DNA of 64,000 nt, taken from Chrysochromulina tobinii. Its lineage: Eukaryota; Haptophyta; Prymnesiales; Chrysochromulinaceae. The notes under the pieces are model-generated. The model saw nothing but the letters and a program-made list of their open reading frames with translations, was not told where the DNA came from and made no database searches. Of the stretch, positions 1-64,000 are shown piece after piece (position 1 is the first letter of the stretch; every line of letters starts with the position of its first letter). A program made the translations under genes and the position numbers. The stretch is taken from contig JWZX01002881.1 of assembly GCA_001275005.1 (NCBI GenBank), forward strand, positions 23,022 through 87,021, written 5' to 3'.

Positions 1-2089
1 CATAGTAGGATCCGCTTCCAAATTAGGGAGCCGCTCGACCACGCTCCGGAAGGGGCGCGCGCCGCCGTCGACGCCCGCCACGACGCCCGTGCGCGGCGGC
101 AGCAGCTGCTGCCACCTCTGCTGCCATTCGTGCGGCACCATGCCGCTCGCATTGCCTAGATGGCCCAAGGAGAGAAGGAGCGCGCCCAAGGCACAGAGCT
201 TGGCCGTTGCGGCGATGCGAGATCGCGATCTGGAGGCGCTCGGGGAGCACAGCCCACCGCCTCCGATGGAATGGCCGACCGCCTGCGCCACGGCCGCCTT
301 GGCTGCATCGGCCACGAGCTTGCCCGCGATCATAGAAGACGCTCGATGCAGCACGTCGGCTGGCGCGACCTCCGGAATCTCGCCCGATCTCCGGCGCTTC
401 GGCTCACCACGGCGCTTCGGTTCCGGTCGTTTATTCATCGGGTTGGGGGTCGGGGGGGGGCTCTCTCGTGCACCACACGACAAGGGGCTGCGCCCATGCA
501 GCGCCAAGTCGCCGTAGCCCGAAACGTGCTGCAGATGGGAGTACGACCCGCCGCCGGCGCGCCCGTTGACGCAAGGGCTCCCGCCATCGCATGAGCACGT
601 GCAAGGCGCGTCGTAGTGGGCGCCGAGCGCCTGGAAGGAGCGGCGCGCCGCGGTGGCGGAGAGGCGTTCGCTCGAGGCGCCGCGCCGTAGCGAGCACGAG
701 GAGCATGAGGGCGACGCGTACGACGACGCGCCGTACTGGGCGCCGCACGGCGAGGCGGCGTACGAGGAGGGCGACGGGTTCAAAGGCGAGCACTTGGGCG
801 GCGCGCCGAACGACGGTTGTAATGGGGACGGATGTGCAGTGGAGCCCGCGAAGCCGGCGACGCCGCCGTACGCGGTGGTTGAGGGCGAGGCGGTGGTGGT
901 CGGAGAGGTGGGCACCATCACGGAAGCGGGCACCTGATGAGGGAGGCAATCAAGAGGTCCTCAGATCGATTCAGATCGACTCAGATCGACTCAGAGCGAC
1001 TCAGAGCCACTCAGAGGAGGCCATCACGGAGGCCATCACGGAGGCCATCACGGAGGTCATCACGGAGGCCGGTACCGCGATGGGTGAGCACCAAGACGAG
1101 CAGCCCGGCGAGTCCCTAATTTGGCAAGAGTCCCTCCGTTGGCAGCCCGGCTTCTGGTCCATGAAGAGCGCGCCCGATTTCTTCGTCGCGGCGGAGTACG
1201 CGGCGGCCGCGGCGGCCGCGGCGGCCTCGGCCATGGCACGTGCCTCTTCGGCTTCAATGGCAGCCAGCCTCGCCTCCTCCGCCGCAATCGCAGCCTCCTC
1301 CGCCTGCACCCAGGCCTCAAACGTCTTCTCCTCCTCCTCCAGCGCCGCGAGCTCCTCGGCCAACGCCGCCGCCTCGTCCCTCGCCGCCGCCGCCGATGAC
1401 GTGGCCGCTGACGTGGCCGATGACGTGGGCGTTGACGTGGCCGTTGACGTGGCCTGGGCTGTGGCGGCGGTGGCGGCGGCTGGTGACAAACTCCCTGGCC
1501 GCCGTCCCACATTCGGGCTATTAAAGAACGCTCGCGCTGCGGCAGGTGCGGGAGCTGCGGCCGCCAGCGCATCCTCATGTTCTGGCGTCTCCGCCGATGT
1601 GCCACAGCTCGTCTGGACGAGGCCCGTTGACGAATTTGACGAATCGGCCGCCTGCTGCCGTGAGAGCAGCGTCGGCGTCGCGAGGATGGGACTCGGTGGC
1701 CCCTCTGGCTCGGCACTAAATTGGACGATGCCGTCTAAGCTGCCGCGCCCTTCCTGCTGCTGGCCCGCTGCTGCGCCCTCGTCGTCGCCCAAGGATGTGA
1801 GCTGCTCGATCTCAAGGTTGCCCGTCGTCGACTGTCGTGAGAGCGCGGCTCGCGACAGCACGGCGGCATACTGGTCGAGATCCAAGCTCGGCTGCCGGTG
1901 CAGCGGCCGAGAGGATGCGGCCGGCGCTGCGGCGTGCGACGGCGACCCGAGCTGCTCAACGTCTCTGGCGGGCGACGGTGAGCTGCTCGTGAAAGAGTCG
2001 TCAGAGGCCGAGCCCGAGGATCGTCGCAGCCGCAACTGTGCGCCGAGGCGCGGAGTCTTTGGCGAATCCAGCGCCTCCAGCCCGAGCAT
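1..2089 (-). CDS. Unknown protein, two exons, 3' end outside the window
   Basis: Exon 1 is 1076-2089 (338 codons from the ATG at 2089) and exon 2 is 933 down to 1, open to the window edge (311 codons), giving at least 649 residues. The intron 934-1075 is phase 0. An upstream reading exists only from non-ATG codons, so the ATG at 2089 was chosen. Exon 1 is Ser/Ala-rich, with an acidic Glu/Ala helix-forming stretch (about residues 245-310) of probable coiled-coil character ending in a poly-Ala run. Exon 2 is Gly/Ser/Tyr/Pro-rich, then has a basic KRxRR-like patch and one hydrophobic segment near plus-strand 165-215 that could be a membrane anchor. I recognise no domain. A 540-codon opposite-strand frame over the same DNA is a compositional shadow. 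Confidence 0.6.
934..1075 (-). repeat. Introner-like intron, CATCAC/CAGATCGA repeats
   Basis: The donor is GCG|GTACCGGCC and the acceptor is CTCATCAG|GTGCCC. The body is a run of short repeats, an 11-bp type (GATCGACTCAG) followed by a 12-bp type (CCATCACGGAGG). The first 18 intron bases GTACCGGCCTCCGTGATG resemble the first 18 bases of exon 2, GTGCCCGCTTCCGTGATG, as expected if the flanking exon sequence was duplicated on insertion. Confidence 0.7.
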
Positions 2090-2522
2090 CGTCTCCGCGA
2101 GGTTCCACGGCCTGCACTGCAGGCCCAGCACTGACTGCAGGCCCAGCACGGCCCTGCAGCGCTTCGAAACTTCGGAAAAGGGATCTCGCGAATCACAAAC
2201 TTATTTTTTTTAGATGCACAAACAAAGTCCTTTTCGAGCTCGCGCATGCTACGTGTCTCGTATGGGGTCAAGTAAGGTGTGTGCATTCTGAGAGGGCAGT
2301 AACAGTGCCGTTGCACCGGTTGTCGCGCCGTGTGTATGTATGGACACACGACACAGCTTCGTGTTTCTAACTGTTACCGTACGACCCAAGTCCCAACGAC
2401 CGTAACGATCACGAAAAATTGCAATTAATTTTCTCTTTTTCCATTCACTCTATTTCCATTCACAAAAGCCACTCCATTCCACACTCTCCATGGGGCCGCC
2501 TAGAGCCCTCACATCTCCGCCC
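2090..2522. other. Intergenic: 5' flank of the first gene and 3' flank of the next
   Basis: No convincing coding sequence. The AT-rich stretch 2400-2480 is a plausible 3' untranslated region for the gene ending at 2523. No recognisable promoter element was found. Confidence 0.5.
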
Positions 2523-3126
2523 TCAAGCCCAGCCTCGAGGGGGGGATACCCTAGGATACCCTATCGAGGGGGGGGATGCCCTAGAAGCACCTTTGAGGAG
2601 CTTTGCCTTCGCCCTTGCCTCCTTGGCACGGATCGCCGCTGCAATGGCCGGGTCCATCGATTTTGCCTTCGCCTCCAACTTTGCCTCCGCATTCGCCCCC
2701 ACCCTCGCCTCCACCCTCGCCTCCTCCCTCGCCTCCGCCGAACCCGCTGCCCCCGCCGCCGTTGTTGCTTGTGCCATGAACTGTGGAAGCATCCGACTCC
2801 AGATCCCTGCGTCTGACTTGCCACTGCTCGTGCTCGTCGGTGGCGCGGCATGTATCGCTGCATGCATCGCTGCATGCATCCCCGCGCTGCCACTGCTCGT
2901 CGGGGGCGCCCTCGACAGCGCCTTCGCCCTCGCCCTCGCCTCCTTCTCACTGATCGCCCTCGCCTCCTTCTCACTGATCGCGGCTCCACCAAACGCGGCT
3001 CCACTCGTAGACGCATCCCTAGCCGCCTCCACCTTCGCCATCACCTTCACCTTCTTGGCAAGGCTCGCTGCCGCAAAGTCTGTCGCCCGTGCTGCGGGTG
3101 ACCTTGCGTTCGCTCCCTTCGGCGGC

Positions 3127-3182
<56 letters not shown>

Positions 3183-4097
3183 ATTGGCCTTCGCCGAGCA
3201 ATCCGCGGGCGGCACGACCTTTGTTGACTGGTTTCGCCCGATGATGTAATAGACAGGGTTGTAGGCAAACGCGGAGTCCGGGCCTGCATTCGCCTCCGGT
3301 GCGAAGGCGCGCACCTCGGCCAACGGTATGCCATACCGGTACGCGGATGGCCGAGCTGTCGAGCGCAGCGGCATCGTTGCCAAATTAGGAGGCTTCATGC
3401 CGGGGTGAAGGTCCAGCCACTGACGTAAGGTGGACGCGGGGGCGCCGCCCTTGATGTCGGCAACGATCGTGTGCATGTTCTCGCCTTGCCGGCTCGCAAT
3501 ATTTCGGACGATGTCCACGAAGTCGATTTCGAGCCGCCTCGGCACATAGATGATCAGATCAGACCACATGTGCGTGCAGCGCGTCGTGTTCGTCTTTCGG
3601 TGGACCGAGCGGAACGGCAGCATGAGCTTGCCGTCCTCGTCGGGCGGCGGTGGAAGCGGCAGCGGCTTACGAAACACAAGGTCCGCGCGAGTGATGAACA
3701 ACGCGGAGCGCGATCTCCACTCCGCCGGCCCAGTCTGATTCGCCCAAACGAGGGTGGCTACCAGGGTCTCAGTCTGAGTACGATGGCGATACGTCTCCCT
3801 GATGCGCTCCTCAATAATTGCAGCGCGGAGCCCGCTTGCGCTCTTCGCTCGCTGCCAAGCGCTGTGCAGGTGAGAGGGCATCACCACGTCGATGGCGAGG
3901 CCAACTCGCCATCCGAGGGTGCGTGCGGGCGCGATGACATTTTGCTGGAGAGACCGCAGTGCCTGGATCTGCTCATCGGGCGACGAGCTGACTCGTAGGG
4001 GCGCGCTCGGGTCTTGCGAGGCTCGTCCGCCACCGCGGAAGGCCAACCCGCGGATCACGATCAAGAGGATGTTCTGCATGAGTACCCCTTGTTGCAT
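2523..4097 (-). CDS. Putative glycosyltransferase-like protein with poly-Ala tract
   Basis: Single exon of 524 residues from the ATG at 4097; a second ATG at 4079 begins a hydrophobic stretch (MQNILLIVIRGLAF) and may be the true start. The N-terminal 300 residues look like a folded domain: an opening hydrophobic strand, an RGLAFRGGG motif, a central LFITRADLVF strand and a later SDLIIYVPRR strand. This resembles algal proteins described as nucleotide-sugar transferase-like, but the match is by eye and weak. It is followed by about 17 consecutive Ala from a GCC/GGC run and a long Ala/Lys/Glu helical tail. The stop is TGA. No intron is needed. Confidence 0.5.
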
Positions 4098-4265
4098 TCG
4101 ACGGATCGCCTCCGTCGCGTGAACGTAAAAAGGTCGTTTCACACCCCAAACACGTTCCGTTCACACCATCGAGGGTCCTAAAAAAAGGGACCCTGCTCAC
4201 CCGCGCCATGTAAACCCTACACACCCCACACGCCCCCCACACTGTCACCAGGGCGGGCGTGGCCA

Positions 4266-7200
4266 TCACTTCTTGCCCTTCCCCTTGTTCCGTACCTTGA
4301 TGGTGATGGGCGCAAAGTCGCAGTCGGGACGCCCACAAGCCGTGCAGTACTTGACGAGCGACGTCGACTCGGTCGCAGGGATTGCGTCCGAACGCTCCTT
4401 GGCACGCCGCGCACGCTCCTTCGCCTCGCGCAGCTTCGTCAACTGCTGCACGTTCGAGCCCTGCTTCTTGAGCATCTCGCCCACGCCGGCGTCGTCGACC
4501 CCGTACTTCTGCTTGAGGAAGTCTTTCGTTCCCTGCGGCCAGTCGCGCTTCCCGGTCATCATCTGCTCAATGTCGTCGAGCTCGCCATGCCAGCCTGAGC
4601 CCATCATCGCGTCGCTCACCCACAGGTCCTCGCCGTCGCCCTTCGCCTCCTCGTCCCCATCGCCCGCCTCCTCGCCGCCGCCCTTTTTCTCGCGCACGGT
4701 GCGTGTGAGGACGTTCGTGGTGGTGCGCACCACGGGCGCTCTCTCGTACATCTGATCCATCGGGGTCGGCTCATGCAACGGACGCTCCTCCTCGTCGACC
4801 TCGTTGCATAAGTCACCCGACGACAGCCCGTCGTCGCCGCCGCCGCCGCTGCGACCGCCGCCGCTGCGACCGCCGCCGCTGCCGCTGCCGCTCGTCGAAG
4901 GTTCGTCAATCTCTTCAATCATCGAAGGTCCGTCAATCTCTTCAATGATCGCGCCGCCACCAGTCGAGCCAGCGGCCGGCGCGAGGTTCAACCACCCACC
5001 GCTGCTGCCGTTACCGCCAGTCGTGCGGCCGTAAGACGGTGGGTGCGAGCCACCGCCTCTGCCGCCGCCGCCACCATCGGCCGGTGGCCAGACGGGCGGC
5101 GGCTGACTGGCCGCGCCCACACCCTTGCTCCCGGCGTGCTTCTTGACCATCGCCCGCAGGCCTTCTTCATCAGCGCCTATCAGCTCGTCCACCTTGACCT
5201 TCTTGACGAACGCCTGGAAGGTGGGCATGGCCCGCACGCCGCACGCGCGCGCCGTCTCCTGGTTCTCGTCCACGTCGACCTTGATGAAGCACGCGTGCGG
5301 GAACTCGAGGGCGAGGGCTTCAAAAGTGGGGACGATTCTCTGGGACGGTTCGCACCACGTCGCTGTGAAGTCGACAAAGGTGGTGGTCGACGAGGCGGCG
5401 CTCTGTGCGAGGACGGCGTCGTATTCCGCCTTGGTGGCGGGCTGGCGTATGGGTGGCGAGCGCTGGCTCAGCGTCGGCTTCTGTGAAGCTGATCTCTCCT
5501 CCGCCGCCGCCCACTCGTCCGCAGTTTCGTCAAAGGGCGCGAGATCACGCACGGCGGCGTACAGATCGGCCACCTCGTACACGCCGAGCAGCTTGGACGT
5601 CGGTTTGGCGGCGGCGCCGCCGCCCGCCGCCGCTGCCGCCGCCTTCACCTCCTTCATGCGCCGCGTCGCGCGCTTCTTGTACATGGTCGCGACGAGCGTG
5701 CCGACCGTGCGGCCGCACGCCCAAGCTGGCCCGAGGCCGCGCATTAGCTGTCGCATGCAAGGCTCGAGGGCGGCCGCCGCGTCGGGCGAGAGGCTGAGCT
5801 TCTCCTTGGCGACCATCGAGCTCGTCACCTGGGTGAGGGAGAGGGGGAGAGGGGGAGGGGGGATGGGGAGGGGGTTAGGCATGGGGTCAGGTTCGTCAGC
5901 CGTGGGTTAGGCATGGGGTCAGGTTCGGGTTCGGGCTTGCCCGTCACCTTGGCCGCAAGGCTCGCTGACCACACGGGGAAGTGGAGTGTCTTCGAGAAGC
6001 ACGAGGCGAGCGTCGCGCTCGCGCCAAAGAGTTTGCCTGATGAGGGGGGCAATCGGCATGCACTTTTTCAGCGATGCACACTCAGCGATGCACTCAGCAT
6101 GCAATCAGGTTGTCGCGTTCGCGCCAAAAAGGCTTGCCGATCTCGTCCTTGGTGCCAGCGACGATGACGACAAGCTTGCCTCGGTACTCTTCAGATAAGA
6201 CGAGCTGCGACAGCGTGTCGCATACCTCCTTGTTGTACGATGCGCCGGCGCCGGCCCCCGATTCGGGCGCCATCCCGCCCGCATCGTCAATGAAGAGCAC
6301 GCCCCCCAGCGCACTCTTGACGATCTCGGTCACCTGATGAGGGAGGCAATCAGCATGCACTCGGAGGCCATCAGCAATGCACTCAGAGATGCACTCAGCG
6401 AGGCAGTCAGAGGCCGAGCACTCTGAGGACGCTCGTTCACCTTGGCCTGCGTGCCGCCCAAGTACCGATCCTGCATCGTGCGCCCGCTCATCTTGACCAC
6501 ATTGTCGCTCGGGAGCAGCCCCACGTTCTTGAGGATGGACCCGAATCGGCAGGCGAGCGTCGCCTTACCCACGCCGGGCGCGCCGCAGAAGGCGAGGTGG
6601 CCGAGCATGCCGCGAGCGTCGCGCTCCTCCTGATGAGGGAGGCAATCAGATGCCATCAGAGGCCATCAGAGGCCATTCGAGGCCATCATAGAAGCCATTA
6701 GAGGCCACTAGAGGCAAATTAGACACAAGCAGACGCAGCAATCGCACGCAGACGCAAGCGGACGTACCTCCTTGGCAAGGCTGAGGCTCGCCTCGAGCTC
6801 ATCAAAGTACTCGTGGATGAAATCGACGTCGACCAGGTCGTCGAGCGCCACGCGCACCTGTGGGGAAGGGGTGGAGGCGCCGCGGTGAGCACTTGCATGC
6901 CGATCCGAGTCGGTCGAGCCGCCACGTGGCGCACCTTGGAAAAGTCGGCCGGGTTCTTGTCAAAGTCCTCAGGCAGCAGCAGCGACTGGTTGACGCGCGT
7001 GCCGCCAGGGGGGGCTTCGCCGAGGTCCGCGGCGGCGCGCTCGGCGGCGAGGGTCTTCGTGAGGCGCGATTGCATCCGTTCTTTGGCGCGGGTGAGGGCG
7101 TTGTCGACCGAGCCCGCGTTGCCAAAGTTGGGCTTCATGCGCTCGCGAGCGATGATGGCGACGGCGTCCTCGGCGGTGGGCAGCGTGATCGAGAGACCGG

Positions 7201-10200
7201 CCGAACGAACCTGTGGGGAAGGGGTAGGCGCGCCGTGGTAAGCACTTCGCCCTTGATGTGTACGAGCGCGCCATGGTGAGCACTTGCATGCGCACCTTCT
7301 CCCTCAGGATGTGAACGAGCTGCGGGTCAGTGTAGTCGGCGAAGAGGAAGGCGTCCTCGGGCCGAAAGCGCCTCGCGAGCCCCGGGTTGGCATCGCGCAG
7401 CAGCGCGTTCACGTCGTCCTCGTAGCCGCACATGATGATCGCGATGTCCTCCCCGGGGGTACCTTGCACCTGATGAGGGGCGTCATCGGATGGCAATCAG
7501 AGGCGATCAGATGGCAATCCGTTCGTCATCAGATGGTCCTCAGATGGCAATCAGGGTACCTTTTGCACAATGGTATCGACGACATTCGCGCAAAAGGAGT
7601 TGGACGAGCGCTTCGGGTTGAGGCCGTAGCACTCGTCGATCAGCAGTACCTGGTGAGCATCGTGGTGAGAGGGCGTCGTGGTGAGCATTTGCATGCGCTC
7701 GGCCTGTTCGCGCCGTGATGAGCATTTGCATGCGCTCGGCCTGTTCGCGCCGTGGTGAGCATTTGCATGCGCTCGGTCTGTTCGAGTCGTCGATGAGCCG
7801 CACCTTGCCTCGGCAAGCTTCGAGAAGCTCGACCGTCTTGCGCTCGCTCTCACCGACCGCAGAGCCCAAAAAGTCCGAGGGTCCCTTGACGACCACCTGA
7901 TGAGGGAAGCCATCAAGGGAGGTCATCAGGGAGGTCATCAGGGAGGTCATCAGGGAGGTCATCAGGGAGGTCATCAGGGAGGTCATCAGGGAGGTCATCA
8001 AGGAGATCGCACCTCGCCGTTCGAGAGGAAGCCGAAACGCTTGAGGAGTCGCCCAAAGAGCTGTGGAAGGAGGGCCAAGCGCCGCGGTGAGCACTTGCAT
8101 GCACGGTAGGGGTCCTGGGTTGAGCGCTCCGCGTACCTTGGCGACGGTCGTCTTGCCAGTGCCGGGCTTGCCGTAGAAGATCCGATGGAGAGGGACATAG
8201 AGAGGCTTCTCGCCTCGAGCCTCGCGCTCCCAGTTGCCCAGCTGGAGGTGCATCAGCTCGCGCACCTGATGAGGGATGCAATCATATGCAATCAGATGCA
8301 ATCAAGGGGTGCAATCAAGCTGGAGGTGCATGAGCTCGCGCACCTTGGCCTTCACCTCGTCGAGGCCGGTGAGTGTCTCTAGCTCCTTGAGCTCAGGCGA
8401 GTTGTCGAGCACCGGCTTGGCACCCTGATGAGGGGCGCAATCAAGAGGCGTCCTCAGAGTTCATCAGAGTGCTCATCAGTGGGATCATCAGCGCTCATCA
8501 GCAGGATCATTAGTGCTCATCAGTGGTATCATCAGTGCTCATCAGTGGCCTCCGTACCAGCGCATCCTCCCGCGAGATGGTCGTCGCCATCTCAGCGCTC
8601 GGCGTCTCGCCTCCGTCGATGAGCATCGAGAGGCGCTCCTCTTGTCGCTTGATAGCTTGCTCGATCTGATTGCGCACCTGATGAGGCAGCCAATCAGCAT
8701 GCACTCAGCCACGCAGCATTACGAGGTTGAGAATCTGGCGGCAATCAAGGGTTGCAATCAAGGGGTGCAATCAAGAGGCGTCATCAGAGGTCATCAGAGG
8801 TTGAGGATCTGGCGGCGGCGCACCGCGCGCGCGTTGCCAAAGCCGCGCTGCCCCGCGCCGTAGGCGAGGCGCGAGGCGACGATCGACGCGACCGACGGGC
8901 TTGCCTGATGAGGGGAGCAATCAGCATGCACTTTTTCAGCGATGCACACTCAGCGATGCACGCAGCATGCAATCAGGTTGTCGCGTTCGCGCCAAAAGAG
9001 CTTGCCGACTCGACGACCATCTTGCGGTCGCTCATCATCTTGTGATAGATGGCGCGCAGCTCGGGCTCGAGATAGTCCTCGAAGACCCACCTGATGAGGG
9101 GCGTAATCGGAGGTCATCAGTGGCAATCAGCTGGCAGGTAGCATGCACTCAGAGGCGCACTCACGTGTTTGGGAAGCGCGACGCGAGCCCCGGGTTGAAC
9201 GAGAGTAACGTCTCGACTTCATCACGGTAGCCCGCAAGCACAACCGAGCACTCGCCACGCTTATCCTCCGCAAAGGTGAGCAGCAGGTTCATGATGTCGG
9301 CGCCGTCCTTGTTGTTCTTCGGGTCGAGCTGGTACACCTCGTCAATGAAGAGCACGCCGCCGTCGACCTGCTCGAGCATCTTCTTGAACTCGTCCGCGCC
9401 GTCCCGGAGCAGATTACCGCCGGTGGTGCTCCGTATTTCGGAGCTCGAGCGCAGCTTGAAGTCGTGCAGGATCTTGGCCATCAGACGCGACACCTCCGTC
9501 TTGCCCGTACCTGATGATAGAGGCCGTCAGGCGTCATTAGAGGCGTCATTAGAGGCAATCAGAGAGGCCACCAGGGGCCATCATTAGAGGCCATCAAGGG
9601 CAATCAGAGGCCATCAGACGTGCCCGGGTTGCCGATGAAGACAAAGTGGCGGTTCACGTCGGCGGTAGCGTCCGCCGGCTTCAGGCTTGCAAGCTCGACG
9701 GAGTACGCGACGTTGAGCGCGTCGCGCTTGATGCGCTCGAGGCCGACCATCGCCATCAACTTGTCCATCGCGCTCGACTTAATCTCGGGGTGCTTGAGCT
9801 TGTACCTGATGAGGGAGGCCATCAGCCATCCTCAGAGGCCATCAGAGGCCATCAGAGGCCATCAGAGGCCATCAGAGGCCATCAGAGGCCATCAGTGGTC
9901 ATCAGAGGCCATCAGAGGCCATCAGAGGTCATCAGAGGTCATCAGAGGCCATCAGAGGCCATCAGAGGCCATCAGAGGCCATCAGAGATCATCAGACGTA
10001 CCGCTCCCACTGCGCCTTCGCCAGCGACGCGGATGCCGATTCGAGCGGATCGTCGTCGTCGTTCTCCATCAGCTTCTCGACCGTATCCTTATTTGGGTCG
10101 AGCCAGAGCGCCGCCTCTGCCTCGAAGAGGGCGAACGTGCGCAGGTACAGCGATGCACGCAGTCGGTGCTCCTTGGCGGGCTTGAGCAGCTTGTGCGCGA

Positions 10201-13200
10201 GATAGCACCCGTAGAGTACGACGGGGTCGAAGGCGGCCTGCGGCATCGGCGTCTCGAAGGTGCGCAGGTACACCTCGATGCGTCGACGCGGCTCGACTGG
10301 GTCCCAGCCCTGAGGAAGGAGGCCATCAGGCGTCATCAGGCGTCATGACAGCTCATCGATCGACATCAGAGCTCATCAGAGCTCATCCGGCTCATCAGTG
10401 GCAATCAAGGTACCTCCTTGAGCTGCGAGAGTGCGGAGTAGATTTGGCAATCAGTGGCAATCAGTGGCCATCAGTGGCAATCAAGGTACCTCCTTGAGCT
10501 GCGAGAGTGCGGAGTAGATCTGGCCGCGCGGATCCGCCGTCTGGTCGCAGAGCTCGTACCTGATGAGGGAGGCAATCAGAAGGGTCATGGCATGGTACAC
10601 GGCGGCAATCAGAGGATCCTCCGCGGCAATCAGAGGCAATCAGAGGCAATCAGACGTACGCCTTCTGGTACTCCTTGCGCAGTAGATGGCACACGCCCTG
10701 GCGCAGCTGCGCGTCGGCGCTCTTGAACTTGTCGTCGATCCGAGACGTCGCGTCCGCACCAAACGAGGCCTCGAGGGCGGTGTACATGGCGCGCAACGCG
10801 ATGGGCGGCAGCAGTCGCGCCGCCTCGAGCGTTGGGCGCATGGCGCGCGCGCGGGCTGCTCGCGGCAACGGCTGTGCCTCGCCCTCGGACGACGGCGTAA
10901 CCACCAAGGGCGGCCGGAGGTCAGAGGTCGAGGCGGGAGGGGCGGTGGCCTCCGCCCCCGCCCCCGCCGATGCCGCCGCCGCCGCCGCCGACCCCGCCGC
11001 CGCCAATGACGACGACGACGCGGACGATGGCATCGGTGCAGACGCATTCTTAGCGGCTGCGGGCGTGCGCTCCATGAGGAGAGAATCGAGCTCATCGACG
11101 GCCGCACGGCGCTCGGCAGAGGCGGCTGCCTCGGCCGCCCGCTCAGCCGCCTGCTGCTCCTTTTGCAGCCGTGCGGCGGCTAGGCGCGCATTGACGACGT
11201 CGAGTGCCTCGACGAGCACCTGATGAGGGGTGCCATCACGAGGTGTCATCAGAGGTCATCAGAGGTCATCAGAGGTCATCAGGGGTCATCAGAGGGCCGT
11301 GTAGATCGGTCCGAGCGCCGTAACGAGCACCATGTCACCGCTGACCGGTGTGAAGTGCTTCACGTGGAGCTCCGTCGCCAAATGATACACCTTCTCACCG
11401 ACGCCATCGGCCACATGCCCGCCGGAGCGCCCGGCAAGATCGATAGCCTTCAGAATGCGCGTGGGCAGCCCTGATGAGGAAGGTCATTAGAGGTCATAGA
11501 AGCCAAATGAGAGGCAAGTAGAGGTCATGAGAGGCGAACAGCTTGCGTACCGCACCCCTCCGCCTCGGCTTGGAATCAGAGGTCATCAGAGGCACTCATA
11601 TGTCATCGGAGGCAATCAGCGTACCGCACCCCTCCGCCTCGGCTTGGAATCAGAGGTCATCAGTGGCACTCATATGTCATCGGAGGCAATCAGCGTACCG
11701 CACTCCTCCGCCTCGGCTTGGAATCGCTGCCCTCGCTCACCACTGGCCGAGAGGAGTTTGAGGAGGCCTTTGAGTGCGATGAGCAGCGTAGGCATCACGT
11801 ACGCCATGTCGGAGCTCGAGCCTTCGCCCTCGCCGCTCACCCCGCCGCTCACCTGAGGAGGGAGGCCATCAAGGCAGCTGATGAGGGCGGCCATCAAGGC
11901 AGCTGAGGAGGGAGACCATCAAGGCAGCTGATGAGGGAGGCCATCAAGGCAGCTGAGGAGGGAGGCCATCAAGGCAGCTCACTGAGATCATCCTTGCAAA
12001 GAGTTCGACCGGCTTGATCTTATTGATTGCCGAGAGCATGAGCAGGCCCATCGGCAGCAACCCCTGCTTGCCCTTCACCTCGACCTGCACCTGCGTCTTG
12101 TCATCGCTCAATTTCGTCACCTTCCCAATGTCGGAGGCAGACTCAAACGGCGCGAGCACCGTTGGGGCCTTCTCGCCCTGAGGCTTGTCCGAGAGCATGA
12201 CCTTGTCGCCGACCTTGGTCGACTTGACCTTATGCGCCTCCTCCCACTTGGTAAGAGACAGGCACAGGCTCTCGACCTCACCATCTCCCGCGCAATTCTC
12301 GAGCGCGACCGCGAGAACACCGCCCGCCGCGGCGCGCACCGTCGTCGGACGCGTCTCGTCGATCGAGATCGCGTAGATCGGTCCTGATGAAGGAGATTAT
12401 CAGGATATTATGATACTACGTACTATGTCATCAGAGGTCATCAATAGGCCATCAATAGGCCATCAGAGCACCGTACACCTCCGGGTCGAAGGCGAGCTCC
12501 GCCCGTAATCAGAGGTCATCAGAGGTCATCAGAGGTCATCAGCGCACCGTACACCTCCGGGTCGAAGGCGAGCTCCGCCCGATGCTTCTCAAAATGGCAG
12601 AGCGTCCTCGCGAGCAGTACGAGCGCCAGCTTGCACACGGGCTCATCGTCGAGCGCCGCCGCGTCGCAAAAGTGCTTCACGATGCTCCCGTTCTCCTTCA
12701 TCCGGTTGAGGACCACCGCGCCGGCCGTCTCGCCGCTCGCCGTCGCTGCTGCCGCGGCGGCGGTGTCGCCCGTCGACTCCGGTTCGTCATCCGTATTAGG
12801 CAAACCCATGCCTGTGCCTTCGGCCTCGGTGACCGTGTTGAGCACGTCGAGCGGCCGCAGCAGATGGGCATGTCGCGCCGGCGGCGTCGCCGGATCACCC
12901 TGTTTGGCTTTGAGGTACTCGGCAATGCGCTTGGTCGCCTGCTCCACCTGATGAGGGAGGCAATCAGTCGCGCTCAGCTCGCAATCAGGAGACCATCAAG
13001 AGGCGACGGCGCTCGATCGCCTGCTCCACCTGATGAGCTAGGCAATCATCGTCATCAGAGGCAATCATCGTCATCAGAGGCAATGCACCTCGCTTGGCAG
13101 CCACTTGGCCACGTTGTCGCACAGAGCTTGCACCGGCGCCATGCCACCCAGCGTCATCGCCTTGATCAGGTCGAGCACCACATCGCGTAGCGCCGCCTCG

Positions 13201-14609
13201 AGCGCCTCCATCCCCTTAGCTTCCTTCTCCTTGTCGCGTAGGGGCTCGTCCGTCACCGCGAGGAGGAGCATCACGATGTCCTAGACGACTTCTCGCTCGA
13301 GAAAGGCGCCGAGGGCGGTCGCCTGCTCGGCCGTGGCGGCGGCGCCGAGTTGGGCGGCCTGTTTCTTGTCGATGCGTGCGGCGAGCGCATGCAAGAGAGT
13401 ACCGGCCTCGACGAGGTACCTGAATGAGGGAGACTATCCGAGGTCATCAGAGACCATCCGAGGCAATTAGAGGTCATCCGAGGCCATCGAGGCCATCCGA
13501 GGTCATCCGAGGCAATGGAGGCCATCAGAGGCCACATCGGAGGCCATTACTAGGGGATTGGAGGCCATCAGAGGTCATTAAGAGGCCATTAAGAGGCCAT
13601 TAAGAGGCCATCAGAGGCCATTAAGAGGGTATTAAGAGGGGATCGGAGGTGATTGGAGGCCAGCCGACGTACTGGAGGGTGGCTGGCGAGAGCTTCTTCG
13701 TGCCCAGCATCGCCTTCGACTGCAGCGAGCTCGAGAGCGAGAAGGTGCACTGTGGATCGATCTGCAGGGGCGGCCGCAGCGAGGGCGATGCGCGCAGCAT
13801 CTTCGCAAGCGTTCCGAAGAGGCCAGTGAGGTTCCACTTGGGGAGGAGCTCGCAGAGAGGGTTCTTCTTCTCTGGATCGAGCGCTTGGCTCATATTGGCC
13901 CGTGAGCGTTGCACGCTGCTCTCGCCCCACGTGATGGCGAGCGACAGCACTGGCCCCATCGATTCGGCAGCTCGAAAATCGATGCTCGTCGAGATCATCG
14001 AGATCGTCGCGTCGGCTGTGTCGCCGCCGCCGTCGGTGCCGCTCTCGGCGAGGGCACGGCAGATGCGCTCGCACGCGCTGAAAACCTGCAGCACGCTCAT
14101 GCCGCGCATGAAGATGTCGGTGAGCGTCTCGGCACGCGCCTTTTCGACGCCCTCAAACGGCGGCTCCGCAAGCAACGAGCGATCCGAGCTCTTCTTCTTC
14201 TGCTCATTCTCCATCTTGCGAGCACGTATCGTGCTGAGCAGCGCCGCGCACTCGTCAAAGAGGACCTCGAAGCTCTGGCGCGCGCCCTCCATGGCCTCCA
14301 TCAGCGTCGCTCCCTCCGCCGAGCGCAAGAAGCGTCCCCACAGCTCGCACACCTGATGAGGGACGCCATCAGCATGCACTCAGAGAGGCAATCAACGGCA
14401 ATCGAAGAGGCCATCCAGAAGCGTCCCCACAGCTCGCACACCGAATCCAGCGTGCTCACGTAGCTCGCAAGCGTCGCGAGCGCCGTGACTGCATGCAGCT
14501 GCACCCGCTCCGTGCGCATCGGATGGGAGAGCACCCACGAGATGACGCGCAGCGACGGCACGAGGATTTCGTCATTGGGCGAGTCATCGGCGTGGAACAC
14601 GGACTCCAT
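4266..14609 (-). CDS. Helical-repeat protein with three CbbX/CfxQ-type AAA+ modules and a thioredoxin-like domain, 27 exons
   Basis: The hand-built model is 7077 nt (2358 residues). Introns: 5829-5947, 6037-6137, 6334-6440, 6630-6767, 6858-6934, 7211-7295, 7470-7559, 7650-7803, 7897-8012, 8061-8136, 8266-8343, 8425-8557, 8678-8823, 8905-9005, 9091-9164, 9511-9623, 9806-10001, 10310-10489, 10560-10659, 11220-11297, 11471-11698, 11853-11982, 12384-12547, 12948-13088, 13420-13672, 14353-14441. All keep frame. Exons from 14609 to about 10000 encode helical, ARM/HEAT-like sequence. AAA module 1 (about 10000-8558) has GNPGTGKT and GGVLFIDEVYQL. Module 2 (8424-6935) has GKPGTGKT and VLLIDECYGL. Module 3 (6857-5830) is degenerate: GAPGVGKA, FIDDAGG, and no Arg in the SRF-like motif. 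The last exon has a thioredoxin-like fold with WCEPS in place of WCGPC, then a Gly-rich linker. Odd points: one in-frame TAG at 13281-13283, and an uncertain start because the frame stays open upstream into the RPB1 remnant. Confidence 0.75.
6037..6137 (-). repeat. 101-nt introner-like intron, GC donor (copy A)
   Basis: Donor GAGATCG|GCAAGC, acceptor CTCATCAG|GCAAAC; splicing restores GTKDEIG-KLFGASA. The first 26 intron bases are a diverged copy of the downstream exon start (GCAAGCCTTTTTGGCGCGAA versus GCAAACTCTTTGGCGCGAG). It is 96/101 identical to the intron at 8905-9005. Confidence 0.8.
6858..6934 (-). repeat. Introner-like intron, second family (GCATGCAAGTGCTCACC ... CCCCACAG)
   Basis: Carries the 17-base motif GCATGCAAGTGCTCACC followed by CGCGGCGC and a pyrimidine-rich CCCCTTCCCCACAG acceptor. 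The start GTGCGCCACGTGGCGGCTCG parallels the exon start GTGCGCGTGGCGCTCG. Related motifs occur in introns 7211-7295, 7650-7803, 8061-8136, 27592-27721 and 28209-28350. Confidence 0.75.
7650..7803 (-). repeat. Intron with three tandem copies of a 36-bp second-family unit
   Basis: Three copies of a unit containing GAGCGCATGCAAATGCTCA lie in tandem. The donor sequence GTGCGGCTCATCGACGACTC copies the Walker B exon start GTACTGCTGATCGACGAGTG. If translated, the intron copy would read VRLIDDS against VLLIDEC in the exon. Confidence 0.75.
7897..8012 (-). repeat. Intron made of a 12-bp tandem array
   Basis: About eight head-to-tail copies of GGGAGGTCATCA (plus strand) fill the intron between donor GAG|GTGCGATC and acceptor CTCATCAG|GTGGTC. 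Confidence 0.75.
8266..8343 (-). repeat. Introner-like intron flanked by a 26-bp near-perfect duplication
   Basis: The intron opens with GTGCGCGAGCTCATGCACCT and the next exon opens with GTGCGCGAGCTGATGCACCT; 25 of 26 bases agree over the full duplication. The body is TTGATTGCA-type repeats ending CCCTCATCAG. Confidence 0.85.
8905..9005 (-). repeat. 101-nt introner-like intron, GC donor (copy B)
   Basis: Donor GAGTCG|GCAAGC, acceptor CTCATCAG|GCAAGC. Same length as 6037-6137 with five mismatches. Its 5' end matches the exon next to intron A (GCAAGCTCTTTTGGCGCG), whereas its own downstream exon shares only the first six bases. Confidence 0.8.
9806..10001 (-). repeat. Intron made of a decanucleotide array
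   Basis: About sixteen copies of GCCATCAGAG (plus strand) with a few GTCATCAGAG variants, between donor CG|GTACGTC and acceptor CTCATCAG|GTACAAG. An array like this is expected to vary in copy number. Confidence 0.8.
10310..10489 (-). repeat. Intron containing a second copy of the upstream exon's 3' end and donor
   Basis: The exon end AAATCTACTCCGCACTCTCG...AAGGAG|GTACC recurs inside the intron at about 10410-10446, nearly identical over some 35 bases. Both copies carry an intact GAG|GTACC donor. Using the inner donor would read into a TGA, so the outer one (10489) was chosen. Confidence 0.8.
11471..11698 (-). repeat. Intron with exon end and donor repeated three times
   Basis: A unit of about 79 bp containing AAGCCGAGGCGGAGG and GTGCG|GTACGC occurs as the real exon end (near 11700-11725) and twice more inside the intron (about 11545-11575 and 11622-11650). 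Splicing from the outermost donor to CTCATCAG|GGCTGCC keeps frame. Confidence 0.8.
11853..11982 (-). repeat. Intron made of CTGCCTTGATGGCCTCCCTC repeats with many internal CAG sites
   Basis: About five copies of a 25- to 26-bp unit, each ending in CTCATCAG or CTCCTCAG, so the array carries multiple potential acceptors. The donor GTGAGCTGCC mirrors the exon start GTGAGCGGCG. Confidence 0.75.
12384..12547 (-). repeat. Intron with duplicated exon end (about 37 bp) and donor
   Basis: The exon end GGGCGGAGCTCGCCTTCGAC...GGAGGTGTACG|GTGC is repeated almost unchanged inside the intron at about 12472-12510. The outer donor with acceptor TTCATCAG|GACC preserves frame. Confidence 0.8.
12948..13088 (-). 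repeat. Intron with a duplicated acceptor and exon start
   Basis: CTCATCAG|GTGGAGCAGGCGA occurs twice: at the true acceptor (12948) and inside the intron near 13020-13035, where the following bases drift from the exon. The donor is GCGAG|GTGCATT. Confidence 0.75.
13420..13672 (-). repeat. 253-nt intron of degenerate GGCCATCAG/GAGGTCATC repeats
   Basis: The donor GTACGTCGGCTGGCC resembles the exon start GTACCTCGTCGAGGCC. The acceptor is CCTCATTCAG. This is the longest intron of the AAA+ gene. Confidence 0.7.
14353..14441 (-). repeat. Introner-like intron flanked by a 25-bp perfect duplication
   Basis: Intron start and downstream exon start both read GTGTGCGAGCTGTGGGGACG and remain identical for 25 bases. 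This is the cleanest example in the window, consistent with a recent insertion. Confidence 0.85.
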
Positions 14610-14651
14610 AAGAGTCCTCCAAGAGTGCTCGTACTTCGAGAGCAGCTCACC

Positions 14652-17085
14652 CTGCTTGATGCCGATGTGGTCAATCTTGGAGCTCTCGAGTTCCTGAACG
14701 GCGTCCATGCCGTCCTCACCGTAGAGGAACTCGAGCACCTTGCCGGCGTTACGCACGGTGTCGTCGTATTTGACGATGATGTCCTCCATCGCCTTCACGA
14801 GACGGCGCTGGATGTAGCCCGTCTCCGCCGTCTTGACCTTGTTGAGCACTTGGTTGACCGAATGCTCGAACGACTCCATCATCGTCTTGCCGGGCTGGCA
14901 CTCGAGCTCGGCCGACTGGGCGCGCTCGACGAGCGCCTTCACCTCGCGCTTGGACGCCTCGATGGTGGCGACGATGTCGTCCAACGTCTTCGCATCAGCG
15001 ATCGTGTCACCGATCCCGATCGAGTACGAGCGCTGCAAAATCCTGTGGTTCACGACGCGCTGATGGCAGCCCAAAAAAACGCGGGCTGCCCTGCGGCCCG
15101 TGCTCGAGCCAGATCGTGTGCACGATCGCACCGCCGCTCGTGCCAAGCATCTTCTTGTCGAGCATGCCTGCGAGCAGTTCGCCGCCGTCGGGTGAGAAGA
15201 CAATCAGAGGCCATCATCGGTCGGATGCAATCAGAAGCCACCAGAGGCCATCAGAAGCGAGCATGCCTGCCAGCAACTCGCCGCCGTTGATGATGACCTT
15301 CGTGTCGGTGGGCGACATATCGTCTTTCTCGTCGTCGGGGCGACCGTTGGATGTGCCTGAGAGGTAGATGTTCGGCAAAAAGAGACCCATGATCTGCTTG
15401 CCCGTCCAGAGCGGCTTGGGCTTGAGGATGGCGGGCGCGGGCAGCTTACCCGAGAACGAGTCGAGGTGCAGGATCAGATTCATCACGAGGTCCTTCTCGA
15501 GAAGCAGTCGGGTCGCGTGAAGGCACGCAAGCCGAGGAGGGTATCCTGCACGATGCCCATGACGAGCTTGTTCGACTGTGGCGACACGATGCAGCGCGGC
15601 GTGAGCATGATCTCGGAGCACTCGGCGCGCGTCTCGTGCGTCTGCAGCACGTGCGTGTTCATCTTGTCGCGTCAAAGTCGACATTGTACAGCGAGGTACA
15701 GCTGAGATTCATCCGGAAGGTGGAGTAGGGCATGATCTTGATGCGGTGGCCCATGATCGACATTTTGTGCAGCGACGGCTGCCGGTTGAACATGAAGATG
15801 TCGCCGTCTTGCACATGCCGCTCCACCTTGTACCCGGGCTGCAGCGCCTTTTGGACGTTTGGCTTCGACAAGCCGAGACGCAGACCGTCGTTGCGGATGA
15901 TGTAGCGTGCGCCGGGCAGCGTCGACGGCCCATTTTCAAAGAGCTCCTGCAGCTTGGCGATGTTGAAGGGCGTGACCACCTCCGGGTACGTGAGCGTGCG
16001 TGCGACCGTGCGCGGAACGCCCACCTCATCGATGGCGAGATTCGGGTCGGGCGTGATGACCGAGCGAGCGCAGTAGTCAACTCGCTTGCCCATGAGGTTG
16101 CCGCGGATGCGGCCCGCTTTCCCTTTGAGGCGCTGCGAGATGGACTTGAGCGGCCGACCCGAGCGTGTGGTCGCGGGCATCATGCTCACGGAATCTGATT
16201 CTCCACCATCATCGCGATGCGGTACTGGAGCAGCCGCGTCGTCTGCAGCTGGATGTGGTTGGGCGCTCCATTCTTCTCGAGCTCTCGCAACGACTTATTG
16301 ACGCGCACGATGTCCTGGAGCATGAGAGTGATGTCATCCTCGGCGCGCCCGCCCGTCGAGTCCATCTAGACCGACGGGCGCACGTGCGGCGGCGGGATCG
16401 GCAGCACGGTGAGCACCATCCAGTCGGGCCGCGCGTAAATTGGATTGAAGCCGAGCCGCAACGCATCCGAGTCGGTGATGCCCTTGAGAATGCTATGCGC
16501 GCGCTCGGGCTGCACTTCCATCTTGCGCTCGTGGTCGTCCGTAGACTCCTTAAACTCGGCCGCGATCGTCAGCCCGTCGCGCTTGAAGTTCGGTTGCGGC
16601 GCCGAGCACGACCAGCACGTCTTCTTCGTCTTCGCAAAGTCCATCACGGCGCGCAGCCGCTGCGCCGGGTTCTTCTTGCGCGTGGCAGCGGCGAGGCGTA
16701 CCCCGTCGGGGTTTGCCTTGCCGTCTTCGGCTGGCTGGTCGCCAAGGATGGCCGAGCACGAGAAGCAAACGCAGCGCAGCACCTTGAGCGTCGTGTTGAG
16801 GAAGGAGACGTGGTACATGGGCTTCGTGAGCTCCAAGTGCCCGAAGTGACCCGGGCACTCAGAGGAGTCCATGCCGCAGCTCGCGCAGTTCAGGAGGCGG
16901 TCGATGGCGCCGAGCGCCGGGTCCATGAGCCCGCCAGGGATGGGCTTGCCATTCTCAAAGGTGCGGTCAGTGACGATATTGCACACCGACGACGCCTTCA
17001 GCTCCTCGGGACCGAGGATGCCAAACTGGACGCGGCGCACCTTGCGCACGCCCGCCTCCGAGTAGCGGAAGCTCACGCCGCTCAT
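14652..17085 (-). pseudogene. RPB1: RNA polymerase II largest subunit (RPB1), degenerate 5' copy
   Basis: From the ATG at 17085 the frame encodes a clear RPB1 N-terminus: the clamp with CxxC...CPGHFGHLEL zinc ligands, [29 protein letters not shown] and KPLWTGKQ motifs. It is broken repeatedly: TAG at 16366-16368; one-base frame breaks near 16180-16190, 15664-15674 (inside the catalytic NADFDGD motif, read here as NVDFDG then out of frame), 15503-15512 and 15073-15090 (a run of seven A on the plus strand); and a loss of roughly 115 residues at about 14838, joining VNQVLNK directly to VKTAETGYIQ and removing the funnel and the first half of the bridge helix. Homology ends near 14690, before the trigger loop and the C-terminal domain. 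Residues between lesions are well conserved, so decay is recent or the assembly has base errors. Confidence 0.75.
15168..15266 (-). repeat. Intron in the RPB1 copy, apparently formed by a 28-bp exon duplication
   Basis: GGCGGCGAGTTGCTGGCAG|GCATGCTCG occurs at the upstream exon end and again (GGCGGCGAACTGCTCGCAG|GCATGCTCG) at the acceptor. Splicing from the GC donor of the first copy to the AG of the second restores ELLAGMLDKK, the normal RPB1 reading. Between the copies are TGATGGCCTC-type repeats. Confidence 0.7.
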
Positions 17086-17315
17086 GGTGGCGGCCGACTC
17101 CGACGCTGCCGGCGGCGCGGCGCCTTGCACAGGCAGGCAGGCAGTGGCAGGGCGCCAGCGCGCACCAGCGCAGAGTGGCTCATAGGGAGACTCGCAAAGA
17201 CGTGTCGAGGCCCACGACGGCGTCTTCGCGCGAACCCCGGTTCGACTGGCCAAGTGTGGAGGATGTGTGAACAAGTAAGGACGAACTGTTATTCACGACG
17301 GGCATCGGCTCGGAG
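17086..17315. promoter_or_regulatory. Divergent intergenic spacer, RPB1 copy / QSOX
   Basis: A 230-bp spacer between two divergent starts, so it must hold both 5' flanks. No TATA box or repeated motif is visible. Confidence 0.4.
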
Positions 17316-18926
17316 ATGCCGCTATCCCTCCTCGTGCTCGCGAGCCACGCGCTGTACGAGCGCGACCCGCACATCGTCCAGCTGACCACCTCCAACTTCC
17401 AATCCGTGACCGAGCGCGGCACCATTGCGGTCGAATTTTTCGCGCCGTGGTGCGGCCACTGCCAGCACTTTGCTCCGATCTGGAGCGCAACGGCAGCCAG
17501 CGCGTGCGCAGCGGCGCCGGCGCTGCTGCTCGCCGGGCTCGACTGCGTCGCCAACGACGCGACCTGCAGGAAGATGCAGATCACATCTTTTCCGACGATC
17601 CGCCTCTTTGTGCCGGGCCGAACGCCAGCACTCGGCCAGAATCTCAACAAGTGCAAAAATGGCTGCAGCTCGCCACGAGAAATGATCCAGGCCATTTTGG
17701 GCGCGCTGCCGCCGCAGCCGACGCCCGACCTGCAGGAGCTCATCGATCAAGGGGCGGAGCGGGTCCTGAACCGCTCGCGGGCGTGCGCTACGCAGTGTCG
17801 CACGTCGCAGTGCCGCACGAGCTTCGCGTCCGCCCAGCAGCAGCAGCAGCAGCAGCAGCTCGGGTATACGAGGGTGCTCCGACGCGGCGAGGCACCGAGT
17901 GAGCTCGCGCTCCGCCCATTGCCCATCGACGATGCCGCCGGCGCGGCCCTCTACTCGTTCCGACATGAGCTCTACACCGTTGCTGCCCCGCTCGGCTCGG
18001 AACGCCATGAGGTAATAGAGAGTTGGCTGACGCTGCTCGCCAAAGCGCTGCCAGGCGCCTCGCGCCGCGCCGCCCTGGCGCGCCTCGCGCACGACGCGCG
18101 CACCGTCACGACGCCTGGGGCGTGGCAGGCGCTCCAGCAGCCTCCGCTCGCGATGGCGCTGCTTCCACAGCCTGCATGGACGCCGTGGCTGAGCGGCCAC
18201 ACGCCCCGTTGGCTCGCCTGCCGTGGCTGGTCGACCGAGAGCCGCGGCTACCCATGCGGGCTCTGGACCCTCTTCCACACGCTGCTCGCCCACAGCGACG
18301 ACCCGACCGCAGCGCTCCACGCCATTGTGGGATACGTGCATCACTTTTTCGGGTGCCAGGCGTGCCGCGAGCACTTTGGTCAACTCGTTGCATCCACCAA
18401 CGACCCGCCCCCCGATGGCGTTCATGCGCCGGACGCGGGGCCGGGGGGCGCACAGCTCTGGCTTTGGCGCGCCCACAATGCTGTCAACCGCCGGCTCAAC
18501 CAGAGCAGCGCGTCCGACGTACTCTCGTTGGGACTCCTCAAAGTGGATTGGCCCGATCAGGGGGCATGTCCGGGCTGCCGTGACGTGGCTGGCCGTTGGC
18601 GCAAGAATGCGGTGCTGCGCTATCTGCGCGCCACGTATTGCCGAGACAGCCTCTCGCCGTGCGCACCCTTACCTGCGGGCAAGGGGGCAGACCGCGGGAG
18701 CGGCATGGGCGGCGGCCGTGCTGGAGGGCGCGGCATGGCAACGAACGTCGAGACCTCGGAGACGTTACGGGAGACCTGGATGCTCAACACGGTAGGCTAT
18801 GCCCTCGTGCTCGCAGCCGTCCTCTTCCTCGTCGTGTCCCGTGCACGTTACCAGCGCCGCCGCATCCCGGAGCCCGTCAACGTAGTATGCACGTACTCTC
18901 AACTGCGCCCGGCGAGAGAGGACTAA
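17316..18926 (+). CDS. QSOX: Quiescin-type sulfhydryl oxidase (QSOX)
   Basis: Single exon, 536 residues, stop TAA. QSOX enzymes use a thioredoxin domain and an FAD-binding Erv/ALR domain to make disulfides in secretory proteins, passing electrons to O2. Order: short hydrophobic N-terminus (signal peptide), thioredoxin domain with WCGHC at about residues 46-50 and a cis-Pro SFPT, a linker with CxxxxC-type cysteines and an eight-Gln run, then the Erv domain with RGYPCGLWTLFHTLL, FGCQACREHF (the CxxC redox pair) and LWLWRAHNAVNRRL (FAD-binding HN). A transmembrane helix (about residues 490-510, YALVLAAVLFLVVS) anchors the C-terminus, as in other QSOX proteins. The missing second thioredoxin domain is normal for plant and protist QSOX. 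Confidence 0.9.
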   Translation: MPLSLLVLASHALYERDPHIVQLTTSNFQSVTERGTIAVEFFAPWCGHCQHFAPIWSATAASACAAAPALLLAGLDCVANDATCRKMQITSFPTIRLFVPGRTPALGQNLNKCKNGCSSPREMIQAILGALPPQPTPDLQELIDQGAERVLNRSRACATQCRTSQCRTSFASAQQQQQQQQLGYTRVLRRGEAPSELALRPLPIDDAAGAALYSFRHELYTVAAPLGSERHEVIESWLTLLAKALPGASRRAALARLAHDARTVTTPGAWQALQQPPLAMALLPQPAWTPWLSGHTPRWLACRGWSTESRGYPCGLWTLFHTLLAHSDDPTAALHAIVGYVHHFFGCQACREHFGQLVASTNDPPPDGVHAPDAGPGGAQLWLWRAHNAVNRRLNQSSASDVLSLGLLKVDWPDQGACPGCRDVAGRWRKNAVLRYLRATYCRDSLSPCAPLPAGKGADRGSGMGGGRAGGRGMATNVETSETLRETWMLNTVGYALVLAAVLFLVVSRARYQRRRIPEPVNVVCTYSQLRPARED

Positions 18927-19717
18927 CTTGTCGTCCAGTGCGCTCGTGTGCGGGTTTGACAGGTGACAGGACGTCGTGTCGGCCGATCGAACACGCGGCG
19001 CGGACGTGAGAGGCGCTTCAGAGAGATTTTGCCAACCTCTGAGAACCATACACGGCGTGATACGGAAGCAGCGTAATCACAACGATCAGTAACGTTTCAT
19101 TACCGGGTTTTCGCAACGTGCGGTACCGCGTACCGCCACAGGACCAAACCGAAACGCCCTACGCCGGGGGCGGGCCCGCCCCGGCTCCGCCTTGGCGTGG
19201 CCCTGGCCGCCTCCGCCGCCGCTGCGCGCTGCCGCTGGCTACAGAGACCCTCGCGTCACTAGGGTCTCTAGGCGCTCGCGTCCTCTTGTGAGTTGGCGTG
19301 ACGACGATATGCCCGTGTTTTTCACGCTGACTGGCGGTTGAAATATGTAGAAAAATCACATTAGGCGTATCGTGGCTCTCGAACTAGGGATACAGTATAC
19401 GGGTGTGCTACACACGCACTCGAGAAACTGCGGTTCTTGGGTTTCGGCACCTAGAGCGAACAACCGTCCCTCGCTCACATCTCATCGCAGCCACAGTTGA
19501 CGCTCGCGCAAGGCCGCCCACGTACCCGCCACACATGACATGCACGGCGGGCCCAGGTTCACCCCTCTGCCGCTCTGGGGCGGCGACACGTACGAGGAGG
19601 GGTGAAAGCCGGGAGAGTGTGCTGTCCCCGTGCACGCGTGCAGCGACGCGTGCGCGGCGAGGGCATGCGATGGCGGAAGGGCACGCGCCGCAGCTGGCGC
19701 CGCTTGCCACGAGCTGA
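18927..19717. other. Intergenic, no gene seen
   Basis: Short opposite-strand frames only. It holds the 3' flanks of QSOX and of the minus-strand small gene, which converge here. Confidence 0.5.
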
Positions 19718-20122
19718 TCACCCAAGTCTGGAGTCGTAGCCGCCGCCGCCCGCGTGCCATGGCCTTCTGGGCTGGAAGGGCGCCTTGTTGCACGGATTGT
19801 CCACATCATTCTTGATCACTTCCTTGACTGACACCTGTTGGCTCTCCGCCGTGGGCCGCCAATGCAAGCCCTCCCCCCTGAAATGGCTCTCCACCTGCCG
19901 CGTCTGCTCGGGCGTCGCGTCGTAGTACTCCGTCTGGATCTTTTTGGGCGCGGGGAAGAGGATTTCTGAGCGCTCCTCCTCAGACAGCTGGTACCACTTT
20001 GAGCGCTCCTGGGAGCGCTGCAGCCGCTGCTCGGAGATCTTCTGCGCGTACGACATATTGGCGAGGCGCGCGTCCGCCGCGGAGACCGTCGTGTTGAAGC
20101 GCACCGCCATGGCGAACGACAT
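19718..20122 (-). CDS. Small unknown protein, paralogue of 20380-20787
   Basis: 134 residues from the ATG at 20122 (MSFAMAVRFNTTVSAADAR). An in-frame extension upstream to 20290 is not shared with the paralogue, so the MSFAMAV start was chosen. Features are a charged helix (SQERSKWYQLSEEERSEI), a PAPKKIQTEY block, FRGEGLHWRP, and a C-terminal PWHAGGGGYD signature. No signal peptide or membrane segment. Family unknown. About 75-80% of residues match the divergent neighbour. Confidence 0.75.
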   Translation of the reverse strand: MSFAMAVRFNTTVSAADARLANMSYAQKISEQRLQRSQERSKWYQLSEEERSEILFPAPKKIQTEYYDATPEQTRQVESHFRGEGLHWRPTAESQQVSVKEVIKNDVDNPCNKAPFQPRRPWHAGGGGYDSRLG

Positions 20123-20379
20123 GTGGCCCGACGCCACAGGGACCAGCGCTCTAAAATGCGTGTCGTTTTCCAAAAGTGTCGAAACTTGGAGCGAAAAGAA
20201 ATTCCGAAACGCGCCTTTTGCCGCAGTTCCTCGCTTTGGTCGAACCGGGTGTGGACAGATCCACAAAGCTGTTTTCTGGTGCCGCTCCAAATCTCATAAA
20301 ACTTTGTCGGCTTTTGAAGCCCCGGAACACACGCGCTCGTATCGCACGGTAACGCGAGAGGAGACGCACGGGCACCGCC
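20123..20379. promoter_or_regulatory. Bidirectional spacer between head-to-head paralogues
   Basis: 257 bp separate the two ATGs. The halves are not visibly inverted copies of each other, so the duplication seems to have covered coding sequence more than promoter. It should contain both promoters. Confidence 0.4.
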
Positions 20380-20787
20380 ATGTCGTTCGCCATGGCGGTG
20401 CGCTTCAACACGACGGTCTCCGCGGCGGACGCGCGCATGGCTAGTATGGCATACGCGCAGAGAATCGCTGAAGAGCGGCTGAAGCGCTCCCAGGAGCGCT
20501 CAAAGTGGTACCAGCTGTCTGAGGAGGAGCGCTCAGAAATCCTCTTCCCCGCGCCCAAAAAAATCCAGACGGAGTACAACGACGCGACGCCCGAGCAACA
20601 GCGACAGGTGGAGAGCCATTTCAGAGGGGAGGGTATGCACTGGCGCCCCCCGGCGCAGAGCCAAAAGGTGACGATCAATGACCTCGTCAAACTCGATCCA
20701 GTCAATCCAATCAACAGGGCACCCTATCAGCCCAGAAAGCCGTGGCATGCGGGAGGCGGCGGCTATGACACCGCCATGGCGTGTTGA
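20380..20787 (+). CDS. Small unknown protein, paralogue of 19718-20122
   Basis: 135 residues, starting with the same MSFAMAVRFNTTVSAADAR as the divergent gene and ending PWHAGGGGYDTAMAC, TGA stop. The central region QERSKWYQLSEEERSEILFP is identical in both copies; the C-terminal third differs more (VTINDLVKLDPVNPI versus VSVKEVIKNDVDNPC). Preservation of both frames against this divergence argues that both copies are expressed. Function unknown. Confidence 0.8.
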   Translation: MSFAMAVRFNTTVSAADARMASMAYAQRIAEERLKRSQERSKWYQLSEEERSEILFPAPKKIQTEYNDATPEQQRQVESHFRGEGMHWRPPAQSQKVTINDLVKLDPVNPINRAPYQPRKPWHAGGGGYDTAMAC

Positions 20788-21359
20788 CGCGCGTGGCGCA
20801 CAACTTCGCGCTGCAGTAGTCTTGGCCACAAGCAGCATTCGTTTGAGGATGCAGCCCTGCTCTGGGAAGTGGGAACAGATGGAAGATGCCGAGATGATCT
20901 TCCTTTAGAGATTTCACGTGGACCGTCACCTGGGGGGGCTTCTTCGTCCGGGGACTCACCCAATAGTAGCCCAGTCCTTTCATGCATGCACCGAGCGCCG
21001 TACATGCACATGTTCGTGTAGTCTGTAGATCGGCTGCGGTCTGAGTCGTCAGGACCGGGACCGACGGACCGCACACCCGCGCGATTCGGTTCCGGATGTT
21101 ATTTTATTCAATAAACGTATTCATACGATATATTTGTTCATCCCCCGACCGCGCGCGGCGACGACACGCGGCGACTAAAGACGTGACTGTGGGCCGCGCC
21201 GACGGGCGAGCACACTTGAGCACACGGACCGGTCCGCCATCAAAAGACCTGACGTCACCCCGCAGTATCTACATCAGCGGTTCGCCGGGTCCAGAGTGAC
21301 TCAGATGTGAGATGAGATTTCCCCCGCCGATCACCACGACTCCGATGTCTAGAGCACTC
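20788..21359. other. Intergenic, no gene seen
   Basis: Convergent 3' flanks of the small gene and the FKBP gene. Only short frames. Confidence 0.5.
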
Positions 21360-22403
21360 TCACTTTGGCGGGAACAGCCCATCCAAATATTTTGCCACGC
21401 TCTCGTCCACCTGATCCACCTTGGTTTCGGCGGCTAAGGGGTCGGCCTCGACGGCCGTCTCCGGCTTGTAGAACCAGTGCATGAACCCGGGCAAGTTGTC
21501 CCCGGGCAGGAAGTAGGGCAAGAATGTCAGGGCAAAGAAGGCGCGCGTAATCGAGCGACGCCCACCGAGCTTTGCAATGATCTCCTCCTTCTTTGCTTCC
21601 GAAGCACTCTCCAGAGCGACGATCTCGAGGTCGAAGCGCAGGTTGGGCTCCTCGCTCTCCTTGTCCTTGTAGGACGCCACGTACACGCGCCTTCGCCCTC
21701 CGATCCGCATGCCAGCTACTGAGTCCTCCCAGCTAGTGCGCTTCCCATCCGGTGCGCCCACCAAATAGCCCAGAGGGCGCCCGATGCCTCCGGAGCGCGT
21801 CGTCTCTAGGACTTGGCCTGTGCTGAGCGCCGTGATCGAGTAGTGCATCTGCACAAAGTCGCCCGGCACGACCAGCTTACCGTCGCCAACGACATCGTCG
21901 AGATACTTCGCGCCCGCCTCCGTCCTGCGCCACTGGCCGCCGACGCCGAGATCGCTGATGAGCCCCTGTATGCTGAAGAGGTCGAAGAAGCTCTTGAGAA
22001 CGTCGGGCACGCTGCCAGGCGACATCTTGAACACCGCCTTGAACTCTTCAAGCGAGATCTTCCCATCGCCTTTCGTGTCAACTTGGTCAAGGATCGTTTT
22101 CGCCTCTTGCATGGAGACGGGTTTGCCAGCTTTGGCGAGTGCCGCTCGCAGCTCTTCGACATCAATGAAGCCGTCACCCGACGTATCGAACTCGTAAAAG
22201 ATCGCGGATAGTTCCTTGTCCGAGCGTGGCCTGCCACTGCCCTCCTCAAAGGCCACAATGCCACCTGCACGCAGCCGGGTTGCCACCGCGCGCGGCTGCA
22301 AGATGTTGACTGCCTGCGAGTTTGACCATATCCCTCGTGTATATTGTGCAAGCCTCGCGCCCGGCGTGAACGTCAGCAAGACGCAGCAGAACAGCCCGAG
22401 CAT
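21360..22403 (-). CDS. EF-hand pair plus FKBP-type peptidyl-prolyl isomerase-like protein
   Basis: 347 residues from the ATG at 22403, stop TGA. The N-terminus MLGLFCCVLLTFTPGARL looks like a signal peptide, possibly the first half of a bipartite plastid targeting sequence. Two EF-hands follow, with loops DTSGDGFIDVEE and DTKGDGKISLEE, both complete for Ca2+ binding. The second half is a divergent FKBP domain: VVPGDFVQMHYS, a substrate-loop region, WEDSVAGMRIGGRRRVYV and a terminal FDLEIVALES strand. The catalytic aromatic pocket is only partly conserved, so isomerase activity is uncertain. A hydrophobic FFALTFLPYFLPG segment lies near the C-terminus. Ca2+-regulated folding in the secretory path or plastid is an inference. 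Confidence 0.75.
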   Translation of the reverse strand: MLGLFCCVLLTFTPGARLAQYTRGIWSNSQAVNILQPRAVATRLRAGGIVAFEEGSGRPRSDKELSAIFYEFDTSGDGFIDVEELRAALAKAGKPVSMQEAKTILDQVDTKGDGKISLEEFKAVFKMSPGSVPDVLKSFFDLFSIQGLISDLGVGGQWRRTEAGAKYLDDVVGDGKLVVPGDFVQMHYSITALSTGQVLETTRSGGIGRPLGYLVGAPDGKRTSWEDSVAGMRIGGRRRVYVASYKDKESEEPNLRFDLEIVALESASEAKKEEIIAKLGGRRSITRAFFALTFLPYFLPGDNLPGFMHWFYKPETAVEADPLAAETKVDQVDESVAKYLDGLFPPK

Positions 22404-22538
22404 TCGCAATCAATCTTTGTGGCGAGGGACGAATCCCGCCCCACCCACTCATTGAGTGTCAATGACGAGATTTCCATGAAACTTCCTTTGGCCACACATT
22501 CATTTTCAGCAAGCTAACAACAACCAAGCAAACAATAG

Positions 22539-22546
22539 TACATGTA
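22539..22546. promoter_or_regulatory. TACATGTA palindrome, 136 bp upstream of the EF-hand/FKBP gene
   Basis: Exact 8-bp palindrome; a one-mismatch copy (TACATGTG) follows 26 bp on. Confidence 0.4.
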
Positions 22547-22667
22547 TCGGTTGCGCTTGTTTAGGTACATGTGTTGTGTCGACTAATTACATAGCTTGCT
22601 TGCCTCCTTGCTGATTCGCAAGTCAAGTCAAGTTACAAGTAAGACTCAGCCCCCTCTAGCCTCTTCA

Positions 22668-23471
22668 CTACCTCAAATTGAGACCTGCCCACTGGATGGC
22701 CACCGTTTCCAACTCCTCGGCCGCCGCCCCCATTCTTCCGAGCCAGTAGGGAGGCCCGTAAGACATGTAAATCTCTTCGCCTTTCTCAACACGCCTCGCA
22801 GCCACGGCTGCTAGATGACACCCTTCGATTGAGATCGTGTGTGCATTCGCCTGTGTGATCGCAGCGGCTGCGTATTCTGCGATGTCATCTAACGTCGAGC
22901 ACGTGGCGCAGTCGTTGATCACATGCGCCACGTATGCCGGATCGTTGATCAAAATCGGATCTCCTGCCACGCTGATCCCAGAGTCACCGCCAATCACAGG
23001 AATCACGTCCAGCTCCTCCGGACCCGCCTCGAGAAGTGCGTGGCGTAAAAAGTCTCGACGAGCCGTCGCGACGTGGGCGCCAAAGGCGAATCCCACGCCC
23101 TCGACCAGCGAAAGATCTGAGCGTTGCCATCGTACACGAAGATCACCAGGGTAGAAGGTAATCAGCTCGCCTCGCTCCAACTGCCGCGCGGCAAAAAGCC
23201 CGTTGCCAGCTCCGTTGATGAGCGAAGCGCGCACGCTCACACGATTCAAATTCCAGTCCAGCCGCGTGCCAATCAACTGGTCGCGCATCGCACACGCATC
23301 CTTGGAACTGTCTATCAGTTCTTTCAATCGCTGCGCAGCCCCGTCCAGGGTGCTGCCATCCTCAATACGATGCTCTGTCATGCACGCAATCAGCATGCGG
23401 CCATTGCTGCGGTGTGCAAATGCGTCGTGGGCGGCGCAGAGACGCACCGGACCTGAACATGTGCCGAACAT
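22668..23471 (-). CDS. SET-domain protein (putative lysine methyltransferase)
   Basis: 267 residues from the ATG at 23471. SET domains transfer methyl groups from S-adenosylmethionine to lysines of histones or other proteins. Visible hallmarks: GNGLFAARQLERGELITFY (SET-N strand with GxG), AYVAHVINDCATC (equivalent of the RFINHSCxPN knot) and KGEEIYMSYGPPYW (equivalent of GEELTxDY). No pre-SET or post-SET cysteine clusters are seen, so this resembles stand-alone algal SET proteins. The frame ends TAG followed directly by TGA. The substrate cannot be told from sequence. Confidence 0.7.
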   Translation of the reverse strand: MFGTCSGPVRLCAAHDAFAHRSNGRMLIACMTEHRIEDGSTLDGAAQRLKELIDSSKDACAMRDQLIGTRLDWNLNRVSVRASLINGAGNGLFAARQLERGELITFYPGDLRVRWQRSDLSLVEGVGFAFGAHVATARRDFLRHALLEAGPEELDVIPVIGGDSGISVAGDPILINDPAYVAHVINDCATCSTLDDIAEYAAAAITQANAHTISIEGCHLAAVAARRVEKGEEIYMSYGPPYWLGRMGAAAEELETVAIQWAGLNLR

Positions 23472-24183
23472 GCGCCGGGGAGGCGAAGGCGTCTGTTGTG
23501 AACACTGGCTGTGAAGAGGAAAAACGTGTCACCTCATTATGGACCCCCCACCGCGATCTCCATCGACGCCCGTCCTCCCCTGCTGGCTTCCGGAGCACAT
23601 TCGATAGGCTTCCTTAAGACTTGACTTGCGAAAAAAGCGCCACCAAAGACGCCGAAATTGTATATCGTCATACTGTAATGTATAGTGGTGTGCCGTCATA
23701 GAACACCAAAATAGACGCCTGCCATTGAAGAATGTCCCCGAGTGGCACGTGACATCAAGAGGCATTTCACGCTTTCGGTGCCCACCCCACTCAGTTTGTA
23801 ATCAGGGTATGAGGAAGGGGTGCAAATCCAGATATTAATCCCTCCCCTACCCCCTTGGGTAAAACTCACCCGCCGTAACAGACTTAGTAGCCGTGAGCGT
23901 GCGCCAGATGAGAATCTGCTCCAAAATGCGCGCCCGCGAGTGCGCTGCTCGCACTAAACATGACGCTGCTTCTGCGTTTCAACATAACGCGCACGACCTC
24001 CGGACAACCAAGCACGAGGGCCTCTATGGACGGAGGTGTGGCCGTGCCGCCTGCAGTGTTTCTTACCCCCTGACAGTGACTCGCTCCCCGGCTGTGCGTC
24101 GCACCGCGCGCACTCAAACGATGATTCTGAGGCGCATGCCGTTCAGTCTCATAGGCTTGGCATCTTTTCCAAGGCTGAGCGTC
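23472..24183. other. Intergenic with one dispersed repeat copy
   Basis: No coding sequence supported. Contains the repeat at about 23965-24065, which recurs near 37915-38100. Confidence 0.5.
23965..24065. repeat. Dispersed repeat copy 1 (GGACGGAGGTGTGGCCG family)
   Basis: Shares CAAGCACGAGGGCCTCTAT and ATGGACGGAGGTGTGGCCG, in the same order and orientation, with two copies at 37915-38100. Confidence 0.65.
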
Positions 24184-25550
24184 TTACTTCTTAGGCTCGA
24201 AGAGGCTGCGCGCCTGCTCGATCAGCGGCTTGACGACGCGTGGCGCCGCAAATGGAGGCGATTTTGAGGGCTCCGCTGCGGGCGTGCTCGGCGGGAAAGG
24301 GCGGGAAACGCCGATAGGCGTGGCTCCGCCTCGCGCCGCCGCGTCGGCGTCGTGGTGGAGCGTCGGCGCCGCAGCCCCCTCACGCGCCGCCTCGGGCGCT
24401 GCCTCGGGCGTTGTCTCGGGCGCTCCCTCGCGCGCTGCCTCGGGCGCCCCCTCGGGCGTTGTCTCGGGCTCCTCGTCGGAGTCGCCCCATTTGGATCGTG
24501 CGCGGCTTTGGATGGGCGGCATAGCCGGAGCGGCAGCGCGCTCGGGCGGCTCGAACGGCGGCGGCGGCGGCGGGGGCGGGGGCGGCTGCGGCGGCGGCGG
24601 CGTAGCCAGGGCAGCTTGGCTGGTGAACTTCTTGCCGGTCGTCGAGCCCGCCTTCTCGACCTCCAGAGCGGCCGCGGCGGTGCCTTCGCTCATCACGGCG
24701 CTCGGCGGCGGCTCGACACCGTCGATCGGGCCGGGCATCGGCGACTCGGGCCGTTCGCTCAAGTAGCGCATGCAGGCCGGCCAGAGCGCAGGCGGCACAC
24801 GCGCCGCCAGCCCATACTCGAGGGAGACCATCGGCAGCTCCGATGGGTCATCGGCGAGCACTGCGGGCGCGAGCGGCGGCGGCGTGCCGACGGCGGCCTG
24901 GGTGGTTCCAGCGGCCTGGGTGGTTCCAGCGGCCTGGGTGGTTCCAGCGGCCTGGGAGGCTCCAGCGGCCTGGGTGGCTCCAGCGGCCTGGGAGGCTCCA
25001 GCCTGGTTCGTCGTCCCGACGGCGAGCGACTGCGTCTTGAGGAAGGTGACCAGGTGCTCAGGCGAGAGGCTCGACGAGAGGATGCGTAGATTCACAGGCT
25101 CGTGCAGCACCGCACAGAGCAGGGTGGGCAACAGGACTTGGCGGCAGCGCGGCTCGCAAAAGTAACGGAAGGGCAGCTCGACCAGCCGGTGGAGCATCGT
25201 GGGGTGGGCACCCCAACGCCAGCGCAGAGCCTCCGCATTCCGCGGAGAGTGCAGGCAGAAGAGGCCAAGGAGCAGCAGGACCTCATGCAGCAGCAGCCGC
25301 AGCTCAGCGGTCACGGCGGCGTCGTCGGCCGCAGGCGAGCTGGACGGCCGCGCGGCGAGCGGCGAGGCGCGTCCGCTCGCGGGACTCGCGAGGCCCACGC
25401 CGGTGCCCGCGCCGCCCGGCTCCGTGCGCACTTGAGCCTTCTCGACGGCCCCGAAAAGGGAGAGGGTGAGGTGCGCCAGCTGGAACGTGTGCAGTCGCAA
25501 CTCTTCGGCGCCCAGTGCGCGCCGCAGGAAGCAGTCGTCGCCGCCCCCGC

Positions 25551-25589
<39 letters not shown>

Positions 25590-28500
25590 CAACAGCCCAG
25601 CGAGCCCACGTGCACGAGAAGCTGGATGGCGGTGCGACACACCTTGAGGACCGCCGGGGTGAGGCCCGAGGCGATGCCCGAGGCCGAAAGCTCTGCGGTT
25701 GGCTGCGGCTGCGAGCCGGCGGGCTGCGTCGACTCGAAGAGAATGTTCTTGACCATCTCCGGCACGCCGCTCAGCCCAGACTCTTCGAGGTACTCACGGA
25801 GCGGTGTGGCGCACGCCGCGCTGCCATCGGCATGGAGCGGCAGCAGCAGCGCGTGCAGCAGCGCAAAGTACTGGATGAGCAGCGGCTGGTGGCGCGCGGC
25901 GCCCGAGAGGGTCATCGCACACGCACCGCAGTAGTCGCGCAGCATGTGCAGCCCGCCCGAGAACAGCACCACCACGACGAGGTCCGCGCGCAGCTTGCGG
26001 TGCGCCTCGGCCACGGGCGGCGTCGCGATGACGAGGCGCAGCACCTTGAGCAGCGGCAGCAGCAGCGCATCGGGCGGCGCGGAGACCGCGATGGGTGACG
26101 ACAGACGCCCATCGAGCGCCTCTTGTCGGGAGTCCAAGTCGACCGCCGCCGGCAGCAGCCCAAAAGCGAGCTTCTCAACCGTGGCCGTTAAGAGCAGGTA
26201 CGCGCGGTTCTGCGGCAGGGCGCACGCCGCGAGCAGCGCACGCGTGGCCGCCGTCTTGGTCGAGGCGCGCACCGCCGGCGGCGTCGTCGAGGCGGTTGAG
26301 AATGGTGCGGCCGTGCCTGCCGCGTCGGCGACACCGGCCATCGCGAGAGTGACAAGAGATTCGAGTCCGCCCTGCGTGCGCACGGTGTGAAGGTCTCGTT
26401 CACGCCCTGTCTCGAGGAGCCTGCACAGCTCCCACGCGCACGTCTCCGCGCCGTCGCAGTTGGGCTGCGAGGCGAGCGTGGCGAGCTCGCCGAGCAGCTT
26501 GAGCGTTCGCTTGGAGCCTTGCGCCGAGCCGGGGCCGCCCCAGAGCTGCTCCAGCTGCTCGATGTGAAGGCTGCTGGCTGTGGCCGCCATGCGCTGGCGC
26601 ACCTTTTTGGCGCGGGCGCGCAGCTTGCGCAGCCTCACGCGCTCCGCCTCGCGCACCTCGGCCTGCGCCGCCTCCACCTGCGCGCGCAGCGGGGAGCGGA
26701 GCAGGTCGTGGACGCGGGAGCTGATCTCGAGCTGATCTCGAGGTGTGGTCGTCGAGAGGGCCGCGAGGTGGCTGGCCCAGGTGGAACCGCCGCCCGACGT
26801 GGCCAAGTTCGACGCCTCGTCGCCTTCATCCTTGGCGGCGAGCGCGGCGAGCGTGGGGGGCACGGCGACCACTGCCCCGTCCGTCGCGGCAAACTCGTCG
26901 ACCTCTTCACAATCGGCCTCGGCGCCTTCGTCGCCTTCGTCATCCGTCGTCCTTGACGTCCTTGACCTTCGCGCCACCGCCGAGGCTGAGGACGGCGTTG
27001 GCTCCGCCGCCTCAGCCTCGGCCTCGGCCTCCTCGTCCTCGAGAAGCTCTCCGCCGCCGCCGCCCGTGCCTCCACCGCCACCGCCGCCGCCGCCGCCACC
27101 GCCGCCGCCACCGCCGCCGCCGCCGCCGCCCTCGTCGCCCGAGACGGAGTAGTAGCCCGACTCCGAGGCGCCGCCTATCGAACCGCCCGTCGAGTCTGCC
27201 CTCGAGTGACCGCCGCGCTTCCGCCCATTGCGCTTGCCGCCGCCGCCCTTGTTGCGCCTGCCGCCGCCGCCCACCCAGCCGCCGCCGCCGCCGCCGCCGC
27301 CCACGACGGCGCCCTCGAGGGCGGCGAGGATGGACGGGTCGATCAGCTCCGACTCCGACTTGGACGAGCGCCTCTCCGCCGTCGAGACGCCATCCGTCGT
27401 TGAGTTGGCCTCCTCGGCCAGCGTGGCGCGCCGCGCCTCGCGAGTCTGCTGCGCCTGCACCGTGCGCTCAGAAGCCACGTGAGCTTGCGACATGAGCATC
27501 CGAATGTGCAGCAGACGGCGCTCGTTGGCCTCGGTAATCTTGCGCTCGAGCGCGCGACGCTTCTCCGCCTGCTCCGCGAGAGCCGAACGCGCTGTGGTGA
27601 GCACTCGCATGCAGGGCGAATTCTCAGTGGCAATCAACGCGACTGCTCCTCGAGCTCAAGCCTGCTCGTGCGCGCTGTGGTGAGCACTTGCATGCAAGGC
27701 GGGGCATCAGTGGCAATCAACGCGCCTGCTCCTCGAGCTCAGCCTGCTCGCGCCGCGAGATGACGTCGAGCCGCTTCTGGCTCTTCTGCGCGGCACGGTC
27801 GGCGACCGACTGCGTGAACTCCGTCCAGCGATGGTAGGCCTCGTCCACCTTGGAAGTGTGCACCTCGGTGCGCGCGTCATCCATGCGCTTGCGCTCGAGC
27901 AGCCGCTCATTGGCGGCCTTCTCGCGCTCCGCGTTGGCCGCGGCCTGCTTGCCCAGATGCAGCTTGCGCCGCTCCTCCGCCTCGTTCATCTTCAGGGCGA
28001 GCTGCGCCTTTCGCTCCTCAGCCTCCTCCACCGCTGGGTCAGTGCTGTGGGACTTGATGAACGCCACCTCGTCCACCTTGCGTGACTCGAGACGCGCCTT
28101 GGAGGCCACCTTGCCGATGTGTGCCTCCCGGTTCGCCTCAGCCTTCTTATTGCGCTCCTCGATGGTGGCAGCCTTTGCGGACTTCATCTCCTCCTGCCGC
28201 TTGCGCACCTGCGGAGCGGGCGCCGTGTTGAGCACTTGCATGCGAGGCAGGGTTGGGGCTCGCGGACTTCCTCCTCAACATGCTTCATCAGAGGTCATCA
28301 GAGGTCATCAGAGGTCATCAGCGGACTCCCTCCTCAATACGCTTGCGCACCTGCGCCTCGTGCTCCCGACGCTGCTGCAGCCGCTGCGCCTCCTCGGCAG
28401 CCTTGCTCGCGCGCAACGCCTCGGCGTTCTTCTCGCGCTGCAGCTGGAGCTCATGCAGCTCCTCCGCCGTGCGTCGGTCGGGCGAGAGCAGCTTCTCTCG

Positions 28501-30451
28501 CTTCTCCTGCCGGCCAGTCGAGTCGGCAGACGAGCCCAGCGTCCCCACGCTGCTCCGGCGACGGCTCGGCGACGGCACGTCGTCAGAGGCGTGGAGCTGC
28601 GGGTCAAAACTCGACGCGGCCACGGCGCCACCGGCGCCACCGGCGCCACCGGCGCCGCCGGCGCCGCCGGCGCCGCCGGCACCCTCGGCCTCCTTGCCTC
28701 GCACGACGGCAGCAAAGGATCGTCGCGTCGACCATGCGGTCGCGGGCACGTCGAGCACGCACGAACCACCCGACTTTTCGATCGCCGAGCCTGCGGACGA
28801 AGAGGCAAGCTCGGCGGTGGCGGACGCAATCTCCTCAGCAGAGATCGCAATCTCCTCAGCCGAGGCCTCCTGCACGCACGCCGCAGGCGCAGCCGAGGCC
28901 GCTGCCTCCGCCACCGTGCCCGCCTGCGCCTCACTCTTCTCCTTGGGCGGCGACACGGACAGGAAAGAGGGGGGCGGCGGGCGCTTCTTCTTCTTCTTGA
29001 GGAGACGCTCATCAGAGCCGACGCCCTCGTCGACGATCGTGACGCTCAGCCCTGGCTTGCGCACGCTGACGCCGGCGTTGCTCTCCTCCACGCAGTCCGC
29101 CCACGAAGTCCACGCAGGCAACGGCGCGTCGGAGTCGCATGCAAGTGCTCGTGTTGTGACGTCGGAGTCGCATGCAAGTGCTCGTGTTGTGACGTCGGAG
29201 TCGCTTGCAAGTGCTCGTGTTGTGACGTCGGAGTCGCGTGCCATCGGCGGCGGCGGCGAGACGCCCAGCTCGGCGCCCACGCCGCCACTTTCTTCGGCCG
29301 TCTCCACCGCCAAGGACGGCGAAGAGGCCGCGGCTGCGGCTGCGGCTGCGGCTGCGGCTGCGGCTGCGGCTGCGGCTGCGGCGGCGGCGGCGGCGGCGGC
29401 GGGCGGCGGGCAGGTCCCGTCTGGCGACCCTTGGGCTGCCGTCAGGTGGGGGCTGCTCGTCGCCATCGTCCCACAGACGGCGACGGCGCGAGCGGCGATT
29501 CTTCTGCCTCGGCTGCTCCCATCCATCCTCGCCATCCTCCTCCCCTGCCTCCTCGTCGCGTTCGCCAGCGCCAGCAGAGGCGCCGGCGGGCATGATGCCC
29601 TTTCGCACCGCCGCGTCGGCACCCGCGCCGACCGATGGTGGCAACGCAAAGGGCACGGCGAACCGGCGTGCGGCGGCCGTTGCGTCCGCCGCGCTCGCCG
29701 CGCCGTCGACCGTGCCCGGCGCAGCGCTCTCCTTGGCGCGCCGAGCCTCTGCCGCCTTCATCACGCCCGCCATGGCGGCCGTTGGTGCGCTCGCCGCGCC
29801 GCCCTCGCCGTGCGCTCCGCCCTGGCGACGCTGCGCGTTGGCAGCGGAGGCCATGCGCCCGAGTGTGACCAGGAAGCGGCGTGCGGCCGGCTCGCGCCCC
29901 TCCGCCTCCGCACGCTCCAGGTAGAGCGCCTCGTGGGCCTTGCGCGGAAGCATCGGCGGCCCCGCGACCTCAAAGTAGCGCGATGCCTCCTGCAGCTCCT
30001 CGAGCTCGAGCGCCTCTAGCGCCGCGAGCATGCGCGAGTTCGATTCGGGCGAGTTGAGCTGTGTGAGTGGCGACGCGCTCGGCGACACGCTCGACGACGT
30101 GTTCGGCGCACCGAGCGAGACGGAGAGCGGCGTGCCGTCGCCGGAGCGTCGCCCGCCGATGTTCGTCGCCGCGGAGGACTGCGCGCGCAGCCGATCGGTG
30201 AGCACTGAAAAGTCCTCCTGACACATGGAGAGTGCGTCCACCACTTCGCCGCCAATGTCGGCGCGCTCGTGCTTCTCGCAGAAGACGTAGAGCTCGCGCA
30301 GCGAGGAGAACATGGTGGAGAGGAGGTCCTTGCAGCGCTCGGGGATGTTCTCGTCGTCGGGGATTCCCGCCCGCAGGCTCGCTATAGTCGATTCTGAGGT
30401 GGGCGCCACCTGAGCGGGGGCGCTGCTGGGCACTGGTGTCGTGGTCGCCAT
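24184..30451 (-). CDS. SCAPER: SCAPER homologue (S-phase cyclin A-associated protein in the ER family)
   Basis: Start ATG at 30451, stop TAA at 24184. The N-terminal SCAPER domain (DDENIPERCKDLLSTMFSSL..., EASRYFEVAGPPMLP, ARRFLVTLGRMAS) is followed by Ala/Ser/Gly-rich disorder. A long charged coiled coil (REHEAQ-VRKRQEEMKSAKAATIEERNK...) then leads to the C-terminal helical domain (LRLHTFQLAHLTLSLF, LHEVLLLLGLFCLHSP). The family is a ubiquitous eukaryotic ER/microtubule-associated protein. Introns are 28209-28350 and 27592-27721. Two frame breaks remain: one near 29430-29480, upstream of a (GCN)n run (a 43-nt GT..AG removal would fix it), and one in the GGC run near 25535-25545, where no splice site fits. 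The low-complexity DNA makes assembly slippage likely at both. Tandem repeats: 33 bp at 29128-29240 and 18 bp (QAAGTT) at 24895-25010. Confidence 0.8.
27592..27721 (-). repeat. SCAPER intron, duplicated unit with exon end inside
   Basis: The unit exon-end (GAGCTCGAGGAGCAG), GCGTTGATTGCCACTGA, GCATGC(A/G)AGTGCTCACCACAG occurs twice head to tail. Splicing GCGC|GTTGATT to CACCACAG|CGCGTTC keeps frame (EEQA-PRSALAEQ). The exact donor is uncertain. Confidence 0.65.
28209..28350 (-). repeat. SCAPER intron with duplicated coiled-coil exon start
   Basis: The donor sequence GTGCGCAAGCGTATTGAGGA parallels the exon start GTGCGCAAGCGGCAGGAGGA. A further partial copy (GTTGAGGAGGAAGTCCGCG) lies inside. 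The body has CTGATGACCT repeats and GCATGCAAGTGCTCA, so both element families are present. Confidence 0.75.
29128..29240 (-). repeat. 33-bp coding tandem repeat containing the introner motif in antisense
   Basis: Units begin at 29128, 29161, 29194 and (partial) 29227 on the plus strand. Two hold GCATGCAAGTGCTC exactly and the third holds GCTTGCAAGTGCTC. The repeat encodes DSDVTTRALAC in the SCAPER frame. Confidence 0.75.
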
Positions 30452-31129
30452 TCGTTGGATAGTCCGACTGAGCCAGGCGGAACTGTGCGCTGGATACGGT
30501 TGTGTCGGCGGCGGCAAGGATGGAGCGCGCGATGTTTGCGGGCGGTGATGAGAGTCGCAATCAAACGGAGCAAGGAAGAGTGGAAAACAAGCACGCGTGG
30601 AAAACAATGGGGAGGACAGCCATGTAGTACATGTATTCGAGAACTGAGCGACTGAGGACAAAACCTTAAATCTTGGTGCATACCACACTTTACTATGTAG
30701 TATGAACCAAGCGATTCATATTTGGCAAGCACCATCCATAGACGAGCTTCACGGCGAGAGAGAGGACTGAGAATAGCCCAGGCGTCAGGGTCAGCGCCCC
30801 ACCCCCCACGGCGCCTTAACCCGCGCCCCCGCCGCGCGCGTGCCGCTATATAGCCTATAGCACAGTTTTCACACAGCCCGGTAGCGCGTGCTGCGCGTGT
30901 GCGAACTGCGATCGGCGGCCACGCACGCTCGACCCCCTGGGGCCCCGTGTCCGGTGGGCCCCGTATCAAACCTTTGCGAGCGCCGACGGCGCTGTCAGTT
31001 CGTTCTCATTAAAATGACACATGAGCGTCATGAGGGCGGGAGGCGCCACTTAGGCGCCACAGGGCGACAGGGCATCGGCCGCCCCTATCCCATAAGTCTA
31101 CGACATGATTCACCCTTCGCATCCCGCCC
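30452..31129. other. Intergenic: SCAPER 5' flank and 3' flank of the next gene
   Basis: No coding sequence seen. A TACATGTA palindrome lies in the SCAPER 5' flank. Confidence 0.5.
30629..30636. promoter_or_regulatory. TACATGTA palindrome upstream of SCAPER
   Basis: 178 bp upstream of the SCAPER ATG. Confidence 0.4.
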
Positions 31130-32464
31130 TCAGGAGTCGGCGTTCTCAAACGCGACGAAAGCGAGCCGTTCGCACGCAGCATCCAGCTTGGGCAGGATGG
31201 TGCCATCGAGGGCCGCCGCCCACGACTCTTCCCGCACTGGCCCGTGCAGCTTGATGTGAAAGCCCTGCAGCGCGTTCACGCGCCCAGTGCGCGTCAAGCC
31301 GAGAGAGAGGTCGTGACGGTAGACGTAGCAGCCGCGTGGCGTGTAGAGTGCCAGTAGCAGTTCGTCGAGGCTGGCGTGAGCGCGCTGATCAGCCGTGTCG
31401 CCCGGAGCGTCGCCCTCGCCGTCGACGCTACCGCCATCGCCGACGCCACCGCCTTTGGCGCGCGGTGCGGCCGCGGGCAGGCGGATGCCCGAGAAGAGGA
31501 AGCGCCAGCGGCAGTGGCTCGCCTCCCAATTCATTTGGGCACTGCGGACCGTCACCCGTTGGCCGTCTCGCCGCCACGAGCACTCCTTCTCCCAATGCCG
31601 CCCCAGGAACTGCCCCTGGTTCGAGTCTTCGTCCTCCAGCTCGATGCTCGCGTGAGCGCGGCGCACGCGCGGCGACTCGAGCCGCCTCCTCGCGCCCTCG
31701 GCAAACGTCGCCTTGGGGTGAAGCTGACGATCGACCGTCTTGACGAGCTTGGCAAGGGCTGCGCGCCGTGGTCCTGGTCCCAACTCCGCCATCGGCGCTC
31801 GAGCGAAGGCGGCGAGCACGGGACTCTCGATGCCGCGATTGAGCGCAAAAGCGGCACTCATCCGCCCGTCCACATACGGAACGCTCTCGAGCAGCATGCA
31901 CCCGCCCTGCTGCAGCTTCGGCCGGATCCACAGCTCATGAGCCGCACGCCAGCCACGCACGCCGACCTTGCCGTACATCATGATGCGCTTGCCCTGGACG
32001 CGCTCGAGGCGGCCGGCATGGCCCACACCCGTCCGTCGATCGTGGCGCCATATCTCGATGCCGTCGGGCGTCACGACCGCTAGCTGCAGCTCATGGTGCG
32101 GCGAGTCCTCCACCTCCGAGGCCAGCCGCACGTTGCTAAAGCTCAAAACCCAGCGCCCGGTGTAGTTGCCCTGCATTTGCCAAGCAAGCTGGGAGGAGCG
32201 AACGGCGACCTTCACATCGTCTCGTTGCCAATCATAGCCTTCGCGCGCCTCGTCGTCGAACCTTGCGCCCGGGTGCGCGAGGCCATCCGCCTCGCGCAGA
32301 AGCGAGCAGCACAGTGCGTGCTTGGCTGGCCCCGACAGCGCGGCAATGCGCCGGCCGAGCAATTCGACCGACTCAGGGTCGGTGTAGACGCGGCTGGTGA
32401 TTGAATGTGACGGAGATTGCCAAAGGTGCGCAAAGGCGGAGCCGGTGAGAGAGAGTGGCCGCAT
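31130..32464 (-). CDS. Unknown protein with two tandem homologous domains (DELLLALYTP family)
   Basis: 444 residues from the ATG at 32464, TGA stop. Two repeats of about 180 residues align: DWQRDDVKVAVRSSQLAWQ / SWRRDGQRVTVRSAQMNWE; RWVLSFSNVRL / RWRFLFSGIRL; HHELQLAVVTPDGIEIWRHD / LDELLLALYTPRGCYVYRHD; then a G(R/I)xxxxGxV-like strand and a terminal LxLx helix. The pattern of charged strand, E/D-L-x-L-A strand and basic residues resembles restriction-endonuclease-like (PD-(D/E)XK) folds, but I cannot name an active site and treat that as speculation. No signal peptide or membrane segment. Single exon. Confidence 0.65.
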   Translation of the reverse strand: MRPLSLTGSAFAHLWQSPSHSITSRVYTDPESVELLGRRIAALSGPAKHALCCSLLREADGLAHPGARFDDEAREGYDWQRDDVKVAVRSSQLAWQMQGNYTGRWVLSFSNVRLASEVEDSPHHELQLAVVTPDGIEIWRHDRRTGVGHAGRLERVQGKRIMMYGKVGVRGWRAAHELWIRPKLQQGGCMLLESVPYVDGRMSAAFALNRGIESPVLAAFARAPMAELGPGPRRAALAKLVKTVDRQLHPKATFAEGARRRLESPRVRRAHASIELEDEDSNQGQFLGRHWEKECSWRRDGQRVTVRSAQMNWEASHCRWRFLFSGIRLPAAAPRAKGGGVGDGGSVDGEGDAPGDTADQRAHASLDELLLALYTPRGCYVYRHDLSLGLTRTGRVNALQGFHIKLHGPVREESWAAALDGTILPKLDAACERLAFVAFENADS

Positions 32465-33002
32465 TGATCGTGGAGTACCGGTATAGGAGTAAAGTGCGGC
32501 AAAACGTGTGAAGACATGAGATGCTGTGAATATACATCCTTTGGGTCCTCGTGCTAAAGTGCCGTGCGTAATATGACAGTTCAGACTACGCCGTACTCGC
32601 TACGCCAACAGTTTAAGGGGTTTAGGGCGTGCGCAGCAGCCTCATTTTGACAGCGCGGCAGACAGAGACACTTTACAGATTGTATCACAAGTCACTAAGG
32701 ACGACGCGAACCAAACGCGAACCATACCCAACAGAATAGACGGGTACCACGGCATTCACAAGTCATTGCCCGACCATTATGCATAACGTATAAACAAGAC
32801 TGTCAGAGTTCTGAGACAGGAGCCTGCACTCATCGCGCCGAAGTGCGAAGACCCCATGCCACCGGCAAGGTTCGAGTCGCTTGAGTAGACGGTTGTAAAC
32901 CGTACCGTAGTTAAAATCGGTCGAGTTGACCCTGGGCGGGTTGAGAAGCGTGCTCGGTATAGCAATACTGCTTCGCCTTCGGTTTGATCAGGTGCAATAC
33001 CG
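32465..33002. other. Intergenic, no gene seen
   Basis: A more AT-balanced spacer between two minus-strand genes. A hairpin near 32890 superficially resembles a tRNA anticodon arm but lacks the other arms. Confidence 0.45.
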
Positions 33003-34571
33003 CTACGGCTTGATCAGGAAAGAGTGCTGCTCCGGCACAAACAGATTGTGCAGGCCCGTATTCACCTCAATCGGTGCGGGCAGGCGCGCCAGCTCCCTCA
33101 GGTTCCTCGCGTCGAGGACGAGCAGCCAGCTCCGCTCCTGCGCGATCTCATTCGCAGGTATGAGCAGAACGCCTTCGTCCTCGGCGGCGCGATCGCCCGG
33201 GTGAGGCACCATCTGCGGCTCGCTCGCGCTGTAGCCATGGAGTGCCCACGTCACGACCTCACCGCTCGCCGTGTCCACCTTGACGACATCATTCGGCGTG
33301 AGGGCGTCGTCGCTCTCCGCATTCAACTCCCTCTGCGGGAATCGCAGCCCCCACACGTAGCGGTGCGGCCGCTGCAAGACCTTTGGGCTACAGTGTGCGA
33401 ACTCATGCACCTCGGAGCTCAGCATCATCCGCGTCGCTCGCTGTGCATGCGGCGAGATGACGAAGCGGCACAAGCCCCGTGAGGTCACAGACGCGCCCCC
33501 GTCAAAGTCGTCGCCGTTGGCCCAAGTCACATCAGCGACGATCGTCCCATCTTCGGCGTCGTACACGTTGATCGAATGGAAGATGTGCGCCGCTTCGCGA
33601 GCGCCCTCCACCATGCACGTTGCGGCGTGCGTGAGGTGGCCATCCAAATGCTTCTGGAGCACCTCGAAGCTGAGCGGCGCGTCGCGCTCGAATGGAAAGC
33701 CCGCGAAGAACCCGTGTGGGAAGACGTTCAGAGATTGGTCGTATGCCATGCGCTTGGACGAAACAATCAGGACGACGTACGACTTCGTTTCGAGCATCGA
33801 GTGCATATACGGCACACGTTGGAGTAGCGGCACACTCGCCCGCTGCAAATAGCCAAAGGCGGCGAGTGGCTGCTCGTAGATCTTATCTAGCGGCAGCGCG
33901 TGGCGCTCCTTGGCCCTGTAGACGACGTAGCCACTCTCGAAGCTTGGGATACAGCCATATCTTGTTTGGCTAGCCATGCGCAGATAGACGCCGGCATGGA
34001 GGTCGCTTCGGGTCGTTGGCTCCTCGAAATTGTGCGAGGCGAGGAAGACGAGGCCGGAATCTGACCGGATATTTTCAGAGCCCGGCACCATCTGTCGCAA
34101 CGGTGGCATCGTCTCCAGCTGGTCGCCGAGCACAACAAGCTGAGACGTAGGGTTCTCGGGGCTCGCGGACGCGAGGCCGTCACTCATGCGCAGAAAGTTG
34201 ACGTTGTGGTTCTCATACGCGCCCACATCTGACTGGCTGTTGCTCTTGCCTACAAAGACCCAGTTGCGCACGGAGCCCTCCGAGTCGACGTAGGCTTGGT
34301 GGTGCCGTGTCTCAAGGAAGCGATTGGAGAAGCTGAACTCTGAGCTCGGGGAGTTGAGGTGCCAGGCAGCGACGTGTGCCAGCCCATCAAGAAGGTTTGT
34401 GCCTTTCACAAAAGCACCACCGCACTGCCGAAAGAGAGTGCCAACCACATATTCCGGCACAGCACCCTGTGGGATGATGGGCTCCCGAGCGTGCTCCTTT
34501 CGCACGTCGCGGTAGCCAAAGGCTGTCGCGGCTTGCGCGGGCTTGACGGCTCGGCTTGCGCTGTTGCCCAT
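33003..34571 (-). CDS. Carotenoid oxygenase / RPE65 family protein
   Basis: 522 residues from the ATG at 34571. The family cleaves carotenoids or related polyenes with an Fe(II) held by four His. Candidate iron ligands sit in HNFEEP, YMHSMLET, IFHSINVYD and the terminal LHNLFVP, in the order expected for the beta-propeller. N-terminal features include GTLFRQCGGAF and DGLAHVAAWHL (equivalent of the family's DGxxH). The protein begins MGNSASR, a good N-myristoylation consensus, suggesting membrane attachment without a signal peptide. The stop is TAG, with TGA a few codons later. Substrate cannot be assigned. Confidence 0.7.
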   Translation of the reverse strand: MGNSASRAVKPAQAATAFGYRDVRKEHAREPIIPQGAVPEYVVGTLFRQCGGAFVKGTNLLDGLAHVAAWHLNSPSSEFSFSNRFLETRHHQAYVDSEGSVRNWVFVGKSNSQSDVGAYENHNVNFLRMSDGLASASPENPTSQLVVLGDQLETMPPLRQMVPGSENIRSDSGLVFLASHNFEEPTTRSDLHAGVYLRMASQTRYGCIPSFESGYVVYRAKERHALPLDKIYEQPLAAFGYLQRASVPLLQRVPYMHSMLETKSYVVLIVSSKRMAYDQSLNVFPHGFFAGFPFERDAPLSFEVLQKHLDGHLTHAATCMVEGAREAAHIFHSINVYDAEDGTIVADVTWANGDDFDGGASVTSRGLCRFVISPHAQRATRMMLSSEVHEFAHCSPKVLQRPHRYVWGLRFPQRELNAESDDALTPNDVVKVDTASGEVVTWALHGYSASEPQMVPHPGDRAAEDEGVLLIPANEIAQERSWLLVLDARNLRELARLPAPIEVNTGLHNLFVPEQHSFLIKP

Positions 34572-35616
34572 GGGAGAAGTTATGTGGGGAGCTCTCGCTC
34601 GAGCACGTCCTGGTCGCGGTGGACGGTTTGGTCGTGATCTGCAACAGTCTGCTCAAAGGCTGCAACTCGCGGCACACCAGATGAAAAAGGAAATCTCGAA
34701 TTTTCTCTAATTTGGAAACGGAAAATTAATGCCGGAAACTTGGGAGTAGATTCCCATGCGGGCTCGGCTTCCGACGCAAGGCGGGCTCGAGCACGCCTGA
34801 CTGACATGCTCAATTCAATCCAACGAGCGAGAGCAATTGCGGGGTTTTGCACACGAGTAATTGGCCCGGCGTTACTGGCGGGGCTGGGGGGCTCCATTTG
34901 GTTTACCATTTGGTGTCGGGGGGGGGGAATCGGTTGGGGCTGGTCAAGCCTGGTCCAAGTGTCGAACAGCGAACAGGCGATCAGTTGCGGAGCACGCGCA
35001 GCACAAGGCCGACCGGGACTTGAATCCGGAGTTAAATCCGGAGCCCTCGGCGAACCCAGCTTGCATGCCGTGTAGAGGGCCCAGCGTGTTGACATGGTTC
35101 CTCATCTCGGACGGGGCGAAGGATGAAAGAGGTTCTAAGTCGTCATACACTGGACACACACTCTTCGCTCCGCGGCGGAAACTCCGCGGCGCGGACTTAC
35201 CGGGACGGCGCTTGGCGTAACCTAACGCGCACAATGCGACCGGGACCGGTTTACCGACTCGCAGGGACCTCTGCATGGACCTCTGCTCGGACATCGTGTA
35301 GGCCGGGGAGATCGGTGGTCCCGCACACGAACCCCACACACCCCCGTATCTGAGGTTCGTACACTGGCATGTATCGCTTATGAGTTATGAGTTCAGAGTT
35401 GTGTGCGCCGCTCAAGCGGAAGCGGACTGTCAACCGAACTTGTATGAGATGTGTACCGAACGGCGAACATGACGGCGAACGCCAGCCCGGAGTTCCCGAT
35501 GCTGTGAATAATACCTCCCGCGAATGGCGAATCCAAATGGTCGTCCACAAATACGTTCAGTTACGCGGCCGTGATTAAATAACGCGTGAAAGACTTTAAG
35601 TGATGTGTTATAATAA
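34572..35616. other. Intergenic, about 1 kb, no gene supported
   Basis: Several 60- to 130-codon frames overlap on both strands without recognisable protein features. It holds the 5' flank of the carotenoid oxygenase gene and the 3' flank of the GT25 fusion gene. Confidence 0.45.
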
Positions 35617-37824
35617 TCAGTTCAGATGCGTCCCACCGCCAAGGCTTCGGTCGGGCCAGACGAGCCAGCGATTGGGGCCAAACTGAGGGTTGGGTGAGCC
35701 CATCTTGAAGGTCTTCGAGTGACCGCTTCCATCCCGCACTGTGCAGCGATTTGAACACTCTCGAAAACCCGGCGTCCCGGGCAGGCTGAATTTGGGCCTG
35801 CCTTTTTCGTCAAAGGTGCAGTCGATCCTATATGTATCGGGTTCGATCGAGAGCTCTATGTCAGCCGCGGCGATGATGGGTCGCTCACCGAGTACAAGTG
35901 CTCCCGGAGGATAGATGACGTAGCCCACGCCGCCCAGGATGGCGGGCCACAGCGAATTGTTGCGCTCATGCACACTCAATCCTGTGGGACGTTGTCCTGG
36001 GAGCATTGCATGCCTGCTATGAGGTGGGCCCGCGCCAAAGGAGTTGTCATTCTGAGTGTACGATCCGACATAATAGATGGTCGCATTCGCTGGCAGACGC
36101 ACGCTGTTCAGATGGCCCCAAAGGTCGGGATGCAGACGCGCGTCGTCCTCGAGGACGAGGGCCGAGGGCAACTTCCGATCCATCATGTCGATGTAGGCTG
36201 CCTTATGCTTCATCGCGAGCGAGATGGTCCCGTTTGCGATGGGCTTGCGTGTGGGATTCCAAAAGTTATCGGCGACGCAAGGATGTATGCACAGCCGCTG
36301 CTGATCCGTCAACACGGCCTCGTACTGCTCCTTCGTGCAGCAGAGCACCCACGTGACGTCGGCTGCACACATACGTTTCAATTGGGCCTCGAGAGAGACT
36401 CGACGTCTCGTCAGGTGCGCCGCGTGCAGGACGTACACAGCGGGCTGCGGCGGCACGGGCCCCGAGCAACTCGGCCCCTGTGCGTAGTTGTGGCGCTCCA
36501 TGCACTCGGGCTTGAGGACGTGTGCGCGCATCACCCTCCCAAAGCAATTGTTGAGCCCACGAGTACTCAACTTTGAGTGCGCCTCCTCTTCGGCCGCAGA
36601 AGCTTCGCGCGCAGACCTGCCATGCGCCGAACCTTCCCGCGCAGGGAGGTGCTCGGGAGTGCTCTCATTGAACGCCCGTTCCTGCTCCGCAAGGTACTTC
36701 GCCTTGTGCTTGTAGCACGGAAAGTGGCCTCGATACTGCCATGGCATCACCTTTTGGGGGAACTTGAGACCCATGAAGGAGACAGCCTCGCCGTGGTTGA
36801 GCGTGCCTGCCCAAGGCGATCCCCATAATTGGTAGACTGGATCGCGCTCGACCGTGGGCTCTTTCCAGTGCGGCCACGAAGCGAACGGGTTCATCAGCGG
36901 GATGGCGAGGGCGCGCTCGCCGCATCGCTTCTGAGAGACACGAACCTGAGTGCCGTTGACGTCGACGACCACGTCGTAGAAATTCGTATTCAGTGCCGCT
37001 ATCACGCCGTCGCAGCCCAGCACACCGCCTAACTTCCACCCGTACGGGTCTGGATGCTGCAGGCAAATAGCTCGCCACACACCCGTGGAGAAGGTCTCAT
37101 AGAGTTTTAAAACTCGCTGGCGCTGTGGGTTTGGCTCACCATTGGGCAAAAACATTCTGACGTGATTGTCATGCGGTGCAACGAAAGCGGCCTTAACGCG
37201 CTCCTCCATGATGCGCAGCGCTTCCGGGGTGAACGCATCGCCTTCGTATCCCTGGATATCGACGTCCATGACATCCACGTCGCCCGAAATGGATGAGAGC
37301 ACGTCCGCCATGTTTCCTGAGCATGCATTCGTCGTCTTGTTGGCTGTTGCTCCACCGCCGTGGAATGAACAGGCACCCGGCGGAGAGCGCGCCTGCTTGC
37401 GCTGGCATTCGCCGTATTCGGGCCCGCTCCTCACTGCACCAAGGAACGCTCGCTGAGCTGAGAGACGCTCGGTGGGGATGTCGAAACCGTTCATGCCTAC
37501 AATCATCTGCAAGCAGTCATCAACCGTGCTGGTCCCATCGACCACGTGGACTTGCACCCGATCGAGCAGGGGCCTGTTGAAACGCCTGAGGGCCATGAGG
37601 TGCGTGCCTGTCCAATAGCCAAAACCTGCTCCCACTTCGAGCTGGTTGTACGTTGTGGCGGATTCGCATGCAAGGAAAGCGGTCAGAATGTGGAACCTGT
37701 ACTCACAGGTCTCCTCGTCCTGCTCTGGCCATGATGTTTGCCACCGAATGCTCCTTTGGTCGCCAACCGTCAGGGCATCGGCATTAGCGGCCGTGCTCGT
37801 GGTGAGCATCGCAAGCGGCAGCAT
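35617..37824 (-). CDS. FkbM-like methyltransferase fused to a family 25 glycosyltransferase
   Basis: 735 residues from the ATG at 37824, chosen because it starts a signal-peptide-like stretch (MLPLAMLTTSTAANADA); upstream frame uses only non-ATG codons. Domain 1 (about residues 40-330) has a Rossmann SAM-binding motif (LEVGAGFGYW) and VMDVDIQGYEG, like FkbM methyltransferases. Domain 2 (about 470-735) matches glycosyltransferase family 25: YVLHAAHLTRR(R)VSLEAQL, SLAMKHKAAYIDM, the LVLEDDARL acidic motif, YYVGSYT, GGVGYVIYPPGA and AADIELS. Several N-glycosylation sequons fit a Golgi/ER lumen location. The fusion suggests methylated glycan synthesis on secreted material, but substrates are unknown. 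Single exon, stop TGA. Confidence 0.75.
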   Translation of the reverse strand: MLPLAMLTTSTAANADALTVGDQRSIRWQTSWPEQDEETCEYRFHILTAFLACESATTYNQLEVGAGFGYWTGTHLMALRRFNRPLLDRVQVHVVDGTSTVDDCLQMIVGMNGFDIPTERLSAQRAFLGAVRSGPEYGECQRKQARSPPGACSFHGGGATANKTTNACSGNMADVLSSISGDVDVMDVDIQGYEGDAFTPEALRIMEERVKAAFVAPHDNHVRMFLPNGEPNPQRQRVLKLYETFSTGVWRAICLQHPDPYGWKLGGVLGCDGVIAALNTNFYDVVVDVNGTQVRVSQKRCGERALAIPLMNPFASWPHWKEPTVERDPVYQLWGSPWAGTLNHGEAVSFMGLKFPQKVMPWQYRGHFPCYKHKAKYLAEQERAFNESTPEHLPAREGSAHGRSAREASAAEEEAHSKLSTRGLNNCFGRVMRAHVLKPECMERHNYAQGPSCSGPVPPQPAVYVLHAAHLTRRRVSLEAQLKRMCAADVTWVLCCTKEQYEAVLTDQQRLCIHPCVADNFWNPTRKPIANGTISLAMKHKAAYIDMMDRKLPSALVLEDDARLHPDLWGHLNSVRLPANATIYYVGSYTQNDNSFGAGPPHSRHAMLPGQRPTGLSVHERNNSLWPAILGGVGYVIYPPGALVLGERPIIAAADIELSIEPDTYRIDCTFDEKGRPKFSLPGTPGFRECSNRCTVRDGSGHSKTFKMGSPNPQFGPNRWLVWPDRSLGGGTHLN

Positions 37825-38544
37825 GATGAGATGGCAAGCACGCCTGTTGCGCGAATCATGCGCGGTGCGTGCGCGCGAGGCGTGCCGATTCTTGGAAGGT
37901 CGAAGATGTGGGAAGTCTGCTGCTGCTGTGAAACACACACGCGCACAACCTCCGGACCCCCAAGCACGAGGGCCTCTATCGCTATGGACGGAGGTGTGGC
38001 CGACTGCTGCTGCTGTTCAACACAACGCGTGCACACTGTCACCGGACCCCCAAGCACAGGAGCCGCGATCACTATGGACGGAGGTGTGGCCGACACAACC
38101 CGTGGTAACATAGTGGTAACACACCAGGCCGTTCCTCGGCAAAGCGTGGGGGAAGAGAAGGCGCGGTACTAGGTCCGGGTCCACATGCGCTCAACGCGGC
38201 AAGCGGCAAGCGCGATGTTACGCCCCAGAAACGCATGATAGCGTGTGGTGAGACGAGATGATGTTACATTCTTGGAGGCATGTCATTGGAGGTGACGTTA
38301 GGTGCTTAAGGCGCTGCTCCGTGCTGGTTAACGCTCTGTGGTGGTGCAACCGTCGGTCGGATCAGTCGCGGAAACGAACAAGGAACATGGAACGGGAACG
38401 CTCAACGCCCAGAGGTTCTATGTTCGGTTCGGGTCACGGGATCTCCGGTCCCGTCCAAGCACTACGTACTATTCCCTATCACATCTATACGTGTATAGTA
38501 AGACATTGCCCGATGTGAAAGAAGAAATCATGGTGAAGACGGCA
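37825..38544. other. Intergenic with two tandem copies of a dispersed repeat
   Basis: 5' flank of the GT25 fusion gene and 3' flank of the ARM/coiled-coil gene. Contains the repeats at 37915-38100; otherwise nothing recognised. Confidence 0.5.
37915..38100. repeat. Dispersed repeat copies 2 and 3, in tandem
   Basis: Two units of about 90 bp. Each contains CTGCTGCTG(T), an ACACAA/CGCG stretch, CCGGACCCCCAAGCAC and CTATGGACGGAGGTGTGGCC. The third known copy is at 23965-24065. Confidence 0.7.
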
Positions 38545-41500
38545 TCATGGTGACGGCATCGCGATCCTTCCGGACGAGGCGGCCACCGAGCGTCGCCGCA
38601 TGGTGTTGAGCCTGGGCAGCGAGGCAGAGGTGCTCAGCTGGCTCACCTCGTGCAGCCAGCTCAGAGACGTGCCGCGTGCGTTCAACGCATCGGCCGCAGC
38701 TGCCTCGTCAACGTCCTGCAGCGGAGCTCCCTCCACTCGACTTTCCACTCGACTTTCCGATCGCCCCGAGGACGACGAGAAGGACACCCGTGAAGCGGAC
38801 GCGCGCAAGGGTTGCTGCTGTTGCTGTGCAGGCCCGGAGGAGCTGGATGGCGCTGGCGGCAGCGGCGCTGGCGTTAGCGCAGAGCCCGGCCTGTGGTCGC
38901 GGCCGCCCGGGCGAGGCAGCAGCGGAGCCGGCGGCGGCGAGGCGAGCGAGGCCTGTTGGAAGAAGATCTCGTTCATCTGGCGCAGGCTCGCAAGCGTAGA
39001 TCGTTGCACGTGCGAGTGCTGACGCTGATGCGACGCCTCTGACGAGGACTGATGACTGATGAGGACTGATGACGCCGCTGATGAGGACTGATGCGACAAC
39101 GCCGATGAGGGCGTGGTGGAGAGTAAGTTGGAGAGGGGGCTGCTGGGGGACGTGAATGGGGGGTCGCTGGAGGTGGAGGCGAATGGGCCCCTCGCTGAAT
39201 CGCGCAGCCCTCCCTCGCCCCGCCCCTCGCCCTGGGCCTCGCCCCGCGCCTCGCTCCGGGCCTCGCCCCGGGCCTCGCTTCGCACCTCGCTTCGCATCTC
39301 GCCAGCTGATGCGAAGAGTACGCGACGCGGTGAGGTGAGCGTTGAGGTGGGCGGTTGTGTATCGAGAGCCGTTGGCCCCTGCACCATTTGGGTCGAGAGT
39401 GCGGCGACCTCGGCGGACCTTGGGCGGACCCTTCCCACACGTGTTGAGCCCGCCGTATGTCTCGCGCCTTCGGCCGTTGACGAACCCGACGCAGTGGTGA
39501 GCGTCGGCGTGAGCGCCGTGCTCAGCGCTTCCCCAGAAGGCGGACGGGCTGCCTGGGTGGTGAGCGCGAGCTTGCTCAGCTGCGCCTCGAGGGTGCTGTT
39601 GGCGGCGAGGAGCGAAGCCTTTTCATCTGCCCAATTCGCTTTTTCTTGCGCCCACGCAGCCTTTTCATGCGCCCAGGAAGCCTTTTCATCTGCCCAAGTG
39701 GAGGCAGCGGCCGCGAGCGAGGCGGCGTGGTCCGCCTTGAGCGACTGAATGTGTGACTGGAGGCGCTCCTGTTCGCGCGCAGTCGCTGCCTCGCTTGCAG
39801 CCGACGCGGCCGCCGCACGCTCTGCGACCGCTGCGACCGCCGCTGCCGCCGCAGCGGCCACGGCTTCGGCCAGCTCCGCCTTTGCAGCCACGGCGGCCGC
39901 TTCAGCTGCGTCCGCCTTCGCCCTCACCGCCGTCAGTGTAACCTCGGCCATCTCTGTGCCTGCCGCCATTGCAGCCTCTGCCCTCGCTGTCGCTCCCGTC
40001 AGCGCCGCCTCCGCCTTCGCCGCCCTTGCATGCGCTTCTTCGGCTCGTAACGCCTCCTGAGCCGCATGTTGCCGGGCCTGAAGCACCTCCTGCCTGGCCG
40101 CCTCCCGGGTCGCCTCCACGACAGACTCCGTGGCCGCCTCTGCAGCAGCCGTTTGCGCTGCGAGCGCAGCATTGAGCTCCTGAGAAGCCGACGCCGCAGC
40201 GGACGCGACCGCCGCCGCCACAGCCGCCTCCGTGCGAGCCGCTGCGGCACCCATCGCATCGGCCATCGCCGCCTCTACCGCTGCCGCCTGTGCCGCCGCC
40301 GCATCCGTCCCCGCCGCAGTCATCGCCGCCTCGATGGCCGCCGCACGCTCCTCGTCGGCCTCGGCGCGAGTACGCGCCACCGCCGCGTGGACCGCCACAA
40401 ATCGCGCCGCTTCGGCCTCGGCGTTTGCTTCCTCGAGGGCTTTGGCGATCGCGCTCGCGGCCTCTCTCTTGGCCACTTCGAGGGCCCTCGCCATCGCCGC
40501 ATCGGCCTCGGCCTTGGCCCGCTTCATGTCTTCCTCGGCGCTCGCCTGCAGGCAGATCGCCGCCTCGCACCGAAATGAGCGGCACGCCTCCCGTGCGGCC
40601 GCCTCCGCCCTCTGGAGCTCTTGCGTCAGCTCCCAAGCTGCCTCAGCCTCCTGCTTGGCCTGCTGGAGGATCTGGCGCTGCGCCACGGAAGCCTCGGCGC
40701 GTGCCACCTCGAGCAGCGCCGCCTTATCTGCCTCGGCTGATGCCTTGGCGAGCGCCGACATGACGGCGAGGCCCTCAAGCCGTCGCTTCATCTCGTCGGT
40801 CTTGGAGAGAGCGGCATCGCGTTGCTTGGCGGCTTCGTCGACGGCGACCTTGGCCTGCGTTGAGGTGAGGTTTGCCAAGCAGCCGGAGGCAGCGCTCATG
40901 ACCGTGGGCACATCGCACCTGGCAAGCTGCCGCAGCCGCTCGACCGCGCCGCCCTGCTGGAGTAGACAGGTCACCTGTGTCGAGAAAGGAGGGGAAGTAG
41001 AGCTCTCTAAGGAAGATAGGGTTATAGAGGAGTGAGGAGAAGGTCAAGGAGTGGGAGGGGGAACGAGAGAAAGGGGGGAGGGACAGAGGGAGAGGGCAAC
41101 AGAAGACCAACGTCGCTCCCGAATAGCTAACGATGGGGGGAAGGGTCTGTATAGCGCGCGCGTTCGAGAACAAGTGCGGCGAACCTCTGAGTCGTTGGCT
41201 GAGAGGTTGGCGCAAACGGCACACGCAAGGGCGACGATTGGCACCGAGTCAGAAAAGAGGTGCTTTGCGACGAGAGAGATGGCATCGCCGCTCTTGAGCG
41301 CGGCTCGAATGGCACCCGCATTCGGGTTCACCGCGCTCGTTGACAGGTGCGCGAGGATCACGAGTGCGGGCAGGCTGGGCTGCTCAGTTGCCAGCCACTT
41401 GCAAAGGCGCGAGAGCACCCCGCGGCTGCAGCAAGTGTCGCTCAGCTTTGCCATGCTCGACGGCCGCAATGCCTCCAACTCCGCGGAGAGCTCGTCCAGC

Positions 41501-41700
41501 GGAACCGTCATCATCGCCTCCGCCTCCTCGTCGCTGCAGGCTGGGTGCAGCGCCACGAGGAGTTGCAGCAGGTGACTGCCATCCGTGGTGAGAGCGTCGG
41601 GGCCGTGGGCGGGCTCTTCGTCCGCGCTTGATGCCTCAGCCTGGGCATCCCATGCCTCCGCGTCCGTACGTCGCGCGCGGAGCGCGCGCATGTGGCTCAT
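38545..41700 (-). CDS. Armadillo-like N-terminus with long Ala-rich coiled coil
   Basis: Exon 1 is 41185-41700 (172 codons, ATG at 41700) and exon 2 is 38545-40974 (TGA stop), about 981 residues. The intron 40975-41184 has ordinary sites (TCAGAG|GTTCGC, CGACACAG|GTGACC) and no introner repeats. Residues about 60-240 look like armadillo repeats (PALVILAHLSTSAVN..., PIVALACAVCANLSAND, VTCLLQQGGAVERLRQLA, AASGCLANLTS). A Glu/Ala/Lys coiled coil of some 400 residues follows, including a seven-residue repeat WADEKAS/WAHEKAA/WAQEKAN/WADEKAS. The C-terminal third is Ser/Pro-rich and probably disordered. A cytoskeletal scaffold role is plausible but unproven. Confidence 0.7.
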
Positions 41701-42024
41701 TGCCCTCAACTAGAAGGTCCCTACAACGGAGCCAGCAAGAGTCCGCCGTCTTATGCCGTCAGACACGACTTCCGACGGCTTCCTGCTGTCTTGCGTCAAG
41801 CGACAACAAATTCATACGAGAAATCGGACAACAAAATTGCTCGTGACGTTACTTCTCTTTACATGAAACTTTGGCATGCAAATTGACGAACTTGTCTGCT
41901 CGTCCCGAGCACGTATACCGGTAGCTTGTCTAGCTTCGTCTACCTCGACAGTATACCTCGACGTCGCCGAATTCTACGGCCACGCTGAGCGTCTGCACCT
42001 GCGCTTGTGCTTATCTCTGAACTA

Positions 42025-42032
42025 TACATGTA
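42025..42032. promoter_or_regulatory. TACATGTA palindrome
   Basis: Exact copy, 325 bp upstream of the ARM/coiled-coil ATG, followed directly by TACATGTT. Confidence 0.4.
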
Positions 42033-42058
42033 CATGTTTAACTCAGAAGTCAGATTCG

Positions 42059-42066
42059 TACATGTA
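42059..42066. promoter_or_regulatory. TACATGTA palindrome
   Basis: Exact copy, 34 bp from the previous one. Confidence 0.4.
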
Positions 42067-42158
42067 TCTCTGAACATGTAAGGACGACATCAACATGTTG
42101 TTCAAGCTACAAGCACACACATATCTATGGAGACAGTTCAAGCGCGGCCCCGGCTGGG

Positions 42159-42166
42159 TACATGTA
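42159..42166. promoter_or_regulatory. TACATGTA palindrome
   Basis: Exact copy, third of the cluster. Confidence 0.4.
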
Positions 42167-43050
42167 TTGGCTGGTTTTGGCTGGGGCTTCATTCACGCTC
42201 AACTGCCTCGGTATATTATTGGCAGGCCCAGCGTAGGCCCAGCGCCCGCACGAGGACGAGCGGACAGGCGCTTTAGTCGCTGACCTGTGAGACCGCCCCC
42301 GCGAACCCCCGGCTGAGGCTGCCCGAACATCGAACAAGAACACCTGTTGAGCTTGTACACATGTATGACGGATGACGCTTGTGAGAAGTGAACAACGCGA
42401 ACCGAGGGTATACTCGGTACAGGGAAGTGATGTCCTGATGACTGTGTTCGCCCGTCCGGGGGTAGTAAGGTACGTTTTCCGATTTCCGTTCGATCGTTAT
42501 GTCGAGGACGTGCTATTTCTGTTACTGTTTCTAGCATCTACGTCGTACAGAAGTGTTTTATTCGCCCGAGGCCCGAGCCCCGACCACGAAGAAAATCTCA
42601 GCGCGGGTGCGACCGAGATCTCGAGCCGACTGTGCTTGGCGCGCCGGCGCAATGAAGACCGTGCGCGCGCGCGAGACCGACGGTCCGCGTCCGAGTCCGG
42701 ACGCGCGGCGCGACGGTGGGACGGTGAGAGATACAGACTTCAGAGAACAAGACACACCGGACGTACGCTCGGAAGTAGACGCAAGACGGTCGATCGTACC
42801 GACACACACACGCGCGCGCGTCGAATACCCTGGGTGCTAGGACCGCGATTCATCGCGCACCCGTAGCACACCAACCGAAAGCGTCCGCACCCGCCCGAGC
42901 GCCACAGGCGCCAGAACCGAACGCATAAGAACGAGGACGAGGATCGCATTCAATTGGACAGCGAGGACCCCATTCCAACGCCACTCTCCAGCTGCTCGAC
43001 TTGTGCGCCGTTGCTCCCGCTCGCAAGCCCCGGCGATCCGCGGCCGCTTT

Positions 43051-44430
43051 TCAAGTATGCTCTGGGTGGCAGCGGGCTGGGCGGCGTGATCTCTGAGCAC
43101 ACGTTTTGGGGAACGAGCGATCGGTGAGACGAACAGTGGGTGAGTGTGTGCTGCCTGGGCTGTGGCCGGGTGAGTGTGTGCTGCCGGTCGAGCCTGGGGG
43201 TGCGCGCGTACGATTCCAGGTGCAGCTGCTCAGGGGGCTCGGCAAGACAATGCCAGGCGGCACTTGGGGCCAGAACTGCGCGCGGCCATCGCCGCCGGTG
43301 AGTTCCTTCGCCTTTTGGCGCACGGGCCGGAAGTTGGAGCGCTGCGTGTCGGGTAGGTGCGCCGCGTTGATGGCGACGGTGTCGTGGATGTGGTCGACGT
43401 ACTCCTCCGTGTGATGGAGCCATGGCATGCTGATTGCGCCGTGCTTCCAAGTTTGGACACCGATCGAAGATCCAGAGTAGCCGCCGTAGTTGGTCGCCAG
43501 AGGGTCCGCGGGCACGGCCGAGCGCGGCGGAAAATCGGTCTGGAAGCTGCCTCGCCACTTGGGCTGATGGAGCAGGCTTGGTGGAGCGGTCGCGGGCGGT
43601 TTTGGCGTACTTCTGCCCAGCCACTTTTTCGAAGTCGACTGGCGCAAGCTGTCCCCGATGGTCGTCGGGGAGCACGCGGGAAAATTGCCATATTTGGGAT
43701 CGTATACCCACCGACCGCCGCCGAGCGTGTCAAGTGGGCGCGAGAACGCTGCACTCTCGTTGATGCGGGCCGATTCGGTGAGGGGGCGCACGCGCATGAT
43801 CGGCCAGGTGCCCGAGATCTCCTTCGAGGGCTCACGCAGGCGGTAATCGTACCCGGATTTCATGTAAGAGAAGTCGACGTTCTTCACGCCGCCGCCCGAT
43901 TTCGGGTAGGGTGGGTGGCGGAGGAAGCCGGCCTCGGCCGCGTCCACGGCGCGCTGGATACGGTCCCGCTCGTGCAGCACCTTGTCAGCTGCCGCCCACT
44001 CACCTGCATGTGGGTCTTTCATGTTGTTCGTGTGCCCAGGGCGGAAGCAGTGGTCATTCGGATGGAGGAAGGCCATCTTCATGACCTCGACATCCGACCG
44101 CAGCGACTCTTGCGACTGCTGCATGCCCCACTCTGCGTAGCGCTTTTGAGCGTGTGTCGCCAATTCTTCACGCTTCTTCCGGATCTGATCCTCCTCTTCC
44201 GCTGACTTTGCTATCGGTGGAGGCACCACTGGAATGAGGGTGCCAGGCATATTGACTTTGGCCCAAGGGATGTCGCGCGGCACCGCCATCTTCGCCTTCG
44301 TCACTATCTCGAACTCTTTGAGCTGCTGCGCCATCGCCCGGGGTAGGAAGCTAGAGGGCATGACGACTCGTGATCGCGGAAAGTGTGGCGTAACGTCGCG
44401 CGTCCTGGCCCGATCTGAAGTGTGAATCAT
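43051..44430 (-). CDS. Unknown protein, single exon
   Basis: 459 residues if the ATG at 44430 is used; the ATG at 44361 (MPSSFLPRAMAQQ) is an alternative. TGA stop. A charged helix (AEEEDQIRKKREELATHAQKRYAEWG) comes first. A Gly/Pro/Tyr-rich body with short recurring blocks follows (FLRHPPYPKSGGG, FSYMKSGYDYRLREPSKEI, GGRWVYDPKYGNFP, NYGGYSGSSIGVQTWKHGAISMPW). The last 70 residues are Ser/Pro/Arg-rich. No membrane segment. The composition recalls microtubule- or flagellum-associated proteins, but I recognise no family. Confidence 0.6.
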   Translation of the reverse strand: MIHTSDRARTRDVTPHFPRSRVVMPSSFLPRAMAQQLKEFEIVTKAKMAVPRDIPWAKVNMPGTLIPVVPPPIAKSAEEEDQIRKKREELATHAQKRYAEWGMQQSQESLRSDVEVMKMAFLHPNDHCFRPGHTNNMKDPHAGEWAAADKVLHERDRIQRAVDAAEAGFLRHPPYPKSGGGVKNVDFSYMKSGYDYRLREPSKEISGTWPIMRVRPLTESARINESAAFSRPLDTLGGGRWVYDPKYGNFPACSPTTIGDSLRQSTSKKWLGRSTPKPPATAPPSLLHQPKWRGSFQTDFPPRSAVPADPLATNYGGYSGSSIGVQTWKHGAISMPWLHHTEEYVDHIHDTVAINAAHLPDTQRSNFRPVRQKAKELTGGDGRAQFWPQVPPGIVLPSPLSSCTWNRTRAPPGSTGSTHSPGHSPGSTHSPTVRLTDRSFPKTCAQRSRRPARCHPEHT

Positions 44431-44472
44431 GTCAAGCCAGTCAAGACAAGTCAAGTCTCCCGGTCCTACAGC

Positions 44473-44480
44473 TACATGTA
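44473..44480. promoter_or_regulatory. TACATGTA palindrome
   Basis: Exact copy 43 bp upstream of the ATG at 44430. It also lies within 40 bp of the 3' end of the AI-2E gene. Confidence 0.4.
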
Positions 44481-44518
44481 CAACACGAGCAAGTGTGCGT
44501 ACACCGGCTTTCCTCACG

Positions 44519-46109
44519 TCATTCCCGGCCGTGGGGCGTGTCGTCGAGCGCGGGTTCGAGCTCCTCGAGCGCAGCCTTTTTGCGGCTGCCGGCTTGCATG
44601 TTGGCCGCCGCCTTCCGACCTAGGGCGTTCCGAGCGAGCTGCGAGTCCGCCTCGGCCTCGCCGAGCTCGGCGTCGCCACCGTAGGCCTCGCCCTCGGGTG
44701 CGTCGCTTAGGGTTAGGGTTTGCTCCCCGGGCGCAGAACCGAGCAGGGCGGCAAGGTAGCGTGGCAGCGGGTGCTTGACATGCGCGAGCCGGATCCGTGC
44801 CACAGCGGTCATGGGCACGGCGAGGACCATGCCCGTGATGCCCCACAGCGCATACCAAAAGAGGAGCGAGAGCAGCACTGCCACCGGATGCAGCTTGAGA
44901 ATGTGGCCGAAGAGGAGCGGCTCGACGACATTTCCCGCAAAGGCGTGCGCGCCGAGAGGCAGTAGCAGCACGAGTAGCACGCCAGCCGTACTGAACGCAG
45001 GATCCAGTATCACGAGCGGCAGCGGGAGTGCGACAGCGACAACGGTGCCGACATTTGGCACGAAGTTGAGCCAAAACGCGAGCAGCCCAAACACGAGCCA
45101 CAACTCGACGGAACACGCCCAGAGCGAGAGGGCCGTGAGCACACCCACCAGCACGCACACCAACACCTTGCCGCGTATGTAGCTGTGGATTTGAGCGTCG
45201 GATTGGGCGACCACATCGGGTTCGTCCGACTGGGCGAGCGGCGAGCGAGTGGGTGGCCTGCAACGGCGCGCGAATCGATATTTCGAACGCCTTGCGTTAG
45301 TCGGGGAGTCGCATAGCATGCTAGACGTCACAGGTGGGGGGGTCACACCCTCGGAGTTCGAGGGGGCAGGCGAAGTACGGCGACACCCCAAGAAGCAAGT
45401 ATAGAGTGAACAGCATAACCAAGAAGAGATTGGAGACCGTCTCGAGGAGCGAGCTCAGGCCGCTCATGACGATCGAGGTCACCTGGGTACGATCGATGCG
45501 CCGGCTGATGTCGAGCAGCCGTTGCTCAAGCGTGGGCTCCTCCTCTTCTGCGCTGACGGCCACGGCGGCGGTGTCATTTGTGACCGCCACCTCAGTAAGG
45601 TTGCCAGGCGTCGACGGGCCGAAGAGGCGGTCCTGCATGCGGTTGTAGAAATCGATGGCTTCGATGATGAGCGTCTGCACACGCGTGCCGTACACGTCAG
45701 CATGGCGCGTGAAGACGTGCACCGAGTCGGCCACGATAAAGCCGATGAGGCCGAGCATCGCCATGGAAAGGGCGAGCACAATACACACAGAAACGTAGTA
45801 TGGCAGCCGGAACTCGATGAGTGCCTCGACGAATGGCCGGATACACGGGCGCACGCTGTGAAGTTGCGGGCGCTCGCGACACAGCACACAGATCCCCCAG
45901 CAGCACTTGATTGGGCGTTTTGTGAGTACATCGATGGCTGGCTGCAGCAGGTAGCTCAATGCGATGGCCAGGACCAGAGGAACGAGCACCGCGCGCAACC
46001 AGAAGAGTGCGTATCCGACCACTCCCATGGCGCAGAGGCAAAGTGCTAGCGTCCTCAATCGATCTTCCACTTCACGCTCGTCAGCAGAGAGTGCGCCGAA
46101 GAGACCCAT
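44519..46109 (-). CDS. AI-2E / PerM family membrane transporter
   Basis: Two exons. Exon 1 runs from the ATG at 46109 to about 45379; exon 2 is 45257-44519 with a TGA stop; about 490 residues. The family (UPF0118, PerM/TqsA-like) has around eight membrane helices and exports small solutes or ions. Visible: VLVPLVLAIALSYLLQPAIDVLTKRP near the N-terminus, a lumenal or cytosolic loop with EEEEPTLEQRLLDISRRID, then FLVMLFTLYLLLG, and in exon 2 SYIRGKVLVCVLVGVLTALSLW, FVPNVGTVVAVALPLPL, NVVEPLLFGHILKLHPVAVLLSLLFWYALWGITGMVLAVPMTA, all family-typical. The acceptor is TTGCAG at 45258. Three in-phase donors are possible between 45345 and 45386; CGCC|GTACTTC at 45378 is my choice. Presumably plastid- or endomembrane-located. 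Confidence 0.8.
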
Positions 46110-46880
46110 AAGGGCGGGCAGGGCGGGCTTTGACGGTGTGAACGTTAACGCGACAACAGTCCGGTGCGAGACTTGCTGTTTACCCTCGGCTCAATTACAA
46201 GTCTGCCCCGACCTGACGTGGTCGCGACCTGACGTCGATCGTGCGGCGGCTTCTTGGCGAATACATGAAATAGGCACTTGGCACTTTAAAGCCATCTACA
46301 TGCATCAACGCACCCTCGCACCCCAAGGGTCCACGCATACCGGTATGTGTGTACTGGGCCGGGCGCTGCTGGAGATTAGTATGAGATTAGTAGGTCGCTG
46401 TAGAGCCGAGCTAAAGCCGAGCGTCCGTCGTTACATGTAGTCCGTCGCTCTCGTCTCGCTGCTAAAGGGTGCGTGCGGTGGACGCGGGGGTGGACGCTGG
46501 GTCGCTGGCCCCGACCCCCGTCGGAGCGGGAAGCCATTTCAAACATTTAATTAGCGGATCGATCTTGTTCGATGCGACAGAGAAGACCGGATCGGCGATC
46601 GTGATGTATGTGCGCGGTTGCGTCCGTAGACCGACCGGCGCGCGGCGCCGGCGCGCGGGCGGGGCGCCGGGGGGACCCGCGCAGCCGGTCGGCCGTCACC
46701 GTGTGTCCGTGTTACGTCAATCGCGAGCCCGAGCGCCGTCCGCCGAGCCGGCCAGTGCGCAGTGGTGATCTGGTGAAAGCTGAAAGTGAAACCGAATGGA
46801 AGGCCTATTAGCTATTTGATTGAGAGTGTGTTACTGAAATACCGCATACCGCCTCAGTCTAAGGTGAGAAGCGTAAGTGG
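46110..46880. other. Intergenic: 5' flank of the AI-2E gene, 3' flank of the CNB-like gene
   Basis: No coding sequence seen. Contains one exact TACATGTA and one near copy (TACATGCA at 46298). Confidence 0.5.
46432..46439. promoter_or_regulatory. TACATGTA palindrome upstream of the AI-2E gene
   Basis: Exact copy, 323 bp upstream of the ATG at 46109. Confidence 0.4.
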
Positions 46881-49528
46881 CTAGAACATCTGATTCCCGG
46901 CCGCTGCCGTTGCGCGCGCGGAGCTCCACGCGGCGGCCTCTTTGGCCGCATGCGTGCGGAAAGACGGCGGCTGCTGCTGCAGCGGGTGCCGCTGCGTGCC
47001 GCTCGTCGTCCGCGGCGATGGGCGCGTCGTCGTGCCGAGCGTGTCCTTGCGCGGCGGGTTGGTCGGCTCCGCATAGTCGGACACATTGAGCGAGAAGTTG
47101 CCGCGGTTGGAGAAGCTCGAGTCGGGCAAGATCTTGAGGACGAGAATCTCCCATCGCAGGATCGCGGCGACAGAGCGCTGCTGCTGCTGACGCTCCGCGG
47201 CGCTCACGAGCGACGCGTTGCGCTTCGGAGCGCGCTGGACCAGCGTCGCATTCGAGACGAGCTCCTCGCGCATCGCGAGCAGGGTCGTGTTACCCGCCGT
47301 GGCGGTGAAGGTGGGAATGGCGACGCGCAGGTCGAGGAACCGCTCAGGCGGCACGAGGAGCAGAATTGAAGGCTCGAGAGCCACCGGGAGCAAGTGGATC
47401 GGCACGCGCGGCGCGGCAAACAAGCGCGCGCGCGCCGCATCGCGCGCCGCCTCAGCCGCGACTGCGGCCTCGGGATCGTCCGGGTTGTACAGCACCATCC
47501 CCTTGGCGCTCTCGACGAGGGCAGCCTCGTTGCACCAGCTGCGCGCGGAAGTATGCGTCACCGTGAGCGGCGCGCGGGGTTTCTCCGAGCGCGCGCTGCT
47601 GGCACCGCTGCCGCTGCCGGCACCGCTGCCGGCACCGCTGCTGCCGCTGCTGCCCGGCATGTGCACGGCGCCGCGCGCGACCAGAACGAGCGACTGCGGC
47701 ACGTGCGGCGAGACTGCAGGCTCCCCTTTGGCGACCACCCGCAGCTGCACGGCCGCCGCCACCTTGGCGATCGTCTCGGCAGGCAACGCGCGAAAGAAGA
47801 GGAGCTGGCGGAGATAGCGCGAGCACACGCTCCGCTGCGCGGCGGCCGAGGCGGCGGCAAGGTGGCCCGCGGAGCGCAGCGCGGATATGTGAGCACGATC
47901 GACGATGAGGAGCATCGAGGGTGTCGTGGCTCGAAAGGGGGCGGCCAGAGATCGCTCTCCGCCACAAATGTCCACAAGGGCCTCTGCGTGTAACAGATCG
48001 CCCGGCCGCACCGCAGCGACCGCCTCCGCGCGTGACACAGCCGCCTCGCGCGTCCTCCCGTGCGCCGTCCCGTGCGCCGTCACGGGGCTAGAGCTCCTCG
48101 GTGTCTCACCAGATGGGCGGGCGATCCCCCACCCTCCGCTAGCGCGCGCCGCTCCGACCTCTTCAATCGCGTGTGCGGCGGCACTCGGCACGATGGCAGC
48201 GGCGGCGGCGGCGGCGGCGGCAGCGCTGTCGTCGAGGCGTGTCAGGCTGCCGTGGAGCAGCACCGCCAACGACCCAAGGCTCACCGAGGAGATCATGTAG
48301 CGTGGCACGTGACGCACCTGCATGCAAAGGAATCGGAGGCAGCCAGAGGCGATCAGAGGCACACCGAAAATATCGTCTAGTAGCGTGGCTCGCGACATAC
48401 CTTAGCGGCCGCTACGAGTGCCTCAAGGCTTGCATCTGACTCGAGCGCCAGCAGCAGCGAGCGGCGGAGCAGTGCCACTATCTCCGCCGCGCTCACAGGC
48501 GGGCCCGAGCCGTCAGGTGCGCGCGCGTCGGCGCCTATATACGAGCAGCTGTCCTCCCCATCCACCTCCTCGATGCCCCCTCCGCAGCACGTGACGGGCG
48601 CCGAGACGCCAGCGTCTGCGGCTGCACCGATGGTGGCGTCGCTGAAACTGCATCCTCTCCTTCCGGCGGCCTTTGCCACGTCAGGTGCCTCGGTGTCCAA
48701 GGTCGCCCACACCATTTCCTGGGCTGCCCACACGTCGTTAATGAGCGCATCATGCTGCTGCGGCGCATCATACTGCGGCGCATCATACTGCGGCGCATCA
48801 TACTGCGGCGCATCATACTGCTGCGCGAGACGCACGCGAGGTGAGGAGCCCCTGACGACTGTACTCTCCATTCCCATCATGGCACCAATGGTGGGTCGCG
48901 CTGACTGTGGCCGTGCCGGGCTTGCCGGCTCCACTAGCACCGGTGCGATGCGGTGCTGCGCCGAGGTGGGGCGCAGCGCCGGACCGTTGGCCGCCGTGCG
49001 CATAATCGCAGCCACATTGGCGCTAGCCTCTGCCGCGGCACCGATGAGGTCCGCTGCGTACGTCGACTTTAGTGAGACGTGCGTCGTCGTTGTCTGCGGT
49101 GTGTACTGGTAAAAGGTCGGCGGCAGCAGCACGCCTTCGCCGAGGTGGCGTGGAAAGAGCTTCAGCCGGTTGCCATCCTTGTCAAAGCACGGGTGACGTG
49201 CGCCGAACCGAGGGCTGTTCTTACCCTCGTGTTGCGAGAGCGGCGGCCGCGGCGTGAGGCAGCCCGTACGCTCGCTGTGCGCACGCGGTTGCGGCTGTAC
49301 GGCGCGCGCAGAGCGAGGGCGCTGCCGGCGGATCCATTCGTTGGTGCGCGCCGAGTGGGGGTCGTTGAAGGGCACAATCTGCTGCGGCACGGTCGTGAGT
49401 GCTGCACGGTCCGCAACGAGGTTGAATCGTGTCGCATGGACTGTTCGACGGGTGCTGCTGGGCAGGTAGTGATGCAACATTGGCGCGCCTTCCGGTGCTT
49501 GTCTGTGCATCCCGTCCGGCCTTGCCAT
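46881..49528 (-). CDS. Cyclic-nucleotide-binding-domain-like protein, two exons
   Basis: Exon 1 is 48401-49528 (ATG at 49528) and exon 2 is 46881-48317, stop TAG; 854 residues. The phase-0 intron 48318-48400 is introner-like. Exon 1 is mostly disordered, with a five-residue tandem repeat QYDAP (four copies, near 48760-48830) and short motifs such as FNDPHSARTNEWIRRQRP. Exon 2 has two stretches resembling cNMP-binding folds: MISSVSLGSLAVLLHGSL...PGDLLHAEALVD and LRQLLFFRALPAETIAKVAAAVQLRVVAKGEPAV...LVLVARGAVHM, separated by Ala- and Ser/Gly-rich inserts. The phosphate-binding cassette (RxAxV) is not clear, so nucleotide binding may be lost. No membrane segment. Confidence 0.65.
48318..48400 (-). 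repeat. Introner-like intron, 83 nt, with 21-bp flanking duplication
   Basis: Donor GCTAAG|GTATGTCGCGAGCC, acceptor CTTTGCATGCAG|GTGCGTCACGTGCC; 17 of 21 bases agree between intron start and exon start (both end CCACGCTAC). The body has GCCTCTGATCGCCTCTGGCT repeats. Confidence 0.8.
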
Positions 49529-49917
49529 GCTGAGACGTTCGGACCTTCCTGCCGTTTTTCTCCGGATGTGTGAACCAATGGCCTTGTGTGAACGTTAACA
49601 CGTCCAACCAGTGCTACAGCACTGTTGCCTTGTGTGAGCCAACTTGTGAACCCTTTTTTTCTCACAAACAGCCGAGTCGACGCACATCTTCCGGAGCGGA
49701 ATCCATTGCGAAATTCATTTCCCGGAAGGACGGGCCAAGTTTGTGGACGTGGGGGGGCCGACACGAGAGAAAGGTGCTGGCGGTGGGTGTCAATTTTGGG
49801 GGGCGTCCGGAAACCACCCCCCCCTGACTGTGGACGTCGATCTCGGCAAGGAAATTGGATGCAGGCATTTTTCACATAATGGAATGCCTACGCGCAATCT
49901 GCCACACTCAAATAGGA
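49529..49917. other. Intergenic, no gene seen
   Basis: Spacer between two minus-strand genes; a G-rich run lies near 49750-49825. Confidence 0.5.
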
Positions 49918-51699
49918 TCAAATACACGCGAGTACTTCATTTACTGTCTTAAGTGCGCGCTCCAGGTCCTCCTGCGCCTGGTTACTCGCCGGCGGCGGCG
50001 GCGGCGGCGGTCTATGAAGACTGTCCACGAAAGGTGTTGCGGTGAGCATGCCGGAGGAAGCGAAATGGGAGAGCAAAAATTGTGGGTTGCTGCAAGGTGC
50101 GCCCTTCATAATTGCTGACCAAACACCCAGCGGCGGCGGAGAATATGCTTTGGGCACACTGGGCGGCGGATTGACGTGACGGGCGTTCAGGGCATCCTTG
50201 AGCTCATGGTACTCGATCCAGCCGCTGCCGTCTTCATCCATACTGTTGAAGAGGGCATCGATCTGGCTCTTGGGCGCGTCGTAGCCCAAGGCCGCAATCG
50301 CCTTTCGGAACTCGTGCTTGTCGACGGCGCCGTTCCCGTCGTCGTCCCACTCGCGGAACAAGTCGATCAGCTTGGCGCCGTGCTCGTTCAGCACCTTCTT
50401 GAGCTGCTCCTGCACGCTCGTGCCCGAGCGAGCCGTGAGCTTCACCGCAGCAGGCAGCGCAGCGACGCGCGCCGAGACGTAGTTCGCGTTCACATTCTTT
50501 GCGGTGAGCTTCGCATCTCGGCCGGTGTCGCGCTGCGACGGAGCTCGTTTGAGGTTGCGCTTCGCCAGATCGGCGCCTGCACCCTTGCGCAGCATCATGT
50601 TGAGCTCCGCGTACTCGAGCGCACCCGAGCCGTCCTCGTCCAAAGAGTCAAAGACTGCGTCCGTGTCCTCTTTCTCGATCTTGAAGCCAAGGGCGTTCAC
50701 CGCCTTGTAGAACTCCTTCTTGTCTATGGTGCCGCTCTTGTCATCGTCCCACGCACGGAACAGGTCCACGACGCGGCTCGACGAGCGCATCAAAGAGTCC
50801 TTGAGCGACCACTGCAGGTACTCGTTCATGTCGATGAAGCCGCTACCGTCTACATCGAGGGCGTTAAAGCGGGTCTTAAGCTCTTCATCTGGGATCTTGC
50901 CCACCTCGCGATCGCGCACGAACGCACAGAACTCTTTGAAATCAAGCTTCTTGTCATTGTTCGCATCGGCGGCGTCGCGGTCGGCCGCATTCAACCTCAT
51001 GCCTGTTGCAAAGTCAATCTCGCCCGATCCGGCCACGTCCTCGGACTCGGCCGCGACGCTGTAGAGACTCTTGGCGCTTGGGGGAGACGTGAGTAGCGCC
51101 ACGCTTGAGGGGCTCGCCGACAAGTTGCTTGCCGACGCTGTCGGCTTCGGCGGTGATCGCCAAGTGACGAACCCCTGCGGTGCCACGTTGAAGCCAGCGG
51201 AGACCTTCTGGGGACCGGTCCCAAGAGGGACGAGACCCTTTTCCTTCATCCATGCCTGGCCGAGATCGCGTTGCTGCTGGCGCCACGTTTCGACTTCTGC
51301 CTTGATCTTGGCGATGCGCCGAGCATCTTGCTCAAGTCGCTCCTTTGATGGGGTTTTCATGCGCAACGCTGAGACAGGGATAGGAGGCGGTCGACTGCCT
51401 GGAGAATTGGCGAGCCACGCAGAGCTGGGCCTAGAAGGCGTCGAGGTTTTCGGGCGCACATCACCACCACCCTTTCCATTCCGATGGAGATTTGGTGCAG
51501 ACATTGGTCGAGTAAGGCGAGTTGTGGGAGACAACAAGGTTGATGAATCCCATGGGCGATCCCGGTTGCTTTGATTCAGGATCTGTTTATGCTCTTGAGC
51601 GGCATTTTTCTCTGCGGTGGAGACGGGGGGTGGCCGCAGGAGACTGCGCCCGGGGATCGAGGATTGGAAGAAGATTATTTCGGAGGGAGGACTCGACAT
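49918..51699 (-). CDS. Protein with six EF-hands (Ca2+-binding)
   Basis: 593 residues from the ATG at 51699; upstream frame has no ATG. TGA stop. The N-terminal third is Ser/Pro-rich with a charged helix (KERLEQDARRIAKIKAEVETWRQQQ). EF-hand loops follow in three pairs: DANNDKKLDFKE, DVDGSGFIDMNE; DDDKSGTIDKKE, DEDGSGALEYAE; DDDGNGAVDKHE, DEDGSGWIEYHE. All have acidic residues at positions 1, 3 and 12, so most should bind Ca2+. Pairs 2 and 3 share a longer repeat (LFRxWDDDxxGxxDKxEFxKAxxALG). A Pro run and a helical tail end the protein. It is a calmodulin-like sensor of unknown target; the Ser/Pro N-terminus recalls flagellar EF-hand proteins, which is an inference. Confidence 0.85.
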   Translation of the reverse strand: MSSPPSEIIFFQSSIPGRSLLRPPPVSTAEKNAAQEHKQILNQSNRDRPWDSSTLLSPTTRLTRPMSAPNLHRNGKGGGDVRPKTSTPSRPSSAWLANSPGSRPPPIPVSALRMKTPSKERLEQDARRIAKIKAEVETWRQQQRDLGQAWMKEKGLVPLGTGPQKVSAGFNVAPQGFVTWRSPPKPTASASNLSASPSSVALLTSPPSAKSLYSVAAESEDVAGSGEIDFATGMRLNAADRDAADANNDKKLDFKEFCAFVRDREVGKIPDEELKTRFNALDVDGSGFIDMNEYLQWSLKDSLMRSSSRVVDLFRAWDDDKSGTIDKKEFYKAVNALGFKIEKEDTDAVFDSLDEDGSGALEYAELNMMLRKGAGADLAKRNLKRAPSQRDTGRDAKLTAKNVNANYVSARVAALPAAVKLTARSGTSVQEQLKKVLNEHGAKLIDLFREWDDDGNGAVDKHEFRKAIAALGYDAPKSQIDALFNSMDEDGSGWIEYHELKDALNARHVNPPPSVPKAYSPPPLGVWSAIMKGAPCSNPQFLLSHFASSGMLTATPFVDSLHRPPPPPPPASNQAQEDLERALKTVNEVLACI

Positions 51700-51935
51700 G
51701 TGCAAGGTGGACAGTCCGCACCGCGAGTCCGGGGCGGCGTTTCGAAACGCTTTTTTGCTGAAACCGCTGGTGCGGTGCACGTGGGATCACACAAACAACC
51801 TCAGAACCGAACCGACTCACACCGACGCACGCGCACGTCGACCAAGCCGAACACCGCACGGGACGCGGCGGCCGGCTCAAGAGCAACCGCGACCGGAGCC
51901 CGTCGCGGCGCCTCACTTGCCCTTCCCGCGGCCGG

Positions 51936-51943
51936 TACATGTA
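51936..51943. promoter_or_regulatory. TACATGTA palindrome in a divergent promoter region
   Basis: Exact copy between the divergent starts at 51699 and 52203, followed by GTATAC. Confidence 0.4.
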
Positions 51944-51977
51944 TGTATACACGTGATTTCTAACACATCCGGGGACC

Positions 51978-52064
51978 GTACCGGCTCCCCCCGGTGTCTT
52001 TTTACCGGTAAAAAGACACCGGGGGGAGCAAGACCGGTAAAAAGACACCGGGGGGAGCCGGTAC
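51978..52064. repeat. Nested perfect palindromes (46 bp inside a 31-bp inverted pair)
   Basis: 51984-52029 is a perfect 46-bp palindrome centred on ACCGGT. Its right half is repeated, so 51978-52008 and 52034-52064 also form a 31-bp perfect inverted repeat. The core word is CCGGTAAAAAGACACCGG. It lies in the spacer of a divergent gene pair, 139 bp before the ATG at 52203. Confidence 0.85.
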
Positions 52065-52202
52065 TGTGTGTGTACCCGGTACCCGCGGTAGCACACACAC
52101 GAGCGAGCGACGTCGGCGAGCGTCTCGACGCGGCTGCAGACGCTGTGCCGATTCCTGACTCCGACGAAGTGAAGGAATCCTGTACGGTCCCATCTCCAGG
52201 AA

Positions 52203-54269
52203 ATGGACATCGACGATGGCCTGATCGAACCGGGGGACCTCCTCGACTTCCTCGGTGATGACTCGGGATCCCAGGCCAGCGGAGGATTCATCTGGACGCC
52301 GTGTGGCTACGTGCTAATGTCCGAGGAGGGCCAGCGGTGGATGATGCGGGAAGATAAGCTGGCGATCCAGCTAAACGTGCGCATGCAACGCATCCCCCCT
52401 TCGACCTCCGATGCGGCCGGATCCACCTTCCGATGGCATAAGAATTGCGTGCTGCCGGGCATGCGCATCTCCGTCGAGAGCTACGCGGGCACGTCTTTGG
52501 AGGGCGCGGCGGTGATGATCAGCGCAGTGGTGGTGGACGCTTTGAGCAACTCGGCGCGCAGCGTGGGCCTCACCGGCACGTACCTCCGTCCACTCGTCAA
52601 CCGCGAATGCACCTTCGCCTCGCTCTCGTTCCGCACGACATCTTGGAACCTGCCAGGCCGGCCTCGGTTGCACATCATGGCGTCACTCCTGCTGCGGAGC
52701 CACGAGGCTGAGAGGCCGAACAGCGGGCTCTCGTCGGTGGTGCCCGCGGCCGAGAGCGCGCGGGAGACCTTTGAAATCGCGTGCTCCACCCTCTCGCCCG
52801 CCCTCACCGTCGACGCACGCAAGCGGCACAGCTCCAAGGCGACCCAACCTACGATCGATGCGGGCGCTGGCTCGAGCGGCGTTGCAGCTTTGTCAGAGGG
52901 GAGCGTCGTGACGGCCGAAGTGCAGGCATCGTCAGCGTCGCCGATGACGACGGCGGTCCTCCCGTTCGCGCCGCATCTGCTCGAGGCGACCCTACACAAG
53001 GTGGGAAAGGACTCTGCCGTTCCAATCGAGAATTCGCTCGATGGGCTACGCAATTATCTGAGTGCACTCAACATCCGGAACAAGTGCAAGCACCCGCTTT
53101 TCCTCGCGCTGCGCTTCGACTCGTGCATCGGGCTGCTATACGACTCGACGAGCGTGCGCAACCCCGCCGGGGATGACGACGCATTCTACATGATGATGGG
53201 CGCCATTGGGGGCGACGGCGGTAGGGGGGCGACGAGCTGCGGCCACAGCCAGACGGGATTCGCGCCCTTCGTGCTCGCGGTCAAGGATCATCATCACGGG
53301 GATGGCGTCGCGTGCAAGCGCACCGACTGCCCCATCCGGCTGTCTGCGGGTATCACGCTGCCCCACCACTCCGGCCTGCCGGCCAGCTACTTGATGCTCT
53401 GTGACCAGCAGGTGTCGGCGCTGCGCAAGACCTACTGCCGCCTGTACTGCAAGCACGTCCCATCGCCGTACCACACACGTGTGCCCGTGCCCTCGCTCGC
53501 CGGGGTGGGCACCTGCGTGCCCTCGCCGGGAAAGCTGCCCGTCCCGCCGATCTGCCACACGTGCCACTCACCGCATCTCGGTGAACCTCCATCAAGCGAG
53601 GATCAGGATTTGCAAGCCGCCCAGCGGTATGCGAAAGACATGCTCGCCACCGCGCGCCAGATGGGCGCCAACATCGCTGCAAGCGATGCGTCGGCCGCCG
53701 ATGGCGCCGAGGGCGAGCACTCGTGCCCGGAGCGCGAATGGCAGATGTCGCTGCGCATCCTCGTCGAGGCCCTCTCGATGCACTGCCGCACGAAGTCTCC
53801 CGACGAGATCGTCGCCTTCATGCATGATGAGCTCGTGAGCTCGGGCAAACGGCTCTCCAACGGCTGCTCCGACGTAGGCAGCCCCAGCGGCAAGAGCGGC
53901 GCGGCTGGCCCCAAGACCCCCTTGAGGCATCCTAGTGGCGCCGAGGGCTTCGACGGCACCACCTCCGCCAACGTCGTTGATGGCGTGCCCATGGCCTGGA
54001 TCCCTAAGTTGGCAGACGATCACGGACAGCTGAGTGAGAGGGAACGCATCAATACCCCAAGCGCAGAGCGCGCGCTCACGCACGAGAACACTCTGATGCA
54101 CTACGATCACGCGCACGCGCACACGTCCACTTGCTGCGACGACCCGCTGCATGGCCATCAGGAGATGGATGTGATGAGCCCCGCGGACGAAGCGTCGTTC
54201 TGGGACAGCTTGGTGCACAATCACATGCACTCCAAGAGCGAGCTCGAGGATGCTTGGGGTGAGCCTTAA
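52203..54269 (+). CDS. Unknown protein, possible Ig-like/Rel-type DNA-binding fold
   Basis: 688 residues, single exon, TAA stop. An acidic N-terminus (MDIDDGLIEPGDLLDFLGDD) could be an activation-type segment. Residues about 45-175 are beta-rich, with LTGTYLRPLVNRECTFASLSFRTTSWN followed by PRLHIMASLLL. The FRTTSWN block resembles proteins in algae and oomycetes suspected to carry Rel/NDT80-like beta-sandwich DNA-binding domains; this is recall, not proof. A middle region with NYLSALNIRNKCKHPLFLALR and paired CxxxC/HCxxC cysteines (CRLYCKHVPSP, PPICHTCHSPH) may bind zinc. The C-terminus is His/Asp/Ser-rich. A transcription-factor role is a guess. Confidence 0.6.
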   Translation: MDIDDGLIEPGDLLDFLGDDSGSQASGGFIWTPCGYVLMSEEGQRWMMREDKLAIQLNVRMQRIPPSTSDAAGSTFRWHKNCVLPGMRISVESYAGTSLEGAAVMISAVVVDALSNSARSVGLTGTYLRPLVNRECTFASLSFRTTSWNLPGRPRLHIMASLLLRSHEAERPNSGLSSVVPAAESARETFEIACSTLSPALTVDARKRHSSKATQPTIDAGAGSSGVAALSEGSVVTAEVQASSASPMTTAVLPFAPHLLEATLHKVGKDSAVPIENSLDGLRNYLSALNIRNKCKHPLFLALRFDSCIGLLYDSTSVRNPAGDDDAFYMMMGAIGGDGGRGATSCGHSQTGFAPFVLAVKDHHHGDGVACKRTDCPIRLSAGITLPHHSGLPASYLMLCDQQVSALRKTYCRLYCKHVPSPYHTRVPVPSLAGVGTCVPSPGKLPVPPICHTCHSPHLGEPPSSEDQDLQAAQRYAKDMLATARQMGANIAASDASAADGAEGEHSCPEREWQMSLRILVEALSMHCRTKSPDEIVAFMHDELVSSGKRLSNGCSDVGSPSGKSGAAGPKTPLRHPSGAEGFDGTTSANVVDGVPMAWIPKLADDHGQLSERERINTPSAERALTHENTLMHYDHAHAHTSTCCDDPLHGHQEMDVMSPADEASFWDSLVHNHMHSKSELEDAWGEP

Positions 54270-55644
54270 GGGGGCGGTTGGGGTGAGGGCGCTTAGAGCA
54301 CGCAGCAGCTCTCGTCTCCATCTTGCTCTTGACGAATCGGCCTGCCTAATCTGAGACGTCCCGGCGAGGCGAGAGAGGGAGAGAGGGGATCGGATCGACA
54401 TTGGCGTAGATGCACTCGCTACCACGAGAGGATGGCGAGCCGATTGAGCAGGATCATGATGCGATGGTCATGGTGCGTAAGTAGTAAGTAAGCAAAACAT
54501 GCCAACAGGCCGAGCGCGTACACGTGGCGAGGGGGGTACCCAGGCATGTACAAAGCGCGTGTACACGCCGTGCTTACCGCGTGTACGGTGCTTCAGCAGT
54601 CGAGTTCTCGAGAGTTGGAACTGACGAAATCCGGTCAGTCAACGATGGTGCGGTGCAGGGACGAGGCGTGGCCGTTGTGCATAAACTGTCCGTCCGCCAT
54701 CCTCTTTCGTTTTCACAAAGGTCCTCCGTGACCGTGTATCGGCCACGCCCCCCCCGGGCCTGCATGTCGCCATGTCCCGCGGCTGCGGCGCCCCCGCCCG
54801 TGTGACGCCCGGTCGCCGGCGTGGCCAGTTTGGTGACGGCATGGCTCCAGAGAAAAAGATCCGGTTCTGTCCGGTTGAGTCTAGAGAAAGGAATGTTTGC
54901 CACGGAGATAATGACGTAACCGTCATCGACCATGGCATCCAGTACTGTACGCAGTATCGTTCTCTCGCCTGTGCGACAGGCTGTGGAACAACAAAGATAT
55001 CTCCAAAAAGATATCTCCACAAAGATATACACACCGTACCCGTATTGTAGATTCGAGCATGCCGGATGCACGATTAGAGCGCTGAAATGTTCGAGCATCG
55101 TGCATGGTCGAAAAGGCGATGGCCCGCTGATCGTGCATGGTCATAAGGCGCTCTCGTATGGGCCACTGATGCTGACGCCGCAGCGCCTGAAACTGTGCCC
55201 ACGTTGCAGCAATGAAGATGGCTACAATGAGGATGGCAACGCAAGTAACGCTCGCGATATACCGCCGCACGATCCATGCTGCCACCATCGTGCTGTGGAG
55301 AAGAACTCGTCGAGTGAAATGATGGTGCCCTCTGGCCCCATCGTCGGCATCTCACCGCGCTGAGTAGGATACACCAGGAGGCTGCCCCTGGTGTTGCACG
55401 ATGTATTTGTAGACAATGTATCCAAGCACGATGATGAACACGGCCCTCATTGCACGCACATGCGGTGGAACTGTGTAAAAGACGACCTGCACCATGCTGT
55501 TCCGAAGGTGGCGACCGTGACGTCATTTCGTCAGAAACTTTCTGAAGTCGAGCACTTGCTGCCACACCAGCACTGAAAGCTTCGGCTCACGGTACGAGAT
55601 TCTCCCGGGGGTTTTCACGCGGATCTTCACGGCGTTCCAGAACG
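54270..55644. other. 1.4-kb spacer, no confident gene; one possible small membrane ORF
   Basis: A minus-strand ATG near 55491 opens a 46-codon frame ending near 55353, with a good membrane helix (AVFIIVLGYIVYKYIV) after a basic segment. Other minus frames nearby also encode a hydrophobic helix (CVAILIVAIFIAATWA, about 55210-55250). Could be an unrecognised spliced gene. A TGACGTCA palindrome lies at 55517-55524. Confidence 0.25.
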
Positions 55645-57537
55645 ATGGCCGCGGCTGGGACGCCGAGCGGCTCTGTGCCTCCCTCGACGTGGCGCCACGA
55701 GATGTCTTGGCAATCGGCGACGCGTCGAGCGCCACCGTCGCCCAAGATCAAGGTCGCCGCCTTCTCACAAGTAGTGATAAGTTCTCCGGAAGCGCGCATG
55801 GCTCGGCAGGCTGCGCTCCGCCGGGTGAGTCTTGAGAGAAAACGGCGCAGCGCAATGGAAGAACGCGAGACAAAGCTCGCGGAGGCCGCTCAACTCGCGC
55901 TGCGCAACACTGAGCACGTGGGTTTCAAGGTGCGCCAGTTGTTTGAGCAGCACGCCGCTCTCACACTCCGCGATGAGGCGGTGCAAGCGCACCTCTCACG
56001 CACAGAGCACATGGACCAGCACCGCATGGCCTGGGCTCGCTCGAACGGCATCGCATCGGCCGACCCGTGGCGTCCACCCGGGCATGATCGCGATCCGTAC
56101 GCGGCCGTACGCGGGACCAACGCGAGCAGCCGCGCGTCGAGGCAGCTTCCGCTTCCGCGGCGCTCCTCGTCCGCGTTCCAGCCGCACACGGCGGCGCGCC
56201 GGCTGTGGTGCTCACCCTCATCCGCGTGCCGCGGACCCGCCCTCTCGACAACTACGTGGCCGACGGGCGCGGCGCCGGCGCACCCGAGCGCTCCGCAGGT
56301 GCCGCAGGTTTGCCGACGAATGACGGCGCAACCCGCCGACGATTGCAGCCGACGATTGGAGCCGACGATTGCAGCGGCGCTCGCAAGTGCAGACGCGGCG
56401 GTTAGCCTCGTCGATCTACTCATGACGAGAATGGATGGACGGATGGATGGCGAGGCGGCGACGGTGGCAAAGCGAGCAACGACGGCGCGAGCAACGGCGG
56501 CCTTCGCACCAGCAGCGGCGGCGCAGTTGCCGGCGCAGTTACCGGCGTCGGTGCCAATGCTGCCACCAGTGCCTCCGCCTGCGCCGTCGCCCGCGCCGCT
56601 GCTGCCGCCTCACACGTCAGTGCTGCAGTGTACCGGCCAGTTGGCAGGGGACATCGTGCTTGGAGGCTTGTCGGCGCTGCAGCAGGGGGCACACCGAGCA
56701 TCGCACAGGGTGCAGGCCGATGACGAAGCATCGCATAGGAGGGTGCAGGCCGATGACGAACTCTTGGCCATCGTGGAGGCGGGCGCAGGCGGCGGCGGCG
56801 GGCATGGCTCGGGCGCGGCAAGTTTGGACGGATGGACGGACGGAGGGCATGCCTTGGCGCGAGGGTTTAGCACAGGTTCGGCTGATGCGGCAGGGTATGT
56901 GGCAGGCGACGATGAGGACTTCGGCGCCGCGGGCATTTCTGCCGAGTCGACGGACGATGAAGATCACAAGCCTTCACATCAGGAGTATGAGCTTCCATCG
57001 GCGGCGGCGTCTTCGTCGGCGTCCGCGATGGCGGCGGAGGGAGTGGGGTGGCTGCAGGAGATTGACCGGTATGCCTCCGAGGCCGTGAATAAAGTGCTTG
57101 AGGCGGCCCCGCCTCACCGCGCCGGCATGAGTACTTGTAGGCTGCCCGACCTGTCTCAAGTCGCCAATGAGAAGAGGCGGTGGCTTGTGGGTCAGGCGGA
57201 GAAAGCCAAGCGAGCAATGGCGGCGGAGGCGGCGGCGACGGCGGCGGCGGCATCGACAGCGACAGACCCGCCAGTCGTGAGCATCACTCACTCGGGCAGC
57301 AACGGCTCCGTCCGCTGCCCGAGCCCCAACACCCCCGCACGCCCCCCAAGCCCCCCCGACCTCCGCAGCCCCCCCAGCCCCCACAGCCGCCGGACCATGG
57401 TAACTAACATTACCGAACGCATGTCTTCGCATCTGGCCGACGCCAGTGCTCCGCCGCCTGCTTCACGCTACGGATCACGGCCCGCCTCAGCCGCCTCCAC
57501 GCCGTCGCTGTCGGTGTCGCCCGATCGGTTTGGGTGA
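55645..57537 (+). CDS. Unknown low-complexity protein with helical N-terminus
   Basis: 630 residues, TGA stop. The ordered part seems limited to about residues 45-135 (ARMARQAALRRVSLERKRRSAMEERETKLAEAAQLALRN..., VRQLFEQHAALTLRDEAVQAHLSR), a charged helical segment, and to 480-530 (GVGWLQEIDRYASEAVNKVLEA; ANEKRRWLVGQAEKAKRAMA). The rest is Ala/Pro/Ser/Gly-rich. An imperfect duplication (ASHRVQADDE/ASHRRVQADDE) is visible. No membrane segment or domain recognised. The frame is long and plus-strand bias is fair, but opposite-strand frames are also long, so confidence is moderate. Confidence 0.5.
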   Translation: MAAAGTPSGSVPPSTWRHEMSWQSATRRAPPSPKIKVAAFSQVVISSPEARMARQAALRRVSLERKRRSAMEERETKLAEAAQLALRNTEHVGFKVRQLFEQHAALTLRDEAVQAHLSRTEHMDQHRMAWARSNGIASADPWRPPGHDRDPYAAVRGTNASSRASRQLPLPRRSSSAFQPHTAARRLWCSPSSACRGPALSTTTWPTGAAPAHPSAPQVPQVCRRMTAQPADDCSRRLEPTIAAALASADAAVSLVDLLMTRMDGRMDGEAATVAKRATTARATAAFAPAAAAQLPAQLPASVPMLPPVPPPAPSPAPLLPPHTSVLQCTGQLAGDIVLGGLSALQQGAHRASHRVQADDEASHRRVQADDELLAIVEAGAGGGGGHGSGAASLDGWTDGGHALARGFSTGSADAAGYVAGDDEDFGAAGISAESTDDEDHKPSHQEYELPSAAASSSASAMAAEGVGWLQEIDRYASEAVNKVLEAAPPHRAGMSTCRLPDLSQVANEKRRWLVGQAEKAKRAMAAEAAATAAAASTATDPPVVSITHSGSNGSVRCPSPNTPARPPSPPDLRSPPSPHSRRTMVTNITERMSSHLADASAPPPASRYGSRPASAASTPSLSVSPDRFG

Positions 57538-57987
57538 CGGTTTGCGCTTTTACTGCTTGTTCGCTCCGCTTCTGTCGACGCGCTGTCGCGGTGCCGGTGG
57601 CCGCCACAGTGGACCAGTGCCGCGCCCTTGCGTTGAGGGTGGTGTCGCGTAACGGGTGTTCGGTATTGCTGTATGCGTACCGACTATGAGCCGACGCCGC
57701 TATGCTAATCGAATCCTAATGCTTTCCGATCCGACATCCCGTCGCCCGTCGGGACGAAATCGCGTGTACGACAGAGAAATTTCGTCGAGACGTGTAGCGT
57801 AGTGCCTGTTGTGTGGCGACAACAGGCAGTCAGCCCAAGTGGGCTGCAGCGAGCAGCATGCCGTGCAGGCCCGCCGACGAGACCAACCGACACCCGACCT
57901 CCACCCCAGCCGAGGACGAGACGATCAAGCCCCTCCCCAAGCCCCTACCGCTTGCCCTCCCGCGTCGTCCGCAATCATGTCCGCAAT
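57538..57987. other. Convergent intergenic spacer, no gene seen
   Basis: 3' flanks of two converging genes. Nothing recognised. Confidence 0.5.
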
Positions 57988-59412
57988 TCACCGCGCGGCT
58001 CCCGCTGGAGTTCTGGCTTCTTGCCTTATTCTTGCCTCTGAGCTTGTGGCCGCCATCGAGGCCGCCAAGTGGGCTCGCAGCGGGTCCGGTGCCACTTGGA
58101 AATTCCTTAGCCCACCAGGAAGCCGCTTCGGGGGCTCATACTTCAGAAGGGGCACCCGGTCCGCTGTCCACCCGTACTCGAGGAGGAAGGCGCGGTAAGC
58201 ACGGCGTGCCTTGGTTGCGTCGTCGATGTAGAAGAAGGCTTCTATGACCGAAGGCAGCAACTGCTCCCAAACGCGAGTGGCGACAACGACCTCATTGCAT
58301 ACCCCTGGTTGCGCCATATGCATGCGGAGCATCTTGTCAAGTGCCGAAGGCGAGTAGGCCGTTATGAGTCGGCACGCGGCGGCGATGCTAATCTCTTGCG
58401 TGCCCCCGTCAGAGGCGAACGAGCACTCAATGGGGACGGAGCTCCGTAGAATGATGCCACCCTCGCGATTAAATGGCGTGGGCGAGCCGTCCTTGTTGAG
58501 GATCGAAAACGAGGCATGGTCGTAACGCCCGTTGCACCAGCCCGTGCGACACGGTGCATAGCCCCGGTCCCCCGCATCCCAATCCTCAAGCCCGTCAAAT
58601 TGATGCACGAGAACCCCAGCCTCGTTCAGGTCATTGGACGGCCTGCCGCGCTGAAAGCGGGCGTTGATGGAGTTGGCCGTCGCACGCTCATACGGTGGTG
58701 GCGGCGGCGGCTGGAGAGGCGGCAGAGACGGAGGCGGCAGAGGCGGCGGCGGCGGCGGAGGAGGAGGAGGAGGAGGCAGAGGCAGAGGCAGAGGCGGGCT
58801 AGGTGATGGTGGCGGGCCCGTTGGCTCGCCAGGCGGAGCGGGCGGAGCGGGCGGTGGCAGCGGAGGCGGCCGAGGGAACAGTGATGGCCATCGATACGAT
58901 GGAGGTGATGCTGCTTGGACACCTGGCGGCAGCTGCAGCGACGGAGTCGAAGCGAGCAGCATCGATTGCCGCATCGTGCTACCAGTACCCTTCTCCTCAG
59001 CCATCGCGGGATATGTGGCCGCGATCAGCACCAGATTGAGTAGCACTGCAAGCGCCAGCACGCTCGTCCTACACGTAGGAGGAGGAGGAGTAGCTTCGGT
59101 CTTGGACTCATTGTCGTTAACCCACGGGCTGTCGTCAATGCCGATCGGACTGCCTGTCGATCGGACTACCCAACAGCGCCAGGACTGGCCAGCAGCGCCC
59201 GCATCACACTCATCATTGCATTCATCAACTGCGTGCGTGATACGCGAGATATCTTTCTCGCGCCTTGGCTTCCTTGAGGGCTTCGAGCACGTGCTTCTTG
59301 CAGAGGACTTGACGTGTCTGCCGACAGCAGCCTTTGAACGCCCTGGCTTCCTCAATGGTTCCAGGTGCGTCTTCGTCGCAAGGTCGGATTCGGAGTCATC
59401 GTCACTCGCCAT
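57988..59412 (-). CDS. Type II membrane protein with Pro-rich stalk and lumenal/extracellular domain
   Basis: 474 residues from the ATG at 59412 (MASDDDSESD), TGA stop. A basic cytosolic N-terminus with KPSRKPRREK is followed by a single membrane helix (SVLALAVLLNLVLIAATYPA, about residues 115-135). Then comes a Pro-rich stalk dominated by PPP and PLPLP, and a C-terminal domain of about 230 residues with paired Cys (APCRTGWCNG, PIECSFASDG, AACRLIT, GVCNEVV). Architecture is typical of Golgi or cell-surface type II proteins with a rod-like stalk. The C-terminal domain ends with a YRAFLLEYGWTADRVPLLKY block that I cannot assign; a glycan-active enzyme is possible from layout only. Confidence 0.65.
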   Translation of the reverse strand: MASDDDSESDLATKTHLEPLRKPGRSKAAVGRHVKSSARSTCSKPSRKPRREKDISRITHAVDECNDECDAGAAGQSWRCWVVRSTGSPIGIDDSPWVNDNESKTEATPPPPTCRTSVLALAVLLNLVLIAATYPAMAEEKGTGSTMRQSMLLASTPSLQLPPGVQAASPPSYRWPSLFPRPPPLPPPAPPAPPGEPTGPPPSPSPPLPLPLPPPPPPPPPPPPLPPPSLPPLQPPPPPPYERATANSINARFQRGRPSNDLNEAGVLVHQFDGLEDWDAGDRGYAPCRTGWCNGRYDHASFSILNKDGSPTPFNREGGIILRSSVPIECSFASDGGTQEISIAAACRLITAYSPSALDKMLRMHMAQPGVCNEVVVATRVWEQLLPSVIEAFFYIDDATKARRAYRAFLLEYGWTADRVPLLKYEPPKRLPGGLRNFQVAPDPLRAHLAASMAATSSEARIRQEARTPAGAAR

Positions 59413-59693
59413 TTGCTGAAGCCTGTGCTGGGCCCGTAGCACCTGTATTTTCTATCTGCCCATATTTTTTGCACACAACGCGACAAAAGCGACGACAAAC
59501 AGACATACGGAGAACCGCTCATATGCATGCATAAAAGATGATTGCGAAATGATTGGAGCAGCCTTCGAGGCCGCAGCTGGAGGGCCACAATTTGCCGTTC
59601 GCGTGTGCATGCTTTCTGGGTGCACACCTCTGTGTGTGTATCGCGTTTATTTTTGGATTTCCACGACTTTTGGAAGCGGCCGCGCTGTCGCAG

Positions 59694-61210
59694 GGGCTGC
59701 GCATCTTCACGATCTTCTTTGCCTGCTTGGCGTTGTTTTTGTAGCCGGCTCGATCAACGTCATCGCCGACTGGTTCTCCGAGCAAGGGCAAAAGCGCTTC
59801 ATTGCACAGCAGCGCGTGGTGCTCGAGAATTCGCACCGCGTCGCGGCAGTGCTCAAGGGGACGGGCACGGTTGTGGGCACGGTTGAGGAGGAGGGGACGC
59901 GGCAGACACCAGTAGCTCGCCAACGGGAGCGCTCGTCCATCGCCGTTGCCTGCGATGCCGCATCTTCATGGGCCTCATCATGCTTCGAGCCCATCCTCAG
60001 ACGCCTCCCGGACATGAAGTTCCTCGGACGCCTCCAGGCGCTGCGCCTGGCCTTCGTCTTCTTCTGCTTATGCATCATCCTTGGAGAGGTTGAGAACTAT
60101 CAAATCGAAGGGTGCGGCGGGTTTGGCGCCGGGTGGTCGTGCGGCGGCAACGTGGGGTGCGACGCGTGGAAGCTGAGCCATGAGAACGGCGGCTACTGCT
60201 GGTCGTGGGTCGATGAGTTCTATTTTGGGATCATCACCTACTTGACCATTGGGTATGGCGACGTCCATCCGCACACCAAAGGGGGCAAGTTGCTGGCGGC
60301 GTTTCTCGTGGTTTTTGGCGTCCTTTCCTTCTCAACCTTGCTGACCGAGATCAACGTCATGGTGCGGTTCGGCGCCGATAAGACTCTGCGCCAGCGTCTC
60401 GTAGATCTGCGTGAGGTCATCGAACAGGATGATAACCACACGGTCACCCGAGGTGAGTTCATCTTTTTCAACCTCAAGAAGATGGGCAAGGTGGACGAAG
60501 ATATCATCCATCTTCTCAAGGAGCAGTTCAAGGCGCTCGACATGGACAGCAGCGGCGAGCTTGACGCCAACGACATCGCCAAGCTCTCGGCATCTGCAAA
60601 CCAGCTCAGTCAACAAAAGCAAAAGGCAAGTGGACGTCGTGGGGCACGGAACGTGCGAGGGAGCATAAACTCCGCGCTTCCCCTTAGGGAGCTGGCCAAC
60701 TTGGAGCTAGCAACGATGGAGCAGCAGGCGGGGGAGCAAGGCGAGGGCCTTGGTGCTTCGAATCGATCGGTCGCGGGGTCGGTTGCATCCCCGGCGGGCG
60801 CGGTGGCGTCAACATCGTCGAAGAACGATGAGAGTCACCTTCTGCAGCAGCACCAAGCAGCTGTTTCCTCAGGATCATCCTCACAAGGAAGCGTCGCCGT
60901 CGCAGACGACGTGGAGGAGGGGGAGGGGGATGACGAGGGCGATACATTCGGCGATCTGCCGCCCCCCTCGCCTGATTTCCGAGCCACTATTGCCAGTGCG
61001 GAGAGCGACGAGTTGTCCCCCATGCAAAAACTCATGAGCGGCCTCGGACAACTCTCGACGCGCATGGGCTCCTACTTTTCGCCTGCCGAGGTCGAGCAGG
61101 AGCTGCCGACTCGCATCTCGATACCGGCGAATCGCAGTCCTCAACGGCTGCAAGTTGCACAGGACCTGAAGCCAACGTTTGACGGGACTTTGGTACCGGT
61201 ACGCGTCTGA
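59694..61210 (+). pseudogene. Two-pore-type K+ channel with EF-hand, first pore missing and one frame break
   Basis: The frame from about 59740 to 61210 (TGA) encodes VAGSINVIADWF (end of the first channel repeat), a linker, helix ALRLAFVFFCLCIILG, a pore with TYLTIGYGDVHP (K+ filter TIGYGD), helix LAAFLVVFGVLSFSTLLTEI, then a cytosolic EF-hand (DMDSSGELDAND). This is the second half of a TPK-like channel. Just upstream the other frame reads GLRIFTIFFACLALF, the helix that normally follows the first filter; joining needs one extra T in the run 59736-59740. TCGCAG at 59688-59693 is a possible acceptor, but no TxGYGD-coding exon lies upstream before the divergent gene start at 59412. It may be 5'-truncated, or have distant or misassembled exons. 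A hydrophobic N-terminal frame from 59553 could supply another helix. Confidence 0.65.
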
Positions 61211-62026
61211 CACACTCTCGCTACTCGTAAGACGCCTGCCGTTTACGGAAGCAAGATGCGTGCACACAGGGAGAGGTTTGGAACCATTATGGTGGTGCGA
61301 CAGTTGCACTGTCAGCGGCACGAGCTCGGCACGAGTTGCCTCTGTGTGCAGACGGGGGACGAGAGGTCAGTGTAGAACCTAGAGAGACTGCGCTGCGCTG
61401 AACATGTACTAGTAGCTTGGGCCACATGCGCATTGACGCATGTTGTGCTTCATGGGGCATGACCCCCACGTAGCGATGACCTTGATCACATGGTGTTGCA
61501 ACATGATGTGGTGTGAGATCAGGCCTCGTAAAGCAGCATTCATGTTGTGTACTTTACATATAGGTGTGGATCATGCAGATGAACATGGATGAATAAACTA
61601 ATGCAGCACTGACTTTTTCCAGCCTTCTGCATGCAATTCATGGGGAGCGGCGCGCGCGTCCCTTTCCCTACGCGTGTCGCGGGTCACGCTCAGCGGAGCA
61701 GCCAGGACGGCGCGAGTCGAGGGGGGTCGATAAGGTCCAGGGGGACGAGGGGGGGGAGGGGGGAGAGCACGGCCGGATTCGTGTGGGCCGCCTGCGCGAG
61801 ATTCGCAGGGAATCGGAAGGCACACAGGGTTTCGGCGTGCTCGGCGGCACTCCCAACTCATTCGTTGTCGGCGCGCCGGCAAATCGATCGCGTTCGATAG
61901 CGTGGGGAGGAGGGCGCCCGAAGGGGGGGCGGAAGCCGGCCCTTCGGGCGGACTCGGGGCCCCTAAGCGGGCAATAAGCGGGGACCGATCGGGGACCGGG
62001 TCGGCGCGCACCCTCTACGCTTCTGC
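61211..62026. other. Intergenic, with a 16-bp direct repeat
   Basis: CTTCTGCATGCAATTC occurs at about 61624 and again at about 62020, the second copy overlapping the next start codon. No coding sequence supported between them. Confidence 0.45.
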
Positions 62027-64000
62027 ATGCAATTCGTCATATCTCCACAACTCAACGGCGGAAAGAGCACACACACAGTAGTGATGCGAGAGACGACGTC
62101 GGCGGCGCTCGCGCGCCCCGACACGATAGCCCTTTCCGAACCCATGCCGCCGGTGCTCGCACCGCCTGGCCCTCTCACCGCGGACTCCGGTCTCGCGCCC
62201 ACCGGAGCGCGCGCTTCCACCGCGCCGGGGGACTCCCCAATGCTTGATATTCCTCCTTCCACGATCTCGGAGTGCTACCAGACATCGGCGGCAACGCGCC
62301 CGCCCTGTGGATTGTTTCAATGCGCCGAACCTGCAACCATTGAAGCCTTCTTCGCCGCCCTCGCCGCAAATTGCAAGGCCGGCGTCATCAAATCCAACTT
62401 TGCTCTGCAATTCCCAAGTGGCTTGCAAGTGGGCATGACACTCTCCCCTGGTCGGCCGATCGTGGCTGCGCCACCAACCTCTACGCCCGTCGATCCAGCG
62501 AGAGCCACCACGTGGGCCGGCAGAGTCGGCCCGCCCACCTCCGTGCGCCCACCGCGCGCATTCGCCGCGCCAGACTCGCCAACATCGCCGAGTGCGCCCA
62601 CCATCCTGCCCTTCGCCACCGTACGTGTCAAAGGGCAGCACCTCAACCTACTCAACAACATCGCCTCCACGGGCGCCAACCGCAAGACGCACGATGTGCG
62701 CCCATACGGGCACCGCCTCGGCGGTGGCGACGGCCTGCTCCTGCGCAACGCGACGACGGGCACGGTCCTTTCTGGCGTAACCTCGCGCGTCTGCCTTGAT
62801 CTCGTCATCACCGGCGACATCGTCACTTACGAATCCGTGGGGGCGCTACAGGCGGCCATCATCCGTGGCGATCTCGGTCCAGATGCTTGCGCGCTCCCAG
62901 ACTCTCTGCTGGGACCGGATGACGCGTACATGATCCTCAAGAACGGCCGGAAGGTCTTCACCCCGGAGGCTGCCCAAGCCTTCTACGATCGGAACTACCC
63001 GTCGACGTCGGGCAGGCGCACCGACGGGCGCGTGCTCGCCGTGCCGGTCGCCCCGGCTCCCGACGCGCGACTCCACCGCACCCGCGGCGCAACCTCCGGC
63101 TCCGCCGCCTCCGTGTCACACCGCGACAGCCGCAACCGTCCGTCGACCGGCGACCGGCCGCCGCCGATCACGCCCGCCAAGGGACCCGCCGCGGCGCCCG
63201 TGCTCCCGCCCCGCAAGCTCTTCGAGCCACCTTCCGAGATGGACGGCTTCTCTGCCCTCGACGCACAGGCCGACTGCCTGCAGTGCGTCGGCGCCACGGT
63301 GCACCAGCACAGGCTGGACCGCGCCACTGGCACCGCCACGCTCCCCGCGCACATCAAGGTCGCGGGCAAGCGGTCCGCACCGCTCAACCACGATGGCCAC
63401 GCTGCCGCGGCCGCCAGCACCGGCGCTGCGCTCGCCGCATCGTGCAACCCTGACGATCGCCCCGCCGCGGACACGACGACTTCGATCGACGACCGCTCGG
63501 GCGAGATGCGCCTCGACGCTGCGAACGGCAAGCCGTACACATTCGACGCCTTCGTCGATTACTATGGAGAACGGGCCTTCGAGGCATGGGACGCGGCGAC
63601 TCCGGCCGCCGTCATCGCCACGAGCCCACAGCGCTCCTCGTCACCACCGCGCCCGCTCCGGGAGGAGCCGCCACTCCCTGCGAGCCCGAACAAGCGTACC
63701 GCTCGGCCAGCACGCACACCGACGCCGTCTTCACCGCCCAAGGCCGCCGCGCTCCCTGCCACGGTGGCCGAGGTGTTGAAGATGACCGAGGCCGAGGTGT
63801 TGGCCATGGAGGTCGCGCCGCCCCTCCCCTCCAGCTGGGAGGACGACGAACTGTCCGCCGACGAGGATCTTGACACTGGTTGCCCGCGCGTTCTCGCCAC
63901 TCGCCACCGCCACGACGCCTCCGCTGACCGCCGCGACGCCTCCGCTGACCGCCGCGACGCCTTCGCTGACGCGTCACCGCCGCGCTCGCCATCCCGCAAA
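62027..64000 (+). CDS. Unknown protein, 3' end outside the window
   Basis: Open from the ATG at 62027 to the window edge (658 codons, no stop). Pro/Ala/Thr-rich linkers separate compact parts: ATIEAFFAALAANCKAGVIKSNFALQF; a block with TRVRVKGQ-like strand, LLLRNATTGTVLSGVTSRVCLDLVITGDIVTYES; and two related short motifs, LKNGRKVFTPEAAQAFYDRNY and AANGKPYTFDAFVDYYGERAF (pattern NG(R/K)xxxTxxAxxxxY). Similar NGxxYTxxxFxxYYG motifs occur in algal low-complexity and gag-like proteins, so a retroelement gag is possible; no zinc knuckle or polymerase is in view. The end has an eight-residue DASADRR-type repeat. Confidence 0.55.
   Translation, partial: MQFVISPQLNGGKSTHTVVMRETTSAALARPDTIALSEPMPPVLAPPGPLTADSGLAPTGARASTAPGDSPMLDIPPSTISECYQTSAATRPPCGLFQCAEPATIEAFFAALAANCKAGVIKSNFALQFPSGLQVGMTLSPGRPIVAAPPTSTPVDPARATTWAGRVGPPTSVRPPRAFAAPDSPTSPSAPTILPFATVRVKGQHLNLLNNIASTGANRKTHDVRPYGHRLGGGDGLLLRNATTGTVLSGVTSRVCLDLVITGDIVTYESVGALQAAIIRGDLGPDACALPDSLLGPDDAYMILKNGRKVFTPEAAQAFYDRNYPSTSGRRTDGRVLAVPVAPAPDARLHRTRGATSGSAASVSHRDSRNRPSTGDRPPPITPAKGPAAAPVLPPRKLFEPPSEMDGFSALDAQADCLQCVGATVHQHRLDRATGTATLPAHIKVAGKRSAPLNHDGHAAAAASTGAALAASCNPDDRPAADTTTSIDDRSGEMRLDAANGKPYTFDAFVDYYGERAFEAWDAATPAAVIATSPQRSSSPPRPLREEPPLPASPNKRTARPARTPTPSSPPKAAALPATVAEVLKMTEAEVLAMEVAPPLPSSWEDDELSADEDLDTGCPRVLATRHRHDASADRRDASADRRDAFADASPPRSPSRK

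Follow-up and report, generated by a model that had tools for sequence, protein, structure and literature searches.

Introduction

In a large survey, most introners were credited to DNA transposition (PMC9860276). For introners that carry the marks of DNA transposons, this survey (Gozashti et al. 2022) cites target duplications of 3-9 bp and inverted repeats; as described there, similarity was sought near both intron ends, and low-complexity families were filtered out (PMC9860276). In Daphnia, gained introns are reported to carry at their far end a direct repeat of exon bases, 4-12 bp in length, which has been ascribed to staggered breaks (PMC4202315, PMC3443670). Introns may also be gained through tandem duplication of a stretch containing AGGT (PMC4974935; PMC3443670), while the introner-like elements of fungi (PMC4457414) have been described as free of target duplications (PMC9860276). 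Finally, direct repeats of 4-30 bp, with a mean of 11.4 bp, have been reported close to 213 introns of diverse kinds (PMC11782384).

Here, we analysed introns within a 64,000-nt stretch of Chrysochromulina tobinii DNA (the window) and across a wider sample of the genome. Like the DNA-transposon introners described in the survey, these introns occur in many similar copies, duplicate their target, and appear to draw the 5' splice site from the target and the 3' splice site from the insert. Unlike those introners, their target copies mostly measure 17-49 bp and their 5' start is variable; in addition, the inserts are short tandem repeats, the kind that the survey removed as low complexity (PMC9860276). 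As in the gain of Daphnia introns by double-strand-break repair, the new intron carries a direct repeat of exon bases at its far end, but the repeats detected here are longer (our search is blind to those of 4-12 bp) and the filler consists of two intron families, with 1014 and 811 exact diagnostic words, respectively (PMC4202315, PMC3443670). Some events place AG|GT inside the duplicated stretch, as reported for AGGT tandem duplication, yet here an insert separates the copies (PMC4974935; PMC3443670). The fungal elements, as portrayed in the survey, likewise have no terminal inverted repeats but differ in the absence of target duplications. The abstract of PMC11782384 names neither an insert family nor empty sites, both of which are present here.

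Results

Intron starts in the window copy the next exon

The intron-bearing genes of the window lie on the minus strand, as do all window features described below. The host gene (4260..11030, an approximate extent based on gene models, homologues and Pfam) is predicted to encode AAA (CbbX/SpoVK type) and thioredoxin domains, and its Pfam matches comprise one AAA piece and a thioredoxin piece. The segments considered here are predicted introns, supported by homology and by a frame-keeping gene model; this automatic model keeps frame by construction and misplaces some borders (7704 for 7650, 6098 for 6137). Of 17 introns with homologue alignments, 9 were crossed gap-free in most alignments and the other 8 were not.

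A sequence-only reading of the window had proposed that many introns begin with a copy of the first bases of the following exon. We found that this observation is real. In the family-A intron at 14353..14441, the intron start GTGTGCGAGCTGTGGGGACGCTTCT is identical to the start of the next exon at 25 of 25 positions: one target copy occupies 14417-14441, the insert, which ends in CATCAG, occupies 14353-14416, and the exon copy occupies 14328-14352. Similarly, the family-A intron at 8266..8343 consists of a target copy at 8318-8343 and an insert at 8266-8317, and its start matches the following exon (8240-8265) at 25 of 26 positions; 9 of 10 homologue alignments run without a gap across this junction. 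To set a null expectation, we compared each intron with 600 mismatched intron/exon pairs. The introns at 6858..6934 (p 0.003) and 7650..7803 (p 0.03) exceeded this null, whereas a fifth proposed example, 13420-13672, matched its exon no better than mismatched pairs did (p 0.45). Overall, 9 of 25 window introns (24 within 5829-14441 and one at 934-1075) reached p<0.05 and 5 reached p<0.01, so that "many" means roughly one in three here. For two of these introns, at 9618 and 7292, the assigned donor is neither GT nor GC and is doubtful.

A family-A intron with a GC donor (6037..6137) carries a diverged target copy of about 25 nt (p 0.003), and a near copy of it elsewhere in the same gene (8905..9005) shares its target-derived start; the direction of copying between the two we can only infer. 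At 12948..13029, a family-A insert sits at the end of a different intron of that family (13030-13088), with target copies matching at 19 of 21 positions. Among family-B introns, 6858..6934 (GCATGCAAGTGCTCACC...CCCCACAG) shows its target copy only when gaps are allowed and none in the ungapped test, while 8061..8136 shows no copy detectable by the copy test and is crossed gap-free by 10 of 10 homologue alignments. The intron at 7650..7803 is built of 37-bp tandem B-like units and has a diverged target copy of about 19 nt. A 74-bp unit present in 2.4 tandem copies (11545..11725) contains the end of an exon, a potential donor and an insert. Finally, at 12457..12581, an insert without a terminal acceptor is flanked by target copies of 49 bp; this target-insert-target (T-I-T) structure overlaps a predicted family-A intron (12384-12547).

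Two intron families are widespread and carry target copies

The wider sample comprised the window and 75 fetched stretches, 70 of which were picked for carrying an acceptor word. At a score of at least 12, a copy was present at 97 of 187 acceptors, compared with 6.2% of 1820 shuffles. We then removed 61 rows whose exon side resembled the introner repeat, two duplicate rows having been removed earlier. After this cleaning, family-A acceptors carried a copy in 65 of 126 cases versus 0.56% of 2480 shuffled pairs, and at a score of 15 in 58 of 126 versus none of 2480; 26 of the 65 copies were perfect, and 61 of the 126 cleaned sites were without a copy at score 12. For family B, the corresponding figures were 9 of 22 rows versus 3 of 440. 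As sites in this main test were selected by acceptor word, the test is blind to how often that word is flush.

The endings ...CATCAG and ...CACAG correspond to two families, A and B, such that many introns share sequence, as expected of introners in the broad sense. Family A is represented genome-wide by 1014 exact 16-mers (GCCTCCCTCATCAGGT occurs 1014 times, and the 14-mer followed by a base other than G 172 times), and family B by 811 exact 17-mers; reversed controls yielded 0 for both. Neither motif occurred in five random 5-kb stretches, indicating that the copies are unevenly spread. T-I-T-I-T multimers were found in L012, L018, L019, L021 and L057. A viral carrier was considered and rejected: the exact family-A 22-mer was absent from viral_contigs and genome_contigs. 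The family-B 23-mer occurs in one IMG/VR contig, which is apparently chimeric.

Empty sites reveal recent insertion

Comparison with a related strain, in search of clean empty sites, had been suggested as a check, and second gene copies in the genome supplied clean empty sites. A second copy of the window gene (C18), 96% identical, has a clean empty site at 14353-14441. In another gene, four inserts of locus L023 are absent from the paralogue C2024, and two of these are also absent from a third copy, C2174. One of the latter two ends in GATTAA and has AAG|GT inside its target copy. A second locus was available for 4 of 31 tested sites, and in all four cases at least one copy was empty.

Together with the excess of target copies over shuffles, the empty sites in C18, C2024 and C2174 show that these predicted introns originated in insertions that duplicated their target, again as in introners broadly defined. 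The perfect copies (26 of 65) and the empty sites likewise bear out the view that this activity is recent. The further proposal, in which the duplicate contributes the 5' splice site while the 3' splice site comes from the insert, is supported as a prediction from sequence.

Duplications are long, insert ends vary, and both junctions show microhomology

We searched, blind to splicing, for single T-I-T structures with TGA-unit inserts, and recovered 125 rows, some overlapping: 46 in which an acceptor motif lay no more than 6 nt from the boundary (flush), 30 with A/C/TGGT inside the target copy, and 49 others. In the 46 flush rows, the target copy measured 17-49 bp with a median of 26 bp, copies below about 15 bp being invisible to the search. 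Within these detectable lengths, therefore, the duplications are unusually long, as the sequence-only reading had supposed, and they do not conform to a fixed duplication of 3-9 bp. When rows whose target copy held any repeat-like word were removed, the flush rows fell from 46 to 31 and the non-flush rows from 79 to 32. Only one of the 32 filtered non-flush inserts ends in AG; inserts with acceptor-less endings are thus about as frequent as acceptor-ending ones (32 versus 31).

The opening part of the intron is the target copy, and the insert that follows starts variably, with 58 different 6-mers among 70 inserts. Such diversity leaves no shared terminal pair; judged from these 5' 6-mers alone, terminal inverted repeats are lacking. 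At the 5' junction, microhomology averaged 1.34 nt versus 0.56 in shuffles (contexts for 55 of 70 inserts), or 1.25 versus 0.51 without repeat-like target ends (46 of 58). At the 3' junction of non-flush inserts, it averaged 1.48 versus 0.45 (57 of 79), or 1.09 versus 0.40 without repeat-like target starts (31 of 44). Dropping repeat-like targets therefore made the effects slightly smaller but did not remove them, and in each test the observed mean was reached by 0 of 500 shuffles. These introns combine direct repeats at their ends with junction microhomology, the hallmarks of intron gain by double-strand-break repair. Their likening to a Micromonas/Aureococcus-type introner, a mobile element whose ends are both defined, is not supported: insert starts and duplication lengths are variable, microhomology occurs at both junctions, and T-I-T structures also form with acceptor-less inserts.

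The young window insert had one assembly match besides itself, of 34 bases with 3 mismatches, and no closer or near-exact donor in the assembly; hence, no faithful donor was seen. The best-matching insert lay in the same fetched stretch in 19 of 142 cases (permuted mean 4.3, maximum 13, 1000 permutations), and mean pair similarity was 0.295 within versus 0.273 between stretches, a modest local-donor signal.

Discussion

We consider it somewhat probable that these introns originate when intron-derived repeats are inserted at staggered breaks or gaps in a repair-like process guided by microhomology, after which selection would favour exact splicing. The target would be opened by a break staggered in most cases by roughly 17-49 nt, or by a gap of equal size. 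A polymerase would copy the target, use microhomology of a few bases to move onto intron-derived repeat DNA (or its RNA), copy a piece of it, and return through microhomology to where the target begins, yielding T-I-T. This process would be blind to splicing, and selection would retain those insertions that the spliceosome removes with the mRNA unchanged. Such removal could use a GT from the target and the CATCAG or CACAG end of the insert, an AG|GT within the target that gives both sites, or the duplicated edges of an existing intron. The insert would often be the 3' end of an intron, with a branch-point-like CTGAY, a pyrimidine tract and AG, so that each new intron would become a further donor and the two families would grow. 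Matches to family-A polymerase are present on two contigs of the genome. The constant 3' module, for its part, would also suit a defined RNA or element end.

The main rival is target-primed reverse transcription, in which a retroelement enzyme uses a nick in the target to copy intron RNA, often an excised intron ending in AG. It expects 5' truncation and variable target duplication, and the constant 3' module, variable 5' start, variable target copies and 5' microhomology all fit, as do the RVT_1 matches of the genome (26 in total, of which 22 pass the cut-off). We nonetheless judge this route unlikely. Inserts that do not end in AG, one of them with empty sites, lower the case for reverse transcription of excised introns; these inserts also show 3' microhomology, although internal priming on RNA could explain them. 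The scarcity of Exo_endo_phos_2 matches (1, a lower bound) and the mild enrichment of local donors also speak somewhat against it. A classical introner, that is, a non-autonomous DNA transposon that brings one splice site and makes very long target duplications, would account for the two high-copy families and for the splice site taken from the target, as in families described in the survey (PMC9860276). A terminal inverted repeat, however, requires two fixed ends, and the diversity of 5' starts (58 in 70 inserts), the 17-49 bp target copies of flush cases and the other 3' ends make this origin very improbable; a fixed-end transposon we reject on the variation in 5' starts and target lengths. 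We give equally little credence to a scenario in which existing introns undergo slippage or are duplicated in tandem, without a primary insertion. The T-I-T-I-T multimers and the array at 11545-11725 show that tandem duplication also happens, but single T-I-T structures flanked by exon, with clean empty sites, exclude it as the sole cause.

Because the source of new introns is still debated, it matters that the marks found here look repair-like rather than like those of a transposon. In this genome, young introns can be examined directly together with empty sites and both junctions, and the evidence favours a repair-like route in which two intron families reinforce themselves. Our findings further suggest that systems of this kind would escape surveys that drop low-complexity families or that seek conservation at both intron ends. 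More tentatively, and short of what we would call probable, introns may be gained on a genome scale without a transposon, with repair or gap filling taking up intron repeats as filler while about 26 bp of target is duplicated. If this is true, introns would replicate by borrowing repair, 3' splice modules would spread with the splicing-competent ones selected, and the length of the duplication would report the size of the repair intermediate.

Predicted introns and their repeat families

The genes within 4266-15266 of the window lie on the minus strand. Gene models and domain matches assign AAA and thioredoxin domains to the gene reaching ~11030, and protein searches gave closest matches of 43% identity over 62% for the AAA protein and of 75%, to a metagenomic sequence, for an RPB1 fragment. 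The N-terminal part of RPB1 (RNA polymerase II subunit) lies at ~14620-17300 on the minus strand; its model continues toward the neighbouring gene with no clear end, and is truncated, fused, or two unseparated genes. At ~13281-13316, the gene model requires a 36-nt gap to escape an in-frame TAG, possibly indicating a pseudogene, a sequence error or a model error.

Because the gene model was constructed to preserve the reading frame, frame alone is little proof of the predicted introns, and homology is more informative. We found that the junction of intron 8266-8343 was gap-free in 9 of 10 homologue alignments, and that of the family B intron at 8061-8136 in 10 of 10. Nine of the 17 predicted introns with homologue alignments were gap-free in most of them; the remaining eight were not, reflecting misplaced borders or weakly conserved stretches.

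Read on the minus strand, family A intron ends are variants of CTGATTGCCTCCCTCATCAG, and family B intron ends are variants of GCATGCAAGTGCTCACC...CCCCACAG. The assembly searched (53.15 Mb, 2253 contigs) contains 1014 occurrences of the family A sequence GCCTCCCTCATCAGGT (reversed control, 0), 172 of the family A 14-mer followed by a non-G base, and 811 of the family B 17-mer. Five random 5-kb stretches held neither family's motif; copies are thus spread unevenly.

Copies of the downstream exon start

The sequence-only reading proposed that many introns here begin with a copy of the next exon's first bases (the duplicated target block, T). This holds for introns 14353-14441 (25/25 bases) and 8266-8343 (25/26); a further example, 13420-13672, fell short of p<0.05 against mismatched intron/exon pairs. 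With 600 such pairs as the null, 9 of 25 window introns reached p<0.05 and 5 reached p<0.01, the donor positions of 2 of the 25 being doubtful. Separately, the pair 8905-9005 and 6037-6137 suggests that an intron changed place inside a single gene and took target-derived sequence with it; gene conversion involving the repeated domains may be the cause.

To the window we added 75 fetched stretches (50 picked for the motif followed by GT, 20 for the motif followed by a non-G base, and 5 random), and counted as an acceptor every CCTCATCAG with TGA ~14-22 bases upstream. An upstream exon-start copy scoring ≥12 was present at 97 of 187 acceptors, versus 6.2% of 1820 shuffled pairs. When 61 rows whose exon side resembles the introner repeat were removed, 65 of the remaining 126 had a copy, versus 0.56% of 2480 shuffled pairs; at score 15, the counts were 58/126 and 0/2480. 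The other 61 of these 126 sites had no copy at score 12, and may be old or carry short copies. Among the 65 copies, T starts with GT in 55 and is perfect in 26. For family B, a T copy occurred in 9 of 22 rows versus 3/440, with two acceptors counted twice.

Second copies lacking the inserts

Flank-joined sequences from 31 T-I-T sites (target copy, insert, target copy) served as queries against the genome; for 14 of the 31, 40 of 1245 candidates were scored. At least four sites had a second locus continuing through the junction, and the remainder had none among the matches listed. The insert at 14353-14441 is absent from a 96% identical second copy on contig C18, which has a single T. This copy (G000:C18:1827-2476, within fetched stretch L095) matches window ~13.8-14.5 kb at 96% identity, bears its own 12-bp insertion, and may represent a paralogue, an allele, or a different strain within the assembly.

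A gene on contig C201 (fetched stretch L023) has an 87-95% identical copy on C2024 that lacks all three tested inserts and, as seen on the alignment, a fourth adjoining one of them (L023 ~2461, 2567, 2750 and 3058). The inserts at 2461 and 2567 are missing, too, from a less similar copy on C2174; by parsimony, both are therefore gains in C201. At 2750, C2174 bears its own TGA-unit sequence after a far shorter target copy, which may have been gained in parallel or may be an intron of older date, so that change in either direction is conceivable there. At 14353 and 3058, where two copies each were compared, clean loss between T copies might, strictly speaking, take the place of gain.

Insert ends and junctions

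A splice-blind search for single T-I-T structures with TGA-unit inserts (score ≥15, T ≤60, insert 25-150) yielded 125 rows, some overlapping. With CATCAG, CCACAG, CTACAG, CCTCAG and CTTCAG scored as acceptor motifs, 46 rows were flush, the motif ending ≤6 nt from the boundary (T 17-49, median 26); 30 had no such acceptor, with A/C/TGGT in or at T; and 49 were classed as other, at least one of which ends in TGCAG (L023 2750). After rows with a repeat-like word in T were removed, 31 flush rows remained, with a median T of 26. The 32 non-flush rows that remained had T of 15-45, perfect in 14, and one of their 32 inserts ends in AG. The insert at L023 2461 ends in GATTAA, with AAG|GT within its T; this non-flush insertion is real, because both other copies (C2024 and C2174) are empty.

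Insert starts were diverse (58 different 6-mers among 70 inserts). For each insert, we located other occurrences of its initial 10 bases and matched the sequence just before them to the end of T. At this 5' junction, the match averaged 1.34 nt versus 0.56 shuffled (55/70 inserts), and 1.25 versus 0.51 without repeat-like T ends (46/58). At the 3' junction of inserts that lack an acceptor motif at their end, the values were 1.48 versus 0.45 (57/79), and 1.09 versus 0.40 without repeat-like T starts (31/44). In all four tests, every one of the 500 shuffles fell below the observed value. In stretch L092, T starts with CTCCTTCATAAG, similar to the family A end CTCCCTCATCAG, and the insert halts exactly where the similarity starts, as expected if the growing strand re-annealed via microhomology.

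The most similar other insert lay within the same fetched stretch for 19 of 142 inserts versus 4.3 expected, a modest signal. For the young window insert (14353-14441), a search with 34 of its 64 bases found no near-exact donor in the assembly, perhaps because inserts are mosaics or because the donor is absent.

Other arrangements were also seen. On the minus strand of L021, the same 39-bp insert occupies two close sites (acceptors 6492/6565 and 6997/7063), with differing T (34 and 27) and a tandem dimer at each. In a mirror T-I-T on the minus strand of L014 at 3491, the donor (GTAATT) apparently comes from the insert and the acceptor (GTGCAG) from T. The eukaryote-like end of a contig filed as viral (L094:4200-4554; IMGVR_UViG_3300027760_000958) carries a family B word together with a T-I-T built with an CCTGACGAA-type repeat; the contig may be a chimera whose assembly drew on a related organism.

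Origin of the insertions

The duplicating insertions are genuine and recent. Variation in 5' starts and in T, free 3' ends, and microhomology at each of the two junctions do not fit an element that is joined at fixed ends. They do match a process in which a staggered break or gap is filled by copying: filler would be copied in from intron repeats, often already carrying a branch-point-like word and AG. T length may correspond to the patch size of excision repair. Matches to family-A polymerases occur on two contigs. Target-primed copying of RNA is also possible, with 22 RVT_1 domains over the cut-off in the genome, but the search for LINE-type endonuclease domains (PF14529), whose counts are lower bounds, gave a single match.

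In published work, filler copying at staggered breaks, with repeats of 4-12 bp, is proposed for Daphnia (PMC4202315), whereas here filler would be drawn from intron repeats. Gozashti et al. 2022 (PMC9860276) cite target duplications of 3-9 bp, describe inserts borrowing one splice site, and exclude low-complexity families. Amoebophrya introners are described with direct repeats of 3-5 nt plus inverted repeats (PMC7789003), and a general report gives direct repeats of 4-30 bp close to intron borders (PMC11782384). In searches of an open-access library, we came across no description of introner-like families whose duplications are this long. We regard the feature as a variant form of known intron gain that resembles introners in scale and bears repair-like scars.
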